Positions 1 through 44,300 of a DNA stretch of 44,300 bases are shown here, piece by piece. This stretch comes from an uncultured Bacilli bacterium (GTDB lineage: Bacteria; Bacillota_I; Bacilli_A; RF39; UBA660): NCBI GenBank assembly GCA_947624955.1, contig CANQMM010000006.1, positions 1-44,300 on the forward strand. The letters run 5' to 3'. Position 1 is the stretch's first letter; each line of letters opens with the position of its first letter. A program made the translations under genes and the position numbers. The notes beneath the pieces are model-generated. The model did not search any database, was not told the DNA's origin, and worked only from the letters and a program-made list of their open reading frames with translations.

Positions 1-267
1 GATAATATGAATGAAGATGAGTTAGTAGCTAATCTATTTAGAATAAATCAAACAAAACAAAGATTAATACGAGATAACGTAAAAGGGGAGGATAATGCCA
101 AGGCGGTTCACTACGAAGTCGGTAGAAAGGTTCGAAAGGCGATTCAAGATATTGGCGGGATGATGCCTGAAGAGATGCCAACACCTGAAAAAAGTTTAAA
201 AGAACTTGAAAAAGAAAAGAAACGATTAGAAAATAAAGAACAAGAAAAACTTGAAGAAGTCAAATAA
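1..267 (+). CDS. DinD-like (DNA-damage-inducible protein D) C-terminal part, truncated by window start
   Basis: Frame is open from base 1; 'FRINQTKQRLIRDNVKGEDNAKAVHYEVGRKVRKAIQDIGGMMPEEMPTPEKS' resembles the DinD C-terminus. Confidence 0.7.
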   Translation, partial: DNMNEDELVANLFRINQTKQRLIRDNVKGEDNAKAVHYEVGRKVRKAIQDIGGMMPEEMPTPEKSLKELEKEKKRLENKEQEKLEEVK

Positions 268-372
268 TTTATGGAAGTAACTAACTATAAAAATGAATGA
301 AAACAAAACAAATATCAACTAGTTGGTTACGGTTTAGTTAACCTTTAATAAAAAAGAAAGTAGGTGGTAATT

Positions 373-1221
373 TTGAATAATAAATTAGAAACAATTTCAA
401 ATCTTTTTGAAGATAAAGAAATAAGAAGTATTTGGGATAGTGAGAAAGAAGAATATTACTTTAGTGTTGTTGATGTTATTGGCGCATTGACAGACAGCAA
501 TATTCCAAAAAGGTATTGGACAGATTTAAAAAGAAAATTAGAAAAAGAAGGAAGTGAACTGTACGAAAATATCGTACAGTTGAAAATTAAAGCTCAGGAT
601 GGGAAAATGAGGGAAACAGATACCTTAGATACAAAAGGGATTTTAAGATTAATTGAATCTGTTCCAAGCCCTAAAGCAGAACCATTTAAACTTTGGTTGG
701 CCAAATTAGGAAGTGAAAGAATTGATGAAGTGTTTGATCCGGAAATTGCAGTTAGTAGAGCAGTAGAATATTATCGTAAAAAAGGTTATAATGATGAATG
801 GATAAAAGCTAGATTAAGTGGAATAGTTGATAGATTTAAACTTACCGATATATGGAAAGAAGGCGGAATTACTAAGCCAATGGAATTTGCACTTCTAACA
901 AACGAAATATATAAAGGTTGGTCGGGTATGAAAGCTAGTGAATATAAGGAACTAAAAGGTCTTAGAAAAGAATCTTTAAGAGATAATATGACTGATATTG
1001 AAGTTGCTCTAACAAATATCGGGGAAATAGCAACAAGGGATATTGCTAGAGAAGAACATCCAAAAGGATTAAAAGAAAATTTAAATGTAGCCAAGCGTGG
1101 TGGAGGAGTTGCCAAAGGAGCAAAAGACTTATATGAAAAAGAAACTAAAAAATCAGCTATATCAAAAAGCAATAGCTTAAATTATAAATACATAGATAAA
1201 AAATTAATAGAAGATAAATAG
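373..1221 (+). CDS. BRO-N domain protein (BRO/antirepressor-like family)
   Basis: N-terminus 'IRSIWDSEKEEYYFSVVDVIGALTDS...YWTDLKRKL' is BRO-N like. RBS AGGTGG (362-367) favours the TTG at 373 over the ORF-track GTG at 364. Confidence 0.75.
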   Translation: MNNKLETISNLFEDKEIRSIWDSEKEEYYFSVVDVIGALTDSNIPKRYWTDLKRKLEKEGSELYENIVQLKIKAQDGKMRETDTLDTKGILRLIESVPSPKAEPFKLWLAKLGSERIDEVFDPEIAVSRAVEYYRKKGYNDEWIKARLSGIVDRFKLTDIWKEGGITKPMEFALLTNEIYKGWSGMKASEYKELKGLRKESLRDNMTDIEVALTNIGEIATRDIAREEHPKGLKENLNVAKRGGGVAKGAKDLYEKETKKSAISKSNSLNYKYIDKKLIEDK

Positions 1222-1255
1222 TTTCAATTTCGGCGAATTCGACGAGTTTAGAAAA

Positions 1256-1292
1256 GGGTTCAAAAATGAACGCTTAAGATTTGAACTTTTTA
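1256..1292 (+). terminator. Possible intrinsic terminator after the BRO-N gene
   Basis: GTTCAAA...TTTGAAC stem followed by TTTTT. Confidence 0.45.
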
Positions 1293-1316
1293 GTTTTAAA
1301 AGAAGGATGTGAAAAT

Positions 1317-2174
1317 ATGAATGAAGATAAAACAAACATCAATTGGTATCCGGGTCATATGGCTAAGACGAAAAAGCAAATAAAAGAGAAAATGGGATTA
1401 ATCGATGTAGTTTATGAGTTAATCGATAGTCGAATTCCTTACTCTTCCAAAATACGGGATATTGATGAGTTAGTAAAGAATAAACCGAGAATTTTAATTA
1501 TGACAAAGTATGATTTGTGTGACAAAGTAGAGACAGCTAAATGGGTTAAGTATTACGAAGAAAATGCTTATAAGGTACTACCAATGAATTTAAACGATAG
1601 TAATGCGATTAATGAACTAATTAAAGTTACACAAGATATGATGGAAGAAGAGCAAAGTAAGAGAATTAATAAAGGTTTAATGGCCAAAGAGATTAAAGTT
1701 TTAGTAATGGGTATTCCGAATGTAGGGAAGTCAACGTTAATTAATAAGTTAGCGAAAAGAAATGCTACTCTAACCGGTAACACGCCGGGCGTTACTAAAA
1801 ATTTAAATTTTATCAAGACAAATAGTAATCTTTTATTACTCGATTCTCCGGGAATTTTATGGCCAAAACTTGATAATGCCGAGGTGGCTTTAAATTTAGC
1901 GAGTATGAGTGCTATTAAGAGTGAAATATTACCAATAGATGAGGTGGCTATTCATATTTTAAATAAGTTAGATAAATATTATCCAGAAGTATTAAAGCAA
2001 AGATATAATCTAGATAAACTTGAGGAAGATTTAGAAATAGTGTATGATAAGATTGGTAAGAAAATTGGAGCACTAGTCAAAGGTGGCGAGGTGCTCTATG
2101 AAAGAGTAAGCTTAGCAATAGTAAATGATGTTAAGAATGAATATATTACCGGAATAACTTTTGATAGGAGATAA
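1317..2174 (+). CDS. rbgA: Ribosome biogenesis GTPase RbgA/YlqF
   Basis: Circularly permuted GTPase: 'NWYPGHMAKTKKQI', 'TKYDLCD', 'GIPNVGKSTLINKL', 'GNTPGVTK', 'DSPGIL'. ATG at 1317 is preceded by AAGGATG. Confidence 0.95.
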   Translation: MNEDKTNINWYPGHMAKTKKQIKEKMGLIDVVYELIDSRIPYSSKIRDIDELVKNKPRILIMTKYDLCDKVETAKWVKYYEENAYKVLPMNLNDSNAINELIKVTQDMMEEEQSKRINKGLMAKEIKVLVMGIPNVGKSTLINKLAKRNATLTGNTPGVTKNLNFIKTNSNLLLLDSPGILWPKLDNAEVALNLASMSAIKSEILPIDEVAIHILNKLDKYYPEVLKQRYNLDKLEEDLEIVYDKIGKKIGALVKGGEVLYERVSLAIVNDVKNEYITGITFDRR

Positions 2175-2180
2175 TTAAAT

Positions 2181-2855
2181 ATGGATAAAGAAGTAGCAAA
2201 GTATTTAATTGATAGGTTAAAGTTAAATGACCATTTGACAACGGAAGAAATGACCGTCTTTTTAGCAAGATTTCAAAGGTATTTTCGGGGTAATGCTAGT
2301 AAAAATAGTGCTACTGGAGTAGGCGGAAGAACTCTTGGTACTTTAAAATATAATATGGATGAATTATTGAAATTTTTAACTGCTCTTGGGTGTACGGAAA
2401 AAGATTTTATCGAAGTAATCGATAAAGCTCCGGATTTATTAAATATAGATATTAAGAGATTATATATTAAGTATTTGATATTGGGATTGTTACCAATATG
2501 TGAGGAAGACCCTGAATATCGTTTAAGACATATAGTTAATAAGCCCCAAGATATTAGAACTAGCGAAAATGTGATGTATGCGAGAATTAAGTTTGCTTTA
2601 AATTCCGGATATCCATCGGTTAAATTAAATTGGAATATGGTTGTCCATGCAACAAGAATGGAATATGGAGATATCTTTGTGAAAAGAAAATATGGGAAGT
2701 CTTATAAAGTCTTTGATAATGCTGATGATTATAAGGAACTAGAAATAGTTAATAGATATCCTTTAACCGATGATGTTATTCGGGAATTAAAACAATTAAA
2801 ATGTAATGAAGAGGTAGTTGCAAGATATGAAGAAGAGCCAAAGTTCGGTATGTGA
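2181..2855 (+). CDS. Hypothetical protein (224 aa)
   Basis: Long ORF in an operon between rbgA and rnhB; family not recognised. Confidence 0.75.
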   Translation: MDKEVAKYLIDRLKLNDHLTTEEMTVFLARFQRYFRGNASKNSATGVGGRTLGTLKYNMDELLKFLTALGCTEKDFIEVIDKAPDLLNIDIKRLYIKYLILGLLPICEEDPEYRLRHIVNKPQDIRTSENVMYARIKFALNSGYPSVKLNWNMVVHATRMEYGDIFVKRKYGKSYKVFDNADDYKELEIVNRYPLTDDVIRELKQLKCNEEVVARYEEEPKFGM

Positions 2856-3474
2856 TTTATTAAAATACGAAAAAGAATTATATGAACAAGATATTAAATT
2901 AATTGCCGGAGTAGATGAAGTAGGTAGAGGACCGTTAGTAGGGCCGGTGGTGGCAGCGGCGGTTATCTTACCGGAAGGTTATGAATTGGAAGGTTTAACG
3001 GATAGTAAACAATTAAGTGAGAAAAAAAGAAATTTATATTATGATATTTTACAGAAAGAAGCCATTGCTATTGGGGTAGGTGAAGCTTCTAGTCAAGAAA
3101 TCGACGAAATTAATATCTATGCCGCTAGTCGGTTAGCTATGGAAAGAGCTTTAGCAAATTTACCGGTCCAGCCTAAACATATTTTAGTTGATGCGATGCC
3201 TTTACATCTAGATATTCCTTCAACGAGTATCATTCACGGGGATGCTTTATCTTTATCGATTGCGGCGGCGAGTGTGATAGCCAAAGTAACTAGAGATAGA
3301 ATGATGGAAGAATTAGATTTAGAACATCCGGAATACGGTTTTAAAAAACATAAAGGTTATCCTACTAAATATCATTTAGAAATGTTAAAAAAATATGGAC
3401 CGTTAGCAAATTATAGATTTACATATGGGCCAGTTCGTGGTTTAATTAATAATTGTGAAGAAGGAAAAGAATAG
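2827..3474 (+). CDS. rnhB: Ribonuclease HII
   Basis: 'IAGVDEVGRGPLVGPVVAAAVILP', 'TDSKQLSEKKR', 'VDAMP', 'KHKGYPTKYH'. ATG at 2827; overlaps the upstream ORF. Confidence 0.96.
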   Translation: MKKSQSSVCDLLKYEKELYEQDIKLIAGVDEVGRGPLVGPVVAAAVILPEGYELEGLTDSKQLSEKKRNLYYDILQKEAIAIGVGEASSQEIDEINIYAASRLAMERALANLPVQPKHILVDAMPLHLDIPSTSIIHGDALSLSIAAASVIAKVTRDRMMEELDLEHPEYGFKKHKGYPTKYHLEMLKKYGPLANYRFTYGPVRGLINNCEEGKE

Positions 3475-3487
3475 GAAGTTAAATAGT

Positions 3488-5626
3488 ATGAAGAACTTGT
3501 TTTTAAATCGTGCTTTTAAAAATTATTGTTTAATGTTTTTAACAATGTTCGCAACCGAATTAATATTTCGAAAAGTATTAGATATTCCAATTAGGGAATG
3601 GTCAACTTTACGAGTATTTATCGGGATAAATATTATTAGTATTTTCTTAGGAATACTGTATTCTTTTACAGGGCGAGTCCTTGGGAATATTCTTTCGTTT
3701 ATAACAAGTTTAATTGCTAGTATTTATGCTATAGCGCAAGCGGGTTTTATCAATTATTTAGGCGTCTATATTTCGCTTGGTACCGCTAGTCAAGCGGGAG
3801 CAGTAAAAGATTATATTGGCGATTATATTCAAAGTTTTAAGGGAAGTTTTTACCTTATCTTAATTCCGATTGGTTTATTGCTGATTTATTATTTATTAAT
3901 TGAAAGAAATGTTAAGATAAAAATAGATAATCAAAAGTTTAATGTCTTAGAAGTTCTTGGCGGACAAGAGACTAAAGATTTAGAAAATCAAAGAATTAAG
4001 AAGCAAGAAAGAAAGAAATTAAATATTATTAGAATAGCTTTAACAGTTATTTTAGTTGGTCTTGGCGGATTTTATTACTATTCTTTGCGTGCTGAATTTA
4101 TGCAAAATAAATTGCAATTAATTAGTACGAAGGATTTATTTAATAATCCGGAAATTCCGAATATTGCTGTCAATCAATTTGGGATCAGTGTATTTGGGTT
4201 ACTAGATATTAAAACGAAATATATGCCTAGCTCTTCTTTAGAAGAAGAGTTTACTGATGGATTTAATAAACCCGTGCAAGAAATAACTGACTATACTAGA
4301 TTTATCAACGATACTGCTTGGGAGCAGATAATTAGCGAAGAAAAAAATAGCAATTATAAGAAATTAAGTAATTATTTTATAAGTAAACCAATCACTCCGA
4401 AGAATGATTATACGGGAATGTTTAAAGGTAAAAACTTAATTGTCATTATGATGGAATCGACGAATAACATTGCAATTAATAAAGAATATTTCCCTAATCT
4501 CTATAAATTATATAGTGAGGGATGGAGTTGGGATAATGCTTATTCGCCAAAGAATTCTTGTTCGACTGGAAATAATGAGATGAGTGGGATGGCGAGTCTT
4601 TATACCATTAACTTATCTTGTACGGCCAATAATTATCGGGATAATACCTATTTTGAAGCGATATTCAATTTATTTAATCGTGCCGGTTATACGACGAGTA
4701 GTTATCATAATAATGCCGATCAATACTATTATCGGAAACAAATTCATCCCAATATGGGAAGTATGAACTATTATAATGCAAATAATTTAGGAATTCCGGT
4801 ACCAAGTGTATATCAAGAGTGGGCAAGTGATGTTACTTTAATGGAAAAGTTCTTAGAAAAAACGGCAAGCGAAGAACATTATATGGCTTGGATTACAACA
4901 GTGACGGCGCATCAACCTTATACTGTTAGCAGTGAATATGGGGATTTGTATGTCGATGATTTTGCCGATACGGATTATGATATTAGTTTAAAAAGATATT
5001 TATCGAAATTAAAAGTATTTGATGAAGCTATCGGGACTTTATTAGATGGTCTAGAAAAACAAGGAAAGTTAGATGATACGGTAATTGTTTTATATGGTGA
5101 TCATTATCCCTATGGACTTAGTAAATCGACGATTAAACAGATTGTCGATTATGATATAAGTTGGGGTTATGAAATCGATAGAGCACCATTTATCATTTAT
5201 AATTCCGAAATAAAACCAACTAAATTTAAAGAGTATACTTCCTATATGAATATTTTACCGACGGTAGCCAATCTATTCGACTTAACTTACGATCCGAGAT
5301 TATATTCGGGAATAGATATTTTAAGTGATGAATATCCAAATCGGGTAGTCTTTGGGGATGGTTCATGGCGCGATGAAAGGGCATTTTACAATGCGGCAAC
5401 CGGGAAGATTAAATATTTAGGTGAACAAAAATATACGGATGAGGAAATAATTAGCATAAATAAAGATATACTTAATAATATAAGAATGGCTAATTTAGCA
5501 ATTACTACTAACTATTTTGCCTATTTAGGGGAAAAATTACAGGAGTATAATTCGCCATTATTGTTAAATAAGCAAATTTTTACTGATAAGCAAGAAGAAA
5601 CAAGTGAGGAAAATACAACTTCCTAA
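3488..5626 (+). CDS. LTA synthase family protein (membrane sulfatase-like phosphoglycerol transferase)
   Basis: N-terminal TM segments, then 'NLIVIMMESTNN', 'NSCSTGNNEM', 'TVTAHQPY', 'VIVLYGDHYPYG'. Confidence 0.9.
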   Translation: MKNLFLNRAFKNYCLMFLTMFATELIFRKVLDIPIREWSTLRVFIGINIISIFLGILYSFTGRVLGNILSFITSLIASIYAIAQAGFINYLGVYISLGTASQAGAVKDYIGDYIQSFKGSFYLILIPIGLLLIYYLLIERNVKIKIDNQKFNVLEVLGGQETKDLENQRIKKQERKKLNIIRIALTVILVGLGGFYYYSLRAEFMQNKLQLISTKDLFNNPEIPNIAVNQFGISVFGLLDIKTKYMPSSSLEEEFTDGFNKPVQEITDYTRFINDTAWEQIISEEKNSNYKKLSNYFISKPITPKNDYTGMFKGKNLIVIMMESTNNIAINKEYFPNLYKLYSEGWSWDNAYSPKNSCSTGNNEMSGMASLYTINLSCTANNYRDNTYFEAIFNLFNRAGYTTSSYHNNADQYYYRKQIHPNMGSMNYYNANNLGIPVPSVYQEWASDVTLMEKFLEKTASEEHYMAWITTVTAHQPYTVSSEYGDLYVDDFADTDYDISLKRYLSKLKVFDEAIGTLLDGLEKQGKLDDTVIVLYGDHYPYGLSKSTIKQIVDYDISWGYEIDRAPFIIYNSEIKPTKFKEYTSYMNILPTVANLFDLTYDPRLYSGIDILSDEYPNRVVFGDGSWRDERAFYNAATGKIKYLGEQKYTDEEIISINKDILNNIRMANLAITTNYFAYLGEKLQEYNSPLLLNKQIFTDKQEETSEENTTS

Positions 5627-5641
5627 TAGAAAGGAAAGAAA

Positions 5642-7669
5642 ATGAAGAAATTAGTTATAGTAGAAAGCCCAAGTAAGAGTAAAACCATTGAAAAATACTT
5701 GGGTAATGATTATAAAGTAGTAAGTAGTAAAGGGCATATCAGAGACTTAGCAACAACGGGAAAATATGGCTTGGGAGTAGATATCGAAAACAATTTTACG
5801 CCAACATATGTACCGATAAGTGGTAAAAAGAAATTAATTACGGATTTAAAAAAGATGAGTAAAGACTATGACAAAGTTGTTTTGGCAACCGATCCGGATA
5901 GAGAAGGGGAAGCTATCTCTTGGCATTTATATGATGCTTTAGGTTTAAAAGATAAGGATTATGAAAGAGTTACCTTTCATGAAATTACGAAAGATGTAAT
6001 TAAAGAAGCTTTTGAAAATCCGGGGAAAATCGATAATAATTTAGTTAAGAGTCAAGAAACAAGAAGAATTTTAGACCGGATTATCGGTTTTCGATTAAGT
6101 AAATTAATGCAAAGTAAAACAGGTGGTAAAAGCGCCGGACGCGTTCAGAGTGTCGCTTTAAAATTAATCGTCGATCGGGAAAGAGAAATCGAAGCTTTTA
6201 TTCCGGAAGAATATCATACGATTACCGCTAGTTTTGAAGGATTTACGGCAGACTTAATTAAATATCAAGATAAAGATATTAAAATTAAAAACTTTGACGA
6301 AGCCCAAGCAATTCTCGATAAATTAACTAAAGAATTTACCGTAACGAATATCGATAAGAAAGAGAAAAATAGAAAGAGTAAATTACCGTTTAAGACGTCT
6401 ACCTTACAACAAGTGGCGGTTAATAAATTAGGTTTTTCTTCTTCGAAAACGATGCGGATAGCGCAAAAACTTTACGAAGGGGTCGATGTTGGGAAAGAAA
6501 CTGTCGGTTTAATCACGTATATGCGTACGGATTCAACGAGACTTTCTCCGGCTTTCATAGCAGAAACATTTAAATATATTAAAGATAATTACGGGGAAGG
6601 GTATGTTGGCAGTGTTAAAAAAGAGAAAAAAACCGAACACGAGCAGGATGCCCACGAAGGGATTAGACCAACAAGTATTTATCGAACTCCAGAAAGTGTG
6701 AAAAAAAGTTTAACAAGTGAGGAATATAAATTATATAGTTTGATTTATTACCGGACTTTAGCTTCTTTAATGAAAGATGCGAAGGTTATGGCGACGAGTG
6801 TTGATTTAATAAATAACGATTATTTATTTAGAGCCAATGGCAGTGTCTTAATATTCGACGGTTATTTAAAAGTATATGAACACTATGAAGATAACGAAGA
6901 TGTGGTTTTACCGGATTTAGATAGTAAGTTAAATCAAGTAATCATAGCTAGTGACATTACTAGTGAACAACACTTTACGAAACCGGCACCACGATATACT
7001 GAAAGCTCTTTAATTAAAGAATTAGAAAAATTAGGAATCGGGCGACCTAGTACTTATGCGACGATTATTGAGACATTAAAATCACGGGATTATGTAGCAG
7101 TCGAAGATAAGAAATTTGTTCCGACAGCGATGGGAATTGAGACAACAGATAAATTACAAGAATTCTTTAGTGGGATTGTCAATGTCAAATATACCGCTAA
7201 TATGGAAAATGACTTAGATGAAATTGCTTTGAATCAAAAGGATAACATTAAAGTCTTAGAAGAATTCTATAAGGATTTTGCTCCTTTAGTCGATACAGCT
7301 TTTAAGAATATGGAGAAAAAAGAAGCTGAGCTAACGGGAGAAAAGTGTCCGGAATGTGGTAATGACTTGGTAATCCGGAGCGGGAGATATGGCAAATTTA
7401 TTGCTTGTTCGAATTATCCAAATTGCAAATATATTAAAAAAGAAGAAGCCCAAGTTATTGAGGTTGCCCCTTGCCATAAATGTGGTAGTGTCATAGTCGA
7501 AAGAAAAACAAGAAAAGGCAAAGTATTTTATGGATGTAAAAATTATCCGAAATGTGATGCTGCTTTTTGGTATTTACCAATAGATAAAGATTGTCCAAAA
7601 TGTGGGCATCAAATGATGTTAAAAAATAAAAAAGAGATTTGCCCAGAATGTGATAAGAAAGAGCAGTAA
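5642..7669 (+). CDS. topA: DNA topoisomerase I
   Basis: 'LVIVESPSKSKTIEKYLG' Toprim, 'LITYMRTDSTRLS' active site, C-terminal CxxC zinc ribbons. Confidence 0.97.
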   Translation: MKKLVIVESPSKSKTIEKYLGNDYKVVSSKGHIRDLATTGKYGLGVDIENNFTPTYVPISGKKKLITDLKKMSKDYDKVVLATDPDREGEAISWHLYDALGLKDKDYERVTFHEITKDVIKEAFENPGKIDNNLVKSQETRRILDRIIGFRLSKLMQSKTGGKSAGRVQSVALKLIVDREREIEAFIPEEYHTITASFEGFTADLIKYQDKDIKIKNFDEAQAILDKLTKEFTVTNIDKKEKNRKSKLPFKTSTLQQVAVNKLGFSSSKTMRIAQKLYEGVDVGKETVGLITYMRTDSTRLSPAFIAETFKYIKDNYGEGYVGSVKKEKKTEHEQDAHEGIRPTSIYRTPESVKKSLTSEEYKLYSLIYYRTLASLMKDAKVMATSVDLINNDYLFRANGSVLIFDGYLKVYEHYEDNEDVVLPDLDSKLNQVIIASDITSEQHFTKPAPRYTESSLIKELEKLGIGRPSTYATIIETLKSRDYVAVEDKKFVPTAMGIETTDKLQEFFSGIVNVKYTANMENDLDEIALNQKDNIKVLEEFYKDFAPLVDTAFKNMEKKEAELTGEKCPECGNDLVIRSGRYGKFIACSNYPNCKYIKKEEAQVIEVAPCHKCGSVIVERKTRKGKVFYGCKNYPKCDAAFWYLPIDKDCPKCGHQMMLKNKKEICPECDKKEQ

Positions 7670-7682
7670 TGTTCTTTTTCTT
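7658..7682 (+). terminator. Possible intrinsic terminator at topA end
   Basis: AAGAGCA gtaa TGTTCTTTTTC; 7 bp stem with one G-U, then T-rich tail. Confidence 0.4.
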
Positions 7683-7712
7683 TTGGGGTAAGATAATTAA
7701 GAGGTGGTTGTT

Positions 7713-7880
7713 TTGACAAATATTTTAGAAGATATTAAATTCGTAGAAGCTTTTTTAGAAAAGTATTTAGGACTTAAAAAGAATAGTTTAAAGGGTAAAG
7801 TTAAAATTAAACAGAAAAAAGATAATGAAGTAATTTTTAGCGTAGATGAACAAGAAATTACTATAAAAATAAAAAAATAA
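7713..7880 (+). CDS. Small hypothetical protein (55 aa, TTG start)
   Basis: AAGAGGTGG RBS then TTG; MTNILEDIKFVEAFLEKYLGLKKNSLKGKVKIKQKKDNEVIFSVDEQEITIKIKK. Absent from the ORF track. Confidence 0.55.
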   Translation: MTNILEDIKFVEAFLEKYLGLKKNSLKGKVKIKQKKDNEVIFSVDEQEITIKIKK

Positions 7881-7897
7881 TTAGGATTAAATAAACC

Positions 7898-7908
7898 TGT
7901 GATATAAT
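7898..7908 (+). promoter_or_regulatory. Extended -10 promoter for lepA
   Basis: TGTGATATAAT upstream of the lepA start. Confidence 0.6.
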
Positions 7909-7927
7909 ATCATTATCGGGTGAGATT

Positions 7928-9724
7928 ATGCAGTCAAATAAAATACGTAATTTTTCAATTATTGCTCATATTGACCATGGCAAAAGTACACTAGCTGATA
8001 GAATTCTCGAACTAACGGGAGCTATCGATGCACGGGAAATGAAAGAACAGCTTTTGGATAGCATGGACTTAGAAAGAGAAAGAGGCATTACGATTAAGTT
8101 AAATGCCGTGGCTTTAAAATATCAGTATCATAATGAAGAATATATTCTCCATCTAATCGATACGCCAGGACATGTCGATTTCTCTTACGAGGTAAGTAGG
8201 AGTTTAGCAGCTTGTGAAGGGGCAATATTAGTTGTGGATGCCGCTCAGGGAATCGAAGCACAGACACTTGCTAATCTCTATTTAGCTATGAGTAATGATT
8301 TAGTCATAATCCCGGTAATTAATAAAATAGATTTACCAAATGCCGATATCCCGAAAGTCAAAAAAGAATTATGTGAGGTATTAGGTTTTAAAGAAGAAGA
8401 TATACTTTTATGTAGTGGAAAAACAGGGGTCGGAGTTAAAGAACTACTAGATGCCGTAGTGGAAAGAATACCGGCACCGGAGGTAAAAAACAACCAAGAA
8501 ACGCGAGCGTTAATCTTCGATAGCAAGTTTGATGCTTACCGAGGAGTCGTAGCTCTAGTTAGAATATTTGATGGCAAGATCAAAGTTAAAGATAAGATTA
8601 AAATGATGGCTACAGGCGGAGAATTTGAGGTAACGGAGGTCGGAATTTGTACACCGAAAGAGGTTAAAAAGAACGAGTTATCTCCGGGGGAAGTCGGTTA
8701 TGTCTGTGCGGCGATTAAAGATATTAGCTTAGTCCACGTCGGGGACACAATTACTTTGAGTAATCGCCCGGCTGGAGAACCACTAGCAGGATATCAACCG
8801 ATGAAACCGATGGTATATTCGGGAATATTTCCAATTGAACCGAATAAATTTCCGGCGCTTAGAGAAGCTTTAGAAAAGTTAAAACTCAATGATGCGGCGC
8901 TAGCTTTTGAACCGGAGACATCGGATGCCTTAGGTTTTGGGTTTCGTTGTGGCTTTTTAGGATTACTCCATATGGACGTCATTATGACGCGGTTAGAAAG
9001 AGAATTTGACTTGGATATTATTGCGACGAGTCCAAGTGTTATCTATGAGGTGGAACTTACAAATGGCGAAGTTGTAATGATCGATTCACCAAATAAAATG
9101 CCTGATAGGGTAAGTATTAAAGAAATAAGAGAACCGTATATAAGAACGAATATCTTTGTTCCGAGTGAGTATATCGGACCGATTATGGAATTATGCCAAG
9201 ATAAAAGAGGCCAATATATCGGAATGGAGTATATTAATCCTACGCGAGTAAATATCCATTATGATATTCCCCTTGCGGAAATAGTGTATGACTTTTTTGA
9301 TAAATTAAAAAGTACTACTAAAGGATATGCTTCATTTGATTATGAGATCATTGGCTATAAAGCAAGTGATTTAGTAAAGATGGATATATTAATTAATGGC
9401 GAGGTGGTCGATGCGTTATCGTTAATCGTTCATAAAGATTTTGCTTATAACCGGGGAAAGAGCATTGTGGAGAATTTAAAAGAAATTATTCCAAGGCAAA
9501 TGTTTCAAGTACCAATTCAAGCGAGTATTGGCAGTAAAGTAATCGCCCGGGAAAATATCAGTGCAATGAAGAAAAACGTCTTAGCCAAATGTTATGGTGG
9601 CGATATATCCCGGAAACGAAAATTATTGGAAAAGCAAAAAGAAGGCAAAAAGAGAATGAAAATGGTTGGTAGTGTAGAGATACCCCAAGAAGCTTTTTTA
9701 GCAATATTAAAGGTAGATAAATAG
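7928..9724 (+). CDS. lepA: Elongation factor 4
   Basis: '[21 protein letters not shown]', 'DTPGHVDF', 'NKIDLP'; LepA-specific C-terminus. Confidence 0.98.
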
Positions 9725-9734
9725 AGGTGTAATT

Positions 9735-10628
9735 ATGAATAAACTATCAATAATAGAATTAAGAGAAAAATTAATGGTTTTAATTAATGATGAAATGGTC
9801 AATGATTTACTCAATACATTAGATAATTGTATATTTAGAGGTGTCAATTGGACGAGAAAGTATGGCGGGCAACCTTGGTTACTAGCTTGTTTTGAAAATG
9901 ATACCATTAGATATGATGAAGAAACCGGAGTTTTGGAAGTTTTAAAAAAACATAAAGTTGCCGATAACCATTGGGAGTTGACCATCGATTCTTATAGTTT
10001 CTATGGCAATCTTAGTGTAAGTAGAAAAAGAACGAAAAGAACAGTTAAGGTAGATGGTAAAAACTACAAGGTCGACTCAACCCTAGAAATTACGGAAAAG
10101 AGTTTTAATAAAAACGGATTCCCATTTAATATTTGTAAAAAAGGACCGGTTAATTTCTCGAGTACATTATTTAAAGCCTTCGCTACGGATATTTTAGATT
10201 TTAGTTTAACGGAAAGAGAAGACTTGGCATTCTATCATTTAGATACTGATGCTGTGGTTAAGAATAAAGAAGAGCTAGCTGTTACTGGCGTACTTTTAAG
10301 TGATGGGGAAAAAGAAAAAACTTATATAGCGGTTTTACAATCCAAAACGGAAGATGGTCAAACGCAAACAGTAGCATATCCACTATTTTACGATGCCAAG
10401 AAACGGATCATTACCGAACCGCTAGCTAGAGAGCCATTATTTCATTTAAAAGGTTATACTTTTTGCAAAGTCGATGTATCTTCTTTAGGATTTTTAGGTC
10501 ACGATGAAGCTAGTTTAGATAAATTTTTAGGAGAAAGTTTAGCAAGTGCGGCCAATGAAGAAAGGGTAACTATAACTCATACGAATCCCAACTTAAAGCT
10601 AGCACCTAAAGATGGTAAGTATGAATAG
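9735..10628 (+). CDS. Hypothetical protein (297 aa)
   Basis: Long ORF with good context between lepA and hemW; family not recognised. Confidence 0.75.
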   Translation: MNKLSIIELREKLMVLINDEMVNDLLNTLDNCIFRGVNWTRKYGGQPWLLACFENDTIRYDEETGVLEVLKKHKVADNHWELTIDSYSFYGNLSVSRKRTKRTVKVDGKNYKVDSTLEITEKSFNKNGFPFNICKKGPVNFSSTLFKAFATDILDFSLTEREDLAFYHLDTDAVVKNKEELAVTGVLLSDGEKEKTYIAVLQSKTEDGQTQTVAYPLFYDAKKRIITEPLAREPLFHLKGYTFCKVDVSSLGFLGHDEASLDKFLGESLASAANEERVTITHTNPNLKLAPKDGKYE

Positions 10629-11700
10629 TGTGTATGTTCATATTCCTTTTTGTAATAGTATTTGTTCTTATTGTGACTTTTGTAAATTACTTTATGATGG
10701 GGGCTTTGTAACACAATATTTAAATGCTTTATTAAGAGAAATTAAATATCGTTATCGGGATGAAATCATCGATACTTTATATGTTGGTGGGGGAACTCCT
10801 AGTGCTTTGCAAATGAAAGAATTAAAATATCTCTTCGAAATATTAAAAACCATTAAGTTAGCTAAAGAGTACGAATTTACTTTTGAGTGTAATTTAAATG
10901 ATATTAATGAGGAATTATTACTTATTTTAAAAGCTAATGGGGTGAATAGGTTAAGTATCGGGATTGAATCTTTCGATGAAGATAAGTTAAATTTTATGGA
11001 TAGATGGCATACTTATGCGGAAGCTAAAAAAGCTATTAAGTTATGTCGCGATTTAGGTTTTGCCAATATCAATATCGATTTAATGTATGGCATACCGGGA
11101 GAAACATTAAAAGTCTTAAAAAAAGATTTAGAGCAAGTACTCAGTTTAGAACCGGAACATATTAGTACGTATTCTTTAATTATTGAAGATAATACCAAGA
11201 TAGGCATCGATAAAATGGTGCCGATTAGTGAAGATGAAGATGCCAAAATGTATGACTATATATGTAAAAAATTAAGTAAGAATTATGAACATTATGAGGT
11301 TAGTAACTTTGCGAAACCGGGTTATTACTCAAGGCACAATATGAAATATTGGAATAATGAAGAATATTATGGCTTTGGTTTAGGAGCAAGTGGCTATATC
11401 GATGGCGTAAGATACGAAAACACGCGAAGCTTGACAAATTATATTAAAGATAAATATGTTTTAAAAGAAGAGTTCTTAAGTAAGACAGATATTATGGATA
11501 ATGAAATAATGTTAGGATTTAGAAAACTAAAAGGTATTAACTTACAAGAATTCTATAATAAATACGAAATTAATTTACAAGAAGTTTATGATGTTAAACC
11601 CTTAATTAAAAATCACGATTTAATATATAAAGATGGTTATATCTATATTAATCCGGATAAAATCTACATAATGAATGAAATTTTAATAAAGTTATTATAG
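10621..11700 (+). CDS. hemW: Radical SAM HemW (coproporphyrinogen III oxidase-like)
   Basis: 'VYVHIPFCNSICSYCDFCK', 'DTLYVGGGTPSAL', 'NIDLMYGIPGET'. Start at 10621 or 10612. Confidence 0.92.
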   Translation: MNSVYVHIPFCNSICSYCDFCKLLYDGGFVTQYLNALLREIKYRYRDEIIDTLYVGGGTPSALQMKELKYLFEILKTIKLAKEYEFTFECNLNDINEELLLILKANGVNRLSIGIESFDEDKLNFMDRWHTYAEAKKAIKLCRDLGFANINIDLMYGIPGETLKVLKKDLEQVLSLEPEHISTYSLIIEDNTKIGIDKMVPISEDEDAKMYDYICKKLSKNYEHYEVSNFAKPGYYSRHNMKYWNNEEYYGFGLGASGYIDGVRYENTRSLTNYIKDKYVLKEEFLSKTDIMDNEIMLGFRKLKGINLQEFYNKYEINLQEVYDVKPLIKNHDLIYKDGYIYINPDKIYIMNEILIKLL

Positions 11701-11712
11701 TAGTAAAGCATT

Positions 11713-11741
11713 GACAAATCTAGAAAATTTCTATATTATTT
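11713..11741 (+). promoter_or_regulatory. SigA-type promoter upstream of Flp-like pilin
   Basis: TTGACA-N17-TATTAT. Confidence 0.6.
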
Positions 11742-11761
11742 AGATATAGTAGGTGGAGCTT

Positions 11762-11965
11762 ATGAAACATAAAAGTAGTGGACAGGCATTAGTCGAATAT
11801 GTCCTAATAATTGCCATAATTAGTGTAATTGCGATATCTTTAGTGAATTATTTTGGGGGTTATTTAAAAGATAGTATTACGAAAACTAGTTGTTCTTTAG
11901 TAGGGGAAGAATATGTTAAAGGTGATAAGCCAGGAGAAGGCTATTGCGAAAGTAAAGAAAATTAA
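11762..11965 (+). CDS. Flp-family type IVb pilin-like prepilin
   Basis: MKHKSSG|QALVEYVLIIAIISVIAISLV: short leader, G|XXXXEY class III processing site, hydrophobic helix. Confidence 0.8.
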   Translation: MKHKSSGQALVEYVLIIAIISVIAISLVNYFGGYLKDSITKTSCSLVGEEYVKGDKPGEGYCESKEN

Positions 11966-12034
11966 GGCATAGTCTTTTTTTCTTTGCATAAATAAATTAC
12001 TATGATAAAATTAAACAAGTAAGGAGTAATGGCT

Positions 12035-12667
12035 ATGAGATTAAGAAAAGGTGTGAAAGTTTTTTTAGTTATTGTAGTTTTAATAGTAGGTATTTTTATA
12101 TATTATAAAGTTGATCAAAAAAAATGGAAAATAGAGGTCATTAGTAAAGAAATTAATTATCGTTCTGATCACGATGCCAATTCCAACTTGATTGGAAAAG
12201 TGAGAAAAGGGAGTAAGTTTAAAGTTTTAGAAGTATATTTAGATGACCCTTATTTCATTTGGTATAAAGTAAAGAGAAATATGTCGACGGGTTGGATTGC
12301 TAGTGACCGTTATGATCCTTATGTTAAAGAAATCAATAGTCCAAATAGTGAAGTCAAAGAAGCAACCGTAGTCGATTATAATCCGCCGGTTTTAAGGTTT
12401 TTTGACGATGTTTATTATGTTAAAGATATCGAGAGTATTAATTATGACCATTTAGAGGTCACTGATGATTCTAGTTATCATTTAAGTCACGTGGTTTATT
12501 ATGAAGAACATCCGGAAGATACGGATATTCCGCAATATTGGATTCAGTATATTGCTGAAGATGAAGCCGGGAATAAAGCGAGTAAAATTCAAAAAATAGT
12601 ATTTGAAAATGAACCGGCACCAAATAAAGTTAAAAATTTCGATGAGATTAAAAATAGTAGACGATAG
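12035..12667 (+). CDS. Membrane-anchored SH3b-like domain protein
   Basis: N-terminal TM, then 'INYRSDHDANSNLIGKVRKGSKFKVLEVYLD...WYKVKRNMSTGWIASDR' (bacterial SH3 pattern). AAGGAG 8 nt upstream of ATG 12035. Confidence 0.75.
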   Translation: MRLRKGVKVFLVIVVLIVGIFIYYKVDQKKWKIEVISKEINYRSDHDANSNLIGKVRKGSKFKVLEVYLDDPYFIWYKVKRNMSTGWIASDRYDPYVKEINSPNSEVKEATVVDYNPPVLRFFDDVYYVKDIESINYDHLEVTDDSSYHLSHVVYYEEHPEDTDIPQYWIQYIAEDEAGNKASKIQKIVFENEPAPNKVKNFDEIKNSRR

Positions 12668-12678
12668 TCTACATTTTT
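12657..12678 (+). terminator. Intrinsic terminator overlapping the end of the SH3b-like CDS
   Basis: GTAGAC GATA GTCTAC ATTTTT. Confidence 0.6.
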
Positions 12679-12680
12679 AA

Positions 12681-12709
12681 TTGTCTTAGAGTAATAACTG
12701 TGTTATAAT
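12681..12709 (+). promoter_or_regulatory. SigA promoter of the tad operon
   Basis: TTGTCT-N17-TATAAT with TGTG extended -10. Confidence 0.7.
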
Positions 12710-12737
12710 TTACTTTAGTATAGTAGGGGTGAAAAGG

Positions 12738-13088
12738 GTGAAAAGCAAAGGGCAAGCACTAGTAGAATTTGTGATTATTCTACCAATATTTTTACTTCTA
12801 TTATTAGGAGTTATCGATATTGGCAAAATCGTCTATTTTGGTAATGTTTTAGAACATCGGATGGATGATGTCGTTAAGATGTATGAAGATGATAAATCAT
12901 ACGAAGAAATCTTGCAGCAAGTAAGAAAAAATGATCAGTCTTTAGATTTAGAGATTGCCAATGATAACGATGAATTTATCGAGTTAGTTTTAATTAAAAA
13001 GATAGCGATTATCACACCCGGTTTAAATTTAATATTCGATGACCCGTATGAAATTGCCGTTAAGCGAGTGATCAGTTATGAAAAGTAA
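12738..13088 (+). CDS. TadE-like pseudopilin
   Basis: MKSKG|QALVEFVIILPIFLLLLLGVIDIGKIVYF. GTG start at 12738 or 12729. Confidence 0.85.
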   Translation: MKSKGQALVEFVIILPIFLLLLLGVIDIGKIVYFGNVLEHRMDDVVKMYEDDKSYEEILQQVRKNDQSLDLEIANDNDEFIELVLIKKIAIITPGLNLIFDDPYEIAVKRVISYEK

Positions 13089-13431
13089 AGGACAAACCCT
13101 AGTGATGTTCGTAATACTTATTCCCTTAATTATAATGCTAGCGGCTTTAATTGTGGATACCGGCTTAATGTATAAGGAAACGGCAAGATTAAAAGGGGTT
13201 ACAAAAGAAGCGATAAAAAGTAGCGAAAATATCCTAGAAGTTAAAGAAATTTATGAAGAAAATGATATAGACACCGATAATTTAGAGGTTGAATTTAATG
13301 AGGGAGTAAGGATTAAAAATAATTATGAAATAGATAGTATCTTTGGGGAAATCGTCGGAATTAAGACTTATAAGATTAAAGTTAATATGTATGGACATTT
13401 AGATAACGGGGAATGGAAATTTGAAGAATAG
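13078..13431 (+). CDS. TadE/TadG-like pseudopilin lacking Glu+5
   Basis: MKSKG|QTLVMFVILIPLIIMLAALIVDTGLMY. Confidence 0.8.
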   Translation: MKSKGQTLVMFVILIPLIIMLAALIVDTGLMYKETARLKGVTKEAIKSSENILEVKEIYEENDIDTDNLEVEFNEGVRIKNNYEIDSIFGEIVGIKTYKIKVNMYGHLDNGEWKFEE

Positions 13432-13440
13432 AGGGATTGT

Positions 13441-14208
13441 ATGACTAGTAGAAAGGGTAAAACGGTATGCATAAGTAGTGCTAAAGGTGGCGTAGGAAAA
13501 ACGATTACGACCATTAATTTAGCCGGGACTTTTGAATTATTAGGGAAAAAAGTTTTAATCGTTGATTTAGATTTATTTGGTGGTGGAGTTGGCGTTGCAC
13601 TTAACACGCCATATACTAAAAGTATCTATACACTTATCGATGATATTAATAACAATCGTTATCGCGAATTTAAAGATTATATAGTTAAATACGATGAATT
13701 TATCGATATTTTACCTAGTCCGAAAGATCCAAGACAAGCAAATAAAATAGAAGCTAAGTACTTAGATTTAATCCTCGACAGAGCAAGTAATTTCTATGAT
13801 GTCGTCTTAATTGATACAAATCATATTTTAAATGAAATAAATGTCTTAATAATGGATAAAGTTGATGAAATATTATTCTTAGTTACGAATGATCCTCTAG
13901 ATTTAAAAAATTTAAAATCGATAATTAGTATCTTTAGAGATATTGGCTTAGATAAATATAAAGTTTTATTAAATAATAGTAAAGATCCATTTAAAAATTA
14001 TTTTACGTTATACGATATTAAGAATATTTTAAAGACCAATATCGATTATAGTCTATCTAAGGGAATGTTTATAAAAAATATCGATGTTTATTTAATGAAT
14101 GGGAAAATATTAACTTTGGATGAAAAATTCCCAAGAGCATATACCAAAGATTATTCTACCTTTATGACGATGGCAGCAGATGTTTTAGATGAAGGAGGGA
14201 ATAAATAA
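13441..14208 (+). CDS. TadZ/CpaE-like ParA/MinD ATPase
   Basis: 'ISSAKGGVGKTITTINLA' deviant Walker A, 'LIVDLDLFGG'; directly upstream of tadA. Confidence 0.85.
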   Translation: MTSRKGKTVCISSAKGGVGKTITTINLAGTFELLGKKVLIVDLDLFGGGVGVALNTPYTKSIYTLIDDINNNRYREFKDYIVKYDEFIDILPSPKDPRQANKIEAKYLDLILDRASNFYDVVLIDTNHILNEINVLIMDKVDEILFLVTNDPLDLKNLKSIISIFRDIGLDKYKVLLNNSKDPFKNYFTLYDIKNILKTNIDYSLSKGMFIKNIDVYLMNGKILTLDEKFPRAYTKDYSTFMTMAADVLDEGGNK

Positions 14209-15587
14209 TGAGTAAACCAAGTTTAGTTGATGCTTTTGAAATTAAAAGAAATACAAAAGAGATAAAAAATGTTACCGATTATGATATATTTCCCGATAAA
14301 AAATTACTCGATACTTTAAGAACGAGGATAGTCGAGAATTTAATTGATAAGGAAATGCCGAAAGATAAATTACTTAATGAATTTATCAATGATGAAATCG
14401 ATGCGACGATTGAAGGGTATGACTTAAGTAATTTAGAGAGAAGTCATTTATATAATTTAATCGATAATGAAATTAATGGGTATGGACCAATTACTGAGTT
14501 ATTAGAAGATAAAAATATTACAGAAATAATGGTTAATGGACCAAGTGAAATATATATCGAGATAGATGGACAGTTACTAAAAGATGATAGTGTTTCTTTT
14601 ATTAACGATGAACATATTATTAGAACAATTCAAAGACTTATTCAACCTTTAGGAAGAACTATTGATGCAACTAACCCAATGGTCGATTCAAGACTAGCTG
14701 ATGGTTCAAGAATTAATGCGGTTATACCTCCTTTGAGTACTAAAGGACCGGTAATTACTATCCGAAAATTTAAAGAAACGATGACTAGTGTCGATGATTT
14801 AATTAGAATAGGTAGTTGTACTCCTTATATGGCGAGATTTTTGGAAGCCGCAGTTATGGGTAAATTAAATATCATTGTATGTGGTGGTACTGGTAGTGGT
14901 AAAACAACTTTATTAAATATCTTGAGTAGTTTTATTGGTGAACACGAAAGAATTATCACCATTGAAGATGCAGCAGAGTTAAGATTAAACCAACAACACG
15001 TTATTTCCCTAGAAACGCGAACAGTCAATTATGAAAGTGAAGGGGAGATAACGATTAGAGATTTAGTAATCAATTCATTAAGAATGCGTCCTGATAGAAT
15101 TATCGTCGGGGAGGTAAGAGGTAAAGAAGCATTCGATATGTTACAGGCGATGAATACCGGGCATGATGGCTCGTTAACAACACTCCACGCTAATGGACCG
15201 GTTGATGCTTTAAATAGATTAGAGACGATGGTCTTAATGAGTGGGTTAGATATTCCAATTAAGGCAGTTAGAGAATACATCGATAATGCCATTGACTTAG
15301 TTGTCAATATCGATAGAATGAGTGATGGTAAAAGAAAGATTACAAGTATCTGCGAATTAGTAGGAATTAAGGATGGTAATTTACAGTTAAAAGAGATCTT
15401 TGCTTTTAAATTAAATGGGGTAACGAGTAATGGCGAGGTCGACGGGGAATATATTTTATATAATTATATTCCTAAAGTATATAAGAAGATTAAAGCAAGA
15501 GGAATTACAACTGTTGATGATATATTTGAAAATTTGAAAGAAGAAAAACAGATAGAGGGGTTACCGGTTTTAAAGAATAGTGATTAG
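14208..15587 (+). CDS. tadA: TadA/CpaF secretion ATPase
   Basis: 'ITEIMVNGPSEIYIE', 'IVCGGTGSGKTTLLNILSSF', 'DRIIVGEVRGKEAFDMLQAMNTGHDGSLTTLHAN'. Confidence 0.96.
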   Translation: MSKPSLVDAFEIKRNTKEIKNVTDYDIFPDKKLLDTLRTRIVENLIDKEMPKDKLLNEFINDEIDATIEGYDLSNLERSHLYNLIDNEINGYGPITELLEDKNITEIMVNGPSEIYIEIDGQLLKDDSVSFINDEHIIRTIQRLIQPLGRTIDATNPMVDSRLADGSRINAVIPPLSTKGPVITIRKFKETMTSVDDLIRIGSCTPYMARFLEAAVMGKLNIIVCGGTGSGKTTLLNILSSFIGEHERIITIEDAAELRLNQQHVISLETRTVNYESEGEITIRDLVINSLRMRPDRIIVGEVRGKEAFDMLQAMNTGHDGSLTTLHANGPVDALNRLETMVLMSGLDIPIKAVREYIDNAIDLVVNIDRMSDGKRKITSICELVGIKDGNLQLKEIFAFKLNGVTSNGEVDGEYILYNYIPKVYKKIKARGITTVDDIFENLKEEKQIEGLPVLKNSD

Positions 15588-15598
15588 GAGGTGATACT

Positions 15599-16609
15599 AT
15601 GCCAGAAGGATTTGTTTTAGAGATATTTATCGTGCAAGTTTTAACTATTTTAGTTTTATTAATCTTAATTATTTGGTTACTTATGAATACGAAAAGTATC
15701 AAAAAAGAAAAAAGAATTAGTGAATTTGCCTTAGTAGCTTTAAAAGATAATGAAAAGTCTTTCTTTGAAAAGATGGAAGATTTATTATGGAAAATAATTA
15801 CTGGTATAGGGAACTTACTTAATAAGTCAACACTCCTTAGGAATTATGCAATGCGTTATGAAAGACATATTACCTATGAAGAAAGAAATAATAGAAGATG
15901 TATCGATTATGTAGCCATTAAGTTTTTAGTGGGATTTTGTTTAGTAGGATTACACGTCTTAACGGTAATGTTTCAATATGTTAAAGTTAGTTATGTGGGA
16001 TTTTTAGTAACTTTTTTAGTCGGATTTATGATACCGGATATTGTTTTAGCTATTTCTTTTGCCAAGAAAAGAGCTAGAGTAGAAGAAGATTTATTAAAAG
16101 CCATCATTATTATGAATAACGCTTTTAAATCCGGGAGAAATATTATGCAAGCTATCGAAATAGTTAAAACGGAATTGGATGGACCAATTAGTGATGAATT
16201 TTCCAAAATATATATGGATATTACTTATGGGTTAAGTTTGGAAGTAGTCTTTGGGAGATTTTATGATAGAGTTCAACTAGATGATGCTAAATATATTACC
16301 TCTTCCCTTACTTTACTTAATAGAACCGGGGGAAATATCGTCAAAGTATTTGCTTCGATTGAGAAATCTTTTTACAATAAAAAGAAGTTAAAAAATGAAT
16401 TAAAGAGTATGACAGCGTCATCGTTATTTGTCTTTCGGGTTTTAGTCTTTTTACCTTTTGTCTTTGCTTTAGTGATCTTTGCCCTTAATCCAAGTTATTT
16501 TAAACCGTTATTTACAACGGGGATGGGAGCAGTAATATTTGCGTTAATTGTCTTAATTTTCATTTTATATATTGTGGTAATTAGGAAAGTATTGAGGATT
16601 GATATATAA
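15599..16609 (+). CDS. tadB: TadB-like GspF-domain membrane protein
   Basis: GspF fold segment 'LLKAIIIMNNAFKSGRNIMQAIEIV', TM helices, position after tadA. Confidence 0.85.
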   Translation: MPEGFVLEIFIVQVLTILVLLILIIWLLMNTKSIKKEKRISEFALVALKDNEKSFFEKMEDLLWKIITGIGNLLNKSTLLRNYAMRYERHITYEERNNRRCIDYVAIKFLVGFCLVGLHVLTVMFQYVKVSYVGFLVTFLVGFMIPDIVLAISFAKKRARVEEDLLKAIIIMNNAFKSGRNIMQAIEIVKTELDGPISDEFSKIYMDITYGLSLEVVFGRFYDRVQLDDAKYITSSLTLLNRTGGNIVKVFASIEKSFYNKKKLKNELKSMTASSLFVFRVLVFLPFVFALVIFALNPSYFKPLFTTGMGAVIFALIVLIFILYIVVIRKVLRIDI

Positions 16610-17313
16610 TGAAAAAATCAAATAGTTTAGTTAGAAAAATTTATCAAGAAAAGACAATTAATAAGATAGATGCTAAAGTTAAGAAACTAGGAGTTTACTA
16701 TAATTATGATGTCATAGATCTTTTAAATAAGCGATTATTACTAACTTTATTGTTATTCATCTTAGTATTAGTCTTAAATAAGAATGGTTATCTATTAGCA
16801 CCAATAATTAGTATTATATTTTATTTCGGGAGTGAATATTTCTTTTTAGATTATCGGATTAAAAAGAGAGTCAAGAAACTAGATGATGAGGGGTTATTCT
16901 TCTTCGAGGTCTTAGCCTTAACTTTAGAAAGTGGGAGAAATCTCAAAGGGGCTTTAGATATGACTTGCGATAATATCGATAGTGAATTATCTAGTGAGTT
17001 TAAAAAGACTTTAGCCGAAATAAGATTAGGGAAAAGTATGAGTGAAGCCCTAAAAGATATGAAAACGCGCATTCCTAGTGAAACGATTAATAATGTCATT
17101 TTAAATATTACGCAATCTTCGATATTTGGGAATAATATCATCGAGTCAATATATAATCAGGTCGATTATTTAAGAGAGAAGCAATTACTTGAGGTGAAAA
17201 GCGAGATAGGGAAAATGCCTGTCAAAATAAGTGTTATCAGCGTTATATTTTTTATACCGTTAATGTTACTCTTAATTTTAGGACCGGTTTTAGTTAATTT
17301 CTTTTTAGGATAA
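16609..17313 (+). CDS. tadC: TadC-like GspF-domain membrane protein
   Basis: 'FFFEVLALTLESGRNLKGALDMTCDNIDSELSSEFKKTLAEIRLGKSMSEAL', position after tadB. Confidence 0.85.
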   Translation: MKKSNSLVRKIYQEKTINKIDAKVKKLGVYYNYDVIDLLNKRLLLTLLLFILVLVLNKNGYLLAPIISIIFYFGSEYFFLDYRIKKRVKKLDDEGLFFFEVLALTLESGRNLKGALDMTCDNIDSELSSEFKKTLAEIRLGKSMSEALKDMKTRIPSETINNVILNITQSSIFGNNIIESIYNQVDYLREKQLLEVKSEIGKMPVKISVISVIFFIPLMLLLILGPVLVNFFLG

Positions 17314-17318
17314 TTTAG

Positions 17319-17339
17319 GACACTTTAAAGTGTCTTTTT
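17319..17339 (+). terminator. Intrinsic terminator of the tad operon
   Basis: GACACTTTAAAGTGTC followed by TTTTT. Confidence 0.75.
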
Positions 17340-17380
17340 CATAGGAAAAAATTAATTTTTTAAGAAAATTAAAAAAGAAA

Positions 17381-17422
17381 AAAGGAAATTGGCAGTTTAG
17401 CGATAATATATATAGTAGAGGG
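17381..17422 (+). promoter_or_regulatory. Shared promoter-like element, copy A (upstream of ruvA)
   Basis: AAAGGAAATT-N6-TTAGCGATAATATATATAGTAGAGGGG; also seen at 24341 and 25789. Confidence 0.55.
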
Positions 17423-17436
17423 GATGTTATTAAGAG

Positions 17437-17465
17437 TTGTAATCTGAACAAAGGTTTTGTATACT
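17437..17465 (+). promoter_or_regulatory. SigA promoter of ruvAB with LexA-box-like spacer
   Basis: TTGTAA-N17-TATACT; spacer holds TGAACAAAGGTTTT (GAAC-N4-GTTT). Confidence 0.55.
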
Positions 17466-17482
17466 TATAGAGGAGTGATTAT

Positions 17483-18040
17483 ATGTATAGTTATATTAAA
17501 GGAATTATTAAAGAACAAGGTAGTAATTATGTCGTTATCGAAAATAATGGTATTGGTTATCAAGTATATGTGGCTAATCCGTTTGTTTATCAATTAGAAA
17601 ATGAATATACGATATATTTATATAGTTATATTAGGGAAGATGAATATAGCTTATATGGTTTTAAATCTTTGGAAGAAAAAGAATTATTTTTAAAGTTAAT
17701 AAATGTTAAAGGGGTAGGGCCAAAGATGGCTATTCCAATGTTTGCAACGGGTTCAGTCGATGGAATTATGGACGCAATCAATAGAGAGAATTTAATGTAT
17801 TTAACAAAATTTCCGAAGATTGGGGATAAAGTTGCGCGACAGATTATCTTAGATTTAAAAGGGAAATTGACAACTAATCGCGATTTATTTAGTACGGAAG
17901 GATTTGATGAATTAGTAAATGTTTTGGAAAGTCTAGGTTATAAAAAACCGGATATTAAAAAAATATTACCAAGTATAGATGATTCATTAAGTGTAGAACA
18001 ACAAGTCAAAGAAGCTTTAAAATTATTGTTGAGTAGGTGA
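17483..18040 (+). CDS. ruvA: Holliday junction DNA helicase subunit RuvA
   Basis: 'MYSYIKGIIKEQGSNYVVIENNGIGYQV', 'LINVKGVGPKMA', 'PKIGDKVARQIILDLKGKL'. Confidence 0.96.
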   Translation: MYSYIKGIIKEQGSNYVVIENNGIGYQVYVANPFVYQLENEYTIYLYSYIREDEYSLYGFKSLEEKELFLKLINVKGVGPKMAIPMFATGSVDGIMDAINRENLMYLTKFPKIGDKVARQIILDLKGKLTTNRDLFSTEGFDELVNVLESLGYKKPDIKKILPSIDDSLSVEQQVKEALKLLLSR

Positions 18041-18044
18041 GTAG

Positions 18045-19037
18045 ATGAAAGTATTAGATGCTAATAAAGGAGAATTTGATGATGATATTAGTATCCGTCC
18101 TAGTAAGTTAGATGAGTATGTTGGACAGACGGATATTAAGGAAAATATTCGCATATTTATTAAAGCTTGTCAAATGCGGGATGAGGTTTTAGATCACGTC
18201 TTATTGTATGGCCCTCCAGGATTAGGCAAAACGACACTAGCACACATTATTGCTAATGAATTAGGAAGTAATTTAAAGACCGCTAGTGGGCCATCGATAG
18301 AAAAGAGTGGCGATTTAGCAGCGGTATTATCTTCTTTAGAACCGGGGGATGTCCTATTTATCGATGAAATCCATCGGATGCCAAGATACATTGAAGAAAT
18401 ATTATATCCGGCGATGGAAGATTTTGAACTCGATATAGTTATACCTAGTGCCGATGGGACATCGAGAAATATTAAAATAGATTTACCACCTTTTACATTA
18501 GTTGGTGCTACTACGCGAGCCGGGGATATTTCTAGTCCTTTGCGAGATAGATTTGGGATTGTTTCAAAGTTGAATTATTATTCAGTCGATGAATTATATG
18601 AGATTATTAAAAGAACTAGTCGGGTTTTGGAAATGCCAATTACAGATGAAGCGGCTCGAGAGTTAGCCAATCGTAGTAGAAAAACACCGAGAATTGCTAA
18701 TAGGTTATTTAAAAGGGTAAGAGATTTTGCCTTGGTTTTAGGAATTAATGAAATAGATATGGAAACTACTAAAATGGCTTTAAAAAGATTAAACGTCGAT
18801 GATTCGGGGTTGGACGCTATCGATATTGAATATCTCGAATCTTTAATTATGAAATTTAATGGCGGACCGGTGGGAGTCGAAACCATCGCTACATCTATTG
18901 GGGAAGAGGTTACAACAATTGAAGATGTTGTCGAGCCATATTTATTACAAGAAGGATTTATTAAACGAACTCCGCGGGGAAGAATAGCAACTGATAAATC
19001 TTATAAGCATTTAAATATTAGTAAAGAAGAAAAGTAA
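18045..19037 (+). CDS. ruvB: Holliday junction DNA helicase RuvB
   Basis: '[12 protein letters not shown]', '[22 protein letters not shown]', 'FIDEIHRM', '[10 protein letters not shown]'. Confidence 0.98.
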
Positions 19038-19059
19038 GTATTTATTGCGTTAAATATAG

Positions 19060-19088
19060 TTGATTGTAAAGTGGGTTTATGATATATT
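19060..19088 (+). promoter_or_regulatory. Promoter of the tandem-hairpin RNA
   Basis: TTGATT-N17-TATATT with TATGA extended -10 (TATGATATATT). Confidence 0.6.
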
Positions 19089-19134
19089 TTAGTTGCAAGA
19101 AATTTTAAATTTTCTTTGCATATAATAAGAAAAA

Positions 19135-19243
19135 GCGGTGAACCCAGCCGTATAAATTGGGAACGAAAAAAGCGGTGAACCCAGCCATTAAGTTGGGAAC
19201 GAAAAAAGCGGTGAACCCAGCCATTAAATTGGGAACGAAAAAA
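19135..19243 (+). repeat. Three tandem 36-37 bp repeats
   Basis: GCGGTGAACCCAGCC(GTATAAA/ATTAAG/ATTAAA)TTGGGAACGAAAAAA at 19135-19171, 19172-19207, 19208-19243. Confidence 0.95.
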
Positions 19244-19245
19244 GC

Positions 19246-19272
19246 AATTAGAGATTCAACTCTAATTTTTTT
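19246..19272 (+). terminator. Intrinsic terminator of the tandem-hairpin RNA
   Basis: AATTAGAG attcaa CTCTAATT TTTTT; perfect 8 bp stem. Confidence 0.85.
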
Positions 19273-19280
19273 ATAAATAT

Positions 19281-19309
19281 TTGACGAACGTATGTTTTTA
19301 AAGTATAAT
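19281..19309 (+). promoter_or_regulatory. SigA promoter overlapped by a LexA (SOS) box, upstream of mtaB-recD2
   Basis: TTGACG-N17-TATAAT; CGAACGTATGTTTT (19285-19298) is near the Bacillus SOS consensus CGAACRNRYGTTYG. Confidence 0.65.
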
Positions 19310-19377
19310 TAAAAGGGAGTGGAAATTAATCACGATAGTTTTGCAATTATTGGAAAAAGCAAAACTTTATATTTAGT

Positions 19378-19388
19378 TGTGATATAAT
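19378..19388 (+). promoter_or_regulatory. Extended -10 promoter proximal to mtaB
   Basis: TGTGATATAAT 18 nt before the mtaB start. Confidence 0.5.
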
Positions 19389-19406
19389 CTATTAGAGGCG
19401 GTACTT

Positions 19407-20681
19407 ATGACATTTAAAATAATTACTTTAGGATGTAAGGTAAATACTTATGAGAGTGAAATAATGCAGGAGAAGTTATTAGCAGCCGGTTATCAGGAAA
19501 CTACGGGACAAGCCGATATTGTCATTATTAATACTTGTTCCGTTACTAATATGGCCGATGCTAAAAGTCGGAAATTAATTAGAGGAGCGAAAAGAGATAA
19601 TCCCAATGGCATTTTAGTGGCTTGCGGTTGTATGACGCAAAACCATCAGAATGATTTAGATGATTTAGATATCGATATATTAATTGGGACTAAAGATAAG
19701 AGTAAAATTGTCGAGTTAATAGAGAACTTTAGAAAAACTAAAGATAAATATAAAGACTTTGACAATGGCAAAGCGCGAACTTTTGAAGATATGCAAGTGA
19801 AGAAATTTACTACGCACACACGAGCTTTTTTAAAAATTCAAGATGGTTGCAACAACTATTGCTCTTATTGTATAATTCCTTATCTAAGAGGAAATTTACG
19901 AAGCAAAGATATCGATGTGGCTTATAAAGAGGTCCAAGATTTAGTGAATAATGGCCATAAAGAAATTGTCCTAACCGGTATTCATACGGGGAGTTATGGT
20001 ATAGGTACCAATTATGATTTAGCTGATTTAATTCAAAAAATCAGTACGATAGAGGGGCTTGTAAGAATTAGAATTAGTTCGATTGAAGTAACGGAACTTA
20101 ATGATAAGTTTATGGCTTTATTAAAGACCAATGATAAAATTTGTAATCATATGCATATTCCATTACAAGCCGGTAGTGATCGAATTTTAAAATTAATGAA
20201 TCGAAAATATGATAAAGCCTATTTTAAGGAAAAGGTTGCTTGCATAAGAAGCATTCGTCCGGATATCAGTATCAGTACGGATGTCATAGTGGGATTTCCT
20301 TCTGAAACGGCTGACGAGTTTAAAGAAACTTGTGATTTTTGTCAGGAGATGGCTTTTAGCAAAGTTCACGTTTTTCCTTATTCAAGAAGAGAAGGGACTA
20401 AAGCTTGTGAGATAGAAGGACATTTAGATAATGGGATAAAGAAAGAAAGAGCAAGACAACTAATCGAGGTTAGCAATGAATTAGAAAGAGATTATAATCA
20501 AAAATTCATTAATCGCGTAGTTAATGTCTTAATTGAAGAAATTATCGATGGGAAAAGTGTCGGACATACATCTAACTATTTAAAAGTCTATGTCGATGAG
20601 GTGTTAAAGACTAATGAAAGCTATGATGTTTTAATTAAAGAAGAATATTTAGATGGATTAAAGGGGGTTATAAATAAATAG
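19407..20681 (+). CDS. mtaB: tRNA t6A37 methylthiotransferase MtaB
   Basis: 'ITLGCKVNTYESE', 'INTCSVTNMADAKSRK', 'IQDGCNNYCSYCIIPYLRG'. Confidence 0.93.
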   Translation: MTFKIITLGCKVNTYESEIMQEKLLAAGYQETTGQADIVIINTCSVTNMADAKSRKLIRGAKRDNPNGILVACGCMTQNHQNDLDDLDIDILIGTKDKSKIVELIENFRKTKDKYKDFDNGKARTFEDMQVKKFTTHTRAFLKIQDGCNNYCSYCIIPYLRGNLRSKDIDVAYKEVQDLVNNGHKEIVLTGIHTGSYGIGTNYDLADLIQKISTIEGLVRIRISSIEVTELNDKFMALLKTNDKICNHMHIPLQAGSDRILKLMNRKYDKAYFKEKVACIRSIRPDISISTDVIVGFPSETADEFKETCDFCQEMAFSKVHVFPYSRREGTKACEIEGHLDNGIKKERARQLIEVSNELERDYNQKFINRVVNVLIEEIIDGKSVGHTSNYLKVYVDEVLKTNESYDVLIKEEYLDGLKGVINK

Positions 20682-20696
20682 AAAAGAGGTGGAATA

Positions 20697-22892
20697 ATGA
20701 GTTTTATTAAAGGTAAAGTACGGAATAAAATATTTGAAGGGGACTCAGGTTATAAGGTCGGATTATTTAAAATCAAAGAAACTGATGATGAGAATTTACA
20801 AGATTACATTAATAAAGTAATTACTTTTTGTGGTTATTTTGCCGATTTAAATATGGAAGATACTTATAATTTTGAAGGAGAATATGTCTACAACGAGAGA
20901 TATGGTTATCAATATAAAGTTTTGGAGTATTCGCGAGTTGAACCGGAAGGTCGTGATGCTATAATCGAGTTTTTAAGTAGTGATTTAATTAAAGGCTGTG
21001 GGGAGAAAAGAGCCATTAAAATTGTCGATACCTTAGGTGATGATGCCCTCAATTTAATTAAAGAAAATCGGGATAATTTATTGTTAGTTCCCGGAATTAC
21101 GGCTAAAGCAGCTGATAAAATATACGAATCCGTTTTAACTTATGCTTCTACTGATGACATCATCGTCGAACTTAAAAATATGGGATTTACCATTAGAGAA
21201 GCTTTAATGGTTTTAAATAAATTTGGAATGGATAGTATTAAACAAGTTAAAGAAAATATCTATGCTTTGGATTTAGAAATCGATTTTGATAAATTAGATC
21301 GAATCTATTTACGAATGATTGGGAGTGCTAATACTGATTTAAGGGTTAAGGCTTGTATAATTAATTCTTTTAAATTGATGAGTATGAATGAGGGGAGTAC
21401 TTATTTCAGCTTGGAAGAATTAGCGAGTTTTATTAAAATTAAGTATCAAATATTTTTAGACGAAGAGGAATTAATAAATTATTTAACTGAATTAATAAAC
21501 GTGGGTTTAGTAGTTAAAGAAGGTAGTAAATATTTCTTAATGGATTACTATAAAATGGAAGTAGATGTAGCAAATAATCTATTAGCGATTAATTCTTTGA
21601 AAAAAGATTTAGTAGAAAATTTTGAAGATAGGATTAAAGAAATTGAAGAAAATTATCAAGTTAAATATAATGTTGATCAGAAGAAAGCGATTAAGAAAGC
21701 TTTAGAAAATCGAATAACAATTATTACCGGGGGACCAGGAACTGGAAAGACTACTTTAATCAACGCTATCGTTAAGTTATATATTAATATATATAAATTG
21801 AACTTTAAAGAAGTAATAACCGATATTGCTCTTTTAGCACCAACAGGAAGAGCGGCTAAAAAAATGAGTGAATCGACGGGACTTGGGGCAATGACTATTC
21901 ATCGGTATTTGAAATGGAATAAAGATAAAAATGATTTTCAGGTTAATGAATATAATAAAAATAATCAAAAGTTGATTATTGTAGATGAAGTAAGTATGAT
22001 CGATATTCATTTATTTGATGCTTTATTAAAGGGAATTAATTCCAATATTAAACTGATATTAGTGGGAGATGCTAATCAGTTGCCTTCAGTAGGTCCCGGT
22101 AATGTTTTAAATGATTTAATTCATAGTGAATTATTCCAATATTGTCCTTTGGAAAGGATCTATCGCCAAAGTGCCAATTCGTATATACCGATATTAGCTA
22201 AAGAGATAAAAGATAAATCTTTGAGTCCTAATTTTAATGAACAGAAAGATGACTATAACTTTTTACAAGTTAGTACGAGTAAGATAAAGGAAACGATTGG
22301 CAAGATAGTAGTAATGAGTAAAGAAAAGGGCTTGAATGAGAATTCTTTACAAGTATTAGCACCGATGTATAAAGGGGAAAATGGAATTGATAATTTAAAT
22401 ATTTTGTTACAAAATCTTTATAATCCGGCGGATGAAGATAAATTGGAAATTAAAATAGGGGATGTGGTATTCCGGGAAGGTGATAAGGTTTTGCAATTAG
22501 TCAATAACCCGGATGCCAATGTTTTTAATGGCGATATTGGCTTTATTAAAAAAATCATCTTAAAAGATGGTAGTAAAAGGAACGTAAAATTTTCCATTGA
22601 TTTTGATGGGAATAAAGTGGAATATGAAAAAGAAGATATGTTAAGTGTTAAACATGCTTATGCAATAACTATCCATAAATCCCAAGGAAGTGAATTTCCG
22701 CACGTCATAATGCCGGTAAGTAAAAGTTATTATAAAATGCTTTATAATAAACTAATATATACCGGGGTTTCTAGAGCCAAGAAAAGTTTGGTAATTATTG
22801 GCGAAGAGGAAGCCTTTTTGATGGGAATTGCCAATGAATATTCCAACGATAGGAAAACGGCATTAATGACGAGATTAATGAATAATATTTAG
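20697..22892 (+). CDS. recD2: RecD2-type ATP-dependent DNA helicase
   Basis: N-terminal OB/HhH region, 'IITGGPGTGKTTLINAIV', 'LIIVDEVSMID', 'ITIHKSQGSEF'. Confidence 0.94.
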   Translation: MSFIKGKVRNKIFEGDSGYKVGLFKIKETDDENLQDYINKVITFCGYFADLNMEDTYNFEGEYVYNERYGYQYKVLEYSRVEPEGRDAIIEFLSSDLIKGCGEKRAIKIVDTLGDDALNLIKENRDNLLLVPGITAKAADKIYESVLTYASTDDIIVELKNMGFTIREALMVLNKFGMDSIKQVKENIYALDLEIDFDKLDRIYLRMIGSANTDLRVKACIINSFKLMSMNEGSTYFSLEELASFIKIKYQIFLDEEELINYLTELINVGLVVKEGSKYFLMDYYKMEVDVANNLLAINSLKKDLVENFEDRIKEIEENYQVKYNVDQKKAIKKALENRITIITGGPGTGKTTLINAIVKLYINIYKLNFKEVITDIALLAPTGRAAKKMSESTGLGAMTIHRYLKWNKDKNDFQVNEYNKNNQKLIIVDEVSMIDIHLFDALLKGINSNIKLILVGDANQLPSVGPGNVLNDLIHSELFQYCPLERIYRQSANSYIPILAKEIKDKSLSPNFNEQKDDYNFLQVSTSKIKETIGKIVVMSKEKGLNENSLQVLAPMYKGENGIDNLNILLQNLYNPADEDKLEIKIGDVVFREGDKVLQLVNNPDANVFNGDIGFIKKIILKDGSKRNVKFSIDFDGNKVEYEKEDMLSVKHAYAITIHKSQGSEFPHVIMPVSKSYYKMLYNKLIYTGVSRAKKSLVIIGEEEAFLMGIANEYSNDRKTALMTRLMNNI

Positions 22893-22928
22893 TAAATCAT
22901 CCATAATAATTATGAAAGGATGATTAGG

Positions 22929-23075
22929 ATGAAAATGTGTTATTGTGCGGGTTTAGTTGTTAGTGGTATGTTAATGGGAATGGGCGCATTATATATGATA
23001 GAGAAAAAACAAAGTAAATCGATTGAGCAGATGATTAGTGACGCCAAGAATTCTATTGATGAGATGATGAATTAG
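22929..23075 (+). CDS. Small membrane-anchored hypothetical protein (48 aa)
   Basis: MKMCYCAGLVVSGMLMGMGALYMIEKKQSKSIEQMISDAKNSIDEMMN; followed directly by a terminator. Not in the ORF track. Confidence 0.6.
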   Translation: MKMCYCAGLVVSGMLMGMGALYMIEKKQSKSIEQMISDAKNSIDEMMN

Positions 23076-23094
23076 ACCGTTATGGTCTTTTTTT
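23074..23094 (+). terminator. Intrinsic terminator
   Basis: AGACC GTTAT GGTCT TTTTTT. Confidence 0.75.
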
Positions 23095-23138
23095 AAAGAA
23101 ATAATTGTGCTATTATATTATTAGTAGGGTGATTTTGA

Positions 23139-24263
23139 ATGAAGAAAGATATTGATTATAAGCGAGTTAATGAGGTAGTAACGCTTTCGAAAAAAATTCT
23201 AGATGTCTTTTATATTTTAATGATAGTGGGGTTAGTTTTTTTAGGAACTTTGCTAATTAAAGAGTGGGGAATATTAACTTTTGTTTTAAGTTTATTAAAA
23301 GTTATTACCCCATTATTTATCGGGTTTGTAATAGCATGGTTATTAGATCCGTTAGTTAGGAAATTGAGTGCTAAAGGATTAAATCGGGGATTATCTTCGG
23401 TCATCGTATTTTTAGGATTTATCGGGGTAATCATTATATTTTTCAGTGTTTTAGTTCCAACGATTTACAATCAGTTAAATGATTTGATAAAAGAAATACC
23501 GAAGATTATGGCCTCATTAGAAAATTTTATTGGCAATTTATTTGATAAATTAAAGGGGATTGAATCGATTGATGTGGCTCAAATGAAAGAAAATACTTTC
23601 AATAGTATTTATGGTATTTTTACCAATATTACGGATAATTTACCTAGTATGATTCTTAATCTTATTAAGACTTTGTTCTCCGGAATCGGAACAATTGCTA
23701 TCGGTTTAATTGTGGCATTATATATGATGATCGATTTTGATGAATTAAGTGATCACTTTGTTAATTTATTACCTAGTAAATATCGTTTTGAAAGTAAAAG
23801 TTTAATCGATAATATCGGTTTTGAAATAAGAAAAACAGTAAATGGGACAATTTTAGTGGCGATGATGGTATTTATCGGCGACAGTATTGGTTTTGCTTTA
23901 ATCGGCTTGAAAGCGCCAATCTTATTTGGCTTATTCTGTGGAATTACGGACATCATTCCTTACATTGGACCATATATTGGGGGTGCCGCCGCAGTTATCG
24001 TGGGCTTTAGTCAAGGAACTTTGGTAGGAATTCTAGCGATAATTGTCGCCTTTGTTGTTCAAACAATTGAGAATATGATCTTACAACCGATGATAATGAG
24101 TAGAACTATGAAACTCCATCCGGTAACAATTATTATTGGTTTATTAGTATTCGGCCATTTCTTTGGAATGATTGGGATGATTTTAGCAACACCATTACTA
24201 GCTTTAATAAAAGTTTTATTTAGATTTTTCTCTTTAAAATTCCATTGGTTTGAAGAAGCTTAA
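23139..24263 (+). CDS. AI-2E family transporter (PF01594-like permease)
   Basis: Multi-TM protein with 'PLFIGFVIAWLLDPLVRKL' and 'GLFCGITDIIPYIGPYIGGAAAVIVG'. Confidence 0.93.
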   Translation: MKKDIDYKRVNEVVTLSKKILDVFYILMIVGLVFLGTLLIKEWGILTFVLSLLKVITPLFIGFVIAWLLDPLVRKLSAKGLNRGLSSVIVFLGFIGVIIIFFSVLVPTIYNQLNDLIKEIPKIMASLENFIGNLFDKLKGIESIDVAQMKENTFNSIYGIFTNITDNLPSMILNLIKTLFSGIGTIAIGLIVALYMMIDFDELSDHFVNLLPSKYRFESKSLIDNIGFEIRKTVNGTILVAMMVFIGDSIGFALIGLKAPILFGLFCGITDIIPYIGPYIGGAAAVIVGFSQGTLVGILAIIVAFVVQTIENMILQPMIMSRTMKLHPVTIIIGLLVFGHFFGMIGMILATPLLALIKVLFRFFSLKFHWFEEA

Positions 24264-24279
24264 GTTTACACTTTTTGCG

Positions 24280-24311
24280 ACAAGTAGTCTGTAAAGATTA
24301 CTTGTTTTTTT
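24280..24311 (+). terminator. Intrinsic terminator
   Basis: ACAAGTA...TACTTGT followed by a T-run. Confidence 0.75.
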
Positions 24312-24340
24312 GTAAAATTTTAAGAAATTTCAACTTTTTT

Positions 24341-24388
24341 AAAGGAATTTGGCACCTCGACCGAGAACATATATAGTGAAGGGAGGTG
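24341..24388 (+). promoter_or_regulatory. Shared promoter-like element, copy B (upstream of the surface protein)
   Basis: AAAGGAATTTGGCACCTCGACCGAGAACATATATAGTGAAGGGAGG. Confidence 0.5.
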
Positions 24389-24394
24389 AAAAAT

Positions 24395-25753
24395 ATGCGA
24401 AAAAAATTAGGAATTTTATTTTTGCTATCTTTGAGTTTTGTAACGATAAAAGTTAAAGCTTTAGAGACGTTTCGTAAAGGCGATGAAATTCGTGGGGCTT
24501 ATGTCCGAGTAAATGATAATGGCATAAAAAAAGATTTAAAGATTAGCTTTTATTACAATACCGATAATGAAGTAGTCTATCCATTACAAGTTTATAGCGA
24601 TAATTTAGAAAATTACGAAGAGACAACAATCGATAGGCAGTTGTTAACTAAATTAGTCGATTTAGCTTATTACGGCTATGGATATGAGAAAAACATCGCT
24701 CAAAAATGGTATGTTGTTACACAAGTATTAATTTGGCAGACAATATACGGGGAAGAAAACGTAATGTTTATCGATGGATATGATGGCAATAAAGTAAGTA
24801 AATACGAAGAAGAAATGCAAAGACTTAGTGATTTAGTCGAGTATCATTATTTAAAACCATACTTTAACAAAGATACGTTAAATTACAATTTAGAAGAAGT
24901 TTTAGAAGATGAAAATGGTTTATTAGAAGAATTTCTTACCGATAAAGGAACAATTAAAAATAAGGCACTAATTATAACTCCAAATACTATTGATGAATGG
25001 GATATTAATTTAAGCAAAGTAGCTAATAAATATAAACACATTCCGTTAGTTTATGGCTTAAATGACGAGAAATTCTTAGTACCAGGTAACTATGAAACAC
25101 TTGCTTATAATTATCAGTTTAAAGTATTAAAAGGAACTCTGAAATTAAATATTTTAAAAGATGATACTATTTGTATGGCATGTGATGAAGGCGTTCTTTA
25201 CGGCATCTATAAAGATGATAAATTAATTCAAGAATTTAATACGAATTCCATAGAGGAAATAATTTTAGGACCTAGTAAATATCAAATTAAAGAGATAAAG
25301 CGCGATACGGGATTTATAAAAGATGAAAATAGCTATGAAATAGAAATAAAAGCCAATGAAGAGACAGGCTTAGAGATTCAAGAAAATAAAATTAAAAATG
25401 TGATAAATATTCAAAAGTATAATAAAAAAGTTGTCGACAATGTCAGTGTTTTTGGAATTTATAGCGAAAATGGTGAATTATTAAAAGAATTTAAAGTTGA
25501 TAACGGCAATTACATCCTTACTTTAGGTTATGGCAATTATATTTTAAAACATCAAAGTAATGATAGTAAGTATGACTTGGCAGCGGATTTATTATTCAAA
25601 GTTAGAACTAATGGTCTTGAGCAAACAAAAAATATTGTTAGTGATTTAGCACCAAATGTGCAAGTTCCAGATACTATGAAATTATCTAATTTATTTAATG
25701 CGATGGTGTTTATCATTGGTGGTTTTTGTTTAAAAATAGGGAAAAAATATTAA
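24395..25753 (+). CDS. Cell-surface protein: signal peptide, thioester-domain-like region, SpaA-like repeats, sorting-like C-terminus
   Basis: 'LAYYGYGYEKNIAQKWYVVTQVLIWQTIYG' is TED-like; two 'LYGIYKDDKLIQEF'/'VFGIYSENGELLKEF' SpaA-type repeats; C-terminal VPDTM, hydrophobic stretch, KK. Confidence 0.75.
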   Translation: MRKKLGILFLLSLSFVTIKVKALETFRKGDEIRGAYVRVNDNGIKKDLKISFYYNTDNEVVYPLQVYSDNLENYEETTIDRQLLTKLVDLAYYGYGYEKNIAQKWYVVTQVLIWQTIYGEENVMFIDGYDGNKVSKYEEEMQRLSDLVEYHYLKPYFNKDTLNYNLEEVLEDENGLLEEFLTDKGTIKNKALIITPNTIDEWDINLSKVANKYKHIPLVYGLNDEKFLVPGNYETLAYNYQFKVLKGTLKLNILKDDTICMACDEGVLYGIYKDDKLIQEFNTNSIEEIILGPSKYQIKEIKRDTGFIKDENSYEIEIKANEETGLEIQENKIKNVINIQKYNKKVVDNVSVFGIYSENGELLKEFKVDNGNYILTLGYGNYILKHQSNDSKYDLAADLLFKVRTNGLEQTKNIVSDLAPNVQVPDTMKLSNLFNAMVFIIGGFCLKIGKKY

Positions 25754-25779
25754 AAAATGCAATTTTTTGCATTTTTTTT
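25754..25779 (+). terminator. Intrinsic terminator
   Basis: AAAAATGCAA tttt TTGCATTTTTTTT. Confidence 0.7.
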
Positions 25780-25788
25780 AGGAAAAAA

Positions 25789-25831
25789 AAAGGAAATTAG
25801 GGGGTTAGCGATAATAATTATAAGTAGAGGG
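25789..25831 (+). promoter_or_regulatory. Shared promoter-like element, copy C (upstream of dnaG-rpoD)
   Basis: AAAGGAAATTAGGGGGTTAGCGATAATAATTATAAGTAGAGGG. Confidence 0.55.
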
Positions 25832-25838
25832 TGAAATA

Positions 25839-27590
25839 ATGGCATATATAAGTGACGAGATGCTAAATACAATTAGAGCCAAAGTAAATATAGTCGATTT
25901 GATTGGCAAATATGTTCCACTTACCCAAAAAGGGAAGAACTATTTTGGGGTTTGTCCATTTCATGATGACCATTCGCCGAGTATGAGTGTTTCCCAAGAT
26001 AAGCAGATATATAAATGCTTTTCGTGTGGGGCTTCCGGGAATGTCTTTACGTTTGTGCAAAATTATGAAAATGTGCCGTGGAATGAAGCCGTAGCGATTG
26101 TAGCTAGTAGTGTAGGCATCAGTATCGATGTCAGTGCGGCGAAAAGTAAAGCCAATACGGTATTTAAGACGGAATTAGAAATTATGAATTTGGCGGAAAT
26201 GTATTTTCAAAATAATTTGCAGTCCTCTTATGGTATGCAAGCCCTTAAATATTTAAAAGAACGCGGGATGAGTGAAGAAGCAATAGCAGAATTTGGAATT
26301 GGTCTTTCTTTAGATAAAAAAGATGGCTTAAAAGATTTGTTGGCTAAGAAAAATTATAATATCGAGACATTATGGGATTTAGGATTAGTCAATAAAGAAG
26401 GAACAGATGTCTTTTCCCGGAGAATTACTTTCCCTCTATGGGATAAAGATGGTAACGTAGTTGGATTTACCGGAAGAATTTACCAAGGAGAAAATACAAG
26501 TAAATATTTAAATAGTAAAGAGAGCAAAATATTTAAAAAAGGAGAATTATTATATAATTATCATAATGCTAAAGATGTAGCTAAAAGAGAGAAATCTATC
26601 ATTGTAGTTGAAGGCAATATGGATGCTATTCGTCTCTTTGTCAGTGGGGTTAAAAATGTTGTAGCTCTAATGGGGACAAGCTTAACTAGTTATCAAATCG
26701 ATCTATTAAAAAAGTTACGAGTGAAAGTAATTCTTTGTTTAGATAATGATAGTGCAGGAATTAGTGCCATGCTAGCTAATGGGGCTTTGCTGCAAAAGAA
26801 TAAAGTGGATACATCAGTTATTATGCTTAGTGGTTGTAAAGACCCCGATGAATACATTTTAAAAAATGGCAAAGAAGCATTTATAAATTTACTGAAAGAA
26901 CCAATTAAGTATTTTGAATTTCAAATAAAAATGGCTAAGGAAGGGAAAGATTTAACTAAACCTTTAGATTTAGCTAATTATATCAATCAAGTAATTGCAA
27001 TCTTAAAAGATGTCGAAGATCCAATTCTAAAAGATATTACAATCAAACAGATGGCGAGCAATTATGATATCGATGTCGATTTATTAAAAGAGCGAGTTAA
27101 TTTTGAAGAAAATAATAAAATAGCACCAATTGGCAATAATAAAAATGGTAAGGAATATGCCAAAAGAGATTTTAAGGATGAAATTGCCAAGAAAATGTTG
27201 TATTATATGATGAATGACGGAAAGTTTATCGATATATATAAAAAGAAGTTAGGGTTTATCGATAGTGTCGATTTACGAGGACTAGCTAATGAAATATTAT
27301 ATTATTATGACACATATAAACAAATTAATATAGCCGATTTTATTTCTTATATGGGTGATAAGAAATTAAACAGCGTATTAGATGAGATTATCAGATTAAA
27401 TATGGAAGATGAGTTATTAGAAAGTGCGATGGATGAGTATGTCAATAGTTATTACCGTTTAATGGTTAAAGACCAAATTAATGGTTTGAAGATAAAAATG
27501 AAAGATGAAATGGACATAAACAAAAAAATGGAAATAGCAAGTAGAATTGCAGAATTGAAAAAAGGATGTGTGGGAAATGGTCGAAATTAA
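25839..27590 (+). CDS. dnaG: DNA primase
   Basis: '[35 protein letters not shown]' zinc ribbon, Toprim '[28 protein letters not shown]'. Confidence 0.97.
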
Positions 27591-28662
27591 AAGTTTAGAC
27601 GAAAGAAAAAAAGAATTAGAAAAATTAGGAAAGAGTCAAGGGTATATTACTTTTGAACAATTAGCGGAATCTTTAAAAGGTTTAGAGGTCGATAATGATG
27701 CTTTGGATGATTTATACAATTTCTTTGTCGATAAAGGGATTGAAGTAGTTAGTGAAAATGCTGATGACGAAGCTAATAAAGGGGGAGAAGAAAACTTATT
27801 ACTCGATGATGCCGAAATAACTAAGGATATAAATATTAATGACCCGGTTAGAATGTATTTAAAAGAAATTGGACGAATTAGTTTGTTATCACCGGAAGAA
27901 GAAAGTGCTTTATCAATTAGAGTAGCTAATGGGGATAAAGAAGCAGAAAGAATCCTAGCCGAATCTAACTTACGATTAGTTGTCAGTATTGCTAAACGGT
28001 ATGTTGGTAGAGGATTATTATTTCTCGATTTAATTCAAGAAGGTAATATCGGGCTTATGAAAGCCGTCGAAAAATTCGATTACGATAAAGGATTTAAATT
28101 TAGTACTTATGCTACTTGGTGGATTAGACAAGCAATTACAAGAGCTTTAGCTGACCAAGCAAGAACCATAAGAGTACCAGTTCATATGGTAGAAACTATC
28201 AATAAGATGGCAAGAATTCAAAGACAAATGACGCTTGAGTTAAATAGAGAGCCAAGTGAAGAAGAATTAGCTGATAAGATGGGAATTTCAGTAGATAAAG
28301 TAAGAGAAGTAATCAAAATTAGTCAAGATCCAGTATCCCTTGAGACTCCTATTGGGGAAGAAGATGACTCGCATTTAGGAGATTTCATTAAAGATGAACG
28401 GAGTATGTCACCAGAAGAATATGCTACTAATGAAATATTAAAAGAAGAGATTAGATCAGTACTGATGACTTTACAAGAAAGAGAACAAGAAGTATTGGAA
28501 TTACGTTTCGGATTAATCGATGGGACAAGCCATACTTTGGAAGAAGTAGGGAAACGTTTCAATGTTACAAGAGAAAGAATTAGACAAATTGAAGCTAAGG
28601 CATTACGAAAATTACGTCATCCTTCAAGAGCGAAAAAATTAAAGGATTTTATGACGGAATAA
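27577..28662 (+). CDS. rpoD: Housekeeping RNA polymerase sigma factor (RpoD/SigA)
   Basis: '[21 protein letters not shown]', '[30 protein letters not shown]', '[20 protein letters not shown]'. ATG at 27577. Confidence 0.97.
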
Positions 28663-29306
28663 TGAAAAGCCAAAGATTGGAAGCAATAGCTAGTTTAATT
28701 GAAAAAAATGACCAAGTTATCGATATAGGATGTGACCATGCTTATCTAAGTATTTATTTGTGTAAAAATAAACTATGTAAGAAAGTTATGGCTACTGATA
28801 TTAACGAGAATCCTTTAAGACAAGCACAAAAAAATATTGAGCAGAATGGACTCAACATCGAATTAAAACTGAGTGATGGACTTGAGGATATAGAAATTGG
28901 AGATTTTGATACTTTGGTTATTGCGGGAATGGGAACAACAACGATTAAAAAGATTTTAAGCAATGACCAAGTTAAAAAAATTAAGAAGTTAGTTTTGGCA
29001 AGCCATAACGATTTAGTCGATTTACGATATTTTGTAACTAGTTTAGGTTTCTACTTGCAAAAAGAATTAGTAGTTTATGAAAATGGTAAATACTATGAAA
29101 TAATGGCTTTTCGAAAAAACGATAAAAAAAATACGGAAGAAGAACTAATCTATGGTTTATTAGATACAAAATATTGCGATTATTATGCTTTTCTAATAGA
29201 TAAATATACTAAAATATATTGTTCTTTGCCGGAAGGCGAAAGAGTAAAGAAAGACGAGTATCAAAGAAAAATCGATTATTTACAAAATTTTATAGGAAAA
29301 ATTTAG
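28662..29306 (+). CDS. trmK: tRNA (adenine22-N1)-methyltransferase TrmK
   Basis: 'RLEAIASLIEKNDQVIDIGCDHAYLSIYL', 'VIAGMGTTTIKKIL'; directly after rpoD. Confidence 0.92.
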   Translation: MKSQRLEAIASLIEKNDQVIDIGCDHAYLSIYLCKNKLCKKVMATDINENPLRQAQKNIEQNGLNIELKLSDGLEDIEIGDFDTLVIAGMGTTTIKKILSNDQVKKIKKLVLASHNDLVDLRYFVTSLGFYLQKELVVYENGKYYEIMAFRKNDKKNTEEELIYGLLDTKYCDYYAFLIDKYTKIYCSLPEGERVKKDEYQRKIDYLQNFIGKI

Positions 29307-29532
29307 GAGCCGATACATTATTTATTTGTACTGACTCTTTTTTTGTGGGCAGACTTTGGAAATTTTGGACTAAAGGTTTTAAAACGGAAAAAGCATTGCG
29401 AGCGTTAGCGATTAAAGGCCTTGCTTGTTCATATAGAGGGATCATTTGATTGGCAAGGGATAAAGTCTTGGATAAGCCACCAAGAATTTTGGAAAAACTA
29501 AAGGGAGTTCTAACTATTTGATATGGAAACAT
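29290..29532 (-). CDS. YqfQ/VrrA-like small protein
   Basis: Reverse-strand ATG with upstream GAGGT; 'ILGGLSKTLSLANQMIPLYEQARPLIANARNAFSVLKPLVQNF' resembles YqfQ; located next to trmK. Confidence 0.65.
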   Translation of the reverse strand: MFPYQIVRTPFSFSKILGGLSKTLSLANQMIPLYEQARPLIANARNAFSVLKPLVQNFQSLPTKKESVQINNVSAPKFFL

Positions 29533-29605
29533 ATTACATTACCTCATAATAATATATGAATAATTTTCAAATATATTGCAAAATTGGTTTTACTAATTGG
29601 AAAGA

Positions 29606-29616
29606 TATGATATAAT
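29606..29616 (+). promoter_or_regulatory. Extended -10 promoter of the GspF-like gene
   Basis: TATGATATAAT; GGAGGTG RBS and ATG 29651 follow. Confidence 0.55.
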
Positions 29617-29650
29617 TTTAGGTATAGTAATAGAGTGGAGGTGTACTTTA

Positions 29651-31273
29651 ATGATTGATGAAAAGGGGAGTAGTAAAGTACAGGTAAACTCTAATGATGG
29701 AAATATAATTAAACATTTTATTACTTTAATAATTATCGGGGTGCAAGAACTATTTTATTGGGTTAAAGATACGGTAAGATTTGTCGGGGTTGGTTTTAAG
29801 AGAATCTTTATCGATACTTTAGCTAATCTTTATTATGCTTCTAGTAGCAATGTAGATAGAGCTTATAGAGAGACTAAGAAAGCTTTGGGAGTTAATCAAA
29901 GTAAAGCAGTTAAAGCTCCTAAAGAAAGTTTATGGGAAAAATTAAATAGCAATATCGGTATGAGTAAAAGTAAAATTGCTAAATTGGAAGCTAATAAACA
30001 ATTACTGCAAGCAGAATTAGCAGGTTTAGATGCTAAAAGATTATCTAAGCCGACGGTTTATTTATATAAAGCGAAAGATCCTAAAGGAAAAATAATTAGT
30101 GGGACGTTTACAGGATTTTCAAAATTGGATGTAAATACTTTTTTAGTTAATGAAGGTTATGATGTCTACAGTATTGAAACGAGTAAATGGATTAACTTTG
30201 TCTATGGCGAAAGTGGTTTTTTAGCGAAAAAGTTAAGTAACAAAGATCTAATATTTTGGCTCACGCAGTTATCGACTTATGTAAAAAGTGGAATTCCCCT
30301 TACCAATGCCGTAAGAATTTTAGGCAATCAAATGGGGAAAAATGGTGGGCGAAAGAGAGTTTTCGATATGATTGTATACCACTTAACAATGGGGGAAGCG
30401 TTTTCTTCGGCTTTGGAAAAACAAGGTTCCTTTTTCCCATCCCTTTTAATCAATATGTTAAAAGCGGCTGAAGCAACAGGAGAACTAGAAGAAACCCTCG
30501 ATGATATGGCGAATTATTATCAAGAGGTGGAATCGACAAGAAAGCAAATGATTAGTGCAATGACCTATCCAGCAATTATTACCGTTTTTGCTTTTGCGGT
30601 TGTTACATTTATTGTCGTTTATGTTGTTCCCCAATTTAATCAAATATTTGCATCTTTAAATACCGAAATTAATGGTTTAACAGCATTTATAATTAAAGTA
30701 TCGAATAATTTAAAGAAGAATTTGACTTTGTATTTAATGCTAATTGTGGCCTTTATCATTTTATTTTATTTAGCTTATAAGAAAATTAAAGCGTTTAGAA
30801 GGGCAATACAAGTATTTTTAATGCATATGCCGATAGTAGGAAATATTATTATTTATAGTGAGATGGCGATTTTTTCCAAAACTTTTAGTTCACTTTTGAA
30901 AAATAATGTTTTTATAACGGACAGTATCGATATTTTAAGTAAAATTACTAATAATGAGATATATAAGGAAATAATGTTTAATACGATTTCGAATGTTGCC
31001 GTAGGTGGGAAAATAAGTGAAACTTTTGAAAACCATTGGGCGGTTCCGGATGTCGCTTATTATATGATAGTTACAGGTGAATCTACGGGTGAGTTAGCTT
31101 CAATGATGAATACAGTAAGTAGATATTATCAAGAGCAACATACGGTTTTAGTTTCGGGGTTGAAAAGCTTTATTGAACCATTGATGATTGTTATGTTAGC
31201 CGTAATGGTTGGAATTATAGTATTAGCAGTCGTTATGCCAATGTTTCAATTATATAGTAGTATACAGATGTAG
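29651..31273 (+). CDS. Type II secretion/type IV pilus F family protein (GspF/PilC-like) with N-terminal extension
   Basis: 'YLYKAKDPKGKIISGTFTGFSKLDVNTFLVNEGYDV', 'FWLTQLSTYVKSGIPLTNAVRILGNQ', 'LINMLKAAEATGELEETLDDMANYYQ'. Confidence 0.93.
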   Translation: MIDEKGSSKVQVNSNDGNIIKHFITLIIIGVQELFYWVKDTVRFVGVGFKRIFIDTLANLYYASSSNVDRAYRETKKALGVNQSKAVKAPKESLWEKLNSNIGMSKSKIAKLEANKQLLQAELAGLDAKRLSKPTVYLYKAKDPKGKIISGTFTGFSKLDVNTFLVNEGYDVYSIETSKWINFVYGESGFLAKKLSNKDLIFWLTQLSTYVKSGIPLTNAVRILGNQMGKNGGRKRVFDMIVYHLTMGEAFSSALEKQGSFFPSLLINMLKAAEATGELEETLDDMANYYQEVESTRKQMISAMTYPAIITVFAFAVVTFIVVYVVPQFNQIFASLNTEINGLTAFIIKVSNNLKKNLTLYLMLIVAFIILFYLAYKKIKAFRRAIQVFLMHMPIVGNIIIYSEMAIFSKTFSSLLKNNVFITDSIDILSKITNNEIYKEIMFNTISNVAVGGKISETFENHWAVPDVAYYMIVTGESTGELASMMNTVSRYYQEQHTVLVSGLKSFIEPLMIVMLAVMVGIIVLAVVMPMFQLYSSIQM

Positions 31274-31281
31274 GTGGTTTT

Positions 31282-32037
31282 ATGATAACAGGATTATTCT
31301 TTATATATGGTTTGTTTTTTGGTTCCTTTTTTATGGCTTTGGCCGACAGATGGAGTCAAGAACAATCGATAATTAAACCAAGAAGTCATTGTGAAAATTG
31401 CAATCATCCTTTGGCTTTCTATGAAATGATACCAGTAATATCTTATATTTTTTTACGTGGTAAATGTCGCAATTGTCATAAGCATATCTCGATTGTCTAT
31501 CCGATAATTGAACTGTTAACCGGGGGATTATTTGCGATTAGTTATGTTTTATATGGTTTTAGTAGTAATTTAATAATAATGCTTGCATTGTCATCTTTGC
31601 TAGTTATCGTCTATGTTAGTGACTTTAAATATCTAGTCATTTTAGATATTCCATTAATTATTACGGCGGTAATCATATTTAGTACGGTATTGTGGGCGGA
31701 AGGACTTACTAGTGCTCTATGGCATTTGTTATCCGGAATTATTATATTTTTAGTGATGTTACTCATTAAAATCGTCGGTGATAAACGCTTTAAAAGGGAA
31801 TCTTTAGGCGGTGGAGATGTCAAGTTATCTTTTCTTTTTGGCTTAACTTTAAATTTCTATTTAGGGATTGTCGTTTTAGTCGTAGCATCTTTACTGACTT
31901 ATCCTTTAGCTATTTACTATGTTTGTAAAAAGAATGATGCCGAAATCCCCTTTGGGCCGTTTTTAATGACGGGTTTAGTTATCGTCTATGTTTATCAAAC
32001 ACCACTTATTAATTTGCTACAGACTTTAATTTTCTAA
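31282..32037 (+). CDS. Prepilin peptidase (A24, PilD-type with N-terminal cysteine motif)
   Basis: 'FGSFFMALADRW', 'HCENCNHPLAFYEMIPVISYIFLRGKCRNCHKHISIVYPIIELLTG', 'DFKYLVI', 'GGGDVKLSFLFGL'. Confidence 0.95.
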   Translation: MITGLFFIYGLFFGSFFMALADRWSQEQSIIKPRSHCENCNHPLAFYEMIPVISYIFLRGKCRNCHKHISIVYPIIELLTGGLFAISYVLYGFSSNLIIMLALSSLLVIVYVSDFKYLVILDIPLIITAVIIFSTVLWAEGLTSALWHLLSGIIIFLVMLLIKIVGDKRFKRESLGGGDVKLSFLFGLTLNFYLGIVVLVVASLLTYPLAIYYVCKKNDAEIPFGPFLMTGLVIVYVYQTPLINLLQTLIF

Positions 32038-32093
32038 AACTTGTAAAAATAGATAAAAACTGTTAGAATAATGATGTATTGGAAGGTGGTCTT

Positions 32094-32342
32094 ATGGACA
32101 GTGTAACAACTTTATTCGATGTGAGTCTTTTAAAAGAAGAGAATGTATCTAGAACCCTTAAGGAGGTTTATGATTCATTAAAAGAACGTGGTTATAACCC
32201 CGTTAATCAAATTGTCGGTTACATAATTAGTGGGGATCCTGGCTATATTTCGAGTTATCAAAATGCCCGGAAAAAGATGATGAGTCTAGATAGGTCAGAA
32301 TTAACGGCGATTATTTTAGAATCATATTTAAAAAATCATTGA
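32094..32342 (+). CDS. ireB: IreB family regulatory phosphoprotein (UPF0297)
   Basis: 'SRTLKEVYDSLKERGYNPVNQIVGYIISGDPGYISSYQNARKKM'. Confidence 0.95.
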   Translation: MDSVTTLFDVSLLKEENVSRTLKEVYDSLKERGYNPVNQIVGYIISGDPGYISSYQNARKKMMSLDRSELTAIILESYLKNH

Positions 32343-32761
32343 GAGTATTAGGATTGGATTTAGGAACAAAGACTCTAGGATTAGCAATAAGTGATCGTAG
32401 TAATACTCTAGGTAAAGTGTTGGGAGTCATTAGATATAATGATTATGCTGAATTAATTATAGAGTTAAAAAAAGTTATTGCGGAGAATGAAGTAGGGACT
32501 TTAGTCTTAGGATTACCAAAGAATATGGATAATACTTTAGGATTTGCGGCCCAAAGGTCGTTAGATTTTAAAGAAATGTTAGAAAAAGAAATAAAGTTGC
32601 CAGTTCTTTTAGAAGATGAAAGACTTTCGACAGTGGAAGCGGAAAACATCTTATTAGAAGCGGATTTGAGTAGAAAAAAAAGAAAAAGCATTATCGATGG
32701 TATGGCAGCCCTAATAATATTAGAAAGTTATTTAAGGAGGAATAGTAATGGAAGAAAATAA
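32339..32761 (+). CDS. ruvX: Putative pre-16S rRNA nuclease / Holliday junction resolvase-like RuvX (YqgF)
   Basis: 'VLGLDLGTKTLGLAISD', 'LVLGLPKNMDNTLG', 'EDERLSTVEAE'; TTG start overlaps the ireB stop. Confidence 0.94.
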   Translation: MRVLGLDLGTKTLGLAISDRSNTLGKVLGVIRYNDYAELIIELKKVIAENEVGTLVLGLPKNMDNTLGFAAQRSLDFKEMLEKEIKLPVLLEDERLSTVEAENILLEADLSRKKRKSIIDGMAALIILESYLRRNSNGRK

Positions 32762-33029
32762 AAGTGTTCTTACAATAGTTAATGACGATGGTAAAGAGGT
32801 AGAATGCGAAGTATTATTTACTTTTGATAGTGATGAAACCAAGAAAAGTTACATTGTCTATACCGATAATACGACTGATGAAAGTGGTAGTACTAAAGTG
32901 TATGCTTCAACTTATGATCCAACGGGAAAAGATAGTACTTTAGGACCAATTGAAAGTGAAAAAGAATGGTTAGTCGTTGAAAATATCTTGGCATCAATTC
33001 AAAATAAAACGGAAACTACTGGAGAATGA
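32748..33029 (+). CDS. DUF1292 family protein (YrzB-like)
   Basis: 'DDGKEVECEVLFTFDSDETKKSYIVYTDN'; position after ruvX. Confidence 0.88.
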   Translation: MEENKSVLTIVNDDGKEVECEVLFTFDSDETKKSYIVYTDNTTDESGSTKVYASTYDPTGKDSTLGPIESEKEWLVVENILASIQNKTETTGE

Positions 33030-34069
33030 GAAAAATGAAAAATAAAAAATTATGGATATTAGGGGGAATACTAGCATTTATAATTATCCTAGTCGGAGGC
33101 TTTTTGCTGATGTTAAGACCGGTTAGTGATAGTGATGAAAATATCGACTTTATTATTAAACAGGGCGAATCGACAAAAACAGTTATGAGTAATTTAGCGG
33201 AAGCGAATTTAATTAGAAGTAAATTTGTTGCTTATATCTATGCTAAATTTCATAATGGCAGTATTCAAGCCGGGAAATATAGTTTAAAAAGAAGTATGTC
33301 GACAATGGACATCATTAAAAGTTTTTCGAATGGGAAAGATGTAAGAAATATTACTTTTATTGAAGGTAAGACTCTTAGTGAATACATTAAACAAGTTAGT
33401 GAAGAGTTAGATATCGATTATGATGAAGCAATGCAAAAAATCGATAGTAAAGAATATTTACAAGGTTTAATAGATAATGAAGATTATTGGTTTTTAACTG
33501 AAGATATCTTAAATGCAAAAATTTATCATGGACTTGAAGGGTATCTATTTCCGGATACATATCAATTTAATATGAGTAGTGATATCAATGATGTAGTAAT
33601 TAGAATGCTCAATAATACTAAAGTTAAACTTGAACCTTATAGAGATGATATAGAAAATAGTCCGTATTCGATTCACGAAATATTGACACTTGCTAGTATT
33701 GTCGAAAATGAAGGAGCAAGACAAATCGACCGGAAGAAGATTGCTAGTACATTTATCAATCGTTTAAATATAGGGATGACTTTAGGTAGTGATGTAACGG
33801 CGAAATATACTAAAGATAATATCTTACCAGATGATTATTTAAGTAAATGTGATAATGGGTACAATACGCGTTGTGAGAATAATACACTAAGTGTCGGGCC
33901 AATATCATCTGCAAGTATCGTTTCCATCTTGGCGGTGGTAAGACCGGATGATTATGACTATTTATATTTTGTTGCCGATTGCGACGGAATGTTGTATTAT
34001 AATAAGACAGAAGCAGAGCATATAGCAGAAGTCAATAGATTGAAAGCCGAAAACAACTGGTGCGAATAA
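33026..34069 (+). CDS. mltG: Endolytic transglycosylase MltG
   Basis: N-terminal TM, 'LEGYLFPDTYQF', 'ILTLASIVENEGA', 'TFINRLNIGMTLGSDVTAKY'. Confidence 0.95.
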   Translation: MRKMKNKKLWILGGILAFIIILVGGFLLMLRPVSDSDENIDFIIKQGESTKTVMSNLAEANLIRSKFVAYIYAKFHNGSIQAGKYSLKRSMSTMDIIKSFSNGKDVRNITFIEGKTLSEYIKQVSEELDIDYDEAMQKIDSKEYLQGLIDNEDYWFLTEDILNAKIYHGLEGYLFPDTYQFNMSSDINDVVIRMLNNTKVKLEPYRDDIENSPYSIHEILTLASIVENEGARQIDRKKIASTFINRLNIGMTLGSDVTAKYTKDNILPDDYLSKCDNGYNTRCENNTLSVGPISSASIVSILAVVRPDDYDYLYFVADCDGMLYYNKTEAEHIAEVNRLKAENNWCE

Positions 34070-34089
34070 AAGATAGATGGTGAATTTTA

Positions 34090-34683
34090 ATGAAAGAAAC
34101 AATATTAGAAATGGAAGAATATGCTAAAGATCATAATGTTCCAATAATTGAAAAAGATTCAATAGTTTTTATTATGAAATATATAAAAGCTAACAATGTG
34201 AAGAATATTTTGGAAATAGGGAGTGCGATAGGATATTCAGCTATTTTGATGGCGAGTGCGGGGTTAGATGTCAAAGTTACGACGATCGAACGTGATGAAG
34301 CTAGATATATGGAAGCTTTAAAAAATGTTAAAAAGTGTGGATTAGAGAAGAATATCAATGTCGTCTATCAAGATGCTTTGGAAGTCAATCTGAAAGATGT
34401 TGAATATGATTTAATCTTTATTGATGCAGCAAAAGGGCAATATACGAAATTCTTTGAAAAATTTAAATACTTTTTAAGTAAGAATGGTTGTATTATTACC
34501 GATAATTTAAAGTTTCACGGATATGTAGGGAATAAAGACTCGATAGATTCCAAAAACTTAAAAGCTTTAGTCGATAAGATTGAAAAGTATATCGATTTCT
34601 TAAAGAATAATCCGGAATTCGATACGAAGTTTTTTGATATTGGCGATGGCTTATCGGTTAGCGTGAAGAAAGATGAAAAGTAA
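34090..34683 (+). CDS. O-methyltransferase (YrrM/TrmR-like)
   Basis: 'ILEIGSAIGYSAILMASAG', 'YDLIFIDAAKGQYTKFFE'. Confidence 0.9.
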   Translation: MKETILEMEEYAKDHNVPIIEKDSIVFIMKYIKANNVKNILEIGSAIGYSAILMASAGLDVKVTTIERDEARYMEALKNVKKCGLEKNINVVYQDALEVNLKDVEYDLIFIDAAKGQYTKFFEKFKYFLSKNGCIITDNLKFHGYVGNKDSIDSKNLKALVDKIEKYIDFLKNNPEFDTKFFDIGDGLSVSVKKDEK

Positions 34684-35464
34684 TATTTTAATAAGTATCA
34701 ATAAAATTACCGATATAGATAAATATGCAAAAGTGGGAATAAACACTTTTCTTTTTGCGTTGGATGGTTTTTGTGCGGGATATGAAAATACTTTCGATGT
34801 TGAGACGATCAATCAGTATCCTAATTCCTATGTGTTAATAAATCGAATTTTAGATTGTGAAAGTATTGATGCGTTAAAGAAAATATTACCGCAATTGCAA
34901 GTTAAAGGAATTGTCTATGAAGATGTCGGAGTATTTAACATCGTTAAAAATGCCGGTTATAATTTCGAATTAATCTTTTTTCAAAATCATTTTGGGACGA
35001 ATAAAAAAAGTATTAATTTTTGGTTAAAACAGGGAGTAGAGAGTGTTTTTGTAAGTAATGAACTCACGATGGCGGAAATAGAAAGTATTACTAAGGAAGC
35101 GAGTAAACCGGTAGTAGTGCAAGTACTTGGGTATAATCAAGTAATGTATTCAAGACGGAGTTTACTTTCTAATTATCACGATAATTTTCAATTACCAAGA
35201 AAATATGTAGGAATTATCGATGAAATTAGTAGTCATGTAAAATTTAGAGTATTAGAAAATGCCTACGGGACGGTAGTTTTTAGTGAAAAGGTCTTTAATG
35301 GTTTAGAATTACAAAAATTAAACAATGTTAAATATTTTTATATCAATACTAATTTTTTGACTGTTGATGAGGTGCTTGGTTATTTAGAAGGTAGTAATAC
35401 GGACTGTGATCAAGGATTTCTCAATAAAAAGACTTTATTTAAATTGAAAGGGGGCAAAGTGTGA
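34673..35464 (+). CDS. Peptidase U32-like protein (YrrN-type)
   Basis: Position directly before the full-length U32 gene; U32-like barrel segments. Confidence 0.75.
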   Translation: MKSNILISINKITDIDKYAKVGINTFLFALDGFCAGYENTFDVETINQYPNSYVLINRILDCESIDALKKILPQLQVKGIVYEDVGVFNIVKNAGYNFELIFFQNHFGTNKKSINFWLKQGVESVFVSNELTMAEIESITKEASKPVVVQVLGYNQVMYSRRSLLSNYHDNFQLPRKYVGIIDEISSHVKFRVLENAYGTVVFSEKVFNGLELQKLNNVKYFYINTNFLTVDEVLGYLEGSNTDCDQGFLNKKTLFKLKGGKV

Positions 35465-36651
35465 TGGTCGAGTTATTGGCCCCAGCCGGGGATTTAGAAC
35501 GCTTGAAAGTGGCTTTATTATATGGAGCAGATGCCGTTTATTTTGGGGGACAAGATTATAGTCTACGGGCAAATGCGCTAAATTTTACTTTAGAAGAAAT
35601 TAAAGAAGCCACCGAGTTTGCCCATAATTTAAAGAAAAAAGTCTATGTAACTGTAAATATTGTCTTTCACGATGAAGATCTAATAGGTCTTAAAGAATAT
35701 TTAAAACATTTAGATGAAATAGGAATAGATGCTATTATTCTTAGTGATATGGTAGTTTTAGAATTAGTAAAAGAATTAGGTTGTAAATTCGAATGTCATA
35801 TCTCGACTCAAGCAAGTATTTTAAATTATGAGACGGCAAAGTTTTATAAAAGTTTAGGGGCAACGAGAATCGTTCTCGCTAGGGAAGCCCACCGGAAGGA
35901 TATTAAAAGAATCAAAGAAGAAACGAATATGGAGCTAGAATGCTTCATTCACGGAGCGATGTGTACATCTTTTTCCGGAAGATGCGTACTTTCTAATTAT
36001 GTGACAATGCGCGATAGTAATCGCGGTGGATGTGCGCAGGTATGTCGTTTTAGTTTTAAATTTAATGACGATAATGAGGTATTTAGTATGACTCCCAAAG
36101 ATTTAAATATGATTTCGTATATCAAAGAAATGATCAATTTAGGAGTTAACTCTTTTAAAGTGGAAGGAAGAATGCGGTCAATATATTATATTGCGACCGT
36201 TATCGGTTCTTATCGTAAAATTATCGATTTAATATTAGACAATAAATATGATGATGCATATACTAGATATTACTTGGATATATTAAATAGATGTGCTAAT
36301 CGTGATAGTACGCCGCAATTTTTTGATAAGATGGCGGGGGTTAAAGAGCAATATTTCTTAGGAAGAGATGAGGTAAGTAACCAAGATTTTTTAGGAATAG
36401 TATTAAAAAAAGAAAAAAATTATATAATATTAGAGCAACGTAATTATTTTAAAGTGGGTGATATCGTCGAGTTTTTCACACCAAATGGCGAAGTTGTAAC
36501 GTTCAAAATTGGGGAAATGTATGATGAAAATAACGAATTAATTGAGGTAGCTAGACATCCAAGAATGACTGTAAAATTACGGTGTGATCTCGATTTACCC
36601 GAGTATTCAATGATGCGAATAAAAGTATTTGACATCGAGGAATATTTGTAG
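35464..36651 (+). CDS. Peptidase U32 family / tRNA hydroxylation protein (TrhP/YrrO-type)
   Basis: 'ELLAPAGDLERLKVALLYGADAVYFGG', 'ECFIHGAMCTSFSGRCVLSNYVTMRDSNRGGCAQVCRF', 'SFKVEGRMRS'. Confidence 0.94.
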   Translation: MVELLAPAGDLERLKVALLYGADAVYFGGQDYSLRANALNFTLEEIKEATEFAHNLKKKVYVTVNIVFHDEDLIGLKEYLKHLDEIGIDAIILSDMVVLELVKELGCKFECHISTQASILNYETAKFYKSLGATRIVLAREAHRKDIKRIKEETNMELECFIHGAMCTSFSGRCVLSNYVTMRDSNRGGCAQVCRFSFKFNDDNEVFSMTPKDLNMISYIKEMINLGVNSFKVEGRMRSIYYIATVIGSYRKIIDLILDNKYDDAYTRYYLDILNRCANRDSTPQFFDKMAGVKEQYFLGRDEVSNQDFLGIVLKKEKNYIILEQRNYFKVGDIVEFFTPNGEVVTFKIGEMYDENNELIEVARHPRMTVKLRCDLDLPEYSMMRIKVFDIEEYL

Positions 36652-36686
36652 TATTCTTATGACAACATTTTATGAGGTGATAATTA

Positions 36687-37157
36687 ATGTCAAAAAAAGA
36701 AGAAATATTATTAACTGCTGATGGTTATTTAGAACTTGAAGAAGAGTTAAATGATTTAAAATTAAATAAGCGTAGTGAAGTAATTAAAGCGATAAAGGAA
36801 GCTAGAAGTCACGGCGATTTATCAGAAAACAGTGAATATGATGCAGCTAGAGATGAACAAGCCCAACTAGAAGCCCGAATTCAAGAATTAGAATACAAAT
36901 TGGAACACGCCAAGATTGTCGATGATAAAAATAAAGATACAGTCAATGTTGGAACAACTGTGGTAATTAAATATATCGACGATGATGAGACAGAAGAATA
37001 TAAGATTGTCGGTTCTTTGGAAGCTGATCCATTCGAAAATAAAATTAGTAATGAATCACCAATCGGGGCCGCTATTATGGGTAAAAAAGTCGGTGAGGTA
37101 ATCAGCGTAGCTAGTCCAAATGGCGCTTATGATGTGGAAATAGTAAGCATTGCTTAA
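36687..37157 (+). CDS. greA: Transcription elongation factor GreA
   Basis: 'LTADGYLELEEELNDLK...EARSHGDLSENSEYDAARDEQAQLEARIQELE'. Confidence 0.97.
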   Translation: MSKKEEILLTADGYLELEEELNDLKLNKRSEVIKAIKEARSHGDLSENSEYDAARDEQAQLEARIQELEYKLEHAKIVDDKNKDTVNVGTTVVIKYIDDDETEEYKIVGSLEADPFENKISNESPIGAAIMGKKVGEVISVASPNGAYDVEIVSIA

Positions 37158-37172
37158 AGCAGTGCTTTTTAC
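37145..37172 (+). terminator. Intrinsic terminator overlapping greA 3' end
   Basis: AGCATTGCT TAA AGCAGTGCT TTTT; 9 bp stem with one G-U. Confidence 0.65.
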
Positions 37173-37224
37173 TTGAAAAAAGTGAGTTTATATGGTATTA
37201 TATGGTAACTGTTAAGGGGTGTTG

Positions 37225-37992
37225 ATGATGAAAGTTAAGAGAGTGTTACCACTAAGTGATTATACAATTAATCGGGGATTAGATATTTTAAAAAGACTAG
37301 GAGTTAGTTCTTTAGCTTTAGTTATAATGTTAAGTTCTTGTGCGAAGCCGAAAGCAAAGACGGAAGGCAAATATGTTTTTGTGAAACAACCGCACGTTGT
37401 CGGGGATAATTATTATCAATTTCATTGGCAAGATAAAGATGAAGATGGTTTAATAGAAGATGGTGAGGTCCTTTGCCGAACGATAAAAATTGATAATCAA
37501 ATGGTGGTCGAAGCCCAAACGGATGCCAATGTCTTAGCAGTTAGTGATAATCCAGTAGAAGAAGCATTTGCCTATGTCGGGGAATATACGGAAGATATGG
37601 GAGATTTACCAACTACTGATGAGGTAAGAAAAATGGTCAATGATAGTATGCCAGCTCAGCAGAAATTTGTTATGTTGAAAAGACCGGAAGTAAGTGCCGA
37701 TGGCAAATACGTACGTTGGTATTACTTTGTCGATAAAAATGGCGATGGACAAATGAACTATAGTGAAATTTGCTATTATGATGAACCAATCGATCCGGAT
37801 AAAGATTATATTCCTGCCCAACCTAATGCTAATGTTTTGGCGGTAGGTAGTGACCTTCTTTTAGACGGATGGCAAGTTTACGATGTTTATGATGAAGATA
37901 AATATCCGGATCTCGATGATGTCGAGGATATTGAAAGACAAATAAGGCGGAACGAAAAAAACAATCAAAATCGGTTAGTATTAGTACCTTAA
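37225..37992 (+). CDS. Predicted lipoprotein with duplicated EF-hand-like module
   Basis: Lipobox-like 'VIMLSSCAK'; 'DKDEDGLIEDGE' and 'DKNGDGQMNYSE' loops each followed by 'ANVLAV'. Confidence 0.7.
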   Translation: MMKVKRVLPLSDYTINRGLDILKRLGVSSLALVIMLSSCAKPKAKTEGKYVFVKQPHVVGDNYYQFHWQDKDEDGLIEDGEVLCRTIKIDNQMVVEAQTDANVLAVSDNPVEEAFAYVGEYTEDMGDLPTTDEVRKMVNDSMPAQQKFVMLKRPEVSADGKYVRWYYFVDKNGDGQMNYSEICYYDEPIDPDKDYIPAQPNANVLAVGSDLLLDGWQVYDVYDEDKYPDLDDVEDIERQIRRNEKNNQNRLVLVP

Positions 37993-38065
37993 AATTATTA
38001 AAAAGATATGACTTTAATTTTAGGAAAAAATATTATATAATGTTGAAAGGCGAAAGGAAGATATT

Positions 38066-39310
38066 ATGAAAAATGTACATGTAATAAATGCAGAGGTTAA
38101 AGGTAGTGAATGGAGTAGTGCTCTAGATGCTGCTTTTCAAAAGAAAAAGAAAGACGTTAAAGTAGATGGTTTTAGAAAGGGCGCAGTACCTAAGGATATC
38201 TATATTAAGAAATTTGGTATCGAATCATTATATATGGATGCTGTCGATATCGCTTTAAGTAGTGCTTACAATCAAGCTATCAGAGATAATGGTTTAATCC
38301 CGGTTGCGGAACCCCAAATCGATATTAAAGGAATCAATCAAGATCACGTTGAATTTGAAATAACAATTATTACAAAACCGGAAGTTAAATTAGGTAAATA
38401 TACGAAATTAGGAGTTAAGAAACCTACTATCAAAGTTAGTGAAAAAGAAATTGATGAAGAGATTGCGAAACTTTCTACTAAACTAGCAGAGATTGTTATT
38501 AAAGAAAATGGTCAAGTAGTAGAAGGCAATACCGCAGTTATCGACTTTGATGGCGTTGTGGATGGTGAAAAACTCGAAGGTGGCTCAGGAAAGAACTATC
38601 CATTAGAGATTGGATCACATACTTTTATTCCGGGATTTGAAGAAGGAATAATTGGCATGAGTGTTGGAGAGACTAAAACTTTAGATTTACAATTCCCTGA
38701 TAATTATACAGAAAACTTAAAAGGCAAAGATGTTACTTTTACTGTAACAGTTAATGAGATTAAAGAACGGGTTCTTCCAGAAATGAATAAAGATTTCTTT
38801 GCGGATTTAGGTTATGAAGATATCGATAATGAAAAAGACTTTAGAGCCGAAATTAAGAAGTCAATTGAAGAAAGAAAAGGCGTTGAAGAAGACGATAAAT
38901 ATATTAATGAATGCTTAGAAGCCGCTAGTCAAAATATGGAAATCGAACTAAATCCGGAAATTGTCGATGATGAGGTTCATAGAATGATGCATCAATTTGA
39001 AGAACAATTATCAATGCAAGGTTTAAATTTGGAACAATATTACCAATTTACCGGTTCTAGTCACGATAAACTTCACGAACAAATGGCACCGGAAGCAACT
39101 AAGAGAGTAAGATATCGTTATCTACTTGAAGAAGTTGCCGACAAAGAAAAGATTGAAATTAGTGATAAAGTTGCCGAAGCAGAAGCTGAAAAGATGGCAA
39201 GTTTATATGGGATGAGTAAAGAAGATTTCTTGAGTGCCTTTGGCGGACTTGATATGGTTAAATACGATTTAAGAATGCGTCAAGCGATTGAAATTGTTAA
39301 AGAAAATTAA
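38066..39310 (+). CDS. tig: Trigger factor
   Basis: 'VDGFRKGAVPKDIYIKKFG' ribosome-binding signature; FKBP domain; C-terminal chaperone region. Confidence 0.96.
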   Translation: MKNVHVINAEVKGSEWSSALDAAFQKKKKDVKVDGFRKGAVPKDIYIKKFGIESLYMDAVDIALSSAYNQAIRDNGLIPVAEPQIDIKGINQDHVEFEITIITKPEVKLGKYTKLGVKKPTIKVSEKEIDEEIAKLSTKLAEIVIKENGQVVEGNTAVIDFDGVVDGEKLEGGSGKNYPLEIGSHTFIPGFEEGIIGMSVGETKTLDLQFPDNYTENLKGKDVTFTVTVNEIKERVLPEMNKDFFADLGYEDIDNEKDFRAEIKKSIEERKGVEEDDKYINECLEAASQNMEIELNPEIVDDEVHRMMHQFEEQLSMQGLNLEQYYQFTGSSHDKLHEQMAPEATKRVRYRYLLEEVADKEKIEISDKVAEAEAEKMASLYGMSKEDFLSAFGGLDMVKYDLRMRQAIEIVKEN

Positions 39311-39332
39311 AGTATCGAAAGATACTTTTTTT
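39309..39332 (+). terminator. Intrinsic terminator of tig
   Basis: AAAGTATC gaaa GATACTTT TTTT with GNRA loop. Confidence 0.8.
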
Positions 39333-39377
39333 AGGCAAAGAAACTAGATTGTGATAAAATAAATATTAGGTGAGATT

Positions 39378-40013
39378 ATGCAAGTAGAAATTGATGGTAA
39401 TCTTATAGAAGTAGTTATCGTTTATAAAGATAATAAGAATATTTATTTCCGGTTTAAAGATGATGGGAAGTTGTATGTTTATTGCAGTCGGTGGGTTAGT
39501 GAAGCAAGTATTAAGAAGATAATTAAGAAAAATGAAAAATCTTTAAGTAAAATGCTTACAAGAAATAGTAAATCTTTGGATAATCAGCAATATTTCTATT
39601 ATTTGGGAAAGAAATATATTGTGGTCTTTAGTGATATCGATGGAGTGTTATTGGATGATGGCTATGTTTTTGTCAAAAATCGGGAAAAGTTAGAGAAATT
39701 TTACCGACAAGAATGCCAAAGGATATTTACGAAAAGAGTAAGAGAATTTCAAGAATTAATTAAAGATGTACCGGATTTTAGTTTAAGAATAAGAAAGATG
39801 AAAACAAGATGGGGAGTTAATAATGTGAGTAAAAGAATTATTACTTTAAATAGTGAATTACTCAAGTATGATTTTGATTTACTCGATTATGTAATAGTGC
39901 ACGAGATGTGCCATTTTTATGAAGCTAACCACAGTAAGTTTTTTTGGCAACACGTCGAAGAATATTATCCCAAATATAAATTGGCGAGGAAAAGATTGAG
40001 AGAAGGGTTATAA
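39378..40013 (+). CDS. YgjP/DUF45-type M48-like metallopeptidase
   Basis: 'RWGVNNVSKRIITLNSELLKYDFDLLDYVIVHEMCHFYEANHSKFFW'. Confidence 0.9.
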   Translation: MQVEIDGNLIEVVIVYKDNKNIYFRFKDDGKLYVYCSRWVSEASIKKIIKKNEKSLSKMLTRNSKSLDNQQYFYYLGKKYIVVFSDIDGVLLDDGYVFVKNREKLEKFYRQECQRIFTKRVREFQELIKDVPDFSLRIRKMKTRWGVNNVSKRIITLNSELLKYDFDLLDYVIVHEMCHFYEANHSKFFWQHVEEYYPKYKLARKRLREGL

Positions 40014-40738
40014 TGGTGAAAATAACATCACTTAACAATGAAAAAGTGAAAGAATGGGTCAAGTTAAGTAAGAAAAAGTATCGAGATGCGACAGGGTTAT
40101 TCTTGGTAGAAAGCGAACACTTAGTGCAAGAAGCAATCAAGTTAGATATCGTTAAGGAAATAATTACGGAAGAAGAAAGAGAATGGTCTGGTATTCCGGT
40201 ATATGTAGTTACTAAGGATATTTTAAAGAAAATTAGTAATTTAGAGTGTGCTCCTAAAATGATGGCGGTAGTTAAAATCGTCAATGCCAAAGAAATTAAA
40301 GGACGAGTGCTAATACTTGACCATATTCAAGACCCTGGTAATCTTGGGACAATGCTTAGGAGTGCGGTGGCCTTTGGATTTAATTCAATTATTTTAAGTG
40401 AAGATACCGTAGATGTCTATAATGATAAAGTAATTAGAGCTAGTGAAGGGATGATTTTTAAGCTCAATATTGTCAGGGGCAATATTAAAGATATAATTAA
40501 AGAATTAAAGAAAAATAATTATACTGTATATGGGACGGATGTTGTTAATGGTAAACTAGTTCAAGATATAGCTAAAGAGGAATTATTAGCAGTAGTTATT
40601 GGGAATGAAGGGCAAGGCGTAGATAAGGAAGTTAAAGAACTATGTCAAGAAAATATTTATATTCCCATCAAAGATAATTGTGAGAGTTTAAATGCCGCGG
40701 TGGCAGCAAGTATTATAATGTATGAGATAAGTAGGTGA
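40013..40738 (+). CDS. TrmH/SpoU family RNA 2'-O-methyltransferase
   Basis: 'ILDHIQDPGNLGTMLRSAVAFGF', 'VIGNEGQGVDKEV', 'IPIKDNCESLNAAVAASIIMYE'. Confidence 0.94.
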   Translation: MVKITSLNNEKVKEWVKLSKKKYRDATGLFLVESEHLVQEAIKLDIVKEIITEEEREWSGIPVYVVTKDILKKISNLECAPKMMAVVKIVNAKEIKGRVLILDHIQDPGNLGTMLRSAVAFGFNSIILSEDTVDVYNDKVIRASEGMIFKLNIVRGNIKDIIKELKKNNYTVYGTDVVNGKLVQDIAKEELLAVVIGNEGQGVDKEVKELCQENIYIPIKDNCESLNAAVAASIIMYEISR

Positions 40739-40741
40739 CTT

Positions 40742-41233
40742 ATGGATTTAGTATATGTTGGGAAAATAGTAAATACCCACGGAATTAAAGGAGAATTACG
40801 GATTAAGAGTAATATTGAATATAAAGAAAGAGTATTTAAACCAGGTAATACTTTATATATTGGGAATAAATATTATCAAGAGGTAATCGATACTTATCGC
40901 GTACATAAAGATTATGATATGGTAAGATTTAAAGGATATGATAATATCAATCAAGTACTCAATTATCTGCAAAAAGATGTCTATATTGCGAGAGAAGAAT
41001 TAGAATTAAATGATGAAGAATATATTTTAGATGATTTGATTGGTTTAGATGTTTATAAAGATGGAAATAGACTTGGTAAAATTAGCGAAATCGTGTATAA
41101 TGGTAGTAATATTTTATTAAGTATTGCAGGGGAAAAGAATTTCTATATTCCCAATAATCCAAATTTTATTAAAAAAGTAGATTTAAAGAATAAGCAAGTA
41201 TTAGTAGATAATACTGAAGGGTTGATGTTATGA
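40742..41233 (+). CDS. rimM: 16S rRNA processing protein RimM
   Basis: 'VGKIVNTHGIKGELRI', 'VRFKGYDNINQ'; precedes trmD. Confidence 0.93.
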   Translation: MDLVYVGKIVNTHGIKGELRIKSNIEYKERVFKPGNTLYIGNKYYQEVIDTYRVHKDYDMVRFKGYDNINQVLNYLQKDVYIAREELELNDEEYILDDLIGLDVYKDGNRLGKISEIVYNGSNILLSIAGEKNFYIPNNPNFIKKVDLKNKQVLVDNTEGLML

Positions 41234-41892
41234 GAATTGATATATTGACATTATTTCCGGGGATGTTTCAGGGATTTATCAATGAATCTATAATTAAAAG
41301 AGCAATCAATAAAGGATTAGTAACAATAAATGTTATTGACTTTAGAGAGTATTCCGAGTTAAATAATAAGCAGGTGGATGATACACCTTATGGGGGCGGA
41401 GGAGGAATGGTTCTCAGGTGTGAGCCATTATTCAAAGCAGTAGAGAGTATCAAAACCACTGATAGTAAAGTAATATTGATGACTCCGGATGGCTATCAAT
41501 ATAAACAAAGTATGGCAGTTGATTTAAGTAAATTTAAACATCTCATTATTATTTGTGGACACTATGAGGGGTTTGATGAAAGAATTAGAACTCTTGCCGA
41601 TTATGAAATTAGTATAGGAGATTATATATTAACCGGTGGGGAACTAGCAAGTATGGTAGTTAGTGATAGTATCATTAGACTTTTAGATGGAGTTATCAAT
41701 AAGGTAAGTTTAGATAGTGAAAGTTTTAATGATAATCTACTAGATTATCCGGTATATACTAAACCGCAAGTATTTAGAGGCTTAGAAGTACCTGAAGTAT
41801 TAATAAGTGGGGATCATGCGAAGATAAAGGCATGGCAAGAAAATAAAAGAATAGAAAGAACAAAAGAAAGACGACCTGATTTATTGAAGTAG
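41230..41892 (+). CDS. trmD: tRNA (guanine37-N1)-methyltransferase
   Basis: 'IDILTLFPGMF', 'VDDTPYGGGGGMVLRCEPL', 'CGHYEGFDERIR', 'SIGDYILTGGELA'. Confidence 0.97.
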   Translation: MRIDILTLFPGMFQGFINESIIKRAINKGLVTINVIDFREYSELNNKQVDDTPYGGGGGMVLRCEPLFKAVESIKTTDSKVILMTPDGYQYKQSMAVDLSKFKHLIIICGHYEGFDERIRTLADYEISIGDYILTGGELASMVVSDSIIRLLDGVINKVSLDSESFNDNLLDYPVYTKPQVFRGLEVPEVLISGDHAKIKAWQENKRIERTKERRPDLLK

Positions 41893-41900
41893 GTGAGAAG

Positions 41901-42350
41901 ATGGCTTATTTAATTAAGAAAAATAAAGCAACTAATGAGATAATCTATATGGAATATGATTTACACGGTTATAAGTTTGCTCCGAAGAAAGGTAAGAATA
42001 CCTATATCGATGTTAAAGAGGTAACCCTTATCAATCCGGAGATGATCGATAGTGTTTTAAGTATGAAATTTAGTCATGTTTTCAATAAACTATTTAATCG
42101 GGTTGTGGAAATTATCAATGATGATGATGCTTCAGAAGATGATACGATGTTAGTTTTAGGGGAAGTAGAATTATTAAGAGGAATACTTTTAAATAAATAT
42201 CAGGGATTTTTAAAGAAAGAAAAAGAAACCTTATTCTTAAAAAAACTAGGGGTCTTAGAAAATGAATTAAAAGTAAAAGTGATGATGATTAGAGAAAGAC
42301 GTCTAGCGATGGAAGAAGAGTTAGAAATGAATAAGGGGAAGAGTTTATAG
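41901..42350 (+). CDS. Conserved-looking hypothetical protein (149 aa)
   Basis: Good ORF with RBS (AGGTGAGAAG); family not recognised. Confidence 0.75.
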   Translation: MAYLIKKNKATNEIIYMEYDLHGYKFAPKKGKNTYIDVKEVTLINPEMIDSVLSMKFSHVFNKLFNRVVEIINDDDASEDDTMLVLGEVELLRGILLNKYQGFLKKEKETLFLKKLGVLENELKVKVMMIRERRLAMEEELEMNKGKSL

Positions 42351-42370
42351 AAAATAAGGGAGTTTTGGTT

Positions 42371-43261
42371 ATGGATGAATTAACACAAGTACAAAAAGAA
42401 ATATATGATTTATATACACTATTATTAAGTGATTATAATGAAGAGTATCTAAGGAGATTACAGGCATTAATTGCTAAAGAAGAACAGTTAGTAGGAGCTT
42501 TAGAACCGGATTTAGTAGCTAGTTATCGAAAAGATATCAATTGGGCAAAAAGGGAAATATTTTTAGCAAATAATCAAGAAGATTTATTAAAGGCAAGATT
42601 ACTAAATAAGTACTATACCGGGGATAGACAAGAGGAGTCTTTAGAACAAAAAGAAGAAGAAATTGCTAGTATCGCCGCGGATTTCAATGTAAGTGAAGGG
42701 GAAGCCACAAAAATTTATATGGCAACATTGATGGCTCTAGATAATAACTTTAAAAACTTTCTCATAAAAAATATTTTTCGTTTAGTTAGTTTAGATAAAC
42801 AACTAGGTGGAGCAATAGGTAGAAAGTTATTAAAGGGATTAATTAGAGATATTTTATTTAGTCAGCCATCTTTTGGAGAAGACTTTTTAATCAGTAACCA
42901 TTTTAATATAAAAGATGCGGCCTTTCTATATCCGGCAGTTACGGCTTGCTATGTAAATAAAGAAGATGGGGAAGATTATCAAGATAGATCTTTTATCAGT
43001 TTTGAAGATCAACCATTTTATATAGCCCTAGATAATATAAATGCTTTATTACGCCAGATGGTGGGTGGAGAAAAATGGCTATTTTTACGATTTGCTTTTA
43101 AAGAAATGTTAAAATTAGCTATGGAAGAAATGGGTTATGATAAAGCTTTAGAGTATTATAAAAAGACGCAAGGAATAGTAGAAAATGAAAAGCGCGATTT
43201 ACTAGCGAAGATATTACAAGAATTAAAAGCTAATCCTAATTTAAAATGGACCGAGGGATAA
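42371..43261 (+). CDS. Hypothetical protein, paralog 1 of a tandem pair
   Basis: 'LTQVQKEIYDLYTLLLSDYNEEYLRRLQALIAKEEQ'; homologous to the next ORF. Confidence 0.8.
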   Translation: MDELTQVQKEIYDLYTLLLSDYNEEYLRRLQALIAKEEQLVGALEPDLVASYRKDINWAKREIFLANNQEDLLKARLLNKYYTGDRQEESLEQKEEEIASIAADFNVSEGEATKIYMATLMALDNNFKNFLIKNIFRLVSLDKQLGGAIGRKLLKGLIRDILFSQPSFGEDFLISNHFNIKDAAFLYPAVTACYVNKEDGEDYQDRSFISFEDQPFYIALDNINALLRQMVGGEKWLFLRFAFKEMLKLAMEEMGYDKALEYYKKTQGIVENEKRDLLAKILQELKANPNLKWTEG

Positions 43262-43262
43262 A

Positions 43263-44138
43263 ATGACAAGGACATTAAAAGAAATTCAACAAGAAATATA
43301 TAATTATTATCAAGCTTTACTGGATTATCCAGATAATGGCGATTTAGAACATTTAAAAGAGTTATTAGAAGAAGAGAAAGAAGCATTTAGTCAAGAAAAT
43401 TGGCAAGATAAGCCAAAGACTAACCAAGAATTCTATTGGTCTACCTATATCTTAATTTTACCTAATAGTGATGATAGTCTTTTTTGGTCAAGAAATTTAG
43501 CTATGACTTTTACTGGAGAGTACATTGTTAAATATATATTAAAGGAGCAAAAAGAAAAGATTTATCAATTAGCCCAAGATTTAAATACGGACGTTAAAAG
43601 TGCCATCAAAGTATTTTTAAGTGGTCAAGAGAATATGGGAAATTATTTTAAAGAATTTATGATTCAAGTTATGTACCGGTTAAATGCTTTATTAGGAAGA
43701 ACCGTCGATGAAGAAGAGATAGAATCAATAAAGACATTACTTACCGAGATTTTATTTATGTATCCGGATTGTTTTCAAGAGCTACTATTAAATAGTGGAT
43801 TCCAAATTGCTAATATTAGTTATGAATATCAAACGGTTGCTAATATGGAAGTGCCAAAGGATAATGGAGCAGTCATTGCTTCTTTTAACGATTATCCAAC
43901 TCAAGCTGGCTTAAATAATCTCAACTATTTGTTAAGTACTTGGTATAATCTAGTGCAAGGTCCTTTAAAAAATGCTTATAAAGAGATTATTAAAGTGGCA
44001 TTAAATATGTTAGATGAACAAACATTAAAAACTTTTTATTCGCAAGCTAAGAGAAAAGTTAGAGACAGTGTATTTGCTTTAATTGATGAGATATTTAAAG
44101 AAATGCAAGATATTCCTAAATTTAGATTAGAAGTCTAA
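43263..44138 (+). CDS. Hypothetical protein, paralog 2 of a tandem pair
   Basis: 'LKEIQQEIYNYYQALLDYPDNGDLEHLKELLEEEKE'; homologous to the previous ORF. Confidence 0.8.
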   Translation: MTRTLKEIQQEIYNYYQALLDYPDNGDLEHLKELLEEEKEAFSQENWQDKPKTNQEFYWSTYILILPNSDDSLFWSRNLAMTFTGEYIVKYILKEQKEKIYQLAQDLNTDVKSAIKVFLSGQENMGNYFKEFMIQVMYRLNALLGRTVDEEEIESIKTLLTEILFMYPDCFQELLLNSGFQIANISYEYQTVANMEVPKDNGAVIASFNDYPTQAGLNNLNYLLSTWYNLVQGPLKNAYKEIIKVALNMLDEQTLKTFYSQAKRKVRDSVFALIDEIFKEMQDIPKFRLEV

Positions 44139-44157
44139 TTTAAATTTTAAAATAGTT

Positions 44158-44300
44158 TGTAATTTATTAAAAAAGTAGTATAATAAAATTATGGAAAGCG
44201 CATTAGCGCTTACCTGTAGGGTGTAGCGCTAGCACGAGCTTGCTAGTGCTTTGTTATTTCCAAAACCCCCTGAATATTCAAATTCTATTGCTGATTAAGC
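44158..44300 (+). other. Candidate transcribed structured RNA or leader, truncated by window end
   Basis: TTGTAA-N16-TATAAT promoter, then GCGC/GCGC hairpin, 10 bp AGCGCTAGCA/TGCTAGTGCT hairpin and possible GGAAA/TTTCC closing stem; no ORF apparent. Confidence 0.45.

Follow-up and report, generated by a model that had tools for sequence, protein, structure and literature searches.

The window, a 44,300-nucleotide stretch from the genome of an uncultured Bacilli bacterium, carries an array of three tandem repeats between ruvB and an mtaB-like gene. The features of this region are listed in Table 1. The array was the top tandem repeat of the 44 kb by Tandem Repeats Finder, with a score of 209 compared to 47 for the runner-up. 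The unit starts given in a first-pass annotation made from the sequence alone (19135, 19172 and 19208) were exact, and its observation that the units differ only in the loop was borne out, all variation falling within 6-7 nt.

Table 1. Features between ruvB and mtaB, in window coordinates
Feature	Position	Strand	Remarks
ruvB, upstream neighbour	18045..19037	+	RuvB_N, E 3e-74
Probable array promoter, TTGATT, 17 nt, TATATT, TG ahead of -10	19060..19088	+	9/12
5' leader hairpin, TGCAAGAAA...TTTCTTTGCA	19094..19120	+	folding z -2.1
ToxI-type unit 1, 37 nt	19135..19171	+	predicted pseudoknot: S1 GCGGU/GCCGU, S2 CCCA/UGGG; A6 linker
ToxI-type unit 2, 36 nt	19172..19207	+	S1 GGU/GCC, S2 CCCA/UGGG; A6 linker
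ToxI-type unit 3, 36 nt	19208..19243	+	pairings and linker like unit 2
Intrinsic terminator, AATTAGAG-ATTCAA-CTCTAATT and T-run	19246..19272	+	8-bp stem, 6-nt loop
Second promoter, TTGACG-N17-TATAAT	19281..19309	+	11/12; upstream of toxN in G002, of mtaB in the window
LexA-box-like CGAACGTATGTTTT	19285-19298		overlaps -35 of second promoter
Former toxN translation-start region	19310..19344	+	GGGAGTGG retained; start codon and codons ~1-153 deleted (G002 alignment)
Scar: toxN 3'-end remnant (G002 codon 154 onward) and downstream flank	19345..19399	+	local score 46
mtaB-like radical-SAM methylthiotransferase, downstream neighbour	19407..20681	+	UPF0004 and Radical_SAM

The promoter proposed in the first-pass annotation is present, but promoter-like matches around the array are no commoner than in shuffled sequences. 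At the position of the leader hairpin, the congener described below has another palindrome. The perfect 8-bp terminator, on the other hand, stood up well: the hairpin folds much better than shuffles (z -5.4), and the position and shape of its AT-rich stem are kept in relatives. A consensus terminator scan misses it because the stem has just 2 G-C pairs. No ORF had been apparent in the first-pass annotation. There are in fact 39-aa repeat ORFs on both strands of the array, but they are broken in relatives whose units are 34-35 nt long. A small repeat protein was rejected on the grounds that these frames are a by-product of the 36-nt period, and a CRISPR array was rejected because the units abut without spacers.

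Relationship to type III antitoxins

No Rfam family (Rfam 15) and no known riboswitch or sRNA matched the array at gathering score, and at E<=5 nothing but a meaningless mir-19 match was returned over the region. The RF02519 ToxI covariance model (gathering score, 50 bits) gave no match at the array either. A riboswitch or known sRNA was rejected on this basis. The Rfam scan proposed by the first-pass annotation agreed with its failure to match the array to a known riboswitch or sRNA family, but only as far as Rfam reaches: as set out below, the array falls among the type III RNA antitoxins, which the Rfam ToxI model fails to see.

In type III toxin-antitoxin systems, ToxI is a tandem-pseudoknot RNA that inhibits the endoribonuclease ToxN. 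When the array was used to search its own genome, a second site was recovered on another contig (C18:7908-8028, 72% identical), where an array of 36-nt repeats with a terminator lies upstream of a 165-aa ORF (C18:7396-7875). This ORF encodes ToxN (Pfam PF13958, E 5e-48; AbiQ by PADLOC); its best PDB match is the ToxN structure 4ato (E 1e-24), and 2xd0 (ToxN), 4glk (AbiQ) and 7d8o were also matched. Because the C18 array precedes a ToxN gene, the unit type found in the window belongs to type III toxin-antitoxin systems. A second ToxN gene in this genome, C18:15633-16097, has an array of its own. When applied to these toxN-linked arrays, RF02519 gave 17.2 bits at C18:16193-16261 and no match at C18:7908, showing that the Rfam model is narrow. 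The two complete toxIN loci of this genome (G000 C18:7396-8028 and C18:15633-16246, the latter L015) lie within 9 kb and have different ToxI repeats.

The same site was then compared in G002, one of only two other available genomes of the genus. The order there is ruvB, array, terminator, intact toxN and mtaB, and the toxN product matches ToxN in the PDB (E 7e-21) and AbiQ in PADLOC (E 8e-35). The array and terminator are identical at 136 of 143 bases (95%) between G002 and the window, while identity at four-fold degenerate sites is only 33-47% in ruvA, ruvB, mtaB, recD2 and another two genes; the stretch from ruvB to the array can scarcely be aligned. Strong constraint has therefore acted on the array over most of the period since the species split. 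The conservation in relatives on which the first-pass annotation had made its reading depend is evident from this and from the arrays of the wider family. The description of a stand-alone gene, however, holds for the window genome only, as toxN follows the same array in the congener.

In the window the promoter between the terminator and toxN was retained, the start and interior of toxN are gone and the 3' end is left. The local score of this scar against the G002 toxN 3' end and flank was 46, compared to a best score of 35 among 500 shuffles, and the array and scar lie within a single unbroken contig. The nearest relative that bears toxN at this site is another species (G002). Given the intact toxN of G002 and the scar in the window, the window array is an antitoxin left orphaned when its toxin was deleted. 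We consider it very likely from these comparisons that the array is the ToxI of a once-complete type III locus of the ToxIN/AbiQ family between ruvB and mtaB that lost its toxin gene by deletion. At 19338-19366, on the edge of the scar, lies a perfect inverted repeat of 8 bp, AGTTTTGC/GCAAAACT, which the deletion mechanism may have left behind.

The array resembles the antitoxins of ToxIN/AbiQ systems, including AbiQ/antiQ of Lactococcus, in several respects. These systems share tandem H-type pseudoknot repeats of ~34-37 nt, A-rich junctions and an intrinsic terminator. ToxIN antitoxins are expected to have two or more repeats of ~34-45 nt, and the window has three of 36-37 nt; its A6 linkers provide A-rich junctions where cleavage is putative, and the terminator at 19246-19272 occupies the place between antitoxin and toxin. 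A PF13958 toxN adjoins the array in the congener and in the other loci of the same genome. The differences are that no PF13958 gene lies downstream in the window, for which reason the array is classed as the orphaned antitoxin half rather than as a working system, and that the repeat sequence is too divergent for RF02519. In addition, toxN of G002 and several relatives has a separate promoter with a LexA-like box, in contrast to published type III operons, for which a single promoter is described (PMC5086642).

That second promoter was examined further. Between the terminator and toxN, or its scar, G002 and the window have TTGACGAACGTATGTTT...TATAAT in common. The palindrome resembles sites ahead of recA (CGAACAAATGTTTA) and lexA (TGAACGTTTGTTTG) in the same genome. 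Genome-wide, LexA-box-like patterns were no commoner than a reversed control, and the case for a LexA box therefore rests on position. An AAC-N4-GTT core was present in 6 of 40 terminator-to-toxN stretches examined, some of the six being close relatives (L133-L135), compared to 0.4 expected from shuffles; a seventh case, L145, was read directly from the sequence. Besides the window, the loci with such a palindrome are L005 (G002), L133, L134, L135, L035, L043 and L145. These sites suggest that toxN in some ToxIN loci may be under SOS (DNA damage) control, separately from the antitoxin.

Predicted folding of the repeat units

To examine the fold, 68 units were gathered from 30 arrays. Pairs were counted by script in a fixed register because whole-unit MAFFT alignments displaced the 3' strand by at least one base. 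In 49 distinct unit fragments, some of them related, and with the units that lack the CC/GG core of S2 (two of them from orphan arrays) left out, the six pairs at the core of an H-type pseudoknot were paired in 99% of cases, compared to 86% (maximum 90%) with shuffled partners and 20-52% in slid registers. As the register was fixed on the CC/GG core, pairing at 9/-3 and 10/-4 is in part built in, and it is the remaining four pairs that carry the argument. The most variable pair, 8/-2, was seen as C-G, T-A, G-C, A-T and G-T. The outer S1 position was paired in only 30 of 49 fragments, yet all four Watson-Crick forms are represented there. With S1 and S2 jointly supported by this covariation, each unit of the array is predicted to be an H-type pseudoknot. 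The window units have GGU/GCC as S1, which unit 1 extends to five pairs, and CCCA/UGGG as S2.

The CCCA/TGGG stem of the first-pass annotation is among the predicted pairings, and the covariation among relatives that it recommended looking for was found. What it had described, however, is S2 of a pseudoknot; a simple hairpin was rejected since covariation supports both stems together. Plain RNA folding of the window array recovers S1 alone. A variant form of the unit occurs at L133, L134 and L135, where units of 59 nt keep the usual GGTGAACCCAGCC...TTGGGACTT pseudoknot and have an insert of ~24 nt in loop 3 that resembles an extra hairpin; one ordinary 34-nt unit follows.

ToxI-type arrays in the family of the host

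Of 196 genomes from the family of the host, 33 had a PF13958 match above threshold. To survey the arrays, a sequence-only model of two units and terminator (R1) was built from 22 arrays, including that of the window, and run on 196 genomes of the family. Of the arrays that proved to be orphans, R1 had been trained only on those from the window and from G006. Matches were called strong when E was about 1e-11 or lower, the terminator was included and the locus could be assessed; they were tallied by hand. Linkage of this class to toxN was seen in about thirty loci besides G002.

Of 44 strong arrays, 25 had an intact toxN, 7 had a toxN broken by stops or reduced to fragments (G033 C72, G017, G075 C10, G169, G093, G205 and G218) and 12 had none (the window, G006 C2, G137, G207 C61, G009, G033 C19, G162 C29, G162 C58, G086, G061 C20, G098 and G071). 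A divergent toxin downstream of the orphans was rejected. A sense-strand tblastn search with 26 ToxN proteins downstream of 21 candidate loci and the window gave nothing better than E 0.04, and the genes next downstream of the orphan arrays are unrelated ones. At least 700 nt of downstream sequence were present for each orphan. Eight of the 12 orphans come from genomes that gave no ToxN match; missing contigs may hide a toxin acting in trans though not an adjacent one. The pseudoknot can still be formed by 28 of the 32 units of these 12 arrays. Weaker R1 matches formed a decay series down to a single repeat or the terminator alone. Orphan ToxI arrays are common in this family, and the same loss of toxin has recurred.

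In one case the same orphan array (L116 in G061 C20 and L117 in G098 C85) is contained in a block of ~450 bp that is 94-96% identical in two genera with different neighbour genes, which reflects either horizontal spread of the orphan or a misbinned contig. Orphan arrays L110 (G137) and L117 (G098) adjoin a gene of the Abi_2 (AbiD/AbiF) family.

Fate of the array after loss of the toxin gene

In complete systems the precursor is a substrate of ToxN, which cuts it at A-rich junctions and whose active site is capped by the pseudoknots (PMC5086642, PMC8860590); published ToxN proteins cleave within A-rich sequence (PMC8860590). By homology, the window array would yield a transcript of ~178 nt that folds into three H-type pseudoknots. 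A ToxN of this type would be expected to cut the A-rich linkers and to hold the freed pseudoknots in a ring, by which it would be silenced. With its cognate toxin gone from the locus, the window RNA is predicted to remain an uncut precursor unless some ToxN accepts it.

The first-pass annotation had taken the array for a multivalent RNA, either a protein or RNA sponge or a tandem ligand sensor. Much of this fits: the RNA is predicted to be discrete, terminated, structured and multivalent, its flanks and linker are conserved, and its target is likely to be a protein. A ligand sensor found no support, and a sponge representing a new kind of RNA is contradicted by G002, where the array is linked to toxN, as is its class in the thirty or so further loci. 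Although the lack of an Rfam match for a discrete, terminated and repeated RNA speaks for novelty, we regard a new stand-alone RNA as very improbable. The window RNA is instead a ToxI-type antitoxin, of a known class, in an unusual toxin-less state that recurs in the family of the host. It is also improbable, and the least likely of the three fates considered here, that the array helps to silence the ToxN proteins encoded on C18. Two ToxN genes are present in the genome, and S1 and the overall shape of the unit are common to both unit types, but S2 and the 3' flank differ (CCCA/UGGG-AACG in the window, UUCC/GGAA-CUU on C18), the cognate-type ToxN of G002 shares just 51% and 45% identity with the C18 proteins, and most orphans occur where no ToxN is found. 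Moreover, ToxI RNAs of Pectobacterium and Bacillus do not cross-protect (PMC3475682, PMC5086642). This divergence of the C18 proteins, taken with the published lack of cross-protection, leaves a relic or protection against incoming ToxN.

Loss of a toxin is safe for the cell, while loss of an antitoxin is not. Loss of the toxin before the antitoxin is therefore the expected order. We lean slightly towards a relic, in which toxN was recently lost and a functionless RNA, perhaps still transcribed, is left to decay. Decay of the toxin is frequent in the family, given the 7 broken and 12 absent toxN genes among strong arrays, and remnants with one repeat or a terminator alone exist. On the other hand, the three window units have no pair-breaking change and only one loop change relative to their own repeats. 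The other reading, which we hold to be quite possible though less probable, is that the RNA was retained as an anti-addiction element that neutralises ToxN from plasmids, phages or kin without a toxin of its own. All three units are intact, as are the promoter and terminator, at a locus where synonymous sites have nearly lost identity, though a recent deletion accounts for this equally well. Over a quarter of the strong arrays are without toxN, yet most of their units keep the pseudoknot, and eight of these arrays are in genomes without any ToxN; one orphan is common to two genera, whereas the single-repeat remnants point to decay. In the collections searched, 194 plasmids and 2 phages carry relatives of ToxN, which makes pressure from incoming ToxN plausible, but no mobile element with the window unit type was found. 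A search of 2.9 million viral contigs gave no copy of the unit, and a decoy carried by viruses was rejected for that reason; a search of viral contigs with the G002 ToxN likewise found no relative.

More generally, chromosomal toxin-less ToxI arrays might constitute a recurrent, selectively retained form of RNA immunity in this family ("anti-addiction RNA"), a proposal that we consider tentative and rather unlikely. If it is true, hosts retain the antitoxin RNA, discard the toxin and disarm plasmids, phages or rivals that carry ToxN. With 12 of 44 arrays toxin-less in one family, retention of RNA antitoxins as immunity can be tested directly. In either case, an apparently unknown RNA gene is explained as the antitoxin RNA of a system that lost its toxin by deletion, and type III antitoxin arrays can stand alone in genomes, where they escape both Rfam and toxin-based searches.

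In the open-access literature searched, which was without the original type III classification and in which an absence carries little weight, no chromosomal orphan ToxI was described; the one toxin-less case was a phage pseudo-ToxI. That element, from phage PhiTE, shows that ToxI-like repeats without a toxin are able to suppress ToxN in trans (PMC3475682), which favors retention for protection. It is phage-borne, has 1.5 repeats and was expanded under selection (PMC3475682), while the window array is chromosomal, full length and followed by a terminator of its own and a toxN scar. In type II systems, orphan antitoxins have similarly been read as remnants or, in the anti-addiction model, as protection from incoming toxins (PMC7354431); those antitoxins are proteins, whereas the antitoxin of the window is an RNA.
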